64,000 nt of DNA from an uncultured Carboxylicivirga sp. (GTDB lineage: Bacteria; Bacteroidota; Bacteroidia; Bacteroidales; Marinilabiliaceae). The stretch spans positions 1 to 64,000 of the forward strand of contig CANLLN010000016.1 of assembly GCA_947491945.1 (NCBI GenBank), given 5' to 3'. Shown in pieces: positions 1 to 64,000 of this stretch. A model generated the notes under the pieces. It saw nothing but the letters and a program-made list of their open reading frames with translations, searched no databases and was not told where the DNA came from. The position numbers were made by a program, and so were the translations under genes. Position 1 is the first letter of the stretch, and every line of letters begins with the position of its first letter.

Positions 1-2
1 AT

Positions 3-101
3 CTCTCAAAGATCGTGTTTCCTGATAATCAGGAATCTTTATTAAATTGTACCCTTGATGGACATTCAGGGCACACAGCAGCGCCCAACAAACCGCCATA
101 G
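3..101 (+). CDS. Possible C-terminal tail of a gene that starts before the window
   Basis: An open frame enters from the left edge and runs to a TAG at 99-101. The translated tail ends in PNKPP and its last residues are read from the attC-like element that starts at 83. The lone cassette at 45 kb shows the same thing: its hepT also ends in an amber codon inside the element. That makes this a plausible end of a preceding cassette gene. Only 32 codons are visible, so no family can be assigned and chance openness cannot be excluded. Confidence 0.3.
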   Translation, partial: LSKIVFPDNQESLLNCTLDGHSGHTAAPNKPP

Positions 102-281
102 CGCATAAGGCGATTAGTGAGGTTTCGGAGGCTTGCCGCTTCGGTCAGCTCCGCCAAATCGTTGATTTGGCTCTCCAAAATGAAAAGTTAAACCCAAATA
201 CAACGCTTTGGCTTCCCTCCTTTGTGGAAGGTTGGTGAGGTCAACATTCGCATTACGTCGCCATGCGGCAGGCCGTTGGGC
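83..281 (+). repeat. attC-like palindromic element, type A copy 1
   Basis: The element opens with GCCCAAC (83-89) and closes with GTTGGGC (275-281), exact complements that fit the attC consensus RYYYAAC ... GTTRRRY. The arms pair imperfectly further in (CCGCCATAGCGC against GCCGCATGGCG). The interior contains a perfect small hairpin, GCCAAATC-gtt-GATTTGGC. It is long for an attC (199 bp). Copy 2 at 7803 is almost identical over its first 75 bases, and a divergent copy lies at 44849-45028 on the minus strand. Confidence 0.65.
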
Positions 282-329
282 GTAAATTCATAAACCTAAC
301 AATGAACTTTGATTTTTACAGAGATAAAC

Positions 330-360
330 TTGACTAAATTACCAAGAATTGGTAACTTTG
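330..360 (+). promoter_or_regulatory. Promoter with overlapping palindromic operator for parDE
   Basis: TTG at 330-332, a 20-nt spacer and TAACTTTG at 353-360 match the Bacteroidota promoter form TTG-N19..21-TAnnTTTG. Between and over the -7 box lies the inverted repeat TTACCAA-gaa-TTGGTAA (339-355). An operator there would let the ribbon-helix-helix antitoxin repress its own transcription. The promoter lies after the element core (ends 281), so it belongs to the cassette itself. Confidence 0.75.
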
Positions 361-378
361 ATGTAAAATTAATTTGAA

Positions 379-621
379 ATGGGAAAAAATACGTCAATAT
401 CATTAGGATCGCATTTCGAGGAGTTTATAAATTACTCAATTGCATCAGGAAAATATAGTTCTGCAAGTGAAGTTGTACGTTCAGCATTAAGATTATTGGA
501 ATCTGAGGAAAAAAGACTTAATGAATTAAGAAACGCATTAATTGAAGGAGAAAACAGTGGGATAGTTGAAAATTTTAATCCAGAAAAACACCTAGAAGAA
601 TTACATCGGAAATACCTATGA
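379..621 (+). CDS. parD: ParD-like type II antitoxin (ribbon-helix-helix)
   Basis: An 80-residue protein with the ParD/CC2985 layout. A beta strand (TSISLGSHFEEFI) is followed by helices with the GKYSSASEVVRSALRLLE motif seen in ribbon-helix-helix antitoxins; the acidic C-terminal half (about residues 45-80) would wrap the toxin. The family binds its own promoter DNA and neutralises ParE. The start at 379 lies 19 bases after the promoter -7 box. The stop overlaps the toxin start by four bases (ATGA at 618-621), which means translational coupling. The probable operator at 339-355 suggests autoregulation. Family assignment is from recognisable motifs; function is not tested. Confidence 0.88.
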   Translation: MGKNTSISLGSHFEEFINYSIASGKYSSASEVVRSALRLLESEEKRLNELRNALIEGENSGIVENFNPEKHLEELHRKYL

Positions 622-920
622 ATAAAAGATATCGAATAAGTGAAAAAGCAATTTTGGATTTGGAGAAGATATGGTTTTACACTTTAAATAAATGGTCGAA
701 AGAACAAGCCGATAGATATCATAAATTAATCATTGAAGAAATTGATTTTATTTCAACCCACTTCGATTTATGTAGAAGCATGGATCATGTTCGCACAGGA
801 TATCGAATGTCAAAGGTTAAATCTCACTTAATTTTTTGCAAAAAGATGAAAGATGATGTAATTGAAATTATTAGAATTTTACATCAAAGTATGGATATTG
901 AAAATCGACTGAAAGATTAA
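618..920 (+). CDS. parE: ParE/RelE-superfamily toxin
   Basis: A 100-residue basic protein of the usual ParE size. It starts with the strand-helix pattern YRISEKAILDLEKIWFYT, has the central helix KWSKEQADRYHKLI, and ends with the HLIFCKKMKDDVIEIIRILH strand region typical of the family. ParE proteins poison DNA gyrase; RelE-type members cut mRNA, and sequence alone does not decide which applies here. It overlaps the antitoxin by four bases in the canonical antitoxin-first order. The gene looks intact. The attC-like element begins eight bases after the stop codon, as in compact integron cassettes. Confidence 0.88.
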   Translation: MNKRYRISEKAILDLEKIWFYTLNKWSKEQADRYHKLIIEEIDFISTHFDLCRSMDHVRTGYRMSKVKSHLIFCKKMKDDVIEIIRILHQSMDIENRLKD

Positions 921-927
921 AATCTAC

Positions 928-1063
928 GCCCAACAAGCCATCATAAAGTAGCCCTTGCTTTGGCTGGATTTGGGAGTTTTGCTCCCGCGCGAGCTGGGGC
1001 TAAAACAAGAAAGCGAAATTACCACACGCACCAGTGCCACTTCATATGGCCGAACCGTTGGGT
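928..1063 (+). repeat. attC-like palindromic element, type B copy 1
   Basis: GCCCAAC (928-934) and GTTGGGT (1057-1063) bound a 136-bp imperfect palindrome and fit RYYYAAC ... GTTRRRY. The length lies inside the usual attC range. Arm sequences such as CATCATAAAGTAGCCC face GCCACTTCATATGG near the other end. An internal hairpin surrounds GGGAG-tttt-GCTCCC. Copy 2 (1870-2006) is clearly homologous throughout. Confidence 0.68.
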
Positions 1064-1080
1064 GTAAAAAAACAAACCCA

Positions 1081-1863
1081 ATGATTCGAATATTAGGTCT
1101 ACTCTTATTACTTTTTGTCCAAACAGGAATTTATGGACAAATGAAGCGTGGTGAATATCCTTTTCGTATTAATGAGAATTCTGTATTTAATGGAACTAAA
1201 TTAATTGTTGATACTAGTTCTAAACCTCAGAATTTTAAATCAACAATGGAAAGCTGGTGCATGTCTCGCATTGGTATAGAAATCACTAAGTATGGGAAAA
1301 GGGCTATTCTTGAAGATTCCATGACTCTGAAAATTCATTTGCCATCTAATAATGAAGAAATTGTTTGGAATGTACAACGTATGAAAACTATTCATGAAGA
1401 AACTAATTCAAGAGCTTTTATTGCAGGGTTTTCCAATAATACTAAAGACACAATATCTTTTCCAATTCAAGATGAAAGTTTAATCGCAATTATAGAAGCA
1501 AAGGATAAAAATGGCAATTGGAGTCCAGTTCAATTCTGGCCCAAAAGTGGTTGTGGAAACAGTTATTATTCCAAATATCTTTTTCCAGATAACACATTGT
1601 TATTTACAGTTGATAATAATTTTGGAAATCAAAAAACAAATATGAGATTGCGGCTTCATGGTAATGACACAATATATGTTTCAAATGAATTTGAGGGCAC
1701 AGTGGATGAATCCATTTTTGATAGATCTCAAATTAGTATTGAAGAATTCAATCATATACTTTGTGATTCTATACTTTATCTGGATAAACCACTATTCGGA
1801 GACCTCAATTGTGAATTAGAAGTTGAAATGGATATTGAATTTGAAGAGATTATTCAAAAATAA
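1081..1863 (+). CDS. Unknown secreted protein (cassette gene)
   Basis: I do not recognise this 260-residue protein. The ATG at 1081 is chosen because it is followed at once by a signal peptide (IRILGLLLLLFVQTGIYGQ); the frame is open further upstream, but that part would be read through the attC-like element. The mature part is soluble-looking, rich in Asn, Ser and acidic residues, with a few cysteines (one at about residue 59 and others in the C-terminal half) and no obvious repeats, lipobox or T9SS C-terminal signal. It probably resides in the periplasm. No promoter of the TAnnTTTG type is visible directly upstream, so it may depend on read-through from the parDE unit. Confidence 0.65.
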   Translation: MIRILGLLLLLFVQTGIYGQMKRGEYPFRINENSVFNGTKLIVDTSSKPQNFKSTMESWCMSRIGIEITKYGKRAILEDSMTLKIHLPSNNEEIVWNVQRMKTIHEETNSRAFIAGFSNNTKDTISFPIQDESLIAIIEAKDKNGNWSPVQFWPKSGCGNSYYSKYLFPDNTLLFTVDNNFGNQKTNMRLRLHGNDTIYVSNEFEGTVDESIFDRSQISIEEFNHILCDSILYLDKPLFGDLNCELEVEMDIEFEEIIQK

Positions 1864-1869
1864 AACAAT

Positions 1870-2006
1870 GCCTAACAAGCCATCATAAAGTAGCCCTTGC
1901 TTTGGCGGGATTTGGGAGTTCAGCTCCCGTGTGAACTACAGAATAAACAAGAAAGCGAATATACCATACGCAAACCAGGCCACTTCATATGACCGAACCG
2001 TTGCCA
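1870..2006 (+). repeat. attC-like palindromic element, type B copy 2
   Basis: GCCTAAC (1870-1876) fits the inverse core RYYYAAC. The right end reads GTTGCCA (2000-2006), which keeps GTT but departs from RRRY. The body is homologous to 928-1063: AAGCCATCATAAAGTAGCCC, GGGAGtt..GCTCCC and CCACTTCATATG are shared. It begins seven bases after the preceding stop codon. Confidence 0.65.
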
Positions 2007-2105
2007 GTAATGCATAATTCAAAAGCTAGAACTTTGAGAAAAAGATTCCTATTAGTAAAATTCGATAATAATATCATCACACATAATTAATTATCAATTA
2101 AAAAA

Positions 2106-5100
2106 ATGAAATACAGCGAATTTACCAAATCAATTATATTCAACACCTTATTAACAATTGCTTTGATGTTGAATACTCAAATTAATATTATAGCAGAGGA
2201 GCATTACGTTTGGGGTAAGGATATATTTCCAAATTTTAGTGATGGTGATATTACTGTTTCGGATAAAGCTTGGAAAGCTATATATAATACTGACCTTGCT
2301 TCCAACTTAAAAACAAAAACATTAAAAGGTAAGACATCAAATAAAATTCATTTTGGAGGAGATATAATTAAAAATACAAAATGGGATGCAGATACCATTT
2401 CTGTCACTTCAGCTATCAAAATCCATGATAATGTTTTACTCGAAATATCTCCTGGGACCGTTATTGAATTCCAAGGGAATTATACAATTTATGTTGAGGG
2501 AACAATATCTGCCATTGGAAATACGAAGGACTCGATTAAGTTTTGTGGCAACAGCGCAAATACAACATGGGCAGGTATTAAGTTTATCAACGATTGGTCT
2601 GGTGCGAATGGAGCAATGGACAATAATGATTCCACCAAATTTGTAAATTGCATCTTCACCGGAGTTAGAAATTTCAATGAAATTGGAGGAGCCATATATA
2701 TGCGTTCTTACTCAAAAGTTCTCATTAAGGGTTGTAGAATTACAAATAATGTATCGGGGTATGGAGCAATTACCTGTCGTTTTAATGCAAACCCAGTAAT
2801 CGACGGCAATTACATCGGTTATAACCAAGCAAATCAACATGGAGGAGGTATCTGGTGCGATGACTCCAGCCCTACCATTATAAATAATAAAATTATTAAG
2901 AATGGACATATCGACATTCCTCAATTAGGAGGAGGAATAGCTCTTGAAAATTCAAATGCTTATATCGCTAATAATATAATAGCCTATAACCTTGCCCACT
3001 CCACAGGAGGTGGTATTTCTTGTTATTATTCGTCTAATCCCAAAATTATTAACAACACCATATGTTATAACAGTGCTAAAGATAAATACAATAGTTGGTG
3101 GCCCGGATATGGTAGTGGAATAGCTTGCGATGAAAATTCAAAACCCGAAATTATAAATACAATATTGTGGGGTAATACTAATAGAGATGGAAATGAACAA
3201 TTGAGGTTATCTTCATCCAACGGTTTTCCTTTAATCCAAAATTGTGTCATACAAGATGGCCTTGATAGTATTTTAGGGTTGAATTTTGCAGATCTTATCG
3301 AACTTAAGAAGGTTAGTAAGAATAATCTTAAACAAGCACCTGATTTTACAAATGGCCCTTTACTCGATTTTACTCTAAGAGCTCACTCTCCGTGCATTGA
3401 TCAAGGTATTGAAGATACTTCAGGATTGAATTTACCTCGATTGGATTACTTAAATAACCCCCGAATTGCAAATGAAGCGATCGACATAGGTGCAATAGAA
3501 TACCAGGGGATACCGGCAAATAAACAGCCGGTAATAGAAAGGCATGATGCTGTTAGTGGTTTAATGAATGCTTCAATACAAATGAATGTGATCTTTAATG
3601 ACCTGGATATTGATGATACACATACTATTGATGTTGTTTCAGACAACTCCAATTTGCAAATTCAAAGTATAAGTGGGCATACTTCATTTTCAACCTATGA
3701 TATTGTTCCTGCAGATAATTGGCTTGGAACTGCCAATATAACTGTTACAGTAACTGATAATAGTGGCGAAAGCAATGCTACTGATTCATATGTCTATCCA
3801 TTAACAATAATGGAAACAGCATGTGGAGATATTTTTGGCAATACGGTTTGGAATAACGATACGGTGAAAGTTACATGCGATATAACAGTTAAAGAAAATG
3901 CAACTCTTAGCATAAAACCCGGGACCGTAATCCAATTTCAGGATTACTATAAATTGAATGTGTTTGGTAAGCTTTTAGCCAAAGGCGAAATAAATGATAC
4001 CATTCAATTTACGGTTAAAGACACGACTAACTTTTCACAGTATCACAGGCATACAGGATGGCATGGAATTCGATTTTACAATAATATAAAAGATACATCC
4101 ATAGTTCAATATGCCAGGTTTGAATATGGAAAAGCATTAGATGATGAAAACAATCAAGCTGATAACAAGAATGGAGGGGCTATTTTCATAAGTGATTATA
4201 CCAGTGTTAATATCTCTAATTGTATGTTTTATAGAAATTATGCAGCTCAGGATGGTTCTGTAATATATTCCCACAATAGTTCTCCTATAATTTCCAACTG
4301 TATATTTAATCAAAATCATGGACGAACATCAACGATTGTAGCGGATAGAAAAGCAAAGATTCTTGATAACTTAATTTCATATAACTCTAACAATGAGGGT
4401 TATGGTATTATTTGCTCCGATTCAACACTAATAATTGGTAATCGAATTCTAAATAATAAAAGTGGAGGAGTAAGGTGCTTTGACAGCCCTGCCATTTTAA
4501 ACACCATCATTTGTAATAATTCGAGTGTTGGTTTATCCTTTTATGATTGTCACACTAAAAGAATCAGCAACATTATTGTTTATAATAATGGTTCGTACCA
4601 GGGTGGCAGTGCACTTAGCATGTGGACTTCCTACATAGATGTATATAATTCGATTATTAATGGATATATTGATACCGGATGGGGATATCCTACCTTTTAT
4701 AATTGTTTTTTAGATGTTACCGGTGATTTTAGGAAGGGGAATAATGATGCAGGTTGCATATATGCCTTGCCAGGTTTTGTTGCACCAAGCGAAGGTATGG
4801 GTGTTGAATTTGATGCTGTAGGAGCAGATTGGTCTTTACTCCTTACGTCCTATGGGATTAACACTGGTATAGAGGCAGGTATTCAAGACTTTGATAAGGA
4901 TATTGCTGGAAATCCAAGAGTTTATGGAGATTACATTGACATTGGCCCGTATGAATATCAAGCAAGTCCTCAAAACCGTCAGCCTTTGATAGAGGGAATT
5001 GATGATAAAGAAATAGTTAACTTTTCTTCAATGGAACTGGCTGTTCATTATTGGGATCCGGATAAGACTGATAATCACTCCATCACTGTAACTTCCAGTA

Positions 5101-7223
5101 GTCCTCATGTTGAAATTTCGGAATTAAGCGGAGACACCATTGGTTCTACCGTTAATGTAGTTTCAATAGATGATTGGGAGGGTACAGCTCAAATTACCAT
5201 AAAGGTAAATGATAATTCCGGAAGTGAAAACTCAATAGCCAGCGAAACAGTCAACATTATAGTTTCTAAAGATATTTGTGGTCATATATCCAATAATTCA
5301 ATATGGAAAGGAGATATTGTAAAAATATCATGTCCAGTTATAATTGATGATGAAGTATGTCTTAAAATAATGCCAGGGACACACATAGAGTTTAGCAACG
5401 ATGCATATATTGAAGTTATTGGTACCCTTTTAGCCGAAGGGACTAAAAGTGATAGTATTGTCTTTTCTACAATAAATAACGATTCAGGTTGGAAAGGAAT
5501 TAATTTTAAGAATGGTTTTCATGCATATAGTCATCCATCAGGTATAATGAATGATAATGATACCAGCAAGTTTATCTATTGCAAATTTGAATATTGCAAT
5601 ACCAGAACATTTTTTATTGATGAATACGATAAATTAGTGATTTCGAATTCACGATTTGCTAACAACCAGGGACAATGTATCCAGACATATGAGGCAAGCC
5701 CTATGATAAAAAATAATGTATTTGAATATAATACATGCAGCAATTACGAGTCCGGAACCATTTGGTGTGAACGTTACTCCAACCCAATAATTATTGGAAA
5801 TATTATTCGAAATAATACCGGAATATTAGGTGGTGGTATTAATTGCGACTATTATTCAAACCCATTAATTACTAACAATTTAATATATAACAACAACGCT
5901 ACATCAGGAGGAGGTATATATTGTACACAATCATCACCGAAAATAATTAACAATACAATAGTAAATAATAAGGCAACAAACGGAGCAGGTATATATTGCA
6001 GGTACTCATCTCCATATTTGTACAATTCAATTTTATGGGGCAATGAAGCCACAAACGATACTTATCAGGTTTATAATCATAGAGATGCCCGCAATATTTC
6101 AAATTGCATTATACCTGAGAGCGGACTTCATTTTACGGATGATAATTATGAGACAGGCCTGATTATTTCCAGCTCGCCAAATTTTATGAATGAGACTGAA
6201 GATGATTATAATCTGGCAGCCAACTCTGTTTGTATAAATACAGGTTCAAATGAATATGTTGAAATGAATTCTATTAGCCTGGATATATTTGGCAATAACA
6301 GAATCAATGATAACATAGTAGATGTGGGAGCATTTGAATTCCAGGGAGAACCAGAAGAGATGGCTCCGGTTTACTTAGATTTATCTAATAATTATGTCAA
6401 CGAGAACAGGCCAATTAGAACCATGGTTGGAATATTGACAACACTGGACCCTAATTATAGCGACATTCATAGTTATTCATTTGCAAACGGTGACGGGACA
6501 AACGATGAGGGCAACTATGGTTTCGAGATAGTTGGAGACACTCTGTTTACAAAACAGGAATTTGATTATGAAAGTAAAGCAAGCTATCCTGTATTAATTT
6601 CATCTATAGATAATACCGGGAAAAGTATTACAGAGTGTTTTATTGTATTAATACGCGACACAAGCGAACCTCCTGTGCTTATGAATCCTATACCCGATGT
6701 TACTAGTAATGCAGAGGAGGAGTTTTATTTTCAAATTCCCGATAGTACTTTCTATCAGGATGACAAGAGCTACTATAGATATACAGCCAAACTAACTGAA
6801 TCAAATTCGTTACCGTCATGGATAAACTTTGATCAATACAGTGGCGTTTTTGCAAGCAGTAATCCGGTTGTTGGAACATATAACATTGAAGTTATTATTA
6901 GCGATTGGTACTATACAAGTGTTCCTGATACATTCAAAATTACAACTATCAATAGTGATGTCTCAATAAACGAAAGCTCAGATTCAAAACCAATCAGCAT
7001 ATATCCCAATCCATCTAGCAATTATTTTAATGTAATTAATATTCCGAATGAGGTAACAAAATATCAAATCACTGATATTTACGGGAGCGTTATATTGGTG
7101 CAAAAAACAATTAACAACAATGGGGCTTTACAAATTGATTTGTCACAATATCCTGATGGATTGTATCTACTCAGATTAATTGGAAATTCTGCAGATGAAA
7201 CTTATAAACTGATAAAGAGGTGA
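2106..7223 (+). CDS. Giant secreted beta-helix protein with T9SS C-terminal sorting domain
   Basis: A 1705-residue protein. Residues 1 to about 31 form a signal peptide. Three homologous modules follow (about 86-470, 568-950 and 1055-1415). Each opens with a segment around an EISPGT or SIKPGT or KIMPGT motif and continues into right-handed parallel beta-helix repeats rich in GGGI.C and NN.I..N patterns. Modules 1 and 2 end in an Ig/cadherin-like domain starting near KQPVIE or RQPLIE. A cadherin-like domain (about 1416-1520) and a putative-Ig domain (about 1523-1625) come next. The last 75 residues (SIYPNPSS ... DLSQYPDGLYLLRL ... YKLIKR) are a type A T9SS sorting signal, so export to the cell surface or medium is expected. 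Beta-helix folds often bind or cut polysaccharide; no catalytic residues are recognised. The gene lies between two attC-like elements and is strongly AT-rich. Confidence 0.85.
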   Translation: MKYSEFTKSIIFNTLLTIALMLNTQINIIAEEHYVWGKDIFPNFSDGDITVSDKAWKAIYNTDLASNLKTKTLKGKTSNKIHFGGDIIKNTKWDADTISVTSAIKIHDNVLLEISPGTVIEFQGNYTIYVEGTISAIGNTKDSIKFCGNSANTTWAGIKFINDWSGANGAMDNNDSTKFVNCIFTGVRNFNEIGGAIYMRSYSKVLIKGCRITNNVSGYGAITCRFNANPVIDGNYIGYNQANQHGGGIWCDDSSPTIINNKIIKNGHIDIPQLGGGIALENSNAYIANNIIAYNLAHSTGGGISCYYSSNPKIINNTICYNSAKDKYNSWWPGYGSGIACDENSKPEIINTILWGNTNRDGNEQLRLSSSNGFPLIQNCVIQDGLDSILGLNFADLIELKKVSKNNLKQAPDFTNGPLLDFTLRAHSPCIDQGIEDTSGLNLPRLDYLNNPRIANEAIDIGAIEYQGIPANKQPVIERHDAVSGLMNASIQMNVIFNDLDIDDTHTIDVVSDNSNLQIQSISGHTSFSTYDIVPADNWLGTANITVTVTDNSGESNATDSYVYPLTIMETACGDIFGNTVWNNDTVKVTCDITVKENATLSIKPGTVIQFQDYYKLNVFGKLLAKGEINDTIQFTVKDTTNFSQYHRHTGWHGIRFYNNIKDTSIVQYARFEYGKALDDENNQADNKNGGAIFISDYTSVNISNCMFYRNYAAQDGSVIYSHNSSPIISNCIFNQNHGRTSTIVADRKAKILDNLISYNSNNEGYGIICSDSTLIIGNRILNNKSGGVRCFDSPAILNTIICNNSSVGLSFYDCHTKRISNIIVYNNGSYQGGSALSMWTSYIDVYNSIINGYIDTGWGYPTFYNCFLDVTGDFRKGNNDAGCIYALPGFVAPSEGMGVEFDAVGADWSLLLTSYGINTGIEAGIQDFDKDIAGNPRVYGDYIDIGPYEYQASPQNRQPLIEGIDDKEIVNFSSMELAVHYWDPDKTDNHSITVTSSSPHVEISELSGDTIGSTVNVVSIDDWEGTAQITIKVNDNSGSENSIASETVNIIVSKDICGHISNNSIWKGDIVKISCPVIIDDEVCLKIMPGTHIEFSNDAYIEVIGTLLAEGTKSDSIVFSTINNDSGWKGINFKNGFHAYSHPSGIMNDNDTSKFIYCKFEYCNTRTFFIDEYDKLVISNSRFANNQGQCIQTYEASPMIKNNVFEYNTCSNYESGTIWCERYSNPIIIGNIIRNNTGILGGGINCDYYSNPLITNNLIYNNNATSGGGIYCTQSSPKIINNTIVNNKATNGAGIYCRYSSPYLYNSILWGNEATNDTYQVYNHRDARNISNCIIPESGLHFTDDNYETGLIISSSPNFMNETEDDYNLAANSVCINTGSNEYVEMNSISLDIFGNNRINDNIVDVGAFEFQGEPEEMAPVYLDLSNNYVNENRPIRTMVGILTTLDPNYSDIHSYSFANGDGTNDEGNYGFEIVGDTLFTKQEFDYESKASYPVLISSIDNTGKSITECFIVLIRDTSEPPVLMNPIPDVTSNAEEEFYFQIPDSTFYQDDKSYYRYTAKLTESNSLPSWINFDQYSGVFASSNPVVGTYNIEVIISDWYYTSVPDTFKITTINSDVSINESSDSKPISIYPNPSSNYFNVINIPNEVTKYQITDIYGSVILVQKTINNNGALQIDLSQYPDGLYLLRLIGNSADETYKLIKR

Positions 7224-7233
7224 AAGCACATAC

Positions 7234-7363
7234 TGGCAACACTGTATATACAAAATAGGCGTGATAGTATTAAATTTCGGGATTGTAGTCCGCCTCAAAA
7301 TCGTAGCCGTTTGACAGGTTCGAAGTCCGCTATCGCCTACTTTGCATATACTAATCGTTGGCA
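7234..7363 (+). repeat. attC-like palindromic element, type C
   Basis: TGGCAAC (7234-7240) and GTTGGCA (7357-7363) bound a 130-bp imperfect palindrome. The arms match well with a few extra bases: GTATATACAAAATAGGCG on the left corresponds to the complement of CGCCTACTTTGCATATAC on the right. Extrahelical bases of this kind are a feature of folded attC sites. The heptamers deviate from the strict consensus. The element starts 11 bases after the stop of the giant secreted protein gene. Confidence 0.6.
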
Positions 7364-7802
7364 GTAATAGTAACTATCTGCCTTAACGAACACGAACTCG
7401 AACGGAGCGCTTCGATTATGAAAAACAAAAACGGGACGCAAAACCGTAAAATCGGGAAAAGTGGTTTAAGGTAAAGGCATTTTAAAACCAAGGCGCGCAT
7501 TTTCGGACTCGCAAATAAAACGTAGCAGGACTTGCAAACCAAACGGACACGGCGGACTTATCCCGGCCGGCACATTTTCAGCCAGGCAGCCGGACTTCCG
7601 ATTTGTAGCGGGACTTTCAAGCAACTGTTTACGGACTCACGTTTTTTTTTGTTTAGGTGTAGCCAGACTTCAAAATAACACATACGGACTAGAGCGCGCC
7701 AAAACCTAGAATACAAAGCTGTTTAGACGGAAAAAGCTGAATAACACAAAGATTTTCAGCCCGTTTTTGAAGTGAATCTTAGAAGAAATTATAAACCGCA
7801 GC
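7364..7802. other. Cassette-like segment without a convincing gene; repeated GGACT motif
   Basis: About 440 bases between two attC-like elements hold no open frame that looks coding. The longest (minus strand, 63 codons) is low-complexity and overlaps the element end. The stretch carries GGACT at 7505, 7528, 7554, 7592, 7611, 7633 and 7686, with near matches at 7545 (GGACA) and 7665 (AGACT), often as CGGACTT. The spacing is irregular (roughly 10-40 bases). No promoter or terminator is evident. Non-coding cassettes are known in integrons; a degraded gene is the other explanation. Confidence 0.45.
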
Positions 7803-7950
7803 GCCCAACAAACCGCCATAGCGCATAAGGCGATTAGTGAGGTTTCGGAGGCTTGTCGCTTCGCCCGGCAGCGCCAAATCGTTGATTTGGCTTCCCTCCT
7901 TTTTCAAGGTTTGTGAGGTCAATGCCCGTTACGCACCATGTGGCCGACCG
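7803..7950 (+). repeat. attC-like palindromic element, type A copy 2, lacking the right core
   Basis: The first 75 bases repeat copy 1 at 83 with almost no change, including GCCCAAC (7803-7809) and the GCCAAATC-gtt-GATTTGGC hairpin. The right arm (CACCATGTGGCCGACCG) pairs with the left, but the expected GTTGGGC is absent: the sequence runs CCG followed by TGATATCC. The break comes directly after the G, at the position where integron integrase cuts G/TT. This would be the right edge of the array. Confidence 0.6.
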
Positions 7951-8047
7951 TGATATCCACAATATCCACTCTACTATATTGCTAATAACAATATGGATAT
8001 ATCCTAATCACCTGTCTTTCTATAATCTATGGACATACAATCCAACA

Positions 8048-8093
8048 GTAACTGTCTCCACAATAGTGTATAATTTATTGTGGAGACGGTTAC
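8048..8093. repeat. 18-bp inverted repeat hairpin
   Basis: GTAACTGTCTCCACAATA (8048-8065) and TATTGTGGAGACGGTTAC (8076-8093) are complementary with one T/G difference around a 10-nt loop. It lies between the array edge and the end of pyrI. No T-run follows on the plus strand, so it is not a classic intrinsic terminator; it could be a DNA cruciform, a remnant of an insertion, or an mRNA 3' end for pyrBI. Confidence 0.6.
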
Positions 8094-8126
8094 CAAGTAT
8101 ATAGATAGGCATGCTACTTAAATTAT

Positions 8127-8585
8127 CTAAAGCACCTCCAAATGCTCTTCATTGGTTATCTTTTCGCAATACTGACACTTCAAAGCTAAAGGAGATTTTT
8201 CTACCAACGAGAATTTGGTAAGCATGGTCTCGTTATTCGTTATGCACTTGGGATTGAAACACTTGACAATACCCACAATCTGTTCAGGCAAGGTAACCAC
8301 CTTCTTATCCACCACCTGATAATCCTCAATAATATTTAGCTTGGCCGATGGTGCCACCAAGGCAATTTTATTAATATCTTCATCGGCAAAATATTTTTTA
8401 GCCACTTTTATAATGGCCTTATGCCCTTGCTGCTTACTTTTCAGGTTAGTACCAAAGGTAATCTGATCTGTTATTTTATCGAGTCCTAAAATAGAAATCA
8501 CCTTGAATAAGTGCGTGGCGGGTATATGATCAATAACAGTACCATTCTTAATGGCTCTTACGCTTAATTCTTTCTTTGTCATCAT
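8127..8585 (-). CDS. pyrI: Aspartate carbamoyltransferase regulatory subunit
   Basis: A 152-residue PyrI, the normal length. The N-terminal allosteric domain (about 1-95) contains NGTVIDHIPA, the nucleotide effector region. The C-terminal zinc domain shows the four-cysteine pattern KCFNPKC ... KCQYCEK that holds the contact to the catalytic chain. It binds CTP/ATP and tunes PyrB in the cytoplasm. It lies 17 bases downstream of pyrB and is almost certainly translated from the same message. Start: ATG at 8585, possibly the next ATG one codon later. Confidence 0.96.
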   Translation of the reverse strand: MMTKKELSVRAIKNGTVIDHIPATHLFKVISILGLDKITDQITFGTNLKSKQQGHKAIIKVAKKYFADEDINKIALVAPSAKLNIIEDYQVVDKKVVTLPEQIVGIVKCFNPKCITNNETMLTKFSLVEKSPLALKCQYCEKITNEEHLEVL

Positions 8586-8602
8586 TCAATCTTTTAAGGG
8601 TA

Positions 8603-9511
8603 TTACTTCAATCCTAAAATTGCAGCCATAATGGCCATACGGGCATAAACACCATTCTCTGCCTGCTCAAAATAATAAGCTTTGGGGTTGGCATCCACAT
8701 CAGTATGTATCTCATTAACACGGGGTAACGGGTGTAAGATACGCAGACTATCCTTAGTGTTATCCAACATTGAATTACGCAGCACATACACATTTTTAAC
8801 CTTTTCATATTCGATAGGATCAGAGAAACGCTCGCGCTGAACGCGCGTCATATACAAAATATCAGCTGCCTCAATAATATCTGTAAACTGATAATGTTCG
8901 TAATATTTTATTCCCTTCGACTCGAGAAAAAGCTTATATTCATCCGGCATTTTTAATGCATCGGGCGAAATAAAGTTAAAGGTTGGGTTAAATTGCGACA
9001 TGGCCATTAAAAGTGAATGCACGGTACGTCCATACTTAAGATCACCCACAAGGAAGATATTCAGGTTTTCCAGCGTCCCCTGTGTCTTATATATTGAGTA
9101 CAAATCCAAAAGAGTTTGTGTGGGATGCTGATTAGCACCATCGCCTGCATTAATCACCGGCACATCAGACACCTCAGAAGCATAACGGGCTGACCCTTCC
9201 AAGGGATGACGCATCACAATCAAATCGCTGTAGTTACTCACCATCTTAATGGTATCATTTAGGGACTCTCCTTTAGTGGTCGATGATGATGACGAGTCGC
9301 TAAACCCAATAATGCTACCTCCTAGACGTTGTATCGCAGTTTCAAAGCTCAAACGCGTGCGTGTTGAGGGCTCAAAAAACAAGCTCGATACTACTTTACC
9401 GTCCAACAGCTTCTGATTGGGATTGGCTTCAAAATCGGCTGCTAAGGATACTATTCGCAGAATTTCCTCCTTGGTGAAATCCGTGATAGAAACTAAACTT
9501 TTATTCTTCAT
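8603..9511 (-). CDS. pyrB: Aspartate carbamoyltransferase catalytic subunit
   Basis: A 302-residue catalytic chain. It carries the carbamoyl-phosphate loop [15 protein letters not shown] (about 46-60), the [10 protein letters not shown] segment and the HPLPRVNEI motif near the C-terminus, all hallmarks of ATCase. It condenses carbamoyl phosphate with aspartate to N-carbamoylaspartate, the committed step of pyrimidine synthesis. The pair with pyrI points to the class B (dodecameric) enzyme. Upstream on the minus strand are a strong intrinsic hairpin (9613-9644) and a folded element (9686-9755), so transcription may be attenuated. Confidence 0.97.
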
Positions 9512-9612
9512 GTGCTTAACATTTTACAGCGGGATGATCCCCACATTATTTGGTTCGGACAATAATTCTCAATAGCAGACATGCGAGTGCATGCCTTAAG
9601 AAAAAACATAAA

Positions 9613-9644
9613 AAAAAGACCTGAAATAGAAATCAGGTCTTTTT
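9613..9644 (-). terminator. Intrinsic terminator or attenuator before pyrB
   Basis: AAAAAGACCTGA (9613-9624) and TCAGGTCTTTTT (9633-9644) form a perfect 12-bp stem with an 8-nt loop. Read on the minus strand it is followed by a further T-run. It stands about 100 bases before the pyrB start codon and about 250 bases after the msrA stop, so it may end the msrA message or attenuate pyrBI. Confidence 0.75.
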
Positions 9645-9685
9645 GAAAATATCGTAAATTAAATAATAGCGCTACATTGAAAAAA

Positions 9686-9755
9686 GGCGATGAAAATAAA
9701 AAGAAAGAAGGTGTCCAATCACCCCTATCCGGATGATTGTATGACTTTCGTCGCC
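9686..9755 (-). promoter_or_regulatory. Candidate structured RNA leader upstream of pyrB
   Basis: GGCGATGAAA (9686-9695) pairs with TTTCGTCGCC (9746-9755), with one wobble, closing a 70-nt domain. Inside, CAATCA and TGATTG form a second stem around a short loop. On the minus strand this domain precedes the strong hairpin at 9613-9644 and then pyrB, the order expected of a riboswitch or leader-controlled attenuator. I do not recognise the motif, and no promoter with a clear TAnnTTTG box was located. Confidence 0.35.
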
Positions 9756-9897
9756 TTAGATATGGCCCATTCAATAGTCTCATTCCGGAGTTCAAAGATA
9801 AGTATTTTAGTCAGAATCATACAAGCTTATGCTGTTAATTATTTTAACCCACCTCTCCCATTATATGCCTAAATCAACTGTTAAATAGCGGCTTAAT

Positions 9898-10491
9898 CTA
9901 CTTCTTCAATTTATCTTTAAAGCGCTTTTTAAACTTATCCATCTTAGGATTAATCACGACCCGGCAATAAGGCTGCTGTGGATTATTGGCAAAATAATCA
10001 TGGTGATAGTCCTCGGCAGGATAAAAAGTAACTGCCTCACTCACTTCCGTAACAATGGGATCCTTAAAAATGTGCTGTCGGCTTAATTCATCAATAATCT
10101 TATGGGTTTTGTCCCGTTGCGACTCATTATGATAAAATACCACTGAGCGATACTGTGTTCCCACATCGGCACCCTGCCGGTTTAGGGTGGTGGGGTCATG
10201 CGTGGCGAAAAAGATGTATAGCAGATCTTCAAAGGTAATCTCATCGGGCCGAAAAGTAATCTGTATCACTTCAGCATGCCCGGTTAACCCCGTACATACT
10301 TCCTTATAAGTGGGGTTCTCCACCTGTCCTCCACTATAACCGGGTTCCACCTTTTCTACCCCTCTCAGGGCATCAAAAAAGGCCTCAGTACACCAAAAAC
10401 AGCCTCCTCCAAAAGTGGCTTTGGCTTTCTCTTGTCCTGTCATACTAGAACTAATTATTAAAATTAAAAAGGTATAAGCAATTATCCTCAT
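9898..10491 (-). CDS. msrA: Peptide methionine sulfoxide reductase MsrA, exported form
   Basis: A 197-residue MsrA. The catalytic motif GGGCFWCTEAFF (Cys at about residue 32) is followed by GYSGGQVENPTYKEVCTG and GHAEVIQITF, the standard MsrA signature. It reduces methionine-S-sulfoxide using thioredoxin. The first 20 residues (MRIIAYTFLILIISSSMTGQ) form a signal peptide, so this copy probably acts outside the cytoplasm. It starts 42 bases after the ybaK stop and may share its message. Confidence 0.94.
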   Translation of the reverse strand: MRIIAYTFLILIISSSMTGQEKAKATFGGGCFWCTEAFFDALRGVEKVEPGYSGGQVENPTYKEVCTGLTGHAEVIQITFRPDEITFEDLLYIFFATHDPTTLNRQGADVGTQYRSVVFYHNESQRDKTHKIIDELSRQHIFKDPIVTEVSEAVTFYPAEDYHHDYFANNPQQPYCRVVINPKMDKFKKRFKDKLKK

Positions 10492-10533
10492 TATCCAATT
10501 TTTTCAAGAATAACAGGAGCTAAAGGGTATTGT

Positions 10534-11025
10534 TTATTCGCTTTTGTGTTTAATCAGGTCAGCCAGTCGAGCGTCTAACACCTGCATTAACTGATCAACA
10601 CCAAGCTCAACAATATGACCTTTTTTACCTCCACTCACAATAACCTTCCCTAGCCGCGATGCACTTGCGTCCAAAAAGGTAGGATACTGCTTTTTCATAC
10701 CCACAGGCGAACAGCCGCCTTTCACATAACCTGTATATTTCAGTAAATCCTTATGGGGCAACATGTCCATCTTTTTTTCGCCAGCTACCAGTGCCGCTTT
10801 TTTTAAATCTAATTCTTTTCTAATCGGAATAATAAACACATAGAGCTCATTATTAGCACTTTTTGCAACCAGCGTTTTGTGCACAAGATCCACATTTCGC
10901 TCATTCATTCGTGCCACCAAGGTACCATCCGTATTTTCATCGTCGGTAAAATAGTGAAAGGAAGCATATTCAACCTTATTTCGGTCGAGAATACGCATCG
11001 CATTGGTCTTTGATTGTTTTGCCAT
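10534..11025 (-). CDS. ybaK: Cys-tRNA(Pro)/Cys-tRNA(Cys) deacylase YbaK
   Basis: A YbaK/EbsC family protein of about 163 residues. The start at 11025 (MAKQSKTNAMRILD) fits the family; a longer frame adds eight residues with no homology. Motifs seen are the Lys in TLVAKS, GCSPVGMKKQYPT, and VSGGKKGHIVELG, the active-site and tRNA-binding segments of the family. It clears Cys wrongly attached to tRNA(Pro). It is divergent from rarA with about 70 bases between the starts. Confidence 0.92.
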   Translation of the reverse strand: MAKQSKTNAMRILDRNKVEYASFHYFTDDENTDGTLVARMNERNVDLVHKTLVAKSANNELYVFIIPIRKELDLKKAALVAGEKKMDMLPHKDLLKYTGYVKGGCSPVGMKKQYPTFLDASASRLGKVIVSGGKKGHIVELGVDQLMQVLDARLADLIKHKSE

Positions 11026-11066
11026 AATGTTAGTTCTTCGAAAACACAAATGTAAATTTCATTTTG

Positions 11067-11074
11067 TAGTTTTG
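11067..11074 (+). promoter_or_regulatory. -7 box of the rarA promoter
   Basis: TAGTTTTG fits TAnnTTTG exactly, 21 bases before the rarA start. No clear TTG is seen at the usual distance upstream, so only the -7 element is supported. Confidence 0.5.
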
Positions 11075-11095
11075 CTTACTCAAAAGAAAAAAGGC

Positions 11096-12376
11096 ATGAG
11101 CGGATACCCTCCATTGGCCGAACGCATGCGGCCAACAAACCTGGAACAGTACATTGGACAGCAGCACCTGGTGGGCAAGGGTGCAGTGCTTCGTAAAATG
11201 ATTGACCGCAAGGTAATCTCATCTATCATATTATGGGGCCCACCGGGCGTTGGCAAAACAACACTGGCAAAAATCATTGCCAAACAACTTGAGCGTCCGT
11301 TCTTTGTGCTATCAGCCATTAACTCGGGTGTTAAAGATGTGCGCGAAGCCATTGAGAAAGCCCGTAAAGCCCGTTTCTTCAGCTCCCCCTCTCCCATCCT
11401 TTTTATAGATGAGATACACCGCTTTAGCAAATCGCAACAGGACAGCCTACTGGGTGCCGTTGAAGAAGGTGTGGTGACACTCATTGGAGCCACCACCGAA
11501 AACCCTTCGTTTGAAGTAATATCTCCTTTACTGTCGCGTTGTCAGGTATATGTACTAAAGGCCCTGGAGAAGGAAGACCTGCTTGGTCTGGTGAGCAAAG
11601 TACTGACGGAAGATATTCTCCTTAAGAAAAAAAACATTACTATCGAAGAAGATACCGCTCTTCTTCGTTATTCGGGAGGCGATGCCCGCAAACTGCTTAA
11701 CATACTGGAGCTGGTAACCAATGCCGAAAACAACCAGGATAACCTCATCATCAATGATGAGCTGGTAACTACCCACCTGCAACAGAACCCGGCACAATAC
11801 GATAAAAATGGAGAGATGCACTACGATATCATCTCTGCCTTTATCAAATCCATTCGGGGTAGCGACCCCGATGCGGCTGTTTATTGGCTGGCACGAATGG
11901 TGGAAGGCGGTGAAGATCCTAAATTCATTGCCCGACGGCTTATCATATCTGCCTCTGAAGATGTTGGTCTGGCCAACCCCAATGCACTACTCCTGGCCAC
12001 TAACTGTTTCGAGGCCATTAAGATGGTGGGCTGGCCCGAAGCGCGTATCATTCTGTCACAGGTAACCATTTATCTGGCCACAAGCCCTAAAAGTAATTCG
12101 GCCTATCAGGCCATAAACAAGGCACAAGCGGTAGTGAAACAGAGTGGTAACCTACCTGTACCACTTCATCTGCGCAATGCCCCCACCAAACTGATGAAAG
12201 AACTTAACTACGGCAAAAAATATTTATATGCGCATGATTATCCCAACAACTTTGTACAACAAGATTATCTTCCAGACGACTTGAAGGGCACCCAATTATA
12301 CTGCGCTCAGAAAAATCCGCAAGAGGCAAAAACGGAAGAGCGCATGAAGTTTTTGTGGAAAGAACGATTTAAGTGA
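11096..12376 (+). CDS. rarA: Replication-associated recombination protein A (RarA/MgsA)
   Basis: A 426-residue AAA+ ATPase. The start at 11096 (MSGYPPLAERMRPTNL) matches the family; the frame is open further upstream but that part is not conserved. Walker A GPPGVGKTT, Walker B ILFIDEIHRF and sensor GATTENPSF are present, followed by the RarA C-terminal region (YDIISAFIKSIRGSDPDAAV ... HLRNAPTKLMKELNYGKKY). It acts at stalled replication forks with SSB and the clamp-loader family. Its own -7 box lies at 11067. kdsA follows after about 115 bases on the same strand. Confidence 0.96.
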   Translation: MSGYPPLAERMRPTNLEQYIGQQHLVGKGAVLRKMIDRKVISSIILWGPPGVGKTTLAKIIAKQLERPFFVLSAINSGVKDVREAIEKARKARFFSSPSPILFIDEIHRFSKSQQDSLLGAVEEGVVTLIGATTENPSFEVISPLLSRCQVYVLKALEKEDLLGLVSKVLTEDILLKKKNITIEEDTALLRYSGGDARKLLNILELVTNAENNQDNLIINDELVTTHLQQNPAQYDKNGEMHYDIISAFIKSIRGSDPDAAVYWLARMVEGGEDPKFIARRLIISASEDVGLANPNALLLATNCFEAIKMVGWPEARIILSQVTIYLATSPKSNSAYQAINKAQAVVKQSGNLPVPLHLRNAPTKLMKELNYGKKYLYAHDYPNNFVQQDYLPDDLKGTQLYCAQKNPQEAKTEERMKFLWKERFK

Positions 12377-12492
12377 GAAAAGCGATGGAAGATTCAAGAC
12401 TTAAGAAGTAAGTGTCGATATTGATTACTATTTTTGTGGCATTAATATAACTGCGGACTTCGGATCACCGGATTTCGGATTAAACGACAAAC

Positions 12493-13314
12493 ATGGATTT
12501 AAATAAGATACCTAAGATTAAACATACCAACAGTGGTAATTTCTTTCTACTGGCCGGCCCCTGCGCCATAGAAGGCGAGGAAATGGCCCTTCGTATTGCC
12601 GAACGTGTGGTGGAAATAACGGATAAACTAAGAATCCCGTATATCTTCAAAGGATCGTACCGCAAGGCCAATCGTTCGCGCATCGACTCTTTTAGTGGCA
12701 TTGGCGACGAAAAAGCCCTGAAAATACTACGCAAAGTAAGCGATACCTTTGACATACCCACGGTAACCGATATACACGCCGCCCACGAAGCAGCCATGGC
12801 AGCCGAGTATGTTGATGTATTACAAATACCTGCTTTTCTGTGCCGTCAGACTGATCTGTTGGTGGCGGCAGCGCAAACGGGTAAAGTGGTAAACATTAAA
12901 AAAGGACAGTTCCTCAGTCCTGAAGCCATGCAGTTTGCCGTTAAAAAAGTGCAGGATATGCAAAATAATCAGGTGATTTTAACCGACCGCGGCACCATGT
13001 TTGGCTATCAGGATATGATTGTTGACTACCGTGGAATACCGGCTATGCAGGAGTTTAATGTGCCTGTAGTGCTGGATATTACACACTCCCTGCAACAGCC
13101 TAATCAATCGAGTGGCGTAACCGGTGGCAAACCCCAACTCATTGAGACAGTGGCGCGTGCAGGAATTGCCACAGGCGTAGATGGCTTGTTTATCGAAACA
13201 CACTTTGATCCAACCAATGCTAAATCGGATGGCGCCAATATGTTGCATCTCGATTTGTTAGAAGGATTAATGACCCGCCTTGTAGAAATTAGAAAGGTAA
13301 TTAACAACTTCTAG
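12493..13314 (+). CDS. kdsA: 3-deoxy-8-phosphooctulonate synthase
   Basis: A 273-residue KDO-8-P synthase that joins phosphoenolpyruvate and arabinose 5-phosphate for lipid A-core synthesis. Motifs: LLAGPCAIEG near residue 24, FKGSYRKANRS, QIPAFLCRQTDLL, and FIETHFDPTNAKSDGANML near the end. The Cys in AGPC marks the metal-dependent class of KdsA; metal-independent enzymes have Asn there. A hairpin terminator follows at 13346-13387. Confidence 0.97.
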   Translation: MDLNKIPKIKHTNSGNFFLLAGPCAIEGEEMALRIAERVVEITDKLRIPYIFKGSYRKANRSRIDSFSGIGDEKALKILRKVSDTFDIPTVTDIHAAHEAAMAAEYVDVLQIPAFLCRQTDLLVAAAQTGKVVNIKKGQFLSPEAMQFAVKKVQDMQNNQVILTDRGTMFGYQDMIVDYRGIPAMQEFNVPVVLDITHSLQQPNQSSGVTGGKPQLIETVARAGIATGVDGLFIETHFDPTNAKSDGANMLHLDLLEGLMTRLVEIRKVINNF

Positions 13315-13345
13315 CACTTTAACCAATAAGACAAAAAGAATTAAG

Positions 13346-13387
13346 ACTGCCTCAAAAATGGATGAGCCCTTCATCTTTTGAGGCAGT
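13346..13387. terminator. Bidirectional terminator between kdsA and a histidine kinase gene
   Basis: ACTGCCTCAAAA (13346-13357) and TTTTGAGGCAGT (13376-13387) are exact complements. T-rich sequence follows on the plus strand. The right arm touches the stop codon of the minus-strand kinase gene. Confidence 0.8.
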
Positions 13388-13388
13388 T

Positions 13389-15233
13389 TCATTTTAACAG
13401 CGGCAAGGTAACCAAGAATTCAGCGCCCTGCTCATGTTCGCTGCGTACCTCAATGCGTCCTCCATTTTTTTCAACCATATCGCTTGACAGGTGCAAGCCC
13501 AGGCCCGTTCCTGTTTCAGACGATGTACCTTCGCTGCTGACATAACTGTGCAGGTCAAAGAGCATCTTGGCCTTCTCAGGGCGTATACCTATGCCAGTGT
13601 CTTTAACCGATAGCACTACTGCATCATCAAGTAACCGCACTGAGCATCTCACCTCGCCTCTAGGCCCGGTAAACTTAATGGCATTGTGTATTAAATTGCG
13701 AATCACAAATTTAATCATGTCAATATCGGCATAAGCCACCACATTACCATCAACTTCATTAATCAAACTTATGTGCTTATTACGAGCATGTATGCTGTAA
13801 CTCTCATAAGCATCATCAATCAGCTTCTTTAAGCGAAAATAATGCGGTGTTACAGTCATCTGTCCCAGTTGATTCATAGCCCACACAAGCAGGTCGTCGA
13901 GCAATTTATAAACACGCTCGCTACTAACAGAAATTTGTTCAATAAACTGCTTAATCTCAACACGACTGTAGCTCTCCAGATTATCCCTTAGCAAGCTTGA
14001 AAAGCCTAAAATACTATTAAATGGATTTTTTATATCGTGGGCAATAATAGAAAAGAGCTTATCCTTAGTGGTGTTCAATTCCTTTAGCTTGGCCTCACGT
14101 GCTTTGAGTTGCAGTTCACTCTGCTTTAAAGGAGTGAGGTCCATGCCCACCGATTGATACTCGAAGATATTACCTTTTGAATCAAGCAATGCACGGTCGA
14201 GCCAACGCATCCATTTCGTTTTTCCATTCTTCAATATTAGCTGCTGCTCCATTACACTAATAGGCTGCTCGGCCGTTAACGAACGAATGGTGTTAATGGC
14301 ACGGTCACGCTCCCCCTCGGGAAACCACTCAAAAATACAGGTACCAATCAGCTCCTCGCGCGATACTTCAAAGGTTTGACAATAGGCTTCATTGGCATAA
14401 ATAAGGATGCCTTTTTTATCAAAGCGGCTGATCAGTGCCGGGGCATCCTCAAGCAAGGAGAAATACCGCTGCTCGCTGGTTGCCAGCGATTTTATCATCT
14501 GACGGTAAGGCGTTACATCATAAAAAAACAGGCATATATTATTCTGACCAAAAGGGAAAGTTCGAAACTTAATATGCTTACCAATATCCTTAATCTGTGT
14601 TTCAAACGAAGAGGGATGCTTTAACACACGAAGAATGCGCTTCTCATGAAACTCAAACTCTGGAAACATATCGAGTACAGTAACCCCCACAAGGCCAAGG
14701 CGCCCCACCACACGACCAGCCGATGGATTAGCGCGCACCACACGGAAGTCGTGCACCTCTCCTCCATCCTGATAAATGGGTTGCACAATGGCAATGCCTA
14801 TGGGAGAGTTATCAAACAACTCATCCAAAAAGGCAATATCGCTTTCGTGCTGCTGCTCTAACTGACGCTGCAAGGTAATATCTTCTTTCACGGCGATGTA
14901 GCCTTCTACACCTTGCTGAGCATTTAGCACAGGACTGATCACGGCCTTTTCCCATATATAATTACCCTGCTTGCTAAGATTTTTAAACACACCGTGCCAG
15001 GTCTCCCCATTCTGTATGGTATTCCACAAATCCGTATAAAACTGGGCTGTATGGTATCCACTCTTTAAAAGATCAGGCTTTTTACCAAGCACCTCTCCAC
15101 GTGTGTATCCATATTTCTTCTCGAAGCTCTTGTTGACATAACGGATAACACCCCGTTCATCGGTTAGTATCACAATACTTTCAGTGTAGTCCAATGCCTG
15201 AATTAGTTCATCCTGTATTTCCATATCCCCCAT
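13389..15233 (-). CDS. PAS-domain sensor histidine kinase
   Basis: A 614-residue cytoplasmic hybrid-free kinase. Three PAS domains are visible: residues about 8-115 (with the PAC end GYIAVKEDIT), 130-245 (more divergent) and 255-375 (ending QSVGMDLTPLK). HisKA follows with IIAHDIKNPFN; the phospho-acceptor is His399. The HATPase domain has RNLIHNAIKF (N box), DTGIGI (G1) and GTGLGLHLS (G2). No membrane segment is evident, so the signal is probably cytoplasmic. The start could be the ATG at 15233 or the one three codons later, which is preceded by a run of G. No response regulator gene lies next to it. Confidence 0.93.
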   Translation of the reverse strand: MGDMEIQDELIQALDYTESIVILTDERGVIRYVNKSFEKKYGYTRGEVLGKKPDLLKSGYHTAQFYTDLWNTIQNGETWHGVFKNLSKQGNYIWEKAVISPVLNAQQGVEGYIAVKEDITLQRQLEQQHESDIAFLDELFDNSPIGIAIVQPIYQDGGEVHDFRVVRANPSAGRVVGRLGLVGVTVLDMFPEFEFHEKRILRVLKHPSSFETQIKDIGKHIKFRTFPFGQNNICLFFYDVTPYRQMIKSLATSEQRYFSLLEDAPALISRFDKKGILIYANEAYCQTFEVSREELIGTCIFEWFPEGERDRAINTIRSLTAEQPISVMEQQLILKNGKTKWMRWLDRALLDSKGNIFEYQSVGMDLTPLKQSELQLKAREAKLKELNTTKDKLFSIIAHDIKNPFNSILGFSSLLRDNLESYSRVEIKQFIEQISVSSERVYKLLDDLLVWAMNQLGQMTVTPHYFRLKKLIDDAYESYSIHARNKHISLINEVDGNVVAYADIDMIKFVIRNLIHNAIKFTGPRGEVRCSVRLLDDAVVLSVKDTGIGIRPEKAKMLFDLHSYVSSEGTSSETGTGLGLHLSSDMVEKNGGRIEVRSEHEQGAEFLVTLPLLK

Positions 15234-15377
15234 TTATGGCCACTTGCAAATAAGTAAAAAAGCCCGTGAAACGCAAACACAAAACTCAATATACTATTAA
15301 TTAACACCATGATAGGCAAGCTCTATTCTGCGATTGTGAATCCTGCCCAATCTCATTTTCTAAACCACAAGATTTTA

Positions 15378-15385
15378 TATATTTG
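15378..15385 (+). promoter_or_regulatory. -7 box of a C69 dipeptidase promoter
   Basis: TATATTTG fits TAnnTTTG, 36 bases before the start codon. The -33 region (ATTTTC) is only a weak match. Confidence 0.5.
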
Positions 15386-15421
15386 TGTCAGAACAAACAA
15401 TTTTACTTAATATTTTAGGAT

Positions 15422-17083
15422 ATGATGAAAAGAATTTTCGCATTATTAGGTGTGGCTGCGCTGCTGCTAAACCAAACACCTGCCAATGCCTGTACCAATG
15501 TGCTGGTAACCAAAGGAGCCTCCAGCGATGGCTCTACCCTAATTTCATACGCCGCCGATTCGCACAATCTTTATGGTGAGCTTTACTTTTGGCCGGCTGC
15601 CTCTTACGAAGCCGGCACCATGTTAAAAGTGCATGAGTGGGACACCGGTAAATACCTTGGGGAAATACCCCAGGCACGGGAAACATATACCGTAATCGGT
15701 AACATGAACGAGCACCAGTTAAGTATTGCCGAAACAACCTTTGGCGGCCGCTCTGAGTTGCACGACCCCAATGGCCTTATTGACTACGGTAGCCTTATCT
15801 ATATTGCCCTTCAGCGTGCCAAAACTGCCCGCGAAGCCATTCAGGTTATGACAGATTTGGTAGCCGAGCATGGTTACTACAGTTCCGGAGAGTCTTTCTC
15901 CATTGCCGATGCCAACGAAGTGTGGGTAATGGAAATGATTGGTAAAGGTGAAAATAATAAGGGAGCCGTTTGGGTGGCCGTGAAAATTCCGGATGGTTAC
16001 GTATCGGCACACGCTAACCAGGCCCGAATTACAACTTTTCCACTAAAAGATAAGGAGAACTGCCTGTACTCGGAAGATGTGATTTCTTTTGCCCGCGAAA
16101 AAGGCTATTTCGATGGTAAAAATAAAGACTTTAGCTTTGCAGATGCCTATGCCCCCCTTGACTTTGGTGCCGTGCGTTTCTGTGATGCGCGAGTATGGAG
16201 CGCATTCAATATTATGAATCCAAAAGATATGGGTAAGTACGAGCAATATGCTTTGGGCAACTCAACAGAGAGAATGCCACTATACATCAAGCCCGATCGC
16301 AAGATTTCGCAGCGCGATGTGATGAATATCATGCGCGACCACTATGAAGGTACAGCACTTGACATGACCAAAGATGCCGGTGCCGGCCCATACAGTAAGC
16401 CGTACCGCTTCCGTCCTTTGACCTGGGAAGTTGATGGCGAAAAATATTTCAACGAACGTGCCATTGCCACGCAGCAAACAGGCTTCTCCTTTGTGGCACA
16501 AATGCGCAGCTGGCTGCCCGCACACATCGGGGGTATCCTGTGGTTTGGTGTTGACGATGCTGCCTCATCGGTGTATATGCCCATGTACGCAGGTATGACA
16601 GAAGTACCACACTGCGTAGCTCAAGGCAATGGCGATATGATCACCTATTCCGAAAGCGCTGCCTTTTGGGTATTTACCACCGTTAGCAACCGTGCCTATG
16701 GCCGCTACAGCTATATGATTGAGGATATTAAAAAAGTACAGAAAGAGCTGGAAGACAACCTGGAAGCCTACACTAAGGTGATTGATGAATCGGCTAAAAC
16801 CCTATACGAGCAGAATCCTGCCCTGGCTCGTCAATTCTTAACCGACTTCTCAATGAATCAGGCCGAATTGGTGACGGAGCGCTGGCGCGAGCTGGGCAAC
16901 TTCCTGCTGGTAAAATACAACGATGGTAACCTGCACGAGGAAGAAGATGGCAGGTTCTTACTTAACGAGCATGGTATTTCAAAGCCTCCTAAGTTCCCGG
17001 GGTATTCGCAGGAATATTATCGTACCATTGTAAAAGATGCCGGTGATCATCTGAAAGTTAAAGAATTGCCGGCTGGTGAGTAG
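15422..17083 (+). CDS. C69-family dipeptidase, exported (copy 1)
   Basis: A 553-residue Ntn-hydrolase of peptidase family C69. A signal peptide (residues 1-23) ends at NA and the next residue is Cys24 of ACTNVLVTKGAS. That Cys is the expected N-terminal nucleophile once the leader is removed. Further family segments are LISYAADSHN, EHQLSIAETTFGGR and GESFSIADANEVWVMEM. These enzymes release dipeptides, and periplasmic location is likely. The start may be either of two adjacent ATGs. A homologous gene lies at 31255. A bidirectional terminator follows at 17218-17248. Confidence 0.93.
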   Translation: MMKRIFALLGVAALLLNQTPANACTNVLVTKGASSDGSTLISYAADSHNLYGELYFWPAASYEAGTMLKVHEWDTGKYLGEIPQARETYTVIGNMNEHQLSIAETTFGGRSELHDPNGLIDYGSLIYIALQRAKTAREAIQVMTDLVAEHGYYSSGESFSIADANEVWVMEMIGKGENNKGAVWVAVKIPDGYVSAHANQARITTFPLKDKENCLYSEDVISFAREKGYFDGKNKDFSFADAYAPLDFGAVRFCDARVWSAFNIMNPKDMGKYEQYALGNSTERMPLYIKPDRKISQRDVMNIMRDHYEGTALDMTKDAGAGPYSKPYRFRPLTWEVDGEKYFNERAIATQQTGFSFVAQMRSWLPAHIGGILWFGVDDAASSVYMPMYAGMTEVPHCVAQGNGDMITYSESAAFWVFTTVSNRAYGRYSYMIEDIKKVQKELEDNLEAYTKVIDESAKTLYEQNPALARQFLTDFSMNQAELVTERWRELGNFLLVKYNDGNLHEEEDGRFLLNEHGISKPPKFPGYSQEYYRTIVKDAGDHLKVKELPAGE

Positions 17084-17217
17084 TGAGATTGATTTAGAGG
17101 GTTTTTAGATCAACAATGTTGCGGCATATTTCAATGCTCATATAAGCAGATAACTATGAATAAGTTTTGAAAGTTCCATAACACCTATTGAAAACTCTAC
17201 TAATCATTGATTAGATA

Positions 17218-17248
17218 AAAAAAACCTCGCGCTGTGCGAGGTTTTTTT
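17218..17248. terminator. Bidirectional intrinsic terminator
   Basis: CCTCGC and GCGAGG form a stem around a 5-nt loop, flanked by A7 on the left and T7 on the right. It separates the plus-strand dipeptidase gene from the convergent fhs gene. Confidence 0.88.
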
Positions 17249-17296
17249 ATGATCGAAGCCTACAGCTTCATTTATTTTTAAAAGTATTTGAGCTAA

Positions 17297-18997
17297 CTAA
17301 GACAAGCCGCTAACGATACCATTCTCATCAATGTCCATCCCTTCGGAAGCCGGAACAGCCGGCAGACCCGGCATACGCATCATCTTCCCTAAGATGGGGA
17401 TAATAAAACCAGCACCCGCAGCTATTTCAAACTCACGCACGGTAACGGTAAAACCCTTGGGGCGTCCCACCAATTTCTCATTATCACTAAATGAATTTTG
17501 TGTTTTGGCCATGCATATGGGCAACTGATCAAGCGACAGACGTTCGATCTTCTTAATATCCGTCAGTGCCTCCTTGGAGAACTCTACACCATCGGCACCA
17601 TAAATCTCACGGGCAATGGTTTCAATCTTTTCCTTCACGCCCAGCTTATGATCATACAGGGGCTTAAAATTATTCTTTTGGGCATCAATCTCTTCTACCA
17701 CTGCCTGTGCTAAAGCCATAGCACCATCACCGCCCATGGCCCAGGCCTTGGTTACCACGGCTTTCACGCCTAAGTTGGCACACAGTGACTTTACCAGCTC
17801 CACTTCGGCTTCGGTATCGCTTATAAAATTATTAATGGAGACAACCGGGTTAAGCCCAAACTTCCGTGAGTTTTCGATATGCTTCTCCAGGTTGGCAAAA
17901 CCCTTTTCAACGCGCTCCAGGCTAGCCGTGTTCAACTCTTCCTTACTAGCTCCCCCATGATGGCGCAGCGCACGAATGGTTGCCACAATTACTTTTGCTT
18001 TGGGCTTTAAGCCACCTGCCACACATTTAATATTAAGAAACTTTTCGGCGCCCAGGTCTGCTCCAAAGCCCGCTTCGGTAACCACATAATCCGACAATGA
18101 AAGCCCCATTTTAGTAGCCAAAATGGTATTGGTACCCTGGGCAATATTTGCAAAAGGCCCACCGTGTATAATGGCAGGATTGCCTTCGAGTGTCTGAACC
18201 AGATTAGGTTTAACGGCATCTTTAAGCAACAGCGCCATGGCTCCCTGCGCATTTAAATCGCGTGCATAAATAGGCTTTTTATCGTAGGTGAAACCAACAA
18301 ATATATTGCCCAGGCGTTGTTTCAAATCCGTAATATCGTTAGACATACATAAAATAGCCATTACCTCGGAAGCGGCGGTAATATTAAAACCATCCTGGCG
18401 GGGCATGCCGTTGGGTGTGCCACCCAGGCCAACAACGATATTGCGCAGGGTACGGTCGTTCATATCAATCACACGTTTCCACACTACGGTGCGTGGATCA
18501 ATATTCAGGCTGCGGGTTTTGCTCTGTATATTATTGTCAATAAGAGCAGCCAATAAATTATTGGCTTTCTCAATAGCCGAAAAATCGCCTGTAAAATGCA
18601 GGTTAATGTCTTCCATAGGCACCACCTGAGCATGACCACCGCCGGCAGCTCCCCCTTTGATTCCGAACACGGGTCCCAAAGAAGGCTCACGTAACACAGT
18701 CAAAGCCTGCTTACCAATCTTATTAAGGCCCTCGGTTAAACCAATTGAGATGGTTGTTTTCCCCTCACCAGCCGGTGTAGGCGTAAGGGCTGTAACTAAA
18801 ATCAAATTATTGGCATCCACCTTTTTATCATCAATCAAATGAAGGGGTAGCTTGGCCTTATACTTGCCATACAGCTCCAGGTCGTCATCGGCAATCTTTA
18901 GCTTAGCTGCAATTTGTGTAATGGGTTGCAAGGTGGCAGCCTGTGCAATTTCTAAATCACTTTTTACAGCAAGGCTGTTGTCCTTTGGGGTACTCAT
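17297..18997 (-). CDS. fhs: Formate--tetrahydrofolate ligase
   Basis: A 566-residue enzyme of normal length. It makes 10-formyl-THF from formate, THF and ATP in one-carbon metabolism. Motifs seen: TPTPAGEGKTTISIGL (ATP loop), REPSLGPVFGIKGGAAGGG, NLHFTGDFSAI, and the C-terminal GFTVTVREFEIAAGAGFI with PGLPAVPASEG. The start at 18997 follows a good promoter (19065-19092). Monocistronic as far as the sequence shows. Confidence 0.97.
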   Translation of the reverse strand: MSTPKDNSLAVKSDLEIAQAATLQPITQIAAKLKIADDDLELYGKYKAKLPLHLIDDKKVDANNLILVTALTPTPAGEGKTTISIGLTEGLNKIGKQALTVLREPSLGPVFGIKGGAAGGGHAQVVPMEDINLHFTGDFSAIEKANNLLAALIDNNIQSKTRSLNIDPRTVVWKRVIDMNDRTLRNIVVGLGGTPNGMPRQDGFNITAASEVMAILCMSNDITDLKQRLGNIFVGFTYDKKPIYARDLNAQGAMALLLKDAVKPNLVQTLEGNPAIIHGGPFANIAQGTNTILATKMGLSLSDYVVTEAGFGADLGAEKFLNIKCVAGGLKPKAKVIVATIRALRHHGGASKEELNTASLERVEKGFANLEKHIENSRKFGLNPVVSINNFISDTEAEVELVKSLCANLGVKAVVTKAWAMGGDGAMALAQAVVEEIDAQKNNFKPLYDHKLGVKEKIETIAREIYGADGVEFSKEALTDIKKIERLSLDQLPICMAKTQNSFSDNEKLVGRPKGFTVTVREFEIAAGAGFIIPILGKMMRMPGLPAVPASEGMDIDENGIVSGLS

Positions 18998-19064
18998 AAC
19001 GGTCGTCTTTTATATTAGTCTCTTGTGCTTCAACTTGAGAATCAGCAGGTCTTAAAATAAGCCG

Positions 19065-19092
19065 CAAAATTAGAAAAAAATGACCAAACAAA
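19065..19092 (-). promoter_or_regulatory. Promoter of fhs
   Basis: On the minus strand TAATTTTG (19072-19065) is preceded at 16 bases by TTTG (19092-19089), with another TTTG directly before it. The -7 box is an exact TAnnTTTG; the spacer is slightly short unless the upstream TTTG is used. Confidence 0.6.
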
Positions 19093-19112
19093 TACATGGG
19101 TAAAGACCTTTA

Positions 19113-19838
19113 TTAGCCATTTACCAGACGTTTATTTACCACCTCTTTATAGGATTTACCAATGGGTATGTATTTCTCTACATTGTCGAGCTTTAGCTGA
19201 TTGCCGTAAAAAGCAACGATGCGTTCGACATTGACAATGTAAGATTTATGAACACGCATAAAGCCATGTGGGGCAAGCTGCTGCTCCAACTTACGCAATG
19301 ACTCCAGCGTGATAATTCGCCCATTAACACAATGAAAACTAACATACTCTCGCAATCCCTCAATATAACAGATATCCTTAAAACGGATGCGATAGATTTT
19401 GTGATCGGCCTTCACCATCATAAAATTTTTAGCCGCTGCCCGGGGTGGCAAATTCTGAAAATCGCTCACAACATTTTTGTACGACAGACGATCGCCCACC
19501 TTATTAATGGTATGCATAAAACGCTCAAAAGAAAAGGGTTTAACCAGGTAGTCAAGTACATCCAACTGATAGCCCTCCAGGGCGTACTCTTCATAAGCGG
19601 TGGTAAACACTACTAGTGGCTTCTTGGCCAGTGTTTTCAGAAAGTCAATACCGGTGATATCAGGCATCTGAATATCCAAAAACATCAAATCGATTTCATC
19701 TTTCTGAATTACTCCCATGGCATCGAGGGGCGATTTGAAGCTGCCTACCAATTCGAGGTGGGCAAACTTTGAAATGAAGCTTTGCAGGAGCTCACGCGCC
19801 GGAAATTCATCATCCACAATTATACATTTCACCTTCAT
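19113..19838 (-). CDS. LytTR-type response regulator
   Basis: A 241-residue regulator. The receiver domain (1-115) has the acidic pair D9-D10, the phospho-acceptor Asp55 in FLDIQMPD, and the conserved Lys in LVKPFSF. The LytTR DNA-binding domain (about 140-240) contains FKDICYIEGLREYVSFH and MRVHKSYIVNVERI. It is coupled to the kinase gene just upstream by a four-base ATGA overlap (19835-19838), so the two are partners. Targets are unknown. Confidence 0.95.
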   Translation of the reverse strand: MKVKCIIVDDEFPARELLQSFISKFAHLELVGSFKSPLDAMGVIQKDEIDLMFLDIQMPDITGIDFLKTLAKKPLVVFTTAYEEYALEGYQLDVLDYLVKPFSFERFMHTINKVGDRLSYKNVVSDFQNLPPRAAAKNFMMVKADHKIYRIRFKDICYIEGLREYVSFHCVNGRIITLESLRKLEQQLAPHGFMRVHKSYIVNVERIVAFYGNQLKLDNVEKYIPIGKSYKEVVNKRLVNG

Positions 19839-20956
19839 GCGGTTTCTATTTTTAGTTTAAGCCGGTATTCTCTGTTGTTCATGCTAATGTCAATCAAATG
19901 CTTATCCGGATACAGATATTGCAGGCGCCGTCTCACATTATCCACCCCTATACCACTGTTTTTTCCGGCGGCCACCCTTTGTTGCGGTACACTATTGTTC
20001 ACCTCAAAAGTAATAAAACGATTATCGGTGGTGAGGGTAATGGATAGCCAGCCATGCTCCGTATCTTCAATCTTACTATGCTTAAAACTGTTTTCTACAA
20101 AAGGAATCAGCAGCATGGGCTCAATCATCTTCATGCGGTCGGCCCGGTCAATATCAATATGCATATTGGGTATGCCCTCTATTTTGATGCGCTGAAACTC
20201 AATGAAGTTTTTAATATAATCCACTTCTTTGCCCAGCCTAACCTTTACATCTTCCGACTCGTAAAGAACATAACGCAACATAGCAGATAGTTTTAACACC
20301 ATTTCGGGTGTTTTCACAGAATGCAGCATGGACAAGCTGTATATATTGTTAAGGGCATTAAATAAGAAGTGCGGGTTCATCTGCGATTTCAAAAACTTCA
20401 TTTCGGTCACCAGATTTTGGTTTACTAAACTTAGCTCTTGCTGCTTACGCTGGCGCGAATCGGAATAAATCCAAAACAAGGTACTGATAAATAACATGGC
20501 AATAAACGAGGGCACCCCCATCATGTTAAATCCAAAGAGGCGCCGCTCCTTAAATACCGGACGATCGGGTTTGTAAATAAGTGCCTTATTCTCCCGCAAG
20601 AAAGGATCTTCATCAATAATACGCTCCCATGCTTCATCGGGAGGGAGCCGTTCCTTCCTTTTAAAACCAGGAGGCTCTCCGCTAATATGAAACAGGTGCG
20701 CTGTAACAAATAAAGTAAGCCCAATACCCAATAAGTATTTTATGTAGGCGCCCTTTACAATATAGCGTGGCAAGAGCCAGTATGCATTAATATAAAAAAT
20801 GATAGCACTTACAATTAAAGTACGCAACACAAAAAGCAGCGCACTGCTTGTATCCATTATTAAAAGGGGCAGATACGATACCAATAAGCCATAACCCAAC
20901 CACCAACCTACATGCACCAAAACATCTCTGCGTTTGAAATAAACCCACTTTGTCAT
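19835..20956 (-). CDS. LytS/YehU-type membrane histidine kinase
   Basis: A 373-residue sensor. About four hydrophobic segments occupy the N-terminal half (for example residues 15-35, 40-60, 75-95, 150-165). The His_kinase domain has QMNPHFLFNALN with His196, and the ATPase part ends in NSGIGVDNVRRRLQ. There is no large extracellular domain, so the stimulus may be sensed in the membrane or in the charged loop at about 105-150. It is transcribed with the LytTR regulator. Confidence 0.94.
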   Translation of the reverse strand: MTKWVYFKRRDVLVHVGWWLGYGLLVSYLPLLIMDTSSALLFVLRTLIVSAIIFYINAYWLLPRYIVKGAYIKYLLGIGLTLFVTAHLFHISGEPPGFKRKERLPPDEAWERIIDEDPFLRENKALIYKPDRPVFKERRLFGFNMMGVPSFIAMLFISTLFWIYSDSRQRKQQELSLVNQNLVTEMKFLKSQMNPHFLFNALNNIYSLSMLHSVKTPEMVLKLSAMLRYVLYESEDVKVRLGKEVDYIKNFIEFQRIKIEGIPNMHIDIDRADRMKMIEPMLLIPFVENSFKHSKIEDTEHGWLSITLTTDNRFITFEVNNSVPQQRVAAGKNSGIGVDNVRRRLQYLYPDKHLIDISMNNREYRLKLKIETA

Positions 20957-21034
20957 AGCACAAAAATAATTGTTTTAGCGAGTTGGAGCCGCTATTTCAA
21001 CAAGCGCCGCTATTTTATCAACCAAAAGCTATTT

Positions 21035-21700
21035 TCAGTCGTTGTCTGATAACTGATTTTCCAAATCCACCTCCCAGAAAGGATGATCGTAGTTTTCCTC
21101 GGGCCATTCCTTCACCGGTTTTTGCGGTCCTTGCCTACGGTAAATAAAAGCCAGCATGCCACCAGCTATGGTGCCCCAAAGGTGCGACTCCCAAGAGTAG
21201 GGGACGTCCCACTTAAGGGGAAAGATACCCCATATCATGCCGCCATACAAAAAAACGACCATCAGCGAGATGGCCATCAAGGGGATGTAGTTACGAATAA
21301 ATCCGCCCACAATCAGAAAAGCAGCCAGTCCATAGATAATACCACTGGCGCCGATATGCCAGGCATCGCGGGCACCCAGCCACACCCAGATACCACTTAA
21401 CAGATAAATATAGACAAACACACGCACCGAAATGCCCCGGTAGAAGTAAAACAAGGTGGTACCCAGCACCAGAAAAGGCAGCGCATTGGCAAAAAAATGT
21501 GACCAGTCGGAATGCACCAGGGGAGCCAACAAAATACCCGGCAGTCCGACCACCGACAGGGGCTTGATACCCCACTCTACCAGACTAAAGCCCTCCAATG
21601 TTTCAACCAGTTTAAGACTAAAGGTAAGCAGCAGGAAAAAGCCCGGAATAACCAGGGCTGTTTTTATCTTCTTCAGTTCTATATCACTACTCTTCTTCAA
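21035..21700 (-). CDS. Rhomboid-family intramembrane serine protease
   Basis: A 221-residue membrane protein with about six hydrophobic helices. The catalytic Ser motif HIGASGIIYGL and the His in SHLWGTIAGG are in the right order for a rhomboid, and the early HSDWSHFFANALPF segment is also conserved. These proteases cut substrates within or near the membrane. The gene overlaps the end of the threonine aldolase gene by 14 bases and is therefore in the same unit. A charged C-terminal tail of about 35 residues is cytosolic. Confidence 0.92.
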   Translation of the reverse strand: MKKSSDIELKKIKTALVIPGFFLLLTFSLKLVETLEGFSLVEWGIKPLSVVGLPGILLAPLVHSDWSHFFANALPFLVLGTTLFYFYRGISVRVFVYIYLLSGIWVWLGARDAWHIGASGIIYGLAAFLIVGGFIRNYIPLMAISLMVVFLYGGMIWGIFPLKWDVPYSWESHLWGTIAGGMLAFIYRRQGPQKPVKEWPEENYDHPFWEVDLENQLSDND

Positions 21701-22730
21701 TCCCTAACTTATTTTTAAGGGTTTGTACAAATTGCTCAATGTCTTCTTCATGAGTATCAAAAGAGGTCATCCAACGAACCTCATCACGCTGCTCATCCCA
21801 TACATAAAAGAAAAACTCAGACTGTAAATCTTCGATGATTGTGCGGGGCAGCTTAGCAAAAACACCGTTAGAAACAACAGCTTGAGTCAATTCCACACCC
21901 TGTATATCTTGCACTTTAGCAGCCAACAAGGTGGCCATACTATTGGCGTGCAAAGCATTCTGCTTCCACAGATCATTGGTAAGAAGGGCGATAAACTGTG
22001 CCGCTATGTAGCGCATTTTAGAATGCAGCTGGGTTGATTGCTTACGAATATATTTAACATGCTGCGCCAGGTCGGCATTGGCAAATACCACCGCCTCGCC
22101 AAACATCAAACCATTTTTTGTACCACCAAAAGACAGCACATCAACACCCGCTTTAATAGAGGTTTCGGCCAGGGAGCAGTTGAGTGCCGCTGCCGCATTG
22201 GCAATGCGTGCCCCATCCATGTGCAGGTAAAGCCCCCTTTGATGCACATAATCAGCAATATCTTTTACCTCGTCGATGGTGTAAATCGTGCCCAACTCTG
22301 TGGCTTGCGTAATGGACACCACCCGCGGCTGCACATGATGCTCAAATCCAAAACCATGCATATATTGTTCAATCTGAGCCGCAGTTATTTTGCCATCCTT
22401 ACTCTCAATGGGCAATAACTTACAACCCGACAATTTCTCGGGCGCACCACATTCATCCACATTGATATGGGCCGTTCGGGCACATATCACGGCTTGAAAC
22501 GACTGTGCCAGTGCCTGAATGGCTATTACATTGGCACCGGTGCCATTATACACAAAAAAGGTTTCTGTCTGACTGCCAAACTCCTGTTTGAACATGGCCT
22601 GTGCCTTGCGGGTAAGGGTATCATCGCCATATCCCACCGCATGCCCTGTGTTGGCTTCAGCCAGGGCCTGCATCACGGCCGGATGCACGCTGGCATTGTT
22701 GTCACTGGCAAATCCTCTGATATAACTCAT
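21687..22730 (-). CDS. ltaE: Low-specificity L-threonine aldolase
   Basis: A 347-residue PLP enzyme of the threonine aldolase/beta-eliminating lyase family. It splits L-threonine or allo-threonine into glycine and acetaldehyde. Motifs: the N-terminal GYGDDTLTRKAQ, HMDGARIANAAAAL (the PLP-binding Asp), and the Schiff-base Lys in LSFGGTKNGL. The end overlaps the rhomboid start. The symbol is by family resemblance. Confidence 0.92.
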   Translation of the reverse strand: MSYIRGFASDNNASVHPAVMQALAEANTGHAVGYGDDTLTRKAQAMFKQEFGSQTETFFVYNGTGANVIAIQALAQSFQAVICARTAHINVDECGAPEKLSGCKLLPIESKDGKITAAQIEQYMHGFGFEHHVQPRVVSITQATELGTIYTIDEVKDIADYVHQRGLYLHMDGARIANAAAALNCSLAETSIKAGVDVLSFGGTKNGLMFGEAVVFANADLAQHVKYIRKQSTQLHSKMRYIAAQFIALLTNDLWKQNALHANSMATLLAAKVQDIQGVELTQAVVSNGVFAKLPRTIIEDLQSEFFFYVWDEQRDEVRWMTSFDTHEEDIEQFVQTLKNKLGIEEE

Positions 22731-22855
22731 CTATTGTCTGTAATTTATTGTTCTGTACTGCTTGCTGATTCCCCCACTAAGCTTTTTCTGAAAAAGGAAT
22801 AGCAACCTATATCTTCCTCTTCAATTATAAAGCAACTGTACCCCTACAATGCAAA

Positions 22856-22886
22856 AAAAGACCGGCTATGCAACAACCGATCTTTT
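22856..22886 (-). terminator. Terminator after the universal stress protein gene
   Basis: AAAAGACCGG (22856-22865) and CCGATCTTTT (22877-22886) pair with one wobble. Read on the minus strand a run of seven T follows. It lies about 60 bases past the stop of the minus-strand gene. Confidence 0.75.
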
Positions 22887-22944
22887 ATATGTAAGTTAGA
22901 AATTATTTTAATTGTACGAGCTATTGCACGCCTAAAATAATCAT

Positions 22945-24048
22945 TTAATCGTTAAAAACCAGTAAGGGTGTGGTAGAATGAAATAGCATTTTTTTGGCAA
23001 GATTAGGATTGATAATACGGCTGATAAAATTGCGTTTTCTACGTGTAAACGATAGTATATCCACCCCATATTCTCTCACGTAGCTCTCGATTCCCACAAA
23101 AAGATCCTCGTGTTCTATCAAATCGCACTTTACCCGTTCCTCGTTATAATTCATTTTAATGTGCTCACGCAATCCTTTCATACGCACTTCGTCCCACTGC
23201 GAATGCTCTTTCGAACTAACATGCCCACAAGTAACCTGCATATCCAACGGGCGTATCAACTTCTCAAGCTTCTCGAGCGAGCGAAAATCGGCCTCCTGAA
23301 AATCAGTGGCATACAATAAGTGCTTGAGAGCTCCCAGGCCGGTATATTGAAAATTTTCGGGTATGGCCAGCACTGGCACGCGGGCGTTCTCCATTACTTC
23401 GGCCGTTACGCTACCAATCAAATCGGCGGCTTTTCGGTCAGCTCCCCTCGTACCCATAATAATTACCAAAGGACGATAGGCCTGACTGTATTTTACAATT
23501 TCATCTTCGGCAATACCCTTCACCAACTCCATCTTCAAAGATACAGGAGTGCTAAAGCCTTCATTCTTTTTATTTAAAAACGCTTTAATATCCTCCATAC
23601 CTTCCCTTGCCTTTTCCTCCATCTCCATGGCCAGCTCTTCGGTGTTTACCTCATAGGCAAAAGTATCGGAGAAAGGAATAGTGCTTATTATGGGATTAAA
23701 ATAGGTGTTCAACACCGTTAGCTCAGCACCTAACTCACGGGCCCAGTCCATGGCAAGCACAGCTGCCTTGCGCGAATATTCAGAGAAATCGACAGGCAAG
23801 AGAATACGCGGTGGAATATCTTCTTCCTCCACGGGCTCCAGCGTTTCCTGCATCATTCCCTCAAGCACGGGCATGGCTCTCTCCAGGTCAACATCAGAAA
23901 TTTTAACTTTCACACCGGTGGACACAGCTCCTTGAATCAGGTTGGTATTTTCAAGGAAACATTCAATTGCTTCAGAGGCCAATAGCGTCTTGAGAATATG
24001 TGCCTTTTCGAATGACAGCACAGCTAAGGTGATAATTTGATCCTTCAT
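22945..24048 (-). CDS. Tandem universal stress protein with N-terminal DUF2007-like domain
   Basis: A 367-residue protein. The first 75 residues (LAVLSFEKAHILKTLLASEA ... GVKVKISDVDLERAMPVLE) look like the DUF2007 signal-transduction domain. A first Usp domain follows (about 80-220) and keeps the ATP-binding pattern GTRGADRK ... GSVTAEVMENARVPVLA. A second Usp-like domain (about 225-367) lacks that glycine pattern and is probably non-binding. Usp proteins respond to starvation and stress. The promoter is unclear; TAACTTTT stands about 40 bases before the start. Confidence 0.85.
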   Translation of the reverse strand: MKDQIITLAVLSFEKAHILKTLLASEAIECFLENTNLIQGAVSTGVKVKISDVDLERAMPVLEGMMQETLEPVEEEDIPPRILLPVDFSEYSRKAAVLAMDWARELGAELTVLNTYFNPIISTIPFSDTFAYEVNTEELAMEMEEKAREGMEDIKAFLNKKNEGFSTPVSLKMELVKGIAEDEIVKYSQAYRPLVIIMGTRGADRKAADLIGSVTAEVMENARVPVLAIPENFQYTGLGALKHLLYATDFQEADFRSLEKLEKLIRPLDMQVTCGHVSSKEHSQWDEVRMKGLREHIKMNYNEERVKCDLIEHEDLFVGIESYVREYGVDILSFTRRKRNFISRIINPNLAKKMLFHSTTPLLVFND

Positions 24049-24205
24049 GGTGGTATAATTTAGAAATCAGCTATTTTCAAAAGTTACCCCAAAAAGAACA
24101 AAAAAACAAGTATTGATAATCCATTCAAATCAATGGATGGTATGGTGTGCTTATTAGGTACAACTCTTACTAATAAGCACAGCCTTCACCGTTATAATTA
24201 TATAG

Positions 24206-26413
24206 CTATGCCCCCACCCTTGAAACGGTATAAACGCCCTTCACATTTTTTATTTTACGTATTAGAGCACTCAGGCTGTTGGTGTTGTCAACAAAAACCG
24301 TTAATGTACCTTCAAAAACACCCTCATGCGAATCAATGGTCATCGATCTTATTTTTACCTTCATCTCCTTAGTAACAACCTGCGAAATATTGGTGACAAT
24401 ACCAATATCATCAACTCCGGTTACCTTCATAGTAGCCTGATAGCTGGCATCTGCACCGGCTGTCCATTGCGCTTTTACAATACGATACCCAAATTTGGTA
24501 TGCATATCAGCAGCATTAGGACAGTTCTTACGATGGATTTTAATGCCCCCCATAGAGGCTACAAAACCAAATATATCATCGCCAAAAATAGGATTACAGC
24601 ACTTGGCCAGTTTATAGTCAACATTTGTCAGGCTTTTATCGATCATTAGCACATCGTCGCCGGGTAACTCTTCGCTGCCGGCCACAAAATTTTCAGCACT
24701 TCGCTCCTTCTCAGGCTCCAGACCTTCCAGCGTTTTCTTTTCGAGCTGTATAATAAACTCCTTCAGGCGCGAAAAATCAATTTTATTCATGGCGATGCCA
24801 CGCATAAAGTCATGCACTGTTTTGTATCCAAAGGCTTTCACCAACTGATGAAGCAGTTGATCATTTAACTCATACTTCCAGTTTTTTAGTCGACGTGCAA
24901 GGGTCTCGCGACCAATCTCTGCCTCTTTGTATTCTATATCGCGCAGTGCCTGCTTGAGTTTAGCCTTGGCTTTTGACGTAACTACAATATTGAGCCAGTC
25001 TTTCTTTGGTATCTGGTTGGCAGCCGTTTGAATATCAACATGATCGCCATTTTTCAGCACGTATTTAATGGGCACATTCTTATTATTGACCTTACCTCCC
25101 ACACACTTCTTACCCACCTCAGAGTGAATCTCAAAGGCAAAATCCAATACGGTGGCTCCCTTTTTCAGGCGTCTCAAATCACCCTTGGGCGTAAACACAA
25201 ATACCTCCTCGTCGTACAGATCAAGTTTAAAATCATCAATGAAATCAACGGCATTCAACTCAGGATTCTCAAGTATCTCACGTACATTGGCCAGCCACTC
25301 ATCCATGCCCTTCTCGCCTTTGTGCCCCTTATATTTCCAATGGGCCGCCAAACCTTTCTCGGCCACTTCATTCATGCGTTCAGTGCGTATTTGCACCTCT
25401 ACCCATTTATTTTGGGGGCCCAGCACGGTGGTGTGCAAAGACTCATAGCCGTTAGATTTGGGCACTGATATCCAATCGCGCAAACGACTGGGATTGGGCT
25501 GATATTTATCCGTTACCACCGAATACACCTGCCAGCACTCCGATTTTTCTTTTGCCAACTCACTGTCCAAAATCACACGTATGGCAAATAAATCGTATAC
25601 ATTCTCAAACTCAGTATTCTGCTTCTTCAGCTTATTGTATATGGAATGAATTGTTTTGGTGCGTCCTTTAATTTCAAACTTCAGCCCCTCCTTTTTTAGT
25701 GTTTTCTCCAGCGGCTCAATAAATTCTTTGATGTATTTATCGCGTGCCCGCTTGGTTTCATTAAGTTTTTTAGCGATGAAGGAATACATCTCGCGATTGG
25801 TGAATTTCATCACCAGATCCTCCATCTCCGATTTAACATTATACAAACCCAGGCGGTGCGCCATAGGGGCGTACAGATAAGCTACCTCGCTGCTAATGCG
25901 TTGCTGATCATCGGGGGCATAACCGGCCAAATTACGCATTGTACGCAGGCGGTTGGCAATAATAAGGAGCACCACCCTGATGTCTTCAGCAAAGGTAAGC
26001 AGTAACTTTCGGAAGTTATCGTTTTCAATGGAGGTATTCTTGTTATACAGCTCACCCACTTTCACTAGTCCTCTTGTGATCAAAGCCACCTGCTTGCCGA
26101 AAGTTGTTTCGATGATTTTACTGTCGACGCTGCCCTCGAGCACCGCATCATAAAGCAAGGCACCAATCACAGCAATACGATTCAGCCCCAGCTCATTGAC
26201 CACTACAAGAGCCACTTCAAGTGATTCAATAATTTTTAACTCACCGGCTTCATTCCTCACCATGCCCTTACTGGCAGTCGACAAATTTAATGCCTGACGT
26301 ATCAATCTCACATCATTGGCCTCCATTACGGGTATACAGGCCTTCAACAACTGTTTATAAACCGCTTTTACCGCCCTGCGCTCTTTGTCACTTACTGCTC
26401 GTACTTCGCTCAT
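24206..26413 (-). CDS. RelA/SpoT-family (p)ppGpp synthetase, hydrolase motif degenerate
   Basis: A 735-residue RSH protein. The N-terminal HD region is recognisable, but the metal-binding His-Asp reads LLYDAV instead of LLHDVV, the earlier His is not seen, and the later Asp position is Asn (IIANRLRTMRNL). Hydrolase activity is therefore unlikely. The synthetase domain is intact (YDLFAIRVI ... ISVPKSNGYESLHTTVLGP ... EVQIRTERMNEVAEKG). TGS (about 400-460) and a C-terminal ACT domain (last 80 residues) follow. It would act as a RelA-like synthetase in the stringent response. A separate SpoT-like hydrolase should exist elsewhere in the genome. Confidence 0.93.
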   Translation of the reverse strand: MSEVRAVSDKERRAVKAVYKQLLKACIPVMEANDVRLIRQALNLSTASKGMVRNEAGELKIIESLEVALVVVNELGLNRIAVIGALLYDAVLEGSVDSKIIETTFGKQVALITRGLVKVGELYNKNTSIENDNFRKLLLTFAEDIRVVLLIIANRLRTMRNLAGYAPDDQQRISSEVAYLYAPMAHRLGLYNVKSEMEDLVMKFTNREMYSFIAKKLNETKRARDKYIKEFIEPLEKTLKKEGLKFEIKGRTKTIHSIYNKLKKQNTEFENVYDLFAIRVILDSELAKEKSECWQVYSVVTDKYQPNPSRLRDWISVPKSNGYESLHTTVLGPQNKWVEVQIRTERMNEVAEKGLAAHWKYKGHKGEKGMDEWLANVREILENPELNAVDFIDDFKLDLYDEEVFVFTPKGDLRRLKKGATVLDFAFEIHSEVGKKCVGGKVNNKNVPIKYVLKNGDHVDIQTAANQIPKKDWLNIVVTSKAKAKLKQALRDIEYKEAEIGRETLARRLKNWKYELNDQLLHQLVKAFGYKTVHDFMRGIAMNKIDFSRLKEFIIQLEKKTLEGLEPEKERSAENFVAGSEELPGDDVLMIDKSLTNVDYKLAKCCNPIFGDDIFGFVASMGGIKIHRKNCPNAADMHTKFGYRIVKAQWTAGADASYQATMKVTGVDDIGIVTNISQVVTKEMKVKIRSMTIDSHEGVFEGTLTVFVDNTNSLSALIRKIKNVKGVYTVSRVGA

Positions 26414-26534
26414 CTTCCTTTTCTTAAAAGTCCATATTCATCATTGTTGTGCTGCGATTTTAAAACCTGCCGTTGTAAGGATACAAATCACTAATCATAA
26501 TCCATTTCGTTGTTGGCTCTTCAAGGTTTGGATG

Positions 26535-26550
26535 TAAAGTTATAACTTTA
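26535..26550. promoter_or_regulatory. Perfect 16-bp palindrome upstream of the RSH gene
   Basis: TAAAGTTATAACTTTA is its own reverse complement. It lies about 120 bases before the RSH start and 160 before the YtxH gene, and each strand contains TAACTTTA, one base from a TAnnTTTG box. It may be an operator or a pair of overlapping divergent -7 boxes. The rest of 26414-26700 shows no gene. Confidence 0.35.
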
Positions 26551-26662
26551 TCAAAAACAATTTAAGCCGAATGACATCTTGATAGCGACATGAGTGATAA
26601 TTCTAGATTATCTTTCCATCAACAGGGTCATTTGCTACATTAATAAATTGACATCATCAATT

Positions 26663-26670
26663 TACTTTTG
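26663..26670 (+). promoter_or_regulatory. -7 box for the YtxH gene
   Basis: TACTTTTG fits TAnnTTTG, 38 bases before the start at 26709. A TTG lies at 26648-26650, but the spacer (12) is too short for the usual -33 element. Confidence 0.5.
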
Positions 26671-26708
26671 TACCTTATTAACTTTAATAACCGTTAAATT
26701 TAAAGACC

Positions 26709-26996
26709 ATGAAGTACACCGGATTATTTTTGGGAGGCTTGCTAACCGGAGCAGCTCTGGGTGCCTCTATTGCATTACTCTATGCCCCACAGAAGGGCAG
26801 CGATACAAGGGAACAAATAAAAGTAAAGCTCAAAGAAATGGAAGATGAGCTGCAACAAATGCGTGACAAGGTAAAAGCAAAGGGTGGCGAGTTAAAGGAA
26901 GAGATGAAAGTGAAAATGAACGACCTTGAGCACAAGATTGAGAACCTGATTAAAGAGTACAAAAAAAATCTTGAACCAAGCCATGGCGCTAACTAA
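26709..26996 (+). CDS. YtxH domain protein
   Basis: A 95-residue protein. An N-terminal glycine-rich hydrophobic helix (GLFLGGLLTGAALGASIALL, residues 5-24) precedes YAPQKGSDTRE, the YtxH signature, and a long charged coiled-coil tail (about 35-90). Probably inserted in the inner membrane by the N-terminus with the tail in the cytoplasm. The next two genes are a holin-like membrane protein and a small basic protein. Confidence 0.88.
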   Translation: MKYTGLFLGGLLTGAALGASIALLYAPQKGSDTREQIKVKLKEMEDELQQMRDKVKAKGGELKEEMKVKMNDLEHKIENLIKEYKKNLEPSHGAN

Positions 26997-27024
26997 CACA
27001 AAAACTCAATCAGTCACCTGATAT

Positions 27025-27054
27025 CCCGAAAAGGAGCTTCTTTTCGGGGTATTT
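27025..27054 (+). terminator. Weak intrinsic terminator after the YtxH gene
   Basis: CCCGAAAAG (27025-27033) and CTTTTCGGG (27040-27048) make a 9-bp stem with a 6-nt loop, followed by GTATTTT. The T-run is interrupted, so partial read-through into the next gene is likely. Confidence 0.6.
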
Positions 27055-27068
27055 TATGCGCACACATC

Positions 27069-27440
27069 ATGAAAGAAAATATATCTGAAGAATTAAATGA
27101 AGCAAAAGAGGAGTTTGAAGAGTACATAAATGCCCGCCTGGATCTGGCCAAACTGCACACTGCAGAGAACCTGTCACGTTTTTTCGCCGGCATGCTGGTT
27201 AAAATGGGGCTCTTCTACTTATTTTTCTTCGTCCTGCTGTTCAGCTCACTGGCCATATCATTTTGGATTAACGACTACCTGGATAGTCAGGGTTTAGGCT
27301 TTATTATTGTAGCCGGATTTTACTTACTGCTGGCCCTAATATTTTACGCCCTGCGGCGAAGCTTAATACACCGCCCCATCATTCAATCTTTTATTCAATT
27401 ATTCTTCCCCAAATTCACCGATTACGATGAACCAAAGTAA
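27069..27440 (+). CDS. Phage holin family (DUF1469-like) membrane protein
   Basis: A 123-residue protein with an amphipathic N-terminus (about 1-40) and two long hydrophobic segments (about 45-70 and 78-98), the pattern of the Phage_holin_3_6/DUF1469 family. Family members such as E. coli YqjE are not true phage holins but small inner-membrane proteins found with YqjD-type partners. The last 14 bases overlap the next gene. Confidence 0.75.
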   Translation: MKENISEELNEAKEEFEEYINARLDLAKLHTAENLSRFFAGMLVKMGLFYLFFFVLLFSSLAISFWINDYLDSQGLGFIIVAGFYLLLALIFYALRRSLIHRPIIQSFIQLFFPKFTDYDEPK

Positions 27441-27711
27441 AAACTCATATAACCACATTCGATCATTTGCCGACTTCGAGAATGAGAAGATGAAGCTTTA
27501 CTATCAAATTAAGCTGTCAGAAAAAAAGATGGAGTTACGCTATATTGAGCTATTATCTTTTCTCAATCCCATGCGTTTTGTTCCTTTTCTAGTGAGCAGC
27601 TGGCTGCGACCTATATCGACCTATTTTAAAAATATTATATTCAGCTTTTTTAATCGGGGAGAAACCAATTCTCAGGATTCAGGTCACAAGCAGAGCTATC
27701 ACGAAGAATGA
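27427..27711 (+). CDS. Small basic protein of unknown function
   Basis: A 94-residue protein I cannot assign. It has an N-terminal charged helix (FADFENEKMKLYYQIKLSEK), a middle hydrophobic stretch (PMRFVPFLVSSWL, about 50-62) that may be a short membrane anchor, and a polar tail. It overlaps the holin-like gene by 14 bases, so it is translated from the same message. By position it resembles the third gene of the yqjD-yqjE-yqjK group; that is analogy only. Confidence 0.65.
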   Translation: MNQSKNSYNHIRSFADFENEKMKLYYQIKLSEKKMELRYIELLSFLNPMRFVPFLVSSWLRPISTYFKNIIFSFFNRGETNSQDSGHKQSYHEE

Positions 27712-27756
27712 TGGCATTTTATTGCCAAATATTTTCCATTTACGGATAAGAAACAC

Positions 27757-27764
27757 TACTTTTG
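27757..27764 (+). promoter_or_regulatory. -7 box of the rplS promoter
   Basis: TACTTTTG fits TAnnTTTG. It leaves a leader of about 80 bases before rplS, which contains a small CCTC-N9-GAGG hairpin. Autoregulatory leaders are known for L19 in other bacteria; no named motif is recognised here. Confidence 0.55.
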
Positions 27765-27849
27765 CAGTCGATTTGCGTAACCTCTTATTGAACGAGGGAG
27801 TCAGGTAATGTTGCGTGAATAACGTTTAATCCAATAAAAGATTCAGAAA

Positions 27850-28197
27850 ATGGATTTAATTAAAGTAGCCGAAGCCGCTTTTGAAGGCGGAGTTGAAATG
27901 CCTGATTTTGGGCCCGGTGATAACATCGCGGTATCATACAAAATTAAAGAGGGTAACAAAGAACGTATTCAGGTATTTAAAGGTGTTGTTATCCAAATTA
28001 AAGGACAGGGAAACAATAAGCGTTTCACCGTTAGAAAAATGTCTAACAACGTAGGTGTTGAACGTATTTTCCCATTCAACTCACCTTTTATCGATAAGGT
28101 AGAGTTATTACGTCAAGGTAAAGTGCGTCGTGCTAAATTGTACTACTTACGCGGACTTACCGGTAAGAAAGCACGTATTAAAGAGAAAAGAAGCTAA
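27850..28197 (+). CDS. rplS: 50S ribosomal protein L19
   Basis: A 115-residue L19. It has [15 protein letters not shown], the [15 protein letters not shown] segment, [17 protein letters not shown] and the basic tail [18 protein letters not shown]. It sits at the 30S-50S interface. Here it is monocistronic, with its own promoter and a strong terminator at 28221-28248. Confidence 0.98.
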
Positions 28198-28220
28198 ACC
28201 ATTATATGATGGTAAAGAAA

Positions 28221-28248
28221 AAACCGACTCGCGTCGGTTTTTTTTGTT
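28221..28248 (+). terminator. Intrinsic terminator of rplS
   Basis: AAACCGAC (28221-28228) pairs with GTCGGTTT (28233-28240) around TCGC, and T-rich sequence follows. It is 24 bases after the stop codon. Confidence 0.9.
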
Positions 28249-28299
28249 TATGGAGCTTGCTTCAATAAGCGCTGGAAAATCTAGATTTACGCATAAATT

Positions 28300-28410
28300 T
28301 CTTATTTTAACCCCGGCGGGGTTGTCTGTTTATGACCACAGGCGAAGCCCACGGTATTCATGCATCACTCCTCATCAACCCCGGAGTGGGTTGAATGTAT
28401 AGGGAAGCTG
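28300..28410. repeat. Intergenic degenerate palindromic repeat (CCCCGGNGGGG type)
   Basis: In the 470-bp gap between rplS and the AsmA-like gene, AACCCCGGCGGGGTTG occurs at about 28311-28326, followed by a degenerate inverted second unit and then AACCCCGGAGTGGGTTGA about 65 bases later. Repeats around CCCCGGNGGGG are common between genes of Bacteroidota. No gene is evident in 28250-28669. Confidence 0.45.
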
Positions 28411-28669
28411 TAAACTATGCACATTGGATGACATATTCAACTGCGTTGCAGTTGTTTTCGACACTTCGTGCTCACCCTGTGCTTCGCGCAGCGTTATTCC
28501 TATTCTATTCCTCCGGAATTGTTAGCAGCTGTAATCGCCGGCTTTAGCCAGTGGGAACAGTGACATTGGCTGAATCGAAAAACTGGTTGAACTAGTGAAT
28601 TGGGGAGATGTTAGAGGATCAGTTATAAAAGCGAGGATGCCCATTAACCGGACACCCTCACATTATCTT

Positions 28670-31117
28670 TTAGAAACCTTTAAATAGATTCTTCAGCAGG
28701 TTTTCTCCTTCCTTCTTCAGTTCTTTCTCCACCTGCTTCTTCACTTTATTCATATCAAAGCCCAGCTGTGGTTTTGTCACTGTACCGGTCACCAGCACAT
28801 CCACCATCAGGTCATCACCCGAGGTGGGCAAAGCCATACCCAGCGATCCGGCCATCTTAGCCACTTCTTTACGGGTTACCGGCAGAGTAATAATATAATT
28901 GATGGTCTGGTCAAGCCCCTGTCGGCCCTGCACTTCCACCATCTTGCCCCCCACCTTGGTCTTGAAGGGCTTCACCACTACATTTCCCTTCTCAATCACA
29001 AAGTTAATATTGATATCCTCAGCCCGCATGCGACGATAACTATCATTTTTAAGCGTGGATGCCAGGGCATTCTGTATCTTCGAGTCAGCCACTTCAACTG
29101 CTGCCGAACGCAGCCAACCTCCCCCGTTAATACTGGCCATCACCAGCTCTGATTTCTGGTTGAGCCCACTGCTAAACTGAAAGCGGGGCGATACTTTTCC
29201 TGTCGTATTTTTCGCGATGGGCAACAACGAATCTACTACGCTAAAGGCATTGGCCGTCATATTAAGATCCAGCTCCTTACCGTCGAAGTTGAAATCCACA
29301 AAAGGCTTTTTCACATTGGCAGTATTGTACTCCCCATTCATCTGAAGACTTCCATCAAGCAAGTGCATCTGCAGGCCATTGAGGCGCACCACACCGTTCT
29401 TCACCGTTATTTTACCCCGCGTATCCTCCACGCGCAGTTTATCATACAACAAAGCATCAATCTGCGATACAAAGGTAAGATCAAGATTTTTGGGCACTGC
29501 CACCAGCGCTGTTTCTTCTGCTTCACCTTCTGCTTCCGTCTCCTCACCAACCATGGCTAAAAATTCATTGGTATCGATCAGCTTGGATTGGTGCTTTAAG
29601 GATCCTTTTAACACACCGTCATTCAAGGCATAAGCCAGGTAGTTGCGTACCGACCCTTGCAAACGAAAATCGCTTTTACCCATTCTACAGTCGAAATACT
29701 CAAGCTCAACCGCACGTGCACTCAACTGCATACCTGCCCTGTCTATAAATAGCCCCTGCGGCAAATCCTTACTGCCATAGAAAAAATCCTTCAGCTCCAT
29801 TCGACCGTATGCATCTATCTTATCATAAGCTTCCGCCTCTATCATAGCATAATCACCCGCCATACTAAAGTCTGTTTCAATCAGTCCCTTCATGTCCATG
29901 CTATCCATCGGAATGGCATTGGCCAAGGATTGTAAGTCGATGCGCCCTTTAGCCACCGCATCAAACGTGGGATTTGATACGGGATTGATAAGCTGTAAAC
30001 TTGCCTCGAAGGGGTTATTGGCCACCTCAAAATGAAAGCGCTCCAGCTGAACCTCTGTTTGGTCGGCACTGCCACCGGGATTAGTAACATGCAAAGCCAC
30101 CTGAATATCATTCACCGACTCGGGCAACTGCGGATAACGAAGCTTACCATCCTGCACCCCCATCTCAAGTGTAAAAGCCGGCAACTGTTCTTCATCCACG
30201 TAATCGCCTTTTACGGTGGCATTCAAATGCATTGATCCGGCCGTTTCCAGTCCCTCAATATCTTTCAGGTAAGCCTCGGGTATTAGCGCCAGCAAGGATT
30301 TAAAATCAGTTTTGCTTGTTCCCAGGGTAAGATCCATTCCCACAGCCTCTTCTCTCAGGGTCACGCTGCCATCCAGGTGCAAAGCCAGGCGATTTAATGT
30401 GAACTCATTATCCAGGAATGTATAGATTTGCTTTTCCATATCGGCCCCTATGCCGGCACTCAGTCCCACTGACACACCATTGAGATAACGCACCTTGCCA
30501 TAATCAATAAATAAACGCTCAATGGCCGAACGAACATTCAGATTGGTCTGCTGAGCCGACATATCGCCCGATAGACTCATATCAAAGCCTTCCACACGCG
30601 TAGCAACACCCATTGTTTCATCACGATAATTAAGCGTGGCATCTCGTATAATAAACTCATCGAGTACCACTTGAAAGGCCGCTTCTCCTGCCGTAGTATC
30701 AGCCTCTTCACTCCCTACTTCGGAAGCCATTGCAATGTCCCAATTAGCTGTAGAATCCGCCAGCACCAGTGCATTTACCGTCAACTGATTTAAGCGTACT
30801 GATTTTACTTCTATCCTGCCCGATAAAGCCCCGATCAGCCCCATCTCGGTTGAAAACTCATCGAGATACACCAATGTATCCGACTCAAATGGTGCATGCC
30901 CCACAACTGACAGCCCGCGAATACCCATATTTAGGTTAGGAAAATTCTTAATCAACGAAAGGGAAAAATCAGTATAGTTCACATTCGCCTTCACATTGGC
31001 ATTAATCTGCTCTTTAACGATGCCTTCTATTTTGCCCTTAAACAGGGTGGGCAAAAGCAGTAACAGCAAAAGGATGGTGACAATTACAAGACCACCTATT
31101 TTTAAAAGTTTCTTCAT
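28670..31117 (-). CDS. AsmA-family membrane-anchored protein
   Basis: About 815 residues from the ATG at 31117 (MKKLLKIGGLVIVTILLLLL), which opens with an N-terminal membrane anchor; a longer frame adds 14 residues of no interest. A long beta-rich body follows, with the AsmA_2 C-terminal region (NKVKKQVEKELKKEGENLL at the very end). AsmA proteins bridge the inner and outer membranes in the periplasm and move or order phospholipids. Monocistronic, divergent from the second C69 gene. Confidence 0.88.
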   Translation of the reverse strand: MKKLLKIGGLVIVTILLLLLLLPTLFKGKIEGIVKEQINANVKANVNYTDFSLSLIKNFPNLNMGIRGLSVVGHAPFESDTLVYLDEFSTEMGLIGALSGRIEVKSVRLNQLTVNALVLADSTANWDIAMASEVGSEEADTTAGEAAFQVVLDEFIIRDATLNYRDETMGVATRVEGFDMSLSGDMSAQQTNLNVRSAIERLFIDYGKVRYLNGVSVGLSAGIGADMEKQIYTFLDNEFTLNRLALHLDGSVTLREEAVGMDLTLGTSKTDFKSLLALIPEAYLKDIEGLETAGSMHLNATVKGDYVDEEQLPAFTLEMGVQDGKLRYPQLPESVNDIQVALHVTNPGGSADQTEVQLERFHFEVANNPFEASLQLINPVSNPTFDAVAKGRIDLQSLANAIPMDSMDMKGLIETDFSMAGDYAMIEAEAYDKIDAYGRMELKDFFYGSKDLPQGLFIDRAGMQLSARAVELEYFDCRMGKSDFRLQGSVRNYLAYALNDGVLKGSLKHQSKLIDTNEFLAMVGEETEAEGEAEETALVAVPKNLDLTFVSQIDALLYDKLRVEDTRGKITVKNGVVRLNGLQMHLLDGSLQMNGEYNTANVKKPFVDFNFDGKELDLNMTANAFSVVDSLLPIAKNTTGKVSPRFQFSSGLNQKSELVMASINGGGWLRSAAVEVADSKIQNALASTLKNDSYRRMRAEDININFVIEKGNVVVKPFKTKVGGKMVEVQGRQGLDQTINYIITLPVTRKEVAKMAGSLGMALPTSGDDLMVDVLVTGTVTKPQLGFDMNKVKKQVEKELKKEGENLLKNLFKGF

Positions 31118-31228
31118 ATTTGCATCAATTATGTTTTGTGTAAATAACAAAGTTAACAAAAGCTGCTAATCGGCGTTAATACCATCATTAAAAGTAGTCA
31201 ATAGAATTTTATGCCTCATTCATTTTTA

Positions 31229-31236
31229 TAATTTTG
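31229..31236 (+). promoter_or_regulatory. -7 box of the second C69 gene
   Basis: TAATTTTG fits TAnnTTTG, with a T-rich weak -33 region about 18 bases upstream. The start codon follows after 18 bases. Confidence 0.55.
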
Positions 31237-31254
31237 TAATTCTTGTAAACTATT

Positions 31255-32841
31255 ATGCCAATGAAATTAAAAATTGCTACAATCTTGTTGCTAGCAGGTA
31301 CTGCACAGTGCTTACCTGCACAGATAAGGGCCGATTGGGAAGGCGGTGTTCCCGAAGGATGCACAACGATAACAGTTGGCAAGCAAGCCAGCTTTGATGG
31401 GTCAGTAATGACCTCGCACACCGATGACAGTCACCGCACAAGGGCCTGGATGAACATTGTACCCGAGCAAAAACACGGACGCCGTGATAAGGTAACCATG
31501 TATGCCCGCGAGAAAGACGACAGCCGCAAGATGCCCGCCTACAAACATACACCGGTGGGCGAGATACCGCAGGTGCGCCATACCTACGGATTTATCAATT
31601 CGGCCTATCCCTGCATGAATACCAAGCAGCTAGCCATTGGAGAGTCTACTTTTGGCGGCCGTGAATCGCTAGTGTCAGAAGCCGGGTTAATCGACTGCCA
31701 GCGCCTCATTCAGCTGATGCTGGAGCGTTGCACCACTGCCCGTGAAGCCATCCAACTAACGGATGAGTTAACCAAAGAATATGGCTACCGCGACTGGGGC
31801 GAATGCCTTACCATAGCCGATAAAAAGGAAGTGTGGCACCTTGAAATAGTAGGCCCCGGAAAAGACAAAGTAGGCGCCATATGGGTGGCACAGCGCGTGC
31901 CCGACGGCCACGTGAGTGTGAATGCCAATGCGGCTCGCATCCTGGAGGTGGACACGGCCGATCACCATAACTTTATGTACTCCGATAATCTGTTTGACAT
32001 GGCTCGTGACAGTGCCTGGTGGCAACCTGATTCGGCAGCCTTCCGTTTTGCCTACGCCTATGCTCCCGAAGGCCGTGAGTCCATGGCGGCACGTCGTCGT
32101 GAGTGGCGTGCACTAAGCATGATGGCACCGTCGCTGGGACTGGATCCTGAAGCCAGCGACTACCCTTTCTCGGTGAAACCGGATAGCAAAGTTACCCTTG
32201 ATAAGATGATTGAGGTATTCAAAGACTATTATGAGCACACCCCCTATGACATGGTGGGGCACCTGAAAAAGGTAACGGAAGAAGGCGATACCATCCCTCA
32301 TCCCTACGCCAACCCTTTTATGCCCTACGATAAATATGACCTGCATAACATTGAAGGCGGATGGGGCAAGCTGGGCGAGCGCACCATTGCACGTTGGTAC
32401 ACCATGTATGGCACCATCACCCAAAGTCGCGATTGGCTACCCGATGAGATTGGCGGCCTGGTATGGATGGCACAGGATAATATTGCGACTTCGGTATATA
32501 TTCCCATCTATTGCAGCGTGAGCGATCTGCCGGCTTCCTACAAAGCACCGGGGCGCAATGGCTTCAGTCGTCAATCGGCCTGGTGGGCATTTAACCGCAT
32601 GAGCACGCTGGCTGCGCTGCGCTGGAATGATGCGCGCCACGATGTGGATAAAGTACTACTGCCCCTGCAACAAGAGATTTTTGCCAAGCAACGCGAAACA
32701 GAGCTGGCTGCCATGAGCATGGGCCGTAAACAAACTATTGCCCACCTTACCCGCTATACCATTGACTGGGGTAACCGTGTGGTGAATGTGGCCTGGCAAC
32801 TGGGCGATGATCTATGGACCAAGTACGATGAGAAATTTTAA
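31255..32841 (+). CDS. C69-family dipeptidase, exported (copy 2)
   Basis: A 528-residue homologue of the product of 15422-17083. The signal peptide (about 1-23) ends at LPAQ; the catalytic Cys is Cys36 in VPEGCTTITVGKQAS, so a short pro-segment would have to be removed, unlike copy 1 where the Cys follows the leader directly. Shared family segments: MTSHTDDSH, KQLAIGESTFGGRE and GECLTIADKKEVW. The start may be 31255 or the ATG two codons later. A terminator follows at 32922. Confidence 0.92.
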   Translation: MPMKLKIATILLLAGTAQCLPAQIRADWEGGVPEGCTTITVGKQASFDGSVMTSHTDDSHRTRAWMNIVPEQKHGRRDKVTMYAREKDDSRKMPAYKHTPVGEIPQVRHTYGFINSAYPCMNTKQLAIGESTFGGRESLVSEAGLIDCQRLIQLMLERCTTAREAIQLTDELTKEYGYRDWGECLTIADKKEVWHLEIVGPGKDKVGAIWVAQRVPDGHVSVNANAARILEVDTADHHNFMYSDNLFDMARDSAWWQPDSAAFRFAYAYAPEGRESMAARRREWRALSMMAPSLGLDPEASDYPFSVKPDSKVTLDKMIEVFKDYYEHTPYDMVGHLKKVTEEGDTIPHPYANPFMPYDKYDLHNIEGGWGKLGERTIARWYTMYGTITQSRDWLPDEIGGLVWMAQDNIATSVYIPIYCSVSDLPASYKAPGRNGFSRQSAWWAFNRMSTLAALRWNDARHDVDKVLLPLQQEIFAKQRETELAAMSMGRKQTIAHLTRYTIDWGNRVVNVAWQLGDDLWTKYDEKF

Positions 32842-32921
32842 AAATCAGACTTTGGACGCACTGTAGACCTTTAGATTGTTAGACTAACAGACATGATAAT
32901 TAAGGTTATAACAATAGTAAA

Positions 32922-32955
32922 AATAAAGGCTGCTTCGAATGAGGCAGCCTTTATT
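32922..32955. terminator. Terminator after the second C69 gene
   Basis: AATAAAGGCTGC and GCAGCCTTTATT are exact complements around a 10-nt loop. It lies between two convergent genes. Confidence 0.75.
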
Positions 32956-32972
32956 GTACCAGGTAATAAGTG

Positions 32973-33022
32973 TTAGGGAACGGTTCTCTAGCGTAAGATG
33001 CTTATAAAGAACCGTTCCCTAA
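32973..33022. repeat. Dispersed hairpin element, 15-20-15 geometry, copy 1
   Basis: TTAGGGAACGGTTCT (32973-32987) and AGAACCGTTCCCTAA (33008-33022) are exact complements around a 20-nt loop ending in GATGCTTATAA. The loop as well as the arms are shared with the element at 60012-60061, so this is a repeated element, not merely a hairpin. It lies between convergent gene ends. Confidence 0.65.
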
Positions 33023-33057
33023 ATGATGAATTAAAATGTAACTTTCAGAATTTACTA

Positions 33058-34572
33058 CTAGTTAGCACTTTCATGACTGAAGTAAATACCATTCGTAAGC
33101 TGATTGGATCCCTCATAAGATCCTTTGTTTGCAATTACTGTTAGTGTATCACCTACTTTAAGACCTTTAGCAGCAATCAAACCTTTTCGATCATCACCGC
33201 TTGCTCCATAACCCGGATAGCAACCATGGAGATAAGTTTCACCACTACTGTCTTTCAGATTCATATTACCGTAATCTTCCCTAACAATTGATGTCACTTG
33301 AGCAGTCACCATATAATATATGTCTCTCGAATCTTCTTTGGCAAGTACATCGGCAATAGTAGCAGGAATAACAGAAATAGAGCTTTCCAAAACAGCACCC
33401 TTTACTTGGGGAGTTCCTTTATATTCGGCACGTGTTCCTACAATTGTAATAATGTCCCCCTCTTTCAAACCCTTATCTGCAAAATCTTCAATGCCATAAA
33501 CATAGGTTTCACCAGAGAAATCACGTAAGTATAAATTACCGTATGTATCGTTTGAAATACCAGTAATAACACCAGACAATCGGTATTGTGTATTACCCAC
33601 TTCTGCTGCAAGAAATTCTGCAATACTTGCATCTATAATCGATCCTGCCTGGCTTAACATGGTTTGCGATGTATATTCTTTTGTTCCATCAGTTGTACTG
33701 AACGTAAGCGTTGTTTCACGATCTCCACCCTCATTAACTGCCGCTTTAAATGTTACTACAGAGCTTGTACCTACGGTTTGGATCGATGAAATAGATAACC
33801 ATGATTTGGCATCGTCAGGAATTTCAACGGATAGGCCTTCGCCTTTACATGTAACATATGCAATAAAATCACCACCTTCGAGAGGAAGCATTGCGTTTTC
33901 TACAGAATCAACTTTCACAAGTGATTTGTTGATTTGGACAACCATTACATTCACCATTTGAGGATTTCCCTTATACGATGACTTTGGTCCTTCAATTGTT
34001 ACTTCATCGCCCACTTCAAGCCCAAGACTCTCAAAATTCTTTGTTCCTCCTTTTGCATCAAGTGTACCATAGATGTATAATTCACCCGTTTCATCGGTCA
34101 AATACCAGTTACCATATAATGTATTTGTAATGTTAGTGCAAACACCCGTTACACGGAAATTTTTACCATCTGGCGCCGCAAGCACTTCAGCAACCGGAAC
34201 TTCTGATATTTGCGGAAGACCTTGAATAATATTAATTCGCTGCGTTACCCCTCCAGTATTGAGTAAAACCTCTGCGGTGCGACCATCTAAAGCAGCAGGT
34301 GCAGAAAAAGTGATCTCAGTCTCACCGGCACTACCCGAAGTTGAAGAAATAGTTAACCATTCAACAGGATCTTTTTCAGTAGTTACTTTCTCAGCAGACC
34401 AGCTATCTTTCGCTGTAATAGTTATGGATGTAGAGCCTCCCTCCAGAGGGAGAGCAACAAACGATGATGATACTTGAATTTCATCAAGCAATGTCATTGT
34501 TTCTTCATCATTACAACTCGTCATAAGTGCAAGCAATGCAATGAAAAATGGAAATATATTTTTTAATTTCAT
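33058..34572 (-). CDS. BACON / OB-fold lipoprotein
   Basis: About 504 residues from the ATG at 34572, chosen because a lipoprotein signal follows (FFIALLALMTSCNDEE). The mature chain holds a BACON domain (about 35-115, VEWLTISSTSGSAG), an OB-like domain (about 125-215), a second BACON-like domain and two more OB-like domains, each with the GNWYLTDETGELYIYG / GNLYLRDFSGETYVYG / GNMNLKDSSGETYLHG pattern. Such proteins are surface or periplasmic lipoproteins of Bacteroidota. It starts 17 bases after the TonB receptor gene, so the two work together, probably in binding and import of an unknown ligand. Confidence 0.85.
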   Translation of the reverse strand: MKLKNIFPFFIALLALMTSCNDEETMTLLDEIQVSSSFVALPLEGGSTSITITAKDSWSAEKVTTEKDPVEWLTISSTSGSAGETEITFSAPAALDGRTAEVLLNTGGVTQRINIIQGLPQISEVPVAEVLAAPDGKNFRVTGVCTNITNTLYGNWYLTDETGELYIYGTLDAKGGTKNFESLGLEVGDEVTIEGPKSSYKGNPQMVNVMVVQINKSLVKVDSVENAMLPLEGGDFIAYVTCKGEGLSVEIPDDAKSWLSISSIQTVGTSSVVTFKAAVNEGGDRETTLTFSTTDGTKEYTSQTMLSQAGSIIDASIAEFLAAEVGNTQYRLSGVITGISNDTYGNLYLRDFSGETYVYGIEDFADKGLKEGDIITIVGTRAEYKGTPQVKGAVLESSISVIPATIADVLAKEDSRDIYYMVTAQVTSIVREDYGNMNLKDSSGETYLHGCYPGYGASGDDRKGLIAAKGLKVGDTLTVIANKGSYEGSNQLTNGIYFSHESAN

Positions 34573-34589
34573 AGTTATTAGCGCTTTAA

Positions 34590-37500
34590 TTAATTGAAAA
34601 TATACTTGATACCAATTGATGCATACCAACATTGACCCAATGAGTATCTTGAGGTAAATGTTTTAGTACCCCCGTGGATTGATGATGGCGTAGAGAATGT
34701 AGCCACACCGTCAGCATCAACACCTTCGTATTTGAGGATACGAGCTTCCGAACCAATTTCAGGATTCAAATATTTGGCCACCCCCCAGTCTGAATTGAAA
34801 AAGTTCATCAAATTTTTGATATCAAAGCTAAGCTGCAATTTGTGTCCCACATTACCTGTCTTAAGCGCAAAATCATGTTTGTAGCTAAAGTCTACACGAT
34901 GCACCCAGGGAGAATAAACGCTATAAGCTTCAGCATAATCGCCTTGATTATCCTTCAGGTAATCATTGCTATGCACATAGTCCATAAAACGGGTTTGATC
35001 ATCTGCAGAAACAAAGCGGAAGTCGCCGTTTTCCACCTCTTTGTCCGTCGGAATATAAATAGCATCGTAGTTGTAACCGTCACTATTCATATCATTAACC
35101 GTCATATATGAGTAGTTAGCACCACCGCGCCATCCTTCATAAATAAGTCCATAGTGGTTCCCGCTCTTATCGTGGGCTGTAAGCGATGCTACGAGACGAT
35201 CGGGTGTAGTGTATTGAGAATTGTGCAATTTTATATGGTTGGGGCCTTCTACTGTTGGAACATAAGTAAATGCTGATTCAGCATTAGATCCCGGCATGCC
35301 GGTTACATCTTTAGCAACGGTATGCGTATAGGCAGCCATCAGGCTGATCCATTCGGCTGGTTGGGCATTGAGTGTAACATTAGCCGACCAACCGTAACCG
35401 CGACTTGTATTTTCTAACACAAATGCTTTAGTACCGGTACGATAACCATCGGGGTAAATTGGGCGATTATCGACACCATTGAAACGGGCAAAACCACCTG
35501 CATTGGGAATACTCCAGTCTGAAATAGTAACACCATTAATCGTTTTGTTATAGATTCCTTCCACTGTAGCTGAGAAGGGGAAAGGTGTTGGGAATGCATA
35601 GTCAACAGCAACCGACGATTTCCAAACTTGGGGCATTTTAAACTCCGGACTAACTGCCGCTATAGCAGATGGTACGGTTCCGTCTTCAGGCGAAATGGTT
35701 GTAGGATAACCTAAACCTGTAAGCTTATCATATAATGCAGCTATTGTAGCTCTACCATTTGCATCGGTGACAAGACCACCCGCAAATTCATCCATTGTAA
35801 AACCATTATTCGCAGCATTTCTTTCGTTTATTTGAGCCTGGTATTGTACCATACCGCCATTGGTTGGCATATTGGTGAAGAATACCAGTGGCAAGTTACC
35901 CGAGAAAAGACCGGTACCTCCACGAACTTTTAAGCTCTTATCGCCCAATGCATCCCACACAAAGCCTACACGAGGAGAAAATATAATGTTGGCGTCGGGC
36001 CATTTTCCGGTATCGATATGACGTCCGGAATAATCAAGTTCTTTAATGGCCTGGTTGGTCATCAAATCATCATTATTGAACATCAGTGCATCCAGACGAA
36101 GACCGAAGGAAAGCTTGAATACGTCGTTAACACTCCAATCATCTTGTGCATAAACGCCAATTTTGTTACTTCTTACGCGTGCTGCAGGATTACTTTCACC
36201 ATTATAACCATAAGTCAAGTTAACAATTTCGGGAGTAGCACCATTCAAGAAATCATCAAGACTGGAGTAGCGATAATAACCAGTACCGTTACGCATATAG
36301 GCATTATCGGCCATCTTATACTCGTAAGCAATACCACCAAAAATTTTATGATTACCTGCATAATATGTGATTTCATCTTTAATATTCACCACATCATTAT
36401 GCACACCATTGTTCCAGGTAAATAACTCGTAACCCAACGAAAGATAAGCCTGGCCGTCTTTCAAAATATCGATAAAAGGAAACGGATCAGAATCGGTTCC
36501 GCGAACATCATCTAGTTTCGAGTAGGTAGCCAAAAATTGGTTAGAAATATTGTCTGACAAACGACTATTTAAGTCAAAAGAGAAGGAATGAACCAGGTTG
36601 TCCATTGAATACATTGAGTTGGCATACGACATTGAAGCCTGCGACATACGTGCCTCTGACATACGCGTTCCGCCGTCCATAGAACTAGCATTGGGCGATC
36701 GCCACGATGTATTCTTTGTGTAGTTATAACGCAATGCTAAACGATGTTTGTTGGTGATGTTCCAATCGATACGACCCAACAGTTTAGTATTGCTTTCATC
36801 GGCAGGAAAATTAGTGTATGACCCTGTATTGTAACCGTATTTATCGCTCACAAAGTCAGATACCGTTTGAAGGTCATCTTCAGTTGTTCGTGAAATATAA
36901 TTGTCGGCATCGGCAATACCATCTGTTGAAGCTCTCCAACGATTAGCAACCGTTGGCGTTTCGGATTTTTCAGCATTGATAAATACAAATAATTTATTTT
37001 TAATGATAGGCCCACCAAAAGTTAAACCATAGGTGGTATTGCGGTCTTTTTCACGTGCTCCGGCAATTTGCTGCCCTTTAACGGCATCTCCTCGCATATT
37101 TTCATTTCTATGAAAAACGTAAGCACTCCCTTTAAAGTTATTTGTACCCGACTTGGTAATCGCGTTCACACCTCCTCCAATAAAGTTAGTTTGACGCACA
37201 TCGTAAGGTGCTATTACAACTTGCAATTCATCTATGGCTTCAATAGAAATTGGATTACCTCCACCGGGAAGCGCATCACTCAAACCAAAATTATTGTTGA
37301 AATTAGCTCCATCCACTGTAAAGTTTGCCGTACGACCATCTGCACCGGCAAAGCTCATCCCCTTACCTCCATAAGGAGAAAGGCGGGTAATATCTTCAAC
37401 GCTGCGGCTTACGGTGGGCAAATTAACGATTTGATCATTTGAAATATTGGTTACAGCTCCGGTTTTCTCGTTAGAAAATTTTGTGCGAACCGCAGTAACC

Positions 37501-37862
37501 ATAATTTCGTCAATAGATGTTGATTCATCGGAAAGGACAACGTTCATTACATAGTTCTCGGCTAAGCTCAATGTAATATTATTTTGTACATAGTCACCAT
37601 ATCCAATAAAGGTAACCTTTACCGTATAAGGCCCTCCGACCCGCATACCGTTAAAATTGAATCGTCCTTCAGTGTTAGTGATTGTACCATAAGTTGTTCC
37701 TGAAGGTGTGTGTGTAGCAATTACCGTTGCACCTATTACGGCTCCTTCTGCATCGGTAACACGTCCTCCCATACTGGATGTAGTTACCTGTGCATTTGTT
37801 TGCAAAATGAAAAATGCCAGAAGCATAATCATACATGCAAATAAGCTAAATACTTTTCTCAT
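34590..37862 (-). CDS. Oar-like TonB-dependent outer-membrane receptor
   Basis: A 1090-residue receptor. Signal peptide 1-24 (LAFFILQTNAQ), a carboxypeptidase-regulatory-like domain (about 28-110, GGRVTDAEGAVIGATV), a plug domain (about 120-250, with VEDITRLSPYGGKGMSF), and a long barrel ending in SLGQCWYASIGIKYIFN. This architecture is the Oar/carboxypeptidase-regulatory-like class rather than SusC, and no SusD follows; the partner is the BACON lipoprotein. Substrate unknown. The palindrome ACCGA-N4-TCGGT about 125 bases upstream suggests TetR control. Confidence 0.92.
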   Translation of the reverse strand: MRKVFSLFACMIMLLAFFILQTNAQVTTSSMGGRVTDAEGAVIGATVIATHTPSGTTYGTITNTEGRFNFNGMRVGGPYTVKVTFIGYGDYVQNNITLSLAENYVMNVVLSDESTSIDEIMVTAVRTKFSNEKTGAVTNISNDQIVNLPTVSRSVEDITRLSPYGGKGMSFAGADGRTANFTVDGANFNNNFGLSDALPGGGNPISIEAIDELQVVIAPYDVRQTNFIGGGVNAITKSGTNNFKGSAYVFHRNENMRGDAVKGQQIAGAREKDRNTTYGLTFGGPIIKNKLFVFINAEKSETPTVANRWRASTDGIADADNYISRTTEDDLQTVSDFVSDKYGYNTGSYTNFPADESNTKLLGRIDWNITNKHRLALRYNYTKNTSWRSPNASSMDGGTRMSEARMSQASMSYANSMYSMDNLVHSFSFDLNSRLSDNISNQFLATYSKLDDVRGTDSDPFPFIDILKDGQAYLSLGYELFTWNNGVHNDVVNIKDEITYYAGNHKIFGGIAYEYKMADNAYMRNGTGYYRYSSLDDFLNGATPEIVNLTYGYNGESNPAARVRSNKIGVYAQDDWSVNDVFKLSFGLRLDALMFNNDDLMTNQAIKELDYSGRHIDTGKWPDANIIFSPRVGFVWDALGDKSLKVRGGTGLFSGNLPLVFFTNMPTNGGMVQYQAQINERNAANNGFTMDEFAGGLVTDANGRATIAALYDKLTGLGYPTTISPEDGTVPSAIAAVSPEFKMPQVWKSSVAVDYAFPTPFPFSATVEGIYNKTINGVTISDWSIPNAGGFARFNGVDNRPIYPDGYRTGTKAFVLENTSRGYGWSANVTLNAQPAEWISLMAAYTHTVAKDVTGMPGSNAESAFTYVPTVEGPNHIKLHNSQYTTPDRLVASLTAHDKSGNHYGLIYEGWRGGANYSYMTVNDMNSDGYNYDAIYIPTDKEVENGDFRFVSADDQTRFMDYVHSNDYLKDNQGDYAEAYSVYSPWVHRVDFSYKHDFALKTGNVGHKLQLSFDIKNLMNFFNSDWGVAKYLNPEIGSEARILKYEGVDADGVATFSTPSSIHGGTKTFTSRYSLGQCWYASIGIKYIFN

Positions 37863-37986
37863 GATAGAATGAATTAGTAGTTAAAATTAGTAAATATTCA
37901 TTGTTTATTAATTATAATACTGAACCTTTGATAGTTAAGGAAAACGTTCCCATTCCAGTAAAAACATCTCAAATTTCTAAAACTAG

Positions 37987-38000
37987 ACCGAAGGGTCGGT
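37987..38000 (-). promoter_or_regulatory. Probable TetR operator upstream of the TonB receptor gene
   Basis: ACCGA (37987-37991) and TCGGT (37996-38000) form an inverted repeat with a 4-nt spacer, the usual look of TetR-family sites. On the minus strand TAGTTTTA, one base from a TAnnTTTG box, follows immediately, so a bound repressor would cover the promoter. The tetR gene lies directly upstream. The rest of 37863-38287 shows no gene. Confidence 0.6.
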
Positions 38001-38287
38001 TAATTAAGGGTTAAAATTGTGTTAATTTTTGAGAATAGACAAGAAATCAGGCACAAATAATTAACATTTTTTAAGATCACAACAAATCGCACGTCAGTGC
38101 GAGCCTTTAGGTATTAATACAAGGCTTAACGCTCATAAAGGCGAAACACCCAAAATACTTAGTAACAGAACACTACAAGGAATTAATGTGTATTTATTGC
38201 GCTTATGAGAAATTATAAGTAATCCATAATTAAGAATTATGAAATCGGTAAGGAAGTAAATAGATCGTGGGCCCTTTCTGGTTATGA

Positions 38288-38857
38288 CTACTCTTGTGTG
38301 GACTGCTTTTGGGCCACCCCATCCCAATACATATCAAAGGCAGCATCGAACTCTTCGTGAAAAGTCTTAACCGGCTTGGTGGAATTAAGAAAATAATTGG
38401 CCATGGCGCGCGTAAAGGCAAAATCGAAAAAAGCAATCATATCTGTTTTATAGGCTTTGAGTACGCCCATATTCACCTTCTGCATGATAAAACGACGCGG
38501 CCCTTCCTTGGTTTCGTCCACCAGGCTAAAGTGCAGTTTCATGTAAGGGCTCGACTCAAAAATACTAATGTAATGGAACTTAACCGGATGGGTAATAAAC
38601 CACTTAACGATGGCGCTGAACACCTGTTTTGTATTCTCGCGGGCATCAAGAATATTCTTATTAACACACTGATCCTCAATCTCAAACATTAACTGCTTAT
38701 AGATATCAATAATCAACTGCTCTTTGTTGCTGATATGGTGATACAAGGTTCCTTTGGCAATACCGATGCGCTCGATCAATTCATTTACCGAAGCTGCAAA
38801 TCCTTTTTCGACAAACAATTCCATTGCGCCCCTATAGATATCATTCTTTTTACTCAT
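38288..38857 (-). CDS. TetR/AcrR-family regulator
   Basis: A 189-residue regulator. The N-terminal helix-turn-helix is clear: KNDIYRGAMELFVEKGFAAS, then ELIERIGIAKGTLYHHISNK. The C-terminal ligand domain (about 60-185) is variable, so the effector is unknown. It is on the same strand as the TonB receptor gene with the operator between them; it most likely represses that pair. No copy of the operator is seen before tetR itself. Confidence 0.93.
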   Translation of the reverse strand: MSKKNDIYRGAMELFVEKGFAASVNELIERIGIAKGTLYHHISNKEQLIIDIYKQLMFEIEDQCVNKNILDARENTKQVFSAIVKWFITHPVKFHYISIFESSPYMKLHFSLVDETKEGPRRFIMQKVNMGVLKAYKTDMIAFFDFAFTRAMANYFLNSTKPVKTFHEEFDAAFDMYWDGVAQKQSTQE

Positions 38858-38948
38858 AGCTTCAAGTTTAGCCGTGCGAAGTTAAAATAATTATAACATG
38901 AAGCAAGTATAAGTCATTAACCTTTTTTAACAGAAAAAGCTTGCGATA

Positions 38949-38985
38949 AAAAAAACCCTCCCGCAATTAACGAAAGGGCACTATA
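38949..38985 (-). terminator. Intrinsic terminator after the ROK kinase gene
   Basis: On the minus strand GCCCTTTCG and a GCGGGAGGG segment form an imperfect stem followed by a run of eight T. It lies about 20 bases past the stop codon. Confidence 0.65.
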
Positions 38986-39004
38986 TATCATAATTACAAC
39001 CTTC

Positions 39005-39982
39005 CTACTTCTCTCTTTCCTTCCAGGCCAGGGCACTTGCCCCTACAATGGCTGCATTACCCGCATCAAGCTCCGAAGGCAACAACTTTATTTTATTCTT
39101 AAATATTGGCAGTAAGTGCTTTTCAATACTTTCGCGCGTGGGCTTCAGTATTAAATCGCCGGCCGCCATAGGTCCACCAAAAAGGAAAATAGCCTCGGGG
39201 CTTAGATGATGAATTGTATCGGCAATTCCCTGCCCAAGGTAATGCCCAGTTAGCGCAAACACTTCAAGTGCCACCTGATCGCCGGCAACAGCGGCGTCAT
39301 AAATCATCTTTGAATTTAAATCATTGTAAGTATGATTGGCCAGCGGGCTGCTAGCAGCATTATACTTGGCCAGCAATTCGAAGGCGGTGCGTTTCATCCC
39401 GGGGGCCGAGCAATAAGCCTCCAGGTGACCTTTCGCACCACAGCCACACAGGCGCCCATCGGGCACCAGGGTGGTATGACCACACTCACCGGCAAAGCCA
39501 TCATGGCCATACACCAAATCGCCATTGACTACAACACCACTTCCTACGCCCGTTCCCAGCGTGTACATCACAAAATTCTTCATGCCCTTGGCACCGCCAT
39601 AGATCATCTCACCAATGGCCGCAGCGTTAGCATCGTTGGTTAAGGCAATAGCAGGCATATCCGGAAACTGCTCCTTCACGAGTTTAACCAAATGCACTAC
39701 TCCTTTGAAAGATAAATTGGGAGCATACTCGATAGTGCCGTTATAATAATTACCATTGGGCGCCCCCACGCCAATACCAATAATATCGATGTCTTCGTTC
39801 ATCAACTTAGCATTGGTAATTAACTTTTTAATGACATTGGCCAGCTCTTCGATGTAAGCATTAATATTACCATGCGATGGGGTGGCAATATTATCTTTAG
39901 CAAGTACATGTCCCTGCTCATCAACCACACCAATGGCCGTATTGGTTCCACCAATATCTACACCTACTGATACATTTTTCAT
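39005..39982 (-). CDS. ROK-family sugar kinase (glucokinase-like)
   Basis: A 325-residue ROK kinase. The N-terminal phosphate loop is GVDIGGTNTAIGVVD; later GTGVGSGVVVNG and the GECGHTTLVPDG His motif are present. The zinc motif is normally CxCGxxGCxE; here it reads CGCGAKGHLEAYC, so the third Cys is His and a further Cys follows, which may still bind zinc. It phosphorylates a hexose in the cytoplasm. It lies downstream of a sugar MFS transporter on the same strand, so the pair likely imports and traps one sugar. Confidence 0.92.
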   Translation of the reverse strand: MKNVSVGVDIGGTNTAIGVVDEQGHVLAKDNIATPSHGNINAYIEELANVIKKLITNAKLMNEDIDIIGIGVGAPNGNYYNGTIEYAPNLSFKGVVHLVKLVKEQFPDMPAIALTNDANAAAIGEMIYGGAKGMKNFVMYTLGTGVGSGVVVNGDLVYGHDGFAGECGHTTLVPDGRLCGCGAKGHLEAYCSAPGMKRTAFELLAKYNAASSPLANHTYNDLNSKMIYDAAVAGDQVALEVFALTGHYLGQGIADTIHHLSPEAIFLFGGPMAAGDLILKPTRESIEKHLLPIFKNKIKLLPSELDAGNAAIVGASALAWKEREK

Positions 39983-40019
39983 ATTACTCGTTTTATTTAG
40001 TTAAGCCATATATACAAAC

Positions 40020-40050
40020 ATGACCCTCCGGTAGGTAACCAGAGAGTCAT
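40020..40050 (-). repeat. Intercistronic hairpin between the MFS and ROK genes
   Basis: ATGACCCTCCGG (40020-40031) and CCAGAGAGTCAT (40039-40050) pair over 12 bp with two wobbles. No T-run follows, so it more likely stabilises or separates the two messages than stops transcription. Confidence 0.5.
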
Positions 40051-40078
40051 GCCAATTGTTTTATTTATCGATAAGCGA

Positions 40079-41332
40079 TTAGCCTCTCTGATGTACCTTA
40101 GAACCCAACAATGCATAGTAAAGGATGTACAATTCACCAGCAATTACCAGTGTCCATGTCCATGCCCAGTTGCCACCCAATGCGTCGGCCATCATACCTT
40201 GCATTAAAGGTAGAATAGCACCACCAATTACACCGATCATCAAGGCACCTGATGCTTTTGATGTATATTTACCCAAATCAGCTACTGCTAATGAGAAAAT
40301 ACCACCCCACATAATTGAGTGTAATAATCCAATTCCTACTAAGAACCATGGGTTACCGGTGATCATTGAAATTAATACCAATACCGTAGCACCAACTGAA
40401 GTAACCACCAACTGTACCTTGGCCGAAATTTTACTTAAAGTACTACCCACCAAGCGGCCTACTAACATACCACCCCAGTACAGAGTAGCCATTTTAGCAG
40501 CTGCCTCGGCGAAAGATCCGCCTAACCACTCAGCGTATACATTAATATTGGCACCAATGGCTACCTCAACACCTACATAAAAGAAGATACCGATTACACC
40601 TAATTTTAAGTGTGAGAAAGACCAAATGCTTTTTTCTAATTTTTCGCCACCTTCGTTAGTTGTACCAGCAATGTTAGGTAATGACAAACGACTAACGATG
40701 AAAATTACCAAAGCGATGGTAACTGCTAAAAGAATAAATGGGATAATCACTTTATTGATATCCACCTCGGCCATTGATGCACCACCAAATACCAGACCCG
40801 ACACGAAGTAAGGTGCAGATGTTGTACCAATAGAGTTGGATGAACCACCAATAGTAATACGCTGAATAGCACTAGTACCTTTCACCTCACAGGCTGTAAG
40901 ATAAGGGTTAATTACCACCTGCATAATGGTAGCAGCGGCACCCACTACATAAGAACCAATAAGGAATACGAAGAAACCTAATGGAATGCCGAAAAGAACA
41001 ACACCGTCTTTCATTGAACCCAGGTAAGCAGAACCGGCTGTGATTAACAAACCTACTACCATTACACCCAAGGCACGCAACAAGGTACTCTTATATCCGA
41101 AACGATCTACCCATTTCGAACCGGTATTACCTGTTAGCGGATAAGCTAAAAACCAGGCAAAAGTTACCATGATGGTCAATGTGTTTTTAATCGACTTAAT
41201 ACTTTCTGCACCTAAAAATGCCTCACGTAAAGGTGTTTGAAACTGCTGAAACACCACGGTTAAAAAACCTACAATAAAAAACAGGAATACCATTGTAACA
41301 AATGGCCCCAAATAACTCTTCTGCTGATTCAT
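40079..41332 (-). CDS. Sugar transporter of the major facilitator superfamily (FucP-like)
   Basis: A 417-residue inner-membrane protein with about 12 hydrophobic segments. It starts with GPFVTMVFLFFIVGFLTVV and has MQVVINPYLTACE, where Asn-Pro-Tyr is typical of the FHS (FucP/GluP) branch of sugar:H+ symporters. It is followed by the ROK kinase. The exact sugar cannot be told from sequence alone. Confidence 0.92.
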   Translation of the reverse strand: MNQQKSYLGPFVTMVFLFFIVGFLTVVFQQFQTPLREAFLGAESIKSIKNTLTIMVTFAWFLAYPLTGNTGSKWVDRFGYKSTLLRALGVMVVGLLITAGSAYLGSMKDGVVLFGIPLGFFVFLIGSYVVGAAATIMQVVINPYLTACEVKGTSAIQRITIGGSSNSIGTTSAPYFVSGLVFGGASMAEVDINKVIIPFILLAVTIALVIFIVSRLSLPNIAGTTNEGGEKLEKSIWSFSHLKLGVIGIFFYVGVEVAIGANINVYAEWLGGSFAEAAAKMATLYWGGMLVGRLVGSTLSKISAKVQLVVTSVGATVLVLISMITGNPWFLVGIGLLHSIMWGGIFSLAVADLGKYTSKASGALMIGVIGGAILPLMQGMMADALGGNWAWTWTLVIAGELYILYYALLGSKVHQRG

Positions 41333-41592
41333 AATCTTTAATAGTTAACTTAGCAGTCAACCCTATCTGCTGATAATGCTGACCCCATTTACTTTTAGTT
41401 TGTGTATAAATTAATTCATCTTTTCGTTTCAAATACTTTCAATTGCTTATTAAATATTTTCGTTAGCAGGCAATTTCACTATTTCAAAACGGGCAGCAAG
41501 ATAATATTTAAAAACGCATGTTTGACATTTTGCATCAAAAAAGCGCTTATAAAAATTAGTTTTAAATTAACATACACAATGCACCTAATAAA

Positions 41593-41625
41593 AAAAGCCA
41601 CCTCCGGTATTCGAAGATGACTTTT
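41593..41625 (-). terminator. Terminator after the first FKBP lipoprotein gene
   Basis: On the minus strand AAAAGTCATCTTC pairs with GGAGGTGGCTTTT over 13 positions including G-U pairs, and T-rich sequence follows. The remaining 41340-41590 is non-coding upstream DNA of the transporter gene; no clear promoter box is seen. Confidence 0.75.
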
Positions 41626-41647
41626 CGTATGCTTTGTTTCTTATCCT

Positions 41648-42238
41648 TTATTGTTCCAGATAGGTCACCCGCAGCTCGTAAATATAGGTATCATAACCCT
41701 GAAAGCCGGCGATAGCCGAAGGCACTACAATTTTTGCTTCGCCACCGTAACGCATATGCTGTATAGCTTCGTTAATACCCAATGACACCCCTGTTTGCTG
41801 AGCAGAGGCCGCATCACCTATGATGTATGTAGTAAACGACACCGGTGCCGTATCAAAATCATTGGTTCCCAGATAACGCTCTACAGTTTTTAACCCGCCA
41901 TCAATGGAGTCTTTCACAATATCATAGGCAGTAAAGCGATAAGCTACGCGCTTAAAAACCTTCACCGAGTCGCCCTCTCCGATCTTTGTATGGTAGAGCA
42001 TCAATCCTGATTCCAGCCGATGATCCACTGTATCAATTGCAGCTGCAGACATAGAGTCGAGACGCGATAAACCATTGGCCATCTCCTCGTTGTAATACTC
42101 ATCAAGCAATTTTAGCTCTGCTTCAATATATTCCTTGGGGTTGATGTAATTGCTATTACTCTCGCAGGCCGAAAGACCAACTAAAGTAACTACTGCCGCA
42201 ACTATAATCAGATTAAAGTATTTATTTCTGTTCTTCAT
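41648..42238 (-). CDS. FKBP-type peptidyl-prolyl isomerase lipoprotein
   Basis: A 196-residue lipoprotein; the signal ends at VGLSACESN (Cys at about 25). The C-terminal half (about 80-196) resembles an FKBP domain, with VFKRVAYRFTAYD and GVSLGINEAIQHMRYGGEAKIVVPS, although several active-site aromatics are not evident. Periplasmic or membrane-bound folding factor. Same strand as the next FKBP gene with an 80-base gap. Confidence 0.78.
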   Translation of the reverse strand: MKNRNKYFNLIIVAAVVTLVGLSACESNSNYINPKEYIEAELKLLDEYYNEEMANGLSRLDSMSAAAIDTVDHRLESGLMLYHTKIGEGDSVKVFKRVAYRFTAYDIVKDSIDGGLKTVERYLGTNDFDTAPVSFTTYIIGDAASAQQTGVSLGINEAIQHMRYGGEAKIVVPSAIAGFQGYDTYIYELRVTYLEQ

Positions 42239-42319
42239 TTAATATTCGTTATGCCGGTTTGACAAGCACACAAAGAAAATCATTTTTATGCAATCTTCAA
42301 ATCTTATTCATGGCCTTCT

Positions 42320-42841
42320 TTACGGCCTTTGCACCTTCAGCACCTCAATATCCATCATTAGAATGGCCAAGCGAGGTATTTTATCACCATCGCCGGCAAT
42401 ACCATGCGCCAGGTAAGGCGGCATAATAATTTGACCAATGGCTCCCTGCCCCAACTGTTGCACAAACTGTTCCAGTCCGGCTTCCACCTGCGCCTTTCCC
42501 ACCGTAAAAGTCATCATTCCCTCGGTAGCCGACGAATAACATACCGTACCATCAAGCAAACGAGTGGTATAGGCGAGCGTCACCACATCCCGGGGTTTAA
42601 TCGTATCACCCTTTGCCGGTGTGCTCACCCGATAGTAATAGCCGGTAGATGATTTCTTCATATCCAACTCATGATCGGCAATATACTGCTCAATAACGCG
42701 CGACTCTGCACTCACCATCTGTCGGTTCATCTCCAGCAACATATCTTTCGTTACACGGCGGGTCGATTTTTGATCGCTATTGCAGGCGCCCAACAAAATA
42801 ACAGCGCTCAACAGGAGCAAACGACTATTTTTAAAAACCAT
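42320..42841 (-). CDS. GldI-like FKBP-type peptidyl-prolyl isomerase lipoprotein
   Basis: About 173 residues, starting at the ATG at 42841 (or two codons earlier). Lipobox LLGACNSD. The FKBP domain shows VVTLAYTTRLLDGTVCYSS, FTVGKAQVEAGLEQFVQQLG and IMPPYLAHGI. In Flavobacteriia the corresponding gene next to an NrnA-type DHH gene is gldI, a gliding/T9SS-linked lipoprotein; the same neighbour is present here (the two genes overlap). Gliding itself is not shown. Confidence 0.82.
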   Translation of the reverse strand: MVFKNSRLLLLSAVILLGACNSDQKSTRRVTKDMLLEMNRQMVSAESRVIEQYIADHELDMKKSSTGYYYRVSTPAKGDTIKPRDVVTLAYTTRLLDGTVCYSSATEGMMTFTVGKAQVEAGLEQFVQQLGQGAIGQIIMPPYLAHGIAGDGDKIPRLAILMMDIEVLKVQRP

Positions 42842-43856
42842 TGGCATCGCAAAACTCTTTTAATACCACTTTAAAACGCTCAACGGTCTCATCCAGGCTT
42901 AATCGCGACTCGCCACCGGCAGCATTGAAATGTCCACCCCCGTTAAAATAAGTCTCGCTAAAGGTATTGGCCGGGAAACCGGCACGTGAACGAAACGATA
43001 TCTTCACCAGGTCTTTCTTCTCGGTAAACAGCGCCGACAGCTTAACGCCTTCGATCCACAGCGCCTGATTAACAAAACCCTCGGTGTCGCCGGGCTTAAA
43101 ATTAAACTGCTTAAGCTCAGCCTGACTGAGTGCGATAAACGCCGCCTTATTATCCTCGATACGCTGCATTTTTGTACCCAGAGCATGCCCCAGCAGGCGC
43201 ATACGATCAAAGGAGTTATTATGGAAAATCATCTGATGAATACGATCTTTATCAATCCCCATTCGCAGCAAATCGGCCACAATCAGATAAGTTTCGGGTC
43301 GGCTTGAGTTATAACTTAAGGAGCCGGTATCGGTCATAATGCCGGCATAGATACACTCGGCAGCTTCTTTACTAACATCATCTCTCATGCCGGCTTCGCA
43401 AAGCAAATGAAATAAAAGCTCGCAGGTAGATGAGGCTTCAGGCACACTGATTTGCAGATCAGCGGTATTGGCTTCGGGAAAAGGATGATGATCGACCATA
43501 ATACGATATGTAGTGTCTTTCTCAAACACCTGCCCCATCAGCTTAATGCGCGACAAAGCGTTAAAATCAACAAAAATAACCAGGTCGCTATCGGCAATCA
43601 GCTTCTTCGACTTTTTTACATTCTTATCGTAGATGATAACTTCATTAACGCCGTGCATCCAGTTAAGAAATTCGGGAAATTCGTTGGGAGATATAACGGC
43701 TGCCTCCTTACCCATATTGCGTAATATATTGGAGAGTCCGAGCGCCGCCCCCAAGGCATCGCCATCGGGGTTATTATGAGGAACAATTACCAGTTTCTGA
43801 CTGTTATCTACTTTGTTTTTAAATACATCCACTAAGGACTTATCTTTAATATTCAT
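42831..43856 (-). CDS. nrnA: DHH-family oligoribonuclease / pAp phosphatase (NrnA-like)
   Basis: A 341-residue DHH protein. Motifs I-III are HNNPDGDALGAALGL, FVDFNA and DHHPFPE; the DHHA1 domain ends in GGGHFNAAGGES. The family degrades short RNAs and 3',5'-pAp with Mn2+. It overlaps the GldI-like gene by about 11 bases. CAAAGATA at 43879-43886 gives a minus-strand -7 box. Confidence 0.93.
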   Translation of the reverse strand: MNIKDKSLVDVFKNKVDNSQKLVIVPHNNPDGDALGAALGLSNILRNMGKEAAVISPNEFPEFLNWMHGVNEVIIYDKNVKKSKKLIADSDLVIFVDFNALSRIKLMGQVFEKDTTYRIMVDHHPFPEANTADLQISVPEASSTCELLFHLLCEAGMRDDVSKEAAECIYAGIMTDTGSLSYNSSRPETYLIVADLLRMGIDKDRIHQMIFHNNSFDRMRLLGHALGTKMQRIEDNKAAFIALSQAELKQFNFKPGDTEGFVNQALWIEGVKLSALFTEKKDLVKISFRSRAGFPANTFSETYFNGGGHFNAAGGESRLSLDETVERFKVVLKEFCDANGF

Positions 43857-43878
43857 CTTCTGATTTTAGTTGGAATTA

Positions 43879-43886
43879 CAAAGATA
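43879..43886 (-). promoter_or_regulatory. -7 box of the nrnA promoter
   Basis: On the minus strand TATCTTTG fits TAnnTTTG exactly, 22 bases before the nrnA start. No TTG is found at the usual distance. Confidence 0.5.
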
Positions 43887-44002
43887 AAGATTTTGAGGGA
43901 TTATTTTTTTTGTATTTTAGTAACGCATCACAGTCTTATGTAAACCCATTAGACTTAGGATGATAACAATATTTTTACCTTACACTAAATTAATCAGCTA
44001 CT

Positions 44003-44434
44003 ATGGCAGGACAAAAAACACTAACTATGATTAAACCCGGTGCCGTCAAAAACCGACATATCGGTGCCATTTTAAACATGATTGAAGAGTCGGGTTTTCG
44101 TATCTCAGCTATTAAATCGTTGAAGCTATCCAAAGAAGATGCGGAGGAATTTTACGAGGAACATCGTGGCCGTCCGTTCTTTCCCGAGCTTGTTGACTTT
44201 ATGTCATCAGGGCCCATCGTGGCGGCAATTCTCCTGAAAGACAATGCCGTTGATGACTTCAGGAGATTAATAGGCAGCACCGATCCGGCGGAGGCCGAAG
44301 ATGGCACCATTCGTAAGCTATTTGCCGAGAGCAAAGCAAAGAATGCCATACACGGTTCAGACAGCGATGCCAGTGCTGACCGCGAGAGTCATTTCTTTTT
44401 TAGTGATAAAGAGTTACTGGAGAAACATCCATGA
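44003..44434 (+). CDS. ndk: Nucleoside-diphosphate kinase
   Basis: A 143-residue Ndk. It transfers the gamma-phosphate of ATP to NDPs through a phosphohistidine. The start TLTMIKPGAVK, the EHRGRPFFPELVDFM segment, and the active His in KNAIHGSDS are all present. Divergent from nrnA; followed by a terminator. Confidence 0.96.
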   Translation: MAGQKTLTMIKPGAVKNRHIGAILNMIEESGFRISAIKSLKLSKEDAEEFYEEHRGRPFFPELVDFMSSGPIVAAILLKDNAVDDFRRLIGSTDPAEAEDGTIRKLFAESKAKNAIHGSDSDASADRESHFFFSDKELLEKHP

Positions 44435-44465
44435 AAAAATGATGATTTACACATTTGATGAAAGG

Positions 44466-44502
44466 AAAAAGTGCCCGGTGCTTGTTGCATTGTGCACTTT
44501 TT
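44466..44502. terminator. Bidirectional terminator between ndk and DUF721
   Basis: AAAAAGTGC (44466-44474) and GCACTTTTT (44494-44502) are exact complements around a 19-nt loop, with A- and T-runs on the outside. Confidence 0.75.
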
Positions 44503-44504
44503 TC

Positions 44505-44795
44505 TTATCTAAATACAATATCCTGAATGATGTTATCGCCAATGGCCTGGTTAAGATTAATAATAATCTTATCCTTCCACATCATTAACTCATTGCGCAA
44601 TACCGACGAGGTCATTTCGACATACAGGATGCCGTTACGCACATAAATACGGTGCGTTGCCTTGCCCACGGCCGGCCCCAACACTTTGGTCCAGTAATGC
44701 ACGGCACGGTTCTCAAGCAAACCCTTATTCAGGTTGTCCTTCTTCAGTACTTCTTTAATCACATCGCTTATTGCCTGGGTTTTACGTCGTCGCAT
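44505..44795 (-). CDS. DUF721 (DciA-like) protein
   Basis: A 96-residue protein with the DUF721 core: ISDVIKEVLKKDNLNKGL, a W-x-x-V-L-G-P motif (YWTKVLGPAVGKATHR) and LYVEMTSSVLRNELMMWK. DUF721 contains DciA, a loader of the DnaB helicase. In Bacteroidota this gene normally follows recF. Here recF is also next on the same strand, but a cassette of about 900 bases has come between them (44849-45748). Confidence 0.88.
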   Translation of the reverse strand: MRRRKTQAISDVIKEVLKKDNLNKGLLENRAVHYWTKVLGPAVGKATHRIYVRNGILYVEMTSSVLRNELMMWKDKIIINLNQAIGDNIIQDIVFR

Positions 44796-44848
44796 CTGTT
44801 GTATTTTTATTCGTTTTGTTATCTGTTGAGTGAGTGGTGATTGTTAAT

Positions 44849-45028
44849 GGCATGGCGCTGTAAGGCGATTGATCCTTACTAACCTTCCAAATATAGCGGA
44901 GCCAAAGCGTTGTATTTGTTTATAGCATTTCATTTTTAAAGCCAAATCAATGATTTGGCTGGCTGACCGAGGCTGCAAGCCTCCGGAACCGCGCTGATCG
45001 CCCAAGGACACTATGCGGTTTGTTGGCA
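44849..45028 (-). repeat. attC-like palindromic element, type A copy 3 (reverse)
   Basis: Read on the minus strand it begins TGCCAACAAACCGCATAG (45028 downward) and shares GGAGGCTTGC, a CCAAATCA-ttg hairpin and TACAACGCTTTGGCT with copy 1 at 83-281. The distal arm (CGCCATGCC) pairs with the first, but the right core is missing and native-looking sequence starts near 44848. The hepT reading frame ends inside the element. Confidence 0.6.
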
Positions 45029-45358
45029 ACTGGCATTTTTTTTTAGATATGCCTCTATTTCTCTTTTTAGTTTTGGAAGGTGTTTAGAAATTATTCCCCA
45101 AATGATAACATCATCAACTTTGTCATAACCATAAATTACCCAATTTCTTGTATCCACAATTTTTCTTGCATTTTCAACCTCTAAATCAGTGTCTTCATTT
45201 AAAGCTCGATTCATTGCTTCTCCTATTATCTCAATCTCGCGTTCAATGACTCGCCTTAGGAGTTTATTATTCTAATATTCCAAAAAAATCTCTTTTATCT
45301 CCCAAATATTCATTAATCAACTCAATAGAAATTTTGATATCGTATAAGTGCTTTTAAT
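45011..45358 (-). pseudogene. Decayed hepT (HEPN toxin of the MntA/HepT pair)
   Basis: The HepT (DUF86) sequence is recognisable in two frames. A first segment reads KHLYDIKISIELINEYLGDK (about 45353-45291). The second reads NNKLLRRVIEREIEIIGEA and continues through RNWVIYGYDKVDDVIIWGII to the end. A frameshift lies near the T-run at about 45284, an amber codon sits at 45272-45274 in the second frame, and a TAA at 45354-45356 stands where the start should be. The RX4-6HXY active motif reads RNWVIYGY, with Tyr for His. A HEPN RNase toxin from this gene is therefore not expected. Confidence 0.8.
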
Positions 45359-45359
45359 T

Positions 45360-45668
45360 TCACGCTTTATAAATCAGTTCCTTTGATTCATTAATACTTT
45401 GAATGAAAAACGGATTATTAAGAGTATGTTCCGTTACGATATCTATATCACGATGAAATAATTCTCTAAGTCTGTAATGTAATTCAAAATAGTTATCTGC
45501 GTATTCTTCTGGAGTCAAGTTATCTACGAATGATAATAAAAAATCAATATCACTTGTGTCTGAAAAATCGTTTCCTACCACAGAACCAAAAACATACAAC
45601 CTTTTTACTTTGAATTCTTGACAGAGTTCAATTAGGTTGTTTTTACATTCTTCTAGAATCTGTTGCAT
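45360..45668 (-). CDS. mntA: MntA-like nucleotidyltransferase antitoxin
   Basis: A 102-residue minimal nucleotidyltransferase. The key motif GSVVGNDFSDTSDIDFLL (GSx10DxD) and a third Asp in HRDIDIVTE are intact. MntA adds AMP groups to HepT and thereby neutralises it. The partner hepT directly downstream is broken, so this antitoxin survives without its toxin. The gene sits in a lone cassette between recF and DUF721, with its own -7 box. Confidence 0.85.
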   Translation of the reverse strand: MQQILEECKNNLIELCQEFKVKRLYVFGSVVGNDFSDTSDIDFLLSFVDNLTPEEYADNYFELHYRLRELFHRDIDIVTEHTLNNPFFIQSINESKELIYKA

Positions 45669-45684
45669 CGATTTATATTTTAGT

Positions 45685-45692
45685 CAAATGTA
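45685..45692 (-). promoter_or_regulatory. -7 box of the mntA promoter
   Basis: On the minus strand TACATTTG fits TAnnTTTG, 16 bases before the start codon. It lies inside the cassette. Confidence 0.55.
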
Positions 45693-45741
45693 ATAAATTC
45701 TTTTCTTATGAAGGAAATTCTGCGCTTGCGTAATTGCTTGT

Positions 45742-45748
45742 TGCCAAC
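45742..45748 (-). repeat. Core-like heptamer at the upstream end of the lone cassette
   Basis: Read on the minus strand this is GTTGGCA, the same heptamer that ends the element at 7234-7363. With the type A element at 44849-45028 it delimits a unit of about 900 bases holding mntA and the decayed hepT. Seven bases alone are weak evidence; the position is what supports it. Confidence 0.4.
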
Positions 45749-45833
45749 CGATGCAATATACCAACCGTGCTATACAGTCCAAAAGGTTATCAAGACATTT
45801 CATTTATCTCCTGACAGAAAATACACAAATTTA

Positions 45834-46946
45834 TCAAACAACCTCTTCTTCAGTAATCTGTCCGTCGGCTACATCAAACATTTTATACTCCTTGCCCGTC
45901 TGCTTCACAATGTCGAGCAGATAGGGTTTATTAGTATCGGTAATAAAAATCTGGTTGAAAACATCCTCGGCCACCAATTGCAGCAATCTCTTGCTACGCT
46001 CATCATCCAGCTTGTCAAAAATATCATCGAGCAACAAAATGGGTTTAATACCGTTGTGCTGCTTAATAAACTCATATTGTGCCAGCTTCAGGGCAATTAA
46101 AAAGGTTTTTTTCTGTCCCTGCGAGGCAATCTTTTTGATGGGATGCCCCTTGAGCAAGAGCTCAAGATCGTCCTTATGGGTGCCACGGGTAGTATATCCC
46201 ACTAAGGTATCTTTAGTACGGGCCTCGCGCAGCTGCTCCTTCAAGTCACCTTCGTGCAGGTGCGAAATATAATTTAGCGCAATCGCCTCTTTACCATCAG
46301 AAATATAAGCATAGTATTTTTGAAATACCGGCACCAGCTCTTTTATAAAAGCCACTCGCTTGGCATAAATGCGGTTGGCCAGCTGCTCCAACTGCTCATC
46401 CCATAATTCAAGCATGGAAAAATCACGAGATCGGCTTTCCTTAAGCTGCTTAAGTGTAGCATTGCGCTGCAACAAAGAGCGGTTATAACGCAATAAATCT
46501 TCCAAAAAGGGCTTGTCATACTGTGCTATCACGCCATCCATATACTTACGCCGCTGCTCGCTACCCTCGTTTATAAGTTGCTCATCGGCCGGCGAAATCA
46601 TTACCAGTGGAAGTAAACCAATATGTTCCGCCAGTTTAGCATACTCTTTTTTATTACGCTTAAAATGCTTTTTTTGTGCTTTTTTCAAACCACAATAGAT
46701 ATGCTCATCCTCCTGTTGCCGTTCATACTGTCCCTGCACTACAAAAAACTCCTGATCGTGGGTGATATTTAAACTATCGCTGGCGTTAAAGTAGCTTTTA
46801 CAAAACGACAGATAATAAAGGGCATCCAGCACATTGGTTTTACCGGCGCCATTATGTCCCACAAGGCAGTTAATACCTGGCGAAAAGGCAATTTCGGCCT
46901 GCATTATGTTTTTAAAATTAATAAGATTAAGGTGCCGGATGTGCAT
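45834..46946 (-). CDS. recF: DNA replication and repair protein RecF
   Basis: About 370 residues from the ATG at 46946 (MHIRHLNLINFKNI), the usual RecF start; the frame is open 16 codons further but that part is not conserved. The P-loop VGHNGAGKTNVLDALYY, the SQGQKKTFLIALKLAQ signature, and the LLLDDIFDKLD Walker B are present. RecF loads RecA at gaps with RecO and RecR. On the minus strand DUF721 should follow directly; the cassette now separates them. Confidence 0.95.
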   Translation of the reverse strand: MHIRHLNLINFKNIMQAEIAFSPGINCLVGHNGAGKTNVLDALYYLSFCKSYFNASDSLNITHDQEFFVVQGQYERQQEDEHIYCGLKKAQKKHFKRNKKEYAKLAEHIGLLPLVMISPADEQLINEGSEQRRKYMDGVIAQYDKPFLEDLLRYNRSLLQRNATLKQLKESRSRDFSMLELWDEQLEQLANRIYAKRVAFIKELVPVFQKYYAYISDGKEAIALNYISHLHEGDLKEQLREARTKDTLVGYTTRGTHKDDLELLLKGHPIKKIASQGQKKTFLIALKLAQYEFIKQHNGIKPILLLDDIFDKLDDERSKRLLQLVAEDVFNQIFITDTNKPYLLDIVKQTGKEYKMFDVADGQITEEEVV

Positions 46947-47087
46947 GTGTATCGATTTTGTGCAAAAGTAACGAAGATGGGACGATTGTACCAAACGGTG
47001 TCACATTATTTTCCACTCAAAAATAGCCATCCTGAGCACAAAAAAGCCACAAAGCATCAGAATGTATCAAAAAGTAATAATCCATCT

Positions 47088-47117
47088 TTTGTTTTTAGGG
47101 CAAAAGGATTACTTTTG
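47088..47117 (+). promoter_or_regulatory. Promoter of the TPR gene
   Basis: TTTG (47088-47091), an 18-nt spacer and TACTTTTG (47110-47117) match the Bacteroidota consensus in both boxes. The start codon is 26 bases further on. Confidence 0.75.
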
Positions 47118-47142
47118 GCATTCGAATAAAAATTTACTTAAA

Positions 47143-47829
47143 ATGTCAAAAGAGAAACATACGCATCAAGACGATAGCTTCGAAAATGTGGAGACCGCAT
47201 TGAGTAAGACGGAGCACTTTATTGAAGAAAATCAGAACAAATTAAGCATATTTGCGCTGGCCATCATCATCATCGTAGCCGGATACTGGGGTGTTAAGAA
47301 ATTCTATTTCATGCCCTTAGAGCAAGAAGCCCAGAAAACCATCTTCTTTGCCCAGCAATACTTCGAGAAAGACTCGTTTAACCTGGCACTCAATGGCGAT
47401 GGTCAGAATGCCGGTTTCCTAGAAGTTGTTGAGGACTATGGCTCAACCACAGCCGGTAACCTGGCAGCCTACTATGCCGGTGTTTCTTACCTTCATTTGG
47501 GTGATTACGAAGCAGCCGTTCGTTACCTGAAAGATTTTTCGAGCAGCGAGGAAATGGTAGCAGCTACCGCAGCAGGTGCTTTGGGCGATGCCTATGCCGA
47601 GCTGGGACAAAATGACAAAGCCATTGCTCAGTATAAAGAGGCAGCATCGTTCGACAACGGACTGACCGCTCCTACCTACCTGATGAAATTGGGTGTTATG
47701 TATGAAGCAAAAGGTGATTACAAGGCTGCTGTTGATGCCTACAACACCATTAAAGAGCAGTACAGCACATCGGCCGAAGCTCGTCAGGTTGATAAATATT
47801 TGACACGCGCCGAACTACAAGAGAAGTAA
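47143..47829 (+). CDS. Membrane-anchored tetratricopeptide repeat protein (YfgM-like)
   Basis: About 228 residues. The start at 47143 is preferred since it follows the promoter; the frame is open upstream into promoter DNA. A single membrane helix (IFALAIIIIVAGYWGV, about 34-50) is followed by TPR units (about 90-215; for example DYEAAVRYLKDF, NDKAIAQYKEAAS and DYKAAVDAYNTI). In other bacteria YfgM-type proteins sit beside the Sec translocon and help secreted proteins. A terminator follows at 47848. Confidence 0.82.
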   Translation: MSKEKHTHQDDSFENVETALSKTEHFIEENQNKLSIFALAIIIIVAGYWGVKKFYFMPLEQEAQKTIFFAQQYFEKDSFNLALNGDGQNAGFLEVVEDYGSTTAGNLAAYYAGVSYLHLGDYEAAVRYLKDFSSSEEMVAATAAGALGDAYAELGQNDKAIAQYKEAASFDNGLTAPTYLMKLGVMYEAKGDYKAAVDAYNTIKEQYSTSAEARQVDKYLTRAELQEK

Positions 47830-47847
47830 TTTGAACTAAAATATTTG

Positions 47848-47885
47848 AAAGAGGTTGTCTATGTAGGCAACCTCTTTTATTTTTG
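47848..47885 (+). terminator. Terminator overlapping the ribH promoter
   Basis: AAAGAGGTTG (47848-47857) and CAACCTCTTT (47868-47877) form a 10-bp stem followed by TATTTTTG. The same bases contain TTG (47855-47857), a 20-nt spacer and TATTTTTG (47878-47885), an exact Bacteroidota promoter for ribH. One short segment therefore ends the TPR message and probably starts the next. Confidence 0.7.
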
Positions 47886-47904
47886 TAGAAAAAGAAGAAA
47901 TACA

Positions 47905-48399
47905 ATGGCAACAAGTCTTAAAAATCTTTCGGATTACAATATAGCTGATGTACCATCGGCCACTGATATGAAATTCGGTATTGTAGTTTCGGAATGGAAC
48001 ACTGAAATTACCGAAGCCCTTTACGAAGGCGCTTACAATACACTGCTGAAGCATGGCGCTCTGGAGGAAAACATTGTAAAAAAGTATGTACCGGGCAGCT
48101 TTGAGTTAACCGCCGGTGCCAAATACCTGGCTGAAATGACCGATGTGGATGCGGTTATCTGCCTAGGCTGTGTCATTAAAGGCGACACTCCACATTTCGA
48201 TTTCGTATGCCATGGCGTAACACAAGGTATGACGCTACTGAATGTGCAGTACCCCATTCCGTTTATCTTTGGCCTGCTTACAACCCTGGATCAACAACAG
48301 GCACTTGACCGAGCCGGTGGCAAACATGGCAACAAAGGTGATGAAGGAGCTGTTACAGCGATAAAGATGGTACACCTTAACCAGTCTTTAAAAAGTTAA
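47905..48399 (+). CDS. ribH: 6,7-dimethyl-8-ribityllumazine synthase
   Basis: A 164-residue lumazine synthase. The start at 47905 follows the promoter; a longer frame reads through the terminator. Motifs: [48 protein letters not shown] and the C-terminal [13 protein letters not shown]. It makes the lumazine precursor of riboflavin, in cytoplasmic icosahedral shells. Confidence 0.97.
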
Positions 48400-48416
48400 C
48401 ATCTCACAAAAATAAG

Positions 48417-48466
48417 ACTTATCGGATGACTATATGGCAAACTATACATTCAGTCATCCGATAAGT
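48417..48466. repeat. Hairpin with 15-bp arms and 20-nt loop between ribH and the peroxiredoxin gene
   Basis: ACTTATCGGATGACT (48417-48431) and AGTCATCCGATAAGT (48452-48466) are exact complements. Sequence differs from 32973 and 60012, but arms and loop have the same lengths and the place, between convergent gene ends, is like the first. It lacks a T-run. Confidence 0.55.
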
Positions 48467-48481
48467 GTGGATAAACAATCT

Positions 48482-49198
48482 TTACTTCAACACTTTCTTC
48501 AGCACCTCATCCTTATCCAATTTGCGCGTACAGAAAAACCAGTCCTTACAATCGTCCACATCCTCATCCTTTCCCTCCATACGATCTTTAGCGGTACCGC
48601 ACGATCCTGCCGGTGAAATTATTACATCATCACCGGGCTGCCAATCGGCCGGGGTGGCCACATTAAAGGCATCAGAAGTTTTCAGTGCAATTAAAGCACG
48701 GTATATTTCCTCGAAGTTACGTCCAAGGCTTAAAGGATAGTAAATAATTGTGCGAATAACACCCTGTGGATCAATAAAGAATACAGCCCTAACTGCCTTT
48801 GTCGTATCCTCATTGGGTTGTATCATACCATATTTTTTAGCCACATTCATGCTTATATCCTCAATCAGCGGAAAGGTTACTTCCACATCTTTCATACCAC
48901 GGTACTCTATTTTTTCCTTAATGGTGCGCAGCCAGGCAATATGGCTATACAAGCCATCCACGGAGAGTCCCACCAGCTTACAGTTGGCTTCGGCAAACTT
49001 ATCCTCCATGGTGGCAAAGGTCATAAACTCAGAAGTACACACCGGTGTGAAATCAGCCGGGTGGCTGAACAAAATCACCCAATGCCCCAGGTAGTCGGTC
49101 GGGAAATTGATTTCGCCCTGGGTGGTAACAGCCTTAAATGCAGGTGCCTTATCGCCAATGCGTGGCATGCTCACTACTTGTTCATGATTTTCTTCCAT
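48482..49198 (-). CDS. Peroxiredoxin (1-Cys/Prx6-like)
   Basis: A 238-residue AhpC/TSA family enzyme. The peroxidatic Cys is Cys54 in HPADFTPVCTSE, followed by Trp-Arg-type segments. The C-terminal extension has GSCGTAKDRMEGKDEDVDDC and a further Cys, as in the long Prx6/archaeal type. It reduces peroxides. It lies downstream of the PerR-like gene and katG on the same strand, a peroxide-stress group. The start may be the second ATG, ten codons in. Confidence 0.92.
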   Translation of the reverse strand: MEENHEQVVSMPRIGDKAPAFKAVTTQGEINFPTDYLGHWVILFSHPADFTPVCTSEFMTFATMEDKFAEANCKLVGLSVDGLYSHIAWLRTIKEKIEYRGMKDVEVTFPLIEDISMNVAKKYGMIQPNEDTTKAVRAVFFIDPQGVIRTIIYYPLSLGRNFEEIYRALIALKTSDAFNVATPADWQPGDDVIISPAGSCGTAKDRMEGKDEDVDDCKDWFFCTRKLDKDEVLKKVLK

Positions 49199-49277
49199 AA
49201 TAATTTAACGTTAAAAAGATTAGTTAATAATATTAGCTGTTTGTGCGTAGGCGCACATTTCATTTTCCTGTAGTCTG

Positions 49278-49703
49278 CTAGCACTTATCAAAGGTGCCGG
49301 TAATTTGCAATACAAACTCGCGCATACGAAATCCTTTCACCTGTTTGCTTTTGAAATAATCCTCGAGCAACTGATCCAATGTTTCGTCCACATAGTCTTC
49401 TATCAGATCGCACTCGCCGCAATACAGGTGGTGATGCCGCTCCATAATACCATCATAGCGCATCACATCACGCTCGGTATGCACCCGTTTCACCAACTTA
49501 TTATCCACCAATATATCCAGGATTTTATAAACTGTTCCGGAGGCAATATGAGGGTGATTACGGCGGATATTCTCAATAATATTATCCGCCGTAGGATGCC
49601 CTCCCAGCTGATAGATGGCTGCTAATATGGCAATGCGCTGCGGTGTTACCTTTAGACCTTTATCGGCTAGTTTTTTACTAATTGCTTCAACAGATTCGTT
49701 CAT
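49278..49703 (-). CDS. Fur/PerR-family peroxide-responsive repressor
   Basis: About 141 residues from the ATG at 49703 (MNESVEAISKKL); a longer frame runs into the katG end. DNA-binding winged helix (GLKVTPQRIAILAAIYQLGGHPTADNI) and metal site RHHHLYCGECD are clear. There is one CxxC motif and a final Cys rather than two CxxC. The position between katG and a peroxiredoxin gene makes PerR more likely than Fur. The stop of katG is seven bases before the start. Confidence 0.9.
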   Translation of the reverse strand: MNESVEAISKKLADKGLKVTPQRIAILAAIYQLGGHPTADNIIENIRRNHPHIASGTVYKILDILVDNKLVKRVHTERDVMRYDGIMERHHHLYCGECDLIEDYVDETLDQLLEDYFKSKQVKGFRMREFVLQITGTFDKC

Positions 49704-49710
49704 TGGCACA

Positions 49711-51933
<2,223 letters not shown>

Positions 51934-51967
51934 TTAATCTGCATTAGTATTAAAATGAATATTCCTC

Positions 51968-51988
51968 AAATGAGAATTAGTCTCATTT
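51968..51988 (-). promoter_or_regulatory. Probable PerR/Fur operator before katG
   Basis: AAATGAGA (51968-51975) and TCTCATTT (51981-51988) are exact complements around ATTAG, about 45 bases before the katG start. This is the size and AT-rich look of Fur/PerR boxes and overlaps a possible -33 TTTG on the minus strand. The downstream perR-like gene would be the regulator. Confidence 0.6.
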
Positions 51989-52044
51989 AAAGTTGCATCA
52001 ATTTACTAATCATTTAAAACAATGTCAATCTAGGTGCGTGATAT

Positions 52045-53907
52045 TCAGGTGTTTTTATCAATACTAAGCCCAAAGCCCGGTGCCTTATAATCGGGTGGCA
52101 GATAGTCAGGTGGCAGGGTAATATGATTACCATCGCGGGCAGCACGGTAATGAGGCGATAATATTTCTATGCCCTGTTCGTTAAATACATCCTGTATATT
52201 CTGATGCAGAGCCGAATAAAGAAGTGCCTGTTTACTGGCCTGACGTGTGTAGGCATTAATTTGATAAGCCACATAAAAATCATCGAGGCTGGTTTGCAAC
52301 ACAAAGGGAGGCGGGGTGCTCAAAAAGCCCGTTGTACGACCTGCGGCTTCCACCAAAGCAGCCTGCACTTTTTTCCAGGACACATCATAACCAATGGTTA
52401 CCGTGGTATGCAGGATAAGTCCCCGATCCTGCGCCTCCACAGTATAATTGGTGGTTGTACCGGTAAGAACCGATGAATTGGGTATAGTGATCACCTCATT
52501 CTTGATGGTTCTCACGCGTGTTACTAACAAGGTTTTTTCAATTACATCACCGGAAATATCTGCTATCTTAATACGATCGCCTATTTTAAACGGACGCATA
52601 TAGGTGATAACCAGGCCGGCCACCATATTGGCAATGGCTGATGATGAACCCAGTGAAAAGAGAATACCGATAAACACCGAAACACCTTTGAATATATTGG
52701 AGTCGGAACCCGGCAGAAACTGAAATATGATCACAAAGGTAAAAGCATACAGTAATATCTTAATGATGCTGTAGGTAGGCATGGCCCAGTCGGCATGGAA
52801 ACCGGATATTTTCAATTTTTCGGTTTGTATCTCACGGAATATATAACGTACAAAACGAATCACGTTGCGCATGATAAAACCGATAACCAAAATACTAAAG
52901 AGATTGGGCAGGTAGTTCCATACGGCTACCAGCACACTTTTAAAAGGCGACCATATCAGCTGAAACAAAGCATTGGCCCAATCACGCGAAAAAGGAAAGA
53001 TGCTGAATATTACGGGCAAGGTAATATACAGTAAGAGAATGTAAACGAGCCATCGTGTAATACGCGCCACAAAAAGAATACCGGTCATCTCCTGCTCGGC
53101 CGTCAGAAATGTATAATCTTTGTAAGAAAGATCGTGAAGCCAGTCCTCCTTTTTATTCTCAAGATAAGACATTAGCTTGTGGTATCCTTTTCCAATGAGC
53201 CAGATAATCACCCAGGCAATCACCAGCACCAGCGCCACCCATCCGATACGAGCCAGCAGCTTCAGGAGACTGTTGTCTTCACGGGCTTTTATTATCGCGT
53301 TCTTGATAATATCGCGCTTGGCCGTAGCCAACTCGAGTATACCTTGATCATGCCACAGGGCATCGGTCTCAGAGAGACTCATGATTATTATATCCTTATA
53401 GACGATATCGTAGCTGTGATCTGTCTTCAGCAGCTTTATGGAGTCGGCAATCAAATAATCATCCTCATACAATTGCATAATTTTCTGTCGAATGGTGGAC
53501 GCACGCTCTCCGGGGGTAAGGGCTCCCATCTTCGAATACACCATGAGCAGTGTATCGTTAGCAGGGCCCAGAACAGGATACCCTCTGGCGGTGGTTCGTA
53601 AGGTGTTAATATGCTCCTTCTTATCGGCTAACCGCTTTTTTTCTTTTTCAGAAATAGCCTGCAGCTGACGAAGCAAATCCTCCTTCTGAATATTATCGGT
53701 GGTTTTCAACTTCAGAAGCTGTGCCTCCAGTATGGCTTTGTTGAGCGAGTCGGCGCGTCGTTGCCCATCAAGGTCACGCAGTTGCTGCTGATAGTTCAAC
53801 AGTAAGAGGCTATCATCATTATTACGTAAGCTGTCGTTTTGTGCATGCATTGCCACACTTAGTAAAAGCAAAAGCGCCAGTAGGCCATGTTTTTGGTGTA
53901 ACACCAT
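52045..53907 (-). CDS. MscS-family mechanosensitive ion channel with exported coiled coil
   Basis: A 620-residue protein. Signal peptide (1-22), then a coiled-coil-rich periplasmic region (about 35-110), several membrane helices (about 220-245, 275-305, 325-350 and 375-395) and the pore helix with SLGSSSAIANMVAGLVITYMRPF, the MscS signature, followed by GDRIKIADISGDVIEKTLL of the beta domain. It would open under membrane tension to release solutes. The N-terminal extension resembles larger MscK-type channels. Divergent from the helicase gene. Confidence 0.92.
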   Translation of the reverse strand: MVLHQKHGLLALLLLLSVAMHAQNDSLRNNDDSLLLLNYQQQLRDLDGQRRADSLNKAILEAQLLKLKTTDNIQKEDLLRQLQAISEKEKKRLADKKEHINTLRTTARGYPVLGPANDTLLMVYSKMGALTPGERASTIRQKIMQLYEDDYLIADSIKLLKTDHSYDIVYKDIIIMSLSETDALWHDQGILELATAKRDIIKNAIIKAREDNSLLKLLARIGWVALVLVIAWVIIWLIGKGYHKLMSYLENKKEDWLHDLSYKDYTFLTAEQEMTGILFVARITRWLVYILLLYITLPVIFSIFPFSRDWANALFQLIWSPFKSVLVAVWNYLPNLFSILVIGFIMRNVIRFVRYIFREIQTEKLKISGFHADWAMPTYSIIKILLYAFTFVIIFQFLPGSDSNIFKGVSVFIGILFSLGSSSAIANMVAGLVITYMRPFKIGDRIKIADISGDVIEKTLLVTRVRTIKNEVITIPNSSVLTGTTTNYTVEAQDRGLILHTTVTIGYDVSWKKVQAALVEAAGRTTGFLSTPPPFVLQTSLDDFYVAYQINAYTRQASKQALLYSALHQNIQDVFNEQGIEILSPHYRAARDGNHITLPPDYLPPDYKAPGFGLSIDKNT

Positions 53908-54057
53908 AATAAAAGGATTAGATCAATAAAAAACCTTGATCAATTTAATACTATTTAGCACATTTTACTGCCTTCACCCATAGAAAATAGGATGACCAAA
54001 GTGATGAAAAGCAATAGAATCCCACAACGGCAGGCTTCACAATCCCAACAAAAAACG

Positions 54058-54065
54058 TATTTTTG
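54058..54065 (+). promoter_or_regulatory. -7 box of the helicase-nuclease promoter
   Basis: TATTTTTG fits TAnnTTTG, 19 bases before the start codon. The -33 region is poor. Confidence 0.5.
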
Positions 54066-54084
54066 ATAGCAAATACCAACGCGC

Positions 54085-57000
54085 ATGTCAGAATTAAAAA
54101 TATACCGGGCATCAGCCGGCTCGGGTAAAACCTATACCCTTTCGGGTGAGTTTATCAAGCTCTTATTCAGCGACCCCTTAAGCTACAGAAGCATCCTGGC
54201 CGTTACCTTTACCAACAAGGCTACGGGAGAGATGAAAAACCGCATACTGGAGAATCTCTATGCACTGGCCACGGCTCCCAAGCCTGACTATCTGGAGGAT
54301 TTAATGAAGCTGCACCAAAAACCGGAAGCCTACATCCGTAAAGTGGCCAAAAGCCTGCTGATCAATATACTTAATGACTTCTCCAAATTTTCGATCAACA
54401 CCATCGACAGCTTCTTTCAAAAGGTAATACGCTCCTTTGCCTACGAAGCCAACCTACCTGCAAACTTTAAGGTAGAGCTGGATGCCGATCGTATACTGGC
54501 GCAGGCTGTCGATAACCTGTTGCGCGAGCTGGAAATGAAGGGCAATGAGGAGCTCAAAGAGTGGCTTATTAAGCACACCCTATCTAAAATTGAGGAAGGC
54601 AAAGACTGGAATATTGCCCAGGAGCTGAACACCCTGGGACGCGAGGTATTTAAAGAAGAGTTCCAGAGTTTGTCGCCCGAAGCGCTGCAAAAGCTGCGTG
54701 ATAAAAAACTACTGAACAGTTATCGGCAGACACTGCGAGCTATAAGCAATGCCTTTGAAGAAAGCGTAGAGAAGGCTGCTCAAAAAGGTATTGACGCACT
54801 CAAGTCACACGCCATCAGCTGGGACATTCTGCAGGGTAAATCACGATCGCCCCTGAAAAAATTTGAAAAACTGGTGAATGCCACCAAGGCCGCCGACTAC
54901 CTGGAAATTGCCAAGCTGGCTCCCTTGGCCAATCACCCGGAAGATTGCTTTCACAAAAAAAATACTGAGTCGGACAACAGCCTCATTATCGATTGCTTTA
55001 ATAATGGACTGAACGAAGCGTTGCTGGAGCTGAAGCGCTTATTCACCCACGAAAAAACCAACTATTTCAGTGCCAAAGCCATTCTGTCCAACCTGAATGC
55101 CCTGGGCATCATTACCGACATTGCCCTTAAGGTAAATGAGCTGGCACGCAACGAAAACCTGTTTCTGTTGGCCGACGCCAATCGCCTGCTTCATCAGATT
55201 ATTGATGAGAACGACACCCCGTTTATCTATGAGAAAACAGGCACACGCTATCAGCATTATATGATTGATGAGTTTCAGGACACTTCTCGTCTGCAATGGA
55301 ATAACTTTAAGCCCTTGCTGCAAAACAGCGTGAGCAACGGCAATATGGCCATGCTGGTGGGCGATGTGAAACAATCGATTTACCGTTGGCGCAACTCGGA
55401 CTGGAAACTGCTAAGCGATCAGGTTAATAAGGATTTTATTCACCATGGCATTGAGGCCAAGACGCTGGATACCAACTGGCGGAGCTCTGAAAACGTAATC
55501 ACCTTCAACAACATTGTGTTTTCCGGCGCCGCTCGCATGTTACAGCACGAGTTTATTAATTCATCGAAAGAAGCAGTGGATGAACAGGATCTTCCGGCCG
55601 AACTACTTACGAAAATAAGCACGGCCTACGATGATACTATTCAACAGGTGTCAGCCAAAGCCTTGGGCTCGGGTGGCTTTATACATGTTGACTTTGTGGA
55701 AGGGAAAAATACCGAGTTCAGAACCAACGCCACCAAGGCAGCTGTAATACAGGTGGAGCGCCTGCTTGATGAAGGTTATAACTACGAAGATATCTGCATT
55801 CTGGTGCGACGCAAAACCGAGGGGCAGGAAATAACAGAGGCACTGCTTTCGGGGCTTCATTCGCCTACCGGACGCAAGCACCCTGTTATCTCCAACGAAA
55901 CACTGCTGCTAAGCAGCTCTCCGGCTGTTAACCTGGTGATGCAGCAACTTAAATACATACAGGCACCCGACAACGAAGTGTTTGAAGCATTTATTAAGCT
56001 TTACAGCAACTTCTACCAGCGTGATTCCTTCGACAGTGCTACTTACTGCGATACTGCCATTTTACATGAGGCCGATGATACTGCTTTTACCCAACTGTCG
56101 GAACAACTGCTTGCGCTTAAAGGACAGCCCCTGTTTGAGATGACTGAGACGCTTATACGCCGCCTGCCCAATGACCTGTATCAACATCAGTTTGTTTTCC
56201 TGCAAGGCCTGCTCGACAGCGTTCGTGATTATATTACTAAAGTGTCGGTAAATGCCCACGACTTTATCGAATGGTGGGATGAGAAAGGGAGTGGAACAGC
56301 CATTTCGGTGCCCGAGGGACAGAATGCCATCAATGTGATGACCATCCATAAATCAAAGGGGCTGGAATTTAAAGCCGTGGTAATACCCTACTGCAACTGG
56401 AACATTGACGACAAAGGGCGCGGCAGCCTTATCTGGAGCCAGGCTCAGCAGCCGCCTTTTGACGCCCTGGAATTAAGTCCTATCAACTACAGCGATAACC
56501 TGCTGCACTCCATATTTATTGATGATTACCTGAATGAGCGCCTGCATCAGTTTGTGGATAACCTGAACCTATTGTATGTGGCACTGACACGGGCCGAAGA
56601 AAGCCTGGTGATTATGGCTGAACAACCGGCAAAAACCGGTGGACTGAAAAACGTTTCGCACCTTCTGTTTCGAATTATCAATCAGTTTAACATGTTATCA
56701 GGGCTGGATGAAGACCTGATTAAAAACCTGGTGGAAGCCTGGGATATGGAGAAGCAGTGCTTTGAATATGGCAATATCCCCCCCCAACCAAGTAAAATAA
56801 ACGAGGACATACCGCTCCGCGAGTCTTTTAAGACGAGCCCCTACGGTTCGCGCATTAAGATACACCCTGAGAGTGCGGCAATGACAAGCCCCGATAGCCT
56901 GAAACACATCACCCACGGTAAGGTAATGCACCGTCTGTTTGAATTAATTGTAACGATTGATGATGTGGATACGGCTATCACCAAACTAGTGCTCAACGGA

Positions 57001-57357
57001 CAGCTGAAAACCACCGAAAGAGAAGCCCTCAAAGATTTTGTGATGACAAAGATTGACCAGGACAGAGTGCGTGAGTGGTTTAGCAAAGATGTAACAGTTA
57101 TCAATGAGGGAACCATTATGGTAGCTTCGGGCACCTATCGCCCCGACCGTGTGATAATTAATGGCGACAAGGTAACGGTAGTTGATTATAAATTTGGCGA
57201 ACACAAGCAGGAGAAATACGCGCTGCAAGTTCGGCGCTACATGGACTTACTAAAGAAAATGGGCTATACGGATATCAGCGGTTACCTGTGGTACCTGCGC
57301 GAGGAGGACGAAATTGTTAACGTTGGTGATCAAGCAATTCAAGGCAGTCTGTTCTGA
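54085..57357 (+). CDS. RecB/AddA-like helicase-nuclease (UvrD superfamily)
   Basis: A 1090-residue protein. Walker A YRASAGSGKTYTLSGEF, motif Ia FTNKATGEMK, Walker B MIDEFQDTSRLQW, GDVKQSIYRWRNSDW, TNWRSSENV, VMTIHKSKGLEF and YVALTRAEESLVI give a full UvrD-type helicase. The C-terminal 170 residues carry a PD-(D/E)xK nuclease with YRPDRVIINGD and VVDYKFG plus a Q-x-x-Y-type helix (QVRRYMDLL). It would resect double-strand breaks. An AddB-like partner gene is not adjacent on either side within this window. Confidence 0.92.
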   Translation: MSELKIYRASAGSGKTYTLSGEFIKLLFSDPLSYRSILAVTFTNKATGEMKNRILENLYALATAPKPDYLEDLMKLHQKPEAYIRKVAKSLLINILNDFSKFSINTIDSFFQKVIRSFAYEANLPANFKVELDADRILAQAVDNLLRELEMKGNEELKEWLIKHTLSKIEEGKDWNIAQELNTLGREVFKEEFQSLSPEALQKLRDKKLLNSYRQTLRAISNAFEESVEKAAQKGIDALKSHAISWDILQGKSRSPLKKFEKLVNATKAADYLEIAKLAPLANHPEDCFHKKNTESDNSLIIDCFNNGLNEALLELKRLFTHEKTNYFSAKAILSNLNALGIITDIALKVNELARNENLFLLADANRLLHQIIDENDTPFIYEKTGTRYQHYMIDEFQDTSRLQWNNFKPLLQNSVSNGNMAMLVGDVKQSIYRWRNSDWKLLSDQVNKDFIHHGIEAKTLDTNWRSSENVITFNNIVFSGAARMLQHEFINSSKEAVDEQDLPAELLTKISTAYDDTIQQVSAKALGSGGFIHVDFVEGKNTEFRTNATKAAVIQVERLLDEGYNYEDICILVRRKTEGQEITEALLSGLHSPTGRKHPVISNETLLLSSSPAVNLVMQQLKYIQAPDNEVFEAFIKLYSNFYQRDSFDSATYCDTAILHEADDTAFTQLSEQLLALKGQPLFEMTETLIRRLPNDLYQHQFVFLQGLLDSVRDYITKVSVNAHDFIEWWDEKGSGTAISVPEGQNAINVMTIHKSKGLEFKAVVIPYCNWNIDDKGRGSLIWSQAQQPPFDALELSPINYSDNLLHSIFIDDYLNERLHQFVDNLNLLYVALTRAEESLVIMAEQPAKTGGLKNVSHLLFRIINQFNMLSGLDEDLIKNLVEAWDMEKQCFEYGNIPPQPSKINEDIPLRESFKTSPYGSRIKIHPESAAMTSPDSLKHITHGKVMHRLFELIVTIDDVDTAITKLVLNGQLKTTEREALKDFVMTKIDQDRVREWFSKDVTVINEGTIMVASGTYRPDRVIINGDKVTVVDYKFGEHKQEKYALQVRRYMDLLKKMGYTDISGYLWYLREEDEIVNVGDQAIQGSLF

Positions 57358-57371
57358 TTAAGCCATACAAC

Positions 57372-57417
57372 AAAAAAAGAAGGTGTATGAAAATTTAATT
57401 TCCAACACCCTCTTTTT
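57372..57417. terminator. Bidirectional terminator between the helicase and GH20 genes
   Basis: An AAAAAGAAGGTGT arm and an ACACCCTCTTTTT arm pair with one mismatch around a long loop. It lies between two convergent genes. Confidence 0.7.
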
Positions 57418-57441
57418 AATTTATTTCAGGACAGCAAAAAC

Positions 57442-59772
57442 TTACTCCACAATAATCTCATCCACAAATAGCCAGGAGGCTCCTCCGGCAGCACTATGCC
57501 ATTCAGGTACCAGAGCCTGATTAATAGCTTGCACCTTTACATAACGCGCTACGGTGGGCTTCATTTCCACTTGATAATCCATCACAAGTGCTTCGCTTTG
57601 CAAAGGTATATTATTGATGGTGGCACCAACCTTCTCAAAATGAACACCATCTAGCGAGCTGAGCACACGAATTTCTTTGGGAAGGAAAATCCACGAACCA
57701 GTTTCATGTAAACACCCCACGCTAACACGCCGTATTTCTTTCTCTTCTTCCAGATCAATCACAACCTCCATATCGTTTCCTTCGAAGCCCAGCCACTTAC
57801 CATCGCTGAAGTTACGCGTACCCCGCAGACTATTCACCAGCGTCAGCTTACTTTTACCAGCATACTTTGAGTGAGGTGCCAAAGTAAACTCCAGGGGTTT
57901 AGCCGTAGCCTTGTGCAGGTTTAAATTCACCCGTGCATCTTTGCTCACCTTATGATCACCAATAAAAGAGGCCGCCACTACTTTCACCGAGGAATCAATA
58001 CTAAAAGGTTCGGTATAAATCATAGACCCTTCATCCGGCGCAGTGCCATCCAAAGTATAGCGTATATCCGAATCGGGTATTTCTGTTGTAAGGGCCACAG
58101 CCACCGTCTTGGCCTTCTCATCAAACACACTCTCACACTGCACGGTGTACATACTCGTTGCATAATGCAAGCCCATTTTATCATAGTTATCAGTGAAAGC
58201 ACTCATTCGCCCACTGAAATCGCGCCAGTCACGTCCCTCCTCTTTCGTCCATAAAGCCTCTGCGAGGGCTGCCATACGCGGAAAAGCCATATACTGCATG
58301 TGTTCCTCATCGGCTACATGCTCGGTCCACAAATTACCTTGTCCGCCCAGTATATGATTGACCTTATCAGGGCTTATCTGCTCGGGAATGGGGTTAAATT
58401 CATATACCCTTTTAAGTGGAAGATAGCCATTAAAGGCCACAGGCTCTAAATCCACAGGGCCCTGATAGTAATCTAGATAGCAATGCGAAGTGGGTGTCAT
58501 AACAACATCATGGCCGCTATTCGCTGCTGCAATACCGCCTTCAAAACCCCGCCAGCTCATCACAGTAGCATTGGGAGCCAGTCCGCCTTCGAGTATCTCA
58601 TCCCAGCCAATCAAAACGCGGTTATGGGCCGACAGATAATTCTCTACGCGACGAATGAAATAACTCTGTAAAGCATGTTCATCTTTCAGCTGCTCCTTTT
58701 TTATGCGCGCCTGACATTTAGCACAACGCTCCCATTCAGCTTTATTGGCCTCATCGCCACCAATGTGAATATATTTCGATGGAAAAAGTTCCATCACCTC
58801 ACTCAATACATCTTCAATAAATTGAAAAGTCTCATCTTTACCCGCACAGTATATATCGGTAATGGGCCACAAGCCACCGGGCTCAACATAAAAGGGGCCA
58901 GGATTACAGGCATACTCAGGATAAGCTGCCAACGATGATGTGGTATGTCCCGGCATCTCTATTTCAGGCACTACAGTAATAAAGCGCTTTTGTGCATAAG
59001 CCACTACTTCTTTAATGTCTTCCTGGGTGTAGAAACCACCATAAGTGGCCTTCTCTCCTTCTTTAACGGCAGCACGGGCATTCCAGGGCAAGTGCTCACG
59101 ATCAACACGCCAGGCACCCACCGAAGTAAGCTTAGGATATTTTTTGATCTCGATGCGCCAGCCCTGATCATCCACAAGGTGCCAGTGAAATACGTTTATC
59201 TTGTGATAAGCCAGATAATCGATGAGCTGCATCACTTCCTCTTTCGTAAAAAAGTGACGTGATACATCCAGCATCATACCCCGCCATTTAAATGCGGGCT
59301 TATCAGATACCCTAACCCCTTTTATGGAATAGGAGAAATGCCGCGCATCGGTGGGCTGTAAAATTTCGGCCGGACACATCTGCAACAAGGTTTGCAGGGC
59401 ATAAAAAACCCCTTTAGCACTGGCGGCTTCAATTGTTACCTGCGCTGCTTCAACCCCAAGACGATAAGCCTCATCATCCATTCCTTCGTCGCGGCGAATT
59501 ACAATGGCCGGTTCTTCTTCATCCCTTACTTTCTTCACTTCCAGTGGTCTGCCCACATGCCTTTCAATCGCTTCATTAAAAACGGCGACTCCCGCGGCCA
59601 ACGCGGCCGACTCCACCACAATGGGTGTTTTATCGCGAAGCATAAAAGTCGAACCCTCATAATCAATAGCATTGGGTTGCGGAATCAAGGGGCGTTGCAT
59701 TGCCGTAGGGGCACTGCAGGCTGCTAAGAGCCCCACAAGACAAACCATGACCAGTCCTGTCATTTGTTTCAT
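57442..59772 (-). CDS. GH20 beta-N-acetylhexosaminidase lipoprotein
   Basis: A 776-residue lipoprotein (lipobox VGLLAACSAP, Cys19). A GH20b-like domain (about 25-150) precedes the catalytic barrel (about 155-500) with the acid pair D340-E341 in HIGGDEANKAEW. WRGMMLDVSRHFF and VFHWHLVDDQGWRIEIKKYP are standard GH20 landmarks. A fibronectin/chitobiase-C-like segment and an F5/8-type domain (about 640-776) follow. It releases terminal GlcNAc/GalNAc from glycans on the outer membrane or in the periplasm. Confidence 0.94.
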   Translation of the reverse strand: MKQMTGLVMVCLVGLLAACSAPTAMQRPLIPQPNAIDYEGSTFMLRDKTPIVVESAALAAGVAVFNEAIERHVGRPLEVKKVRDEEEPAIVIRRDEGMDDEAYRLGVEAAQVTIEAASAKGVFYALQTLLQMCPAEILQPTDARHFSYSIKGVRVSDKPAFKWRGMMLDVSRHFFTKEEVMQLIDYLAYHKINVFHWHLVDDQGWRIEIKKYPKLTSVGAWRVDREHLPWNARAAVKEGEKATYGGFYTQEDIKEVVAYAQKRFITVVPEIEMPGHTTSSLAAYPEYACNPGPFYVEPGGLWPITDIYCAGKDETFQFIEDVLSEVMELFPSKYIHIGGDEANKAEWERCAKCQARIKKEQLKDEHALQSYFIRRVENYLSAHNRVLIGWDEILEGGLAPNATVMSWRGFEGGIAAANSGHDVVMTPTSHCYLDYYQGPVDLEPVAFNGYLPLKRVYEFNPIPEQISPDKVNHILGGQGNLWTEHVADEEHMQYMAFPRMAALAEALWTKEEGRDWRDFSGRMSAFTDNYDKMGLHYATSMYTVQCESVFDEKAKTVAVALTTEIPDSDIRYTLDGTAPDEGSMIYTEPFSIDSSVKVVAASFIGDHKVSKDARVNLNLHKATAKPLEFTLAPHSKYAGKSKLTLVNSLRGTRNFSDGKWLGFEGNDMEVVIDLEEEKEIRRVSVGCLHETGSWIFLPKEIRVLSSLDGVHFEKVGATINNIPLQSEALVMDYQVEMKPTVARYVKVQAINQALVPEWHSAAGGASWLFVDEIIVE

Positions 59773-60011
59773 TCGAATACAGTTTAATTGCTACTAAAAC
59801 ACGATCGGTAATGCACCGAAGCATCGGTCAACGACCATTAGCCGGGCACAATACAGTCATGTTCTTTTTCATTTTTTTAGTCAGTATAAAATTGAAAAAA
59901 AAACAGCAAGGACTAAACGGCTATTTGTTCAAGAAAGGTAAGGAGTGTTCAGCAGGAGATCATGAGAACATTCAGGATGTTCTTTGGAAGGTTAAAGGCG
60001 TTCAATAAGTT

Positions 60012-60061
60012 TTAAGGAACGATTCACTAATATATGATGCTTATAAAGAATCATTCCGTAT
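60012..60061. repeat. Dispersed hairpin element, 15-20-15 geometry, copy 2
   Basis: TTAAGGAACGATTCA (60012-60026) faces AGAATCATTCCGTAT (60047-60061) across a 20-nt loop ending GATGCTTATAA, as in copy 1 at 32973. The arms are worn (a few mismatches) and T-rich sequence follows. The rest of 59773-60147 shows no gene I can support. Confidence 0.6.
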
Positions 60062-60147
60062 TTTTTTTATTAAAATGGAACTTACTACTGTCCATGTATA
60101 AGGAAGCCTTCCATGTCCCCCCGGTGGAAACGAATACTTTGATGTGA

Positions 60148-61479
60148 TCAGTAGATAAGCTGGGGTCGTCGGCGAGCCGATACCCATGTATGATCCATTT
60201 GAAAGAGGTTATAATCGGGCCACTCATCAATGGCATTGATGCCGCGGTTCATTACCCGAACAATGTCGTTGGCCAAAGATGGTCCCTTCCAACTGCCCGT
60301 GTTAAAAAGCACAACATAGGCAATACCGTTGTCCATACGTGCCATTAAAGCCGAGGTACCGGCCAAGGTACCGGTACGAAACCAGGTATTGGCCCGTATG
60401 CGTCGCCAACCCAGCGGACCATGATCGTTAATTTCCTTGTCCACCATCGCTGTAATGCTTTCCTCTTGCAATAAGTCGGGATAGCTATCAAAGCCATCAA
60501 TAGAAAGCATCAACTTCATTAAATCCGTTGATGAGGCAATCCAACCACCGGCAGCCCCTAAAGAGTGCATATCATTACCACCGTACGTGCGCAGTACCTG
60601 CGTTGTATCACCCAGATAATCGGCTACATAAAAAGTAGGCCTTGGCTCGTAATATTTTACTTCCAGCTCAGCACGCTCATACAAATGACTACCGCCAATA
60701 CGCATATCAAAAATACCCAATGGATATAAAATATTGGTTTGAATGTACTGTTCGTAGTCCATGCCCGATACTTTGGCAATGACCTCACCCAGTATCATAT
60801 ACCCCAGGTTGGAGTAATAAGAGGCCTGACCCGGGGTAAAATGCAACCTTTTATTCAATACAAATCGAATGATATCGCATTTACTAACAGGCAATGGCTT
60901 TTTAAGTGAGCGGGCGATCACGGTAGGCATAAACATCTGATCACCCCATCGGGTTGTCCAGCCCCCGCTGTGCTCCAAGAGGTGACGCACGGTAATATCC
61001 TCAACACGCTTGTCCCGATAATTAAGATATAGAGAATCATTTAAGACCCCCTGGGCACCAAACACTTTGGTATCGAGAGATAAGATGCCCTGCTCCTGCA
61101 AACGCATGATGCCGGCCGCCGTAATTAGCTTGGAGATACTAGCCACCCGAAACAAATGATGGGGCTCTGCCTCCACCGACAACTCCTTATCGGCATAGCC
61201 AAACCCCTTTGCATATAACAGCTTGCCATCCTTGGCTACAGCTACTGATGCACCCTCAAGCAACTCACGACGCATAAAACGCGTCACCTGCTTTTCCAAA
61301 GGGGCAAACACCTCATCATCCGACAGAAAAGCCGGCACATGGAAGGAGCTTGCAGCACTGCCCGGTGGCATAAAATCGCTACCGTAGGAATCCGATACGG
61401 GACTCACCATAGCCGATGAAATCCACAAGGAACCTGTTATGGCAACTGCCACTATAATTTTATACAGAAACTTCATCAA
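60148..61479 (-). CDS. Serine hydrolase (beta-lactamase/penicillin-binding protein-like)
   Basis: A 443-residue exported protein; signal peptide about 1-23. The SxxK motif is S114-I-S-K117 in FRVASISKLITAAG. The tyrosine motif is in ASYYSNLGYMILGE. This is the class C beta-lactamase/esterase EstB/peptidase S12 fold, which covers D-aminopeptidases and esterases as well as beta-lactamases, so the substrate is open. Start may be 61479 or the next ATG. Confidence 0.88.
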   Translation of the reverse strand: MMKFLYKIIVAVAITGSLWISSAMVSPVSDSYGSDFMPPGSAASSFHVPAFLSDDEVFAPLEKQVTRFMRRELLEGASVAVAKDGKLLYAKGFGYADKELSVEAEPHHLFRVASISKLITAAGIMRLQEQGILSLDTKVFGAQGVLNDSLYLNYRDKRVEDITVRHLLEHSGGWTTRWGDQMFMPTVIARSLKKPLPVSKCDIIRFVLNKRLHFTPGQASYYSNLGYMILGEVIAKVSGMDYEQYIQTNILYPLGIFDMRIGGSHLYERAELEVKYYEPRPTFYVADYLGDTTQVLRTYGGNDMHSLGAAGGWIASSTDLMKLMLSIDGFDSYPDLLQEESITAMVDKEINDHGPLGWRRIRANTWFRTGTLAGTSALMARMDNGIAYVVLFNTGSWKGPSLANDIVRVMNRGINAIDEWPDYNLFQMDHTWVSARRRPQLIY

Positions 61480-61585
61480 TCATTTTATACGAAGCCACAA
61501 AAATAATGGTTTCATGACAGGAATAAAACCATTATTCCAGAAAAACACTTTGGGATGAAAAAACACACAGATACACAAAGCTGAT

Positions 61586-62173
61586 TTACAACACAAAGGG
61601 CTTTATACTACAGCCAATAGCCTTGGTAAGCGAAGGATTAACATTTTTTCCCTGCTGCACCGCCTCGATGGCCGCTTCCAGGTACTTTTCCTCTACTTCA
61701 TCAGCATCCTGCGGACTATCGTCGATGGCTCCAATATAGGCCACCCGAAAGCCTTCGTCTGTATTATTCAATAAAAAGACATGGGGTGTTTTGGTAGCAC
61801 CATAGGCCTTATAAACACCTTTATTATCCAGTAAATACGGAAAATCGTATCCTTTCTTCACCATGTAGGAAAAACCATCCACCTCGTATTTTACCGAGTC
61901 GTTGGGGTTAATACTCACCACCGGAAAACTTTGTGGTGCATACTTTCTATGCAGTTGATTTATACGTTCCTCGTAAAACTTAGCATAGGGGCAGTGGTTA
62001 CAGGTGAAAATAAGAATCACACCATCCTGCTGCTTGTAATCGCTGAGCGAAACAATTTGATAATCGGTATTCATCAAACTAAAACCGGGCGCTTTGTCAC
62101 CCACTTTCACCTGCCCCTGCGAAGCGTTAAGGCTGACCATAAGGCCGAATAATAATAAAATAACCTGTTTCAT
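61586..62173 (-). CDS. Exported thioredoxin-like peroxiredoxin-family protein
   Basis: A 195-residue AhpC/TSA-type thioredoxin fold protein with a signal peptide (about 1-20). The redox motif is TCNHCPYAKFYEERI (CNHC), with VVSINPNDSVKYEVDGF and GATKTPHVFLL later. Similar proteins are seen as periplasmic thioredoxin-like partners. It overlaps the TlpA-like gene by four bases (ATGA), so both are in one operon. Confidence 0.88.
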   Translation of the reverse strand: MKQVILLLFGLMVSLNASQGQVKVGDKAPGFSLMNTDYQIVSLSDYKQQDGVILIFTCNHCPYAKFYEERINQLHRKYAPQSFPVVSINPNDSVKYEVDGFSYMVKKGYDFPYLLDNKGVYKAYGATKTPHVFLLNNTDEGFRVAYIGAIDDSPQDADEVEEKYLEAAIEAVQQGKNVNPSLTKAIGCSIKPFVL

Positions 62174-62661
62174 AATGATGATTTTTGGTGATTAATAGTA
62201 GCTATTAGACTTTGCAGATGCTGAAGATCCAACTCCCCCTCATAAAATACAGAGACTCCGTTTTTGATTACAAGGGTAGCCGGAATGGCACCTGACCAAG
62301 CCTCATCAATACGGTCTATCCATACATTGGGATTACGCTCATCGAGCAACACCACCTCCGCCTCTACTGATCTGGATCTAAGGAAGGGTAATAATTTAGT
62401 TTCTTTGTGCGATTTAAAATCGAGGCTTACCAGTAACACTTTCAACGCAACATCTCCAGCATGCAACTCTTCCGATTCAAAAACAGGTAGCTCATCAACG
62501 CAGGGACCACACCAGGTAGCCCAAAAATTAATTACATAGGTAGTATCATTATTCACTTGAACACGCGCCAGAAGATCATCGGCCGACACCTCGGCTACCT
62601 TCTGCCCCATCATTGGCAGCCATGTACCCAACAGAAATAACATTGCAAGCATCTGTTTCAT
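62170..62661 (-). CDS. TlpA-like exported thioredoxin
   Basis: About 163 residues from the ATG at 62661 (MKQMLAMLFLLGTWLPMMGQ), which opens with a signal peptide; a longer frame adds eight residues. Active site NFWATWCGPCVDELP. Such proteins reduce periplasmic disulfides. It lies 44 bases after the DUF4105 gene and overlaps the next thioredoxin-like gene. Confidence 0.9.
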   Translation of the reverse strand: MKQMLAMLFLLGTWLPMMGQKVAEVSADDLLARVQVNNDTTYVINFWATWCGPCVDELPVFESEELHAGDVALKVLLVSLDFKSHKETKLLPFLRSRSVEAEVVLLDERNPNVWIDRIDEAWSGAIPATLVIKNGVSVFYEGELDLQHLQSLIATINHQKSSL

Positions 62662-62705
62662 ACTCTCTAAACAGAAAAGCCACAAAATAGTTCTGTTTCA
62701 GACCA

Positions 62706-63866
62706 CTAAGCTTTATTATTCAGATAAAACCAAGTTGCATAACGACTCAACAGCAGCAGACACAGCGGGTAAACCATGGCGGGTAAGTACTGCGGTATAG
62801 CCCAAAAAAATAATATTGGCAGGGAAGCACACACCAAGAGGAAAATAAGGTAAACACCAAAGATCTTTGAACGATAAAACCAATTGGCCAGAAAAGCTAC
62901 AAAAACATTAAATGGCATAGCCCATAGCATATTGAAATTCTCGCCAGTAACACTATGACGCGACAAAAACCAAAGAAAGAAGATGAGACAGCCCACCAGA
63001 CCGCTAAGCAGCAGGAAGAATCGATTAAGCCAAACAAGAGGTCTTTGGCACCGTAGCTCATAATAAGCCAAAATAATTGACCCAATGAATAAGAGCCAGA
63101 AGAACAGGGCGGGAGTAAAAAAAACGCCTTCAAGAGGTTTATCAAAAGACAATACCGTATGCGTTTCGCCCAGCAATGGCAGTCCGGAGTCGGCACGCAC
63201 CGCTCCCCCCAAATGCTTCATCAGATAATCGGGTAAAAACATCTGATCATGCTGATTAGCCGGGTAATCGGTTTTCATTCCCAAAATCAGATCCAGACCA
63301 TCGGCTATCCATGGTTTATCGCCATCATACTGGTGCAGCATCTCACGAAAAGTGTATTCATCAAAAGCTGCATCATCGTACACCGGAGCAACATCCAGAT
63401 TGGCAGTAATAATATCACGGATACGGGTGGCGCAGTTATCAAACAAGAAATCGTAGCGATAAAAACGGTTCTCCCCTTGCAGATTGATCATCAGTGCCTC
63501 AAACAGATCTTGCTTCTCCTGCGAAGACAGTATGAGCGGCTGCTCATAAACACTGCGCTTCTCGTAGTTATATATCGTTACAAAACGTGCATAGTCTCCC
63601 CTACTGAGCATATAGTTGAGATTACCATTGGCAAACTTCAGATAGAAATTGGGTGTATCAAAGTCGAAAGTGCCGTAATTAAACACCCAATCGAAACCTG
63701 CTACCGGGTCGTTCACTCTTATAGCACTGTGACCAAACAAGGCATACAACTCCTCACCCGGAGAACAGGTTATCAGTGAGATATGAGCCTGATCTGACAA
63801 ACGCGCCTGCGCCTTCAGGGACAGCGATAAGAGAAAAGTTAGAACGATAAGGAGAATATAACGCAT
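62706..63866 (-). CDS. DUF4105 membrane protein, candidate lipoprotein N-acyltransferase (Lnb-type)
   Basis: A 386-residue protein. Signal peptide (1-19), a periplasmic DUF4105 domain (about 25-230) with ELYALFGHSAIRVND and YDFLFDNCATRIRDI, where the His and Cys are likely catalytic, and a C-terminal set of about four membrane helices (about 255-380). DUF4105 is now linked to Lnb, the enzyme that N-acylates lipoproteins in Bacteroides; this is the expected architecture. It heads an operon with two thioredoxin-like genes. No gene is evident in 63867-64000. Confidence 0.82.
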   Translation of the reverse strand: MRYILLIVLTFLLSLSLKAQARLSDQAHISLITCSPGEELYALFGHSAIRVNDPVAGFDWVFNYGTFDFDTPNFYLKFANGNLNYMLSRGDYARFVTIYNYEKRSVYEQPLILSSQEKQDLFEALMINLQGENRFYRYDFLFDNCATRIRDIITANLDVAPVYDDAAFDEYTFREMLHQYDGDKPWIADGLDLILGMKTDYPANQHDQMFLPDYLMKHLGGAVRADSGLPLLGETHTVLSFDKPLEGVFFTPALFFWLLFIGSIILAYYELRCQRPLVWLNRFFLLLSGLVGCLIFFLWFLSRHSVTGENFNMLWAMPFNVFVAFLANWFYRSKIFGVYLIFLLVCASLPILFFWAIPQYLPAMVYPLCLLLLSRYATWFYLNNKA

Positions 63867-64000
63867 GAATATTTTTTTGCCGAAGATAAAAAATAAAAGA
63901 GTGTACGATATACATAATGCTTAAAAACTGTACCAGCAGCTGCATACATGCAGATCCGCAGCGTTTATTCTTAATGACTCTAATTAAGCTAATTATATAC

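Follow-up and report, generated by a model that had tools for sequence, protein, structure and literature searches.

The window analysed here, i.e., the whole stretch of 64,000 nucleotides, covers the initial 64 kb of the 111,444-bp contig C16 in the genome (4.9 Mb in 216 contigs) of an uncultured Carboxylicivirga sp. An array of cassettes and attC elements occupies its left end, and the features of this array and its surroundings are as follows (window positions and strand).

80-284, plus strand: attC of type A, about 190 nt, with R'' AAC at 87-89 and R' GTT at 275-277; it closes a cassette that begins off the contig
275-1056, plus strand: cassette of 782 bp with a ParD antitoxin gene (379-621) and a ParE toxin gene (618-920); its tag GTTGGGCGTA pairs with TACGCCCAAC
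925-1066, plus strand: attC of type B, 128 nt
1057-1999, plus strand: cassette of about 943 bp encoding a 260-aa protein (1081-1863); its two ends pair only via G:T wobbles
1867-2009, plus strand: attC of type B that adjoins the focus cassette on the left; its R' (2000-2009) serves as the start tag of that cassette
2000-7356, plus strand: focus cassette of 5,357 bp; its start tag GTTGCCAGTA (2000-2009) pairs with TACTGGCAAC (7231-7240)
2106-7223, plus strand: gene for a 1,705-aa protein; residues 1632-1705 form a C-terminal T9SS sorting domain of type A, and the rest includes a hydrophobic N-terminus as well as Ig-like domains and right-handed beta-helix regions
7231-7366, plus strand: attC of type C belonging to the focus cassette, hairpin of 122 nt, arm score 15.5
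7357-7950, plus strand: last cassette, ORF-less; positions 7392-7892 represent one copy of an ORF-less cassette family that recurs in the genome, at about 82-90% identity
7801-7954, plus strand: shortened terminal attC of type A, in which GTG replaces the GTT of R'; end of the array
8127-8585, minus strand: chromosomal flank, a 152-aa gene with homologues in 13 of 13 congeners
44850-45025, minus strand: solitary decayed attC of type A lacking the R' GTT, outside the array and 37 kb away

The leftmost attC is up to 91% identical to many attCs of the same genome. No Pfam match was obtained for the 260-aa protein, and an Rfam search of the region returned nothing of note. We take the 152-aa gene to be pyrI from its place beside a pyrB-like ORF, no family search having been made. 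The ORF-less cassette family, about 615 bp long and with the tag GTTGGGCGC, occurs in at least 10 copies of roughly 82-93% identity, often in tandem (window 7392-7892; loci L063, L064, L067, and L072), and its members might conceivably serve as promoters or spacers.

Searches of Pfam and NCBIfam with the 1,705-aa protein identify Beta_helix (E 2e-30), Por_Secre_tail PF18962 (E 1.6e-10), and TIGR04183 (E 1e-10), and all domain matches exceed the curated cut-offs where such cut-offs are given. A hydrophobic stretch extends over approximately residues 9-30, with no signal-peptide prediction behind it, and SprA of the T9SS is encoded by the host on contig C35 (2,600 bits). We infer that this is a surface protein and T9SS cargo, its export and expression being untested. 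With T9SS type A beta-helix cargo (choice-of-anchor Q) it has in common the TIGR04183/PF18962 sorting domain, Beta_helix, and the Ig-like domains, whereas it is distinguished by a gene that forms the body of an integron cassette. The GC content of the gene is 34.4%, compared with 43.8% for window positions 8127-64000, and is in line with that of other cassettes. No match to the protein was found at E 1e-40 in 13 congeners and 46 further relatives, nor at E 1e-60 in 294 other genomes of the order; low GC content and absence from the 13 congeners are taken as support for a foreign origin of the gene. A second cassette with a T9SS sorting domain (1,555 bp, locus L241) exists in another member of the Bacteroidota and, therefore, such cargo recurs.

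Each element of the array is laid out as a hairpin opening with N7-AAC (R'') and closing with GTT-N7 (R'). The 10 bases from GTT onwards already form part of the cassette that follows, whose own attC has an R'' complementary to them. When hairpins were picked without this tag rule, 19 of the 23 adjacent pairs in the genome matched at 9-10 of the 10 positions, compared with a proportion of about 15% when pairs were shuffled. The focus neighbourhood is itself among the four exceptions, since the weak element at 1867-2009 fell under the threshold there; the pair matches at 10 of 10 once this element is included. In the last cassette of the array, the tag mismatches its own R''. A set of 198 cassettes of the same integron type was chosen with the tag rule and describes the members of the rule; it is no test of it, which is provided by the 23-pair comparison. 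Cassettes of this set have a median length of about 0.8-0.9 kb, an A directly follows the tag in nearly all of them (194/198), and the bottom strand gives the more stable fold in 177 of the 198 attCs (p 6e-32). For own attCs, the median z is -4.9 against simple shuffles. Known integrons likewise show a bottom-strand bias in attC folding. The classical GTTRRRY fits only 19 of 136 distinct tags, so that the consensus criterion for the R' core is unmet, and the core of the focus cassette, GTTGCCA, does not fit either.

Exact-unit movement is seen for other cassettes and not for the focus cassette. A cassette of 1,286 bp is 100% identical in two genera (L154:14429-15715, minus strand, and L158:12516-13802, minus strand), and a cassette of 1,008 bp is present in two identical copies in one Aquimarina genome, one of them at attI, the left flanks being an attC and attI, respectively. 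Both identical stretches begin and end at GTT and have unrelated flanks; exact-ended movement of these cassettes is shown by the sequences. On the array strand of the 1,286-bp cassette, ORFs are short, reaching at most 49 aa. An alternative reading is that ordinary dispersed palindromic repeats flank genes by chance and that no cassettes are exchanged. In its favor, the elements are repeated, form hairpins, and in some cases are solitary. However, the cassette-specific pairing of 10-nt ends, the occurrence of identical, exact-ended cassettes in unrelated contexts, and the strand bias of folding all but rule it out, and we retain the interpretation of the elements as attCs.

In the focus cassette, the left-hand attC-like element has its R' GTT at 2000, the cassette's own attC has R'' at 7231-7240 (AAC at 7238-7240), and the GTT of the next R' is situated at 7357. 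Start tag and R'' match at 10 of 10 positions; GTTGCCAGTA occurs once in the 64-kb window (at 2000), as does its reverse complement TACTGGCAAC (at 7231). Cassette ends and attC hairpins are established by the sequence. The ORF starts 106 nt after the start of the tag and its stop codon lies 7 bases before the 10-base R'', the cassette being nearly all ORF. The preliminary description had placed a 1,705-codon beta-helix T9SS gene between a type B and a type C element, 11 bases before the latter. This placement holds, as ORF 2106-7223 has attC-like elements on both sides, and the 11-base gap is correct for the boundary noted at the time (7234), the actual R'' beginning closer to the stop codon. 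The element types A, B, and C distinguished there correspond to attC hairpins whose lengths are about 190, 128-136, and 122 nt, respectively.

The focus cassette is the second longest among the 198 cassettes, and its ORF is by far the longest single gene. Large multigene cassettes, of 4.2 and 6.5 kb, exist in other Bacteroidota, and the longest cassette of the set (6,475 bp) contains a multigene operon with methylase-like genes. Isolated tag matches over 6-9 kb (L194, 5,910 bp; L149, 6,903 bp) were judged to be due to chance, since they pass over attCs in between or match at only 9 of 10 positions without belonging to a chain. One might suspect that a 5-kb gene entered a smaller existing cassette by another route, e.g., transposition, resulting in a composite unit, and the fact that the focus cassette is 2.6 times as long as the next largest cassette of the same genome is compatible with this view. 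Against it, the ORF fills the cassette from just behind the tag to just before R'', neither a transposase nor an internal attC was found within the cassette, and another T9SS-cargo cassette as well as other large cassettes exist. We regard a composite origin as very improbable and treat the focus cassette as a single unit.

A tyrosine recombinase is encoded near the end of contig C10 (C10:135651-137021). About 270 bp beyond it, a GTT site resembling attI is followed by three tag-paired cassettes, after which the contig breaks. Behind pyrI, the congeners carry a DoxX-like gene, a flavin reductase gene, or both. In the source genome, the flavin reductase gene is located at 119 kb on C10, i.e., on the same contig as the integrase, and pyrI is located on C16 beside the tail of the array; therefore, the right end of C10 and the left end of C16 bracket one ancestral site. 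A tag-and-hairpin scan found no credible attC at the congener pyrI in 11 assemblies with enough sequence; two of the 13 congeners (G011 and G013) were left out, their contigs ending within about 900 bp of pyrI. Two isolated scan hits at the congener pyrI (L141 and L144) had GTTT tags, were unchained, and were judged to be due to chance. The attCs on C10 and C16 are 91% identical. The window array is most likely the distal end of the integron starting on C10, an inference, as the assembly does not join the two contigs. Alternatively, the array could be a CALIN without an integrase of its own, moved to or stranded near pyrI, in which case the focus unit would still be a true cassette but not be served by the C10 integron. 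This possibility gains some support from the missing join and from further attCs, some of them on C14 near an unrelated integrase of the conjugative type and others standing alone elsewhere. It is rendered unlikely by the adjacency in congeners of the genes now found on C10 and C16, such that the contig ends bracket one site, and by the identity between the attCs of both contigs. The recombinase near attC arrays on C14, the one such enzyme examined there, is of the conjugative-element type and was rejected as an integron integrase.

We read the focus unit as a true cassette because of its cognate ends, the flanking attC hairpins, the GC contrast, its absence in congeners, and the attC-free neighbourhood of pyrI in congeners. 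Very probably, window positions 2000-7356 are a single integron cassette of 5,357 bp with one predicted T9SS-exported beta-helix protein, penultimate in a chromosomal integron whose integrase and attI are on C10, although it is by inference that C10 and C16 are joined, that the integrase acts on this cassette, and that the protein is expressed and exported by the T9SS. The same evidence upholds the earlier proposal of a cassette position of about 5.4 kb. That its size and cargo would be exceptional is borne out only in part, given the other large cassettes and the second T9SS cargo, and a link between cassette exchange and cell-surface variation is inference only, as no strain pair with and without the focus cassette is available. 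Conservation of the gene in relatives with the same neighbours and without elements, which would have refuted the proposal, was searched for and not found. Fused flanking elements had been suggested as a further check; without a credible attC at pyrI in the 11 readable congener assemblies, there is no fusion to compare. No strain lacking the focus cassette or carrying a duplicate of it was found, and it is possible that excision of a 5.4-kb cassette is rare.

In the C10 integrase, PF00589 is found, and the catalytic residues R, K, H, R, H, and Y are invariant in 44 homologues; numbered as in the Carboxylicivirga locus L170, the catalytic tyrosine is Y436. No IntI above the TIGR02249 cut-off is encoded in the genome, the C10 recombinase scoring below it, and the best NCBIfam match of this enzyme is the XerA model NF040815 (237.8 bits). 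About 43 residues of the IntI-specific region are missing (query residues 362-380 versus 184-245 of IntI4, PDB 2a3v), and the spacing is 65 aa in every measurable homologue versus 107 aa in IntI1. As the IntI-specific domain is regarded as needed for integron recombination (PMC9668308), this counts against the C10 enzyme as an integron integrase. Among the top PDB matches, 2a3v provides the best structural cover (TMt 0.59-0.69). The N-terminus of the integrase (L023:5651-6190) comprises about 180 aa in Carboxylicivirga and about 100 aa in Flavobacteria; it seems to hold an alpha-beta module, which perhaps is duplicated in Carboxylicivirga. A gene for a 123-aa protein with four conserved, zinc-finger-like cysteines divergently adjoins the integrase gene (e.g., L023:5137-5508, minus strand; A1/A4 homologues). 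For this protein there is no Pfam family and no match in a structure search, and it could be a regulator or a recombination partner.

Searching GTDB genomes for this zinc-finger family yields 374 relatives, of which the best 80 loci were examined. The integrase gene is divergently adjacent to the zinc-finger gene in 76 of them, and of the 44 loci whose downstream sequence is long enough, 33 have tag-linked cassettes. The integrase orthologues of Carboxylicivirga congeners are likewise followed by tag-paired cassettes. Across 27 loci inspected, the first tag lies 40-130 nt past the integrase stop codon (about 260-270 nt in Carboxylicivirga), and in many of them an inverted repeat precedes it. 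The linkage of integrase, attI, and attCs in relatives is a direct observation. Several other integrases sit at contig ends, as assemblies are expected to break in repeats. The cargo is typical of integrons and includes restriction and defence proteins, ParDE, GmrSD, a CBASS-type synthetase domain, and lipoprotein-like as well as unknown proteins. On a plasmid of Rufibacter tibetensis (L249), a relative of the integrase (32% identical) is followed by several small genes in one direction, and tag-linked attCs were not detected near it.

A 48-sequence tree groups the Bacteroidota enzymes in a single clade, sister to IntI1 plus IntI4 (98-99% support), with XerA, XerC, and XerD outside; the outgroups are few and some branches are long. 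A further rival explanation holds that a host Xer or another enzyme recombines the elements instead of the C10 recombinase. The genome does have XerC/XerD-like genes of its own, and the C10 enzyme matches XerA best and stays below the IntI cut-off. Nevertheless, the tight linkage of integrase, attI, and array in dozens of genomes and the position of C10-type enzymes beside IntI1/IntI4 and apart from Xer make this very unlikely. With the C10 integrase as the preferred candidate, the enzyme, lacking the IntI-specific domain, would most likely act at GTT on attC hairpins folded from the bottom strand. If the attCs on the two sides of the gene, with R' at 2000 and at 7357, were recombined with each other, a single fused attC would remain and a 5.36-kb circle would be released, which could re-insert at attI.

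With sedentary chromosomal integrons of Vibrio, Xanthomonas, and others, the Bacteroidota system shares a tyrosine recombinase beside an attI-like site, cassettes that share one orientation and mostly carry a single gene, attCs that fold as imperfect hairpins with a bias towards the bottom strand, GTT as the point of exchange, and repeated ORF-less cassettes. It differs by an integrase that has no IntI-specific domain and is extended at its N-terminus, by a variable 10-nt GTTRNNNNNN tag plus a conserved A instead of GTTRRRY, by a conserved zinc-finger gene next to the integrase gene, and by attCs of up to about 206 nt. Catalytic residues, structural cover, and sister position connect the enzyme with IntI1 and VchIntIA/IntI4, from which the missing residues of the IntI-specific region separate it. 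With XerA/XerC/XerD it shares the fold, and with XerA its best model match, whereas its ties to cassette arrays and to a divergent zinc-finger gene set it apart, and the genome's own Xer proteins branch elsewhere. Criteria for integrons that are met comprise tandem genes between attCs with complementary R''/R', imperfect hairpins favored on the bottom strand, attI beside the integrase, and exact-unit movement, the latter for other cassettes. Structurally, the array behaves as an integron, with recombination inferred and untested. We name it a novel integron variant and not an IntI integron as defined, because its integrase fails the defining IntI test and its ends fail GTTRRRY.

Integrons have been reported to be nearly absent from Bacteroidetes, and in the account of IntegronFinder 2.0 one complete integron is named, that of Salinibacter ruber (PMC9024848). 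The usual searches demand the IntI-specific domain (PMC9668308), and the limit for attC clustering of 4 kb is twice the largest annotated cassette (PMC8352920). Therefore, a C10-type integrase would not be called IntI and the focus cassette would be split off the array. A bolder reading, which we consider likely, is that Bacteroidota possess their own widespread integron lineage with a dedicated zinc-finger partner, which exchanges cassettes between genera, moves entire surface proteins as well as operons of several genes, up to about 6 kb in size, and has been overlooked since it has no IntI-specific domain and its ends misfit GTTRRRY. No description of such integrons was found in the open-access literature searched, which covered no preprints and few subscription papers. 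If this reading is correct, Bacteroidota of marine habitats and sediments have a large system for gene exchange that has been overlooked and can carry full-length surface proteins and defence operons, and the need for the IntI-specific domain in integron recombination becomes directly testable. Elsewhere in the window, an 80-nt repeat with 78% identity occurs at 32965-33044 and 60004-60083, 27 kb apart, and is unrelated to the array as far as seen.
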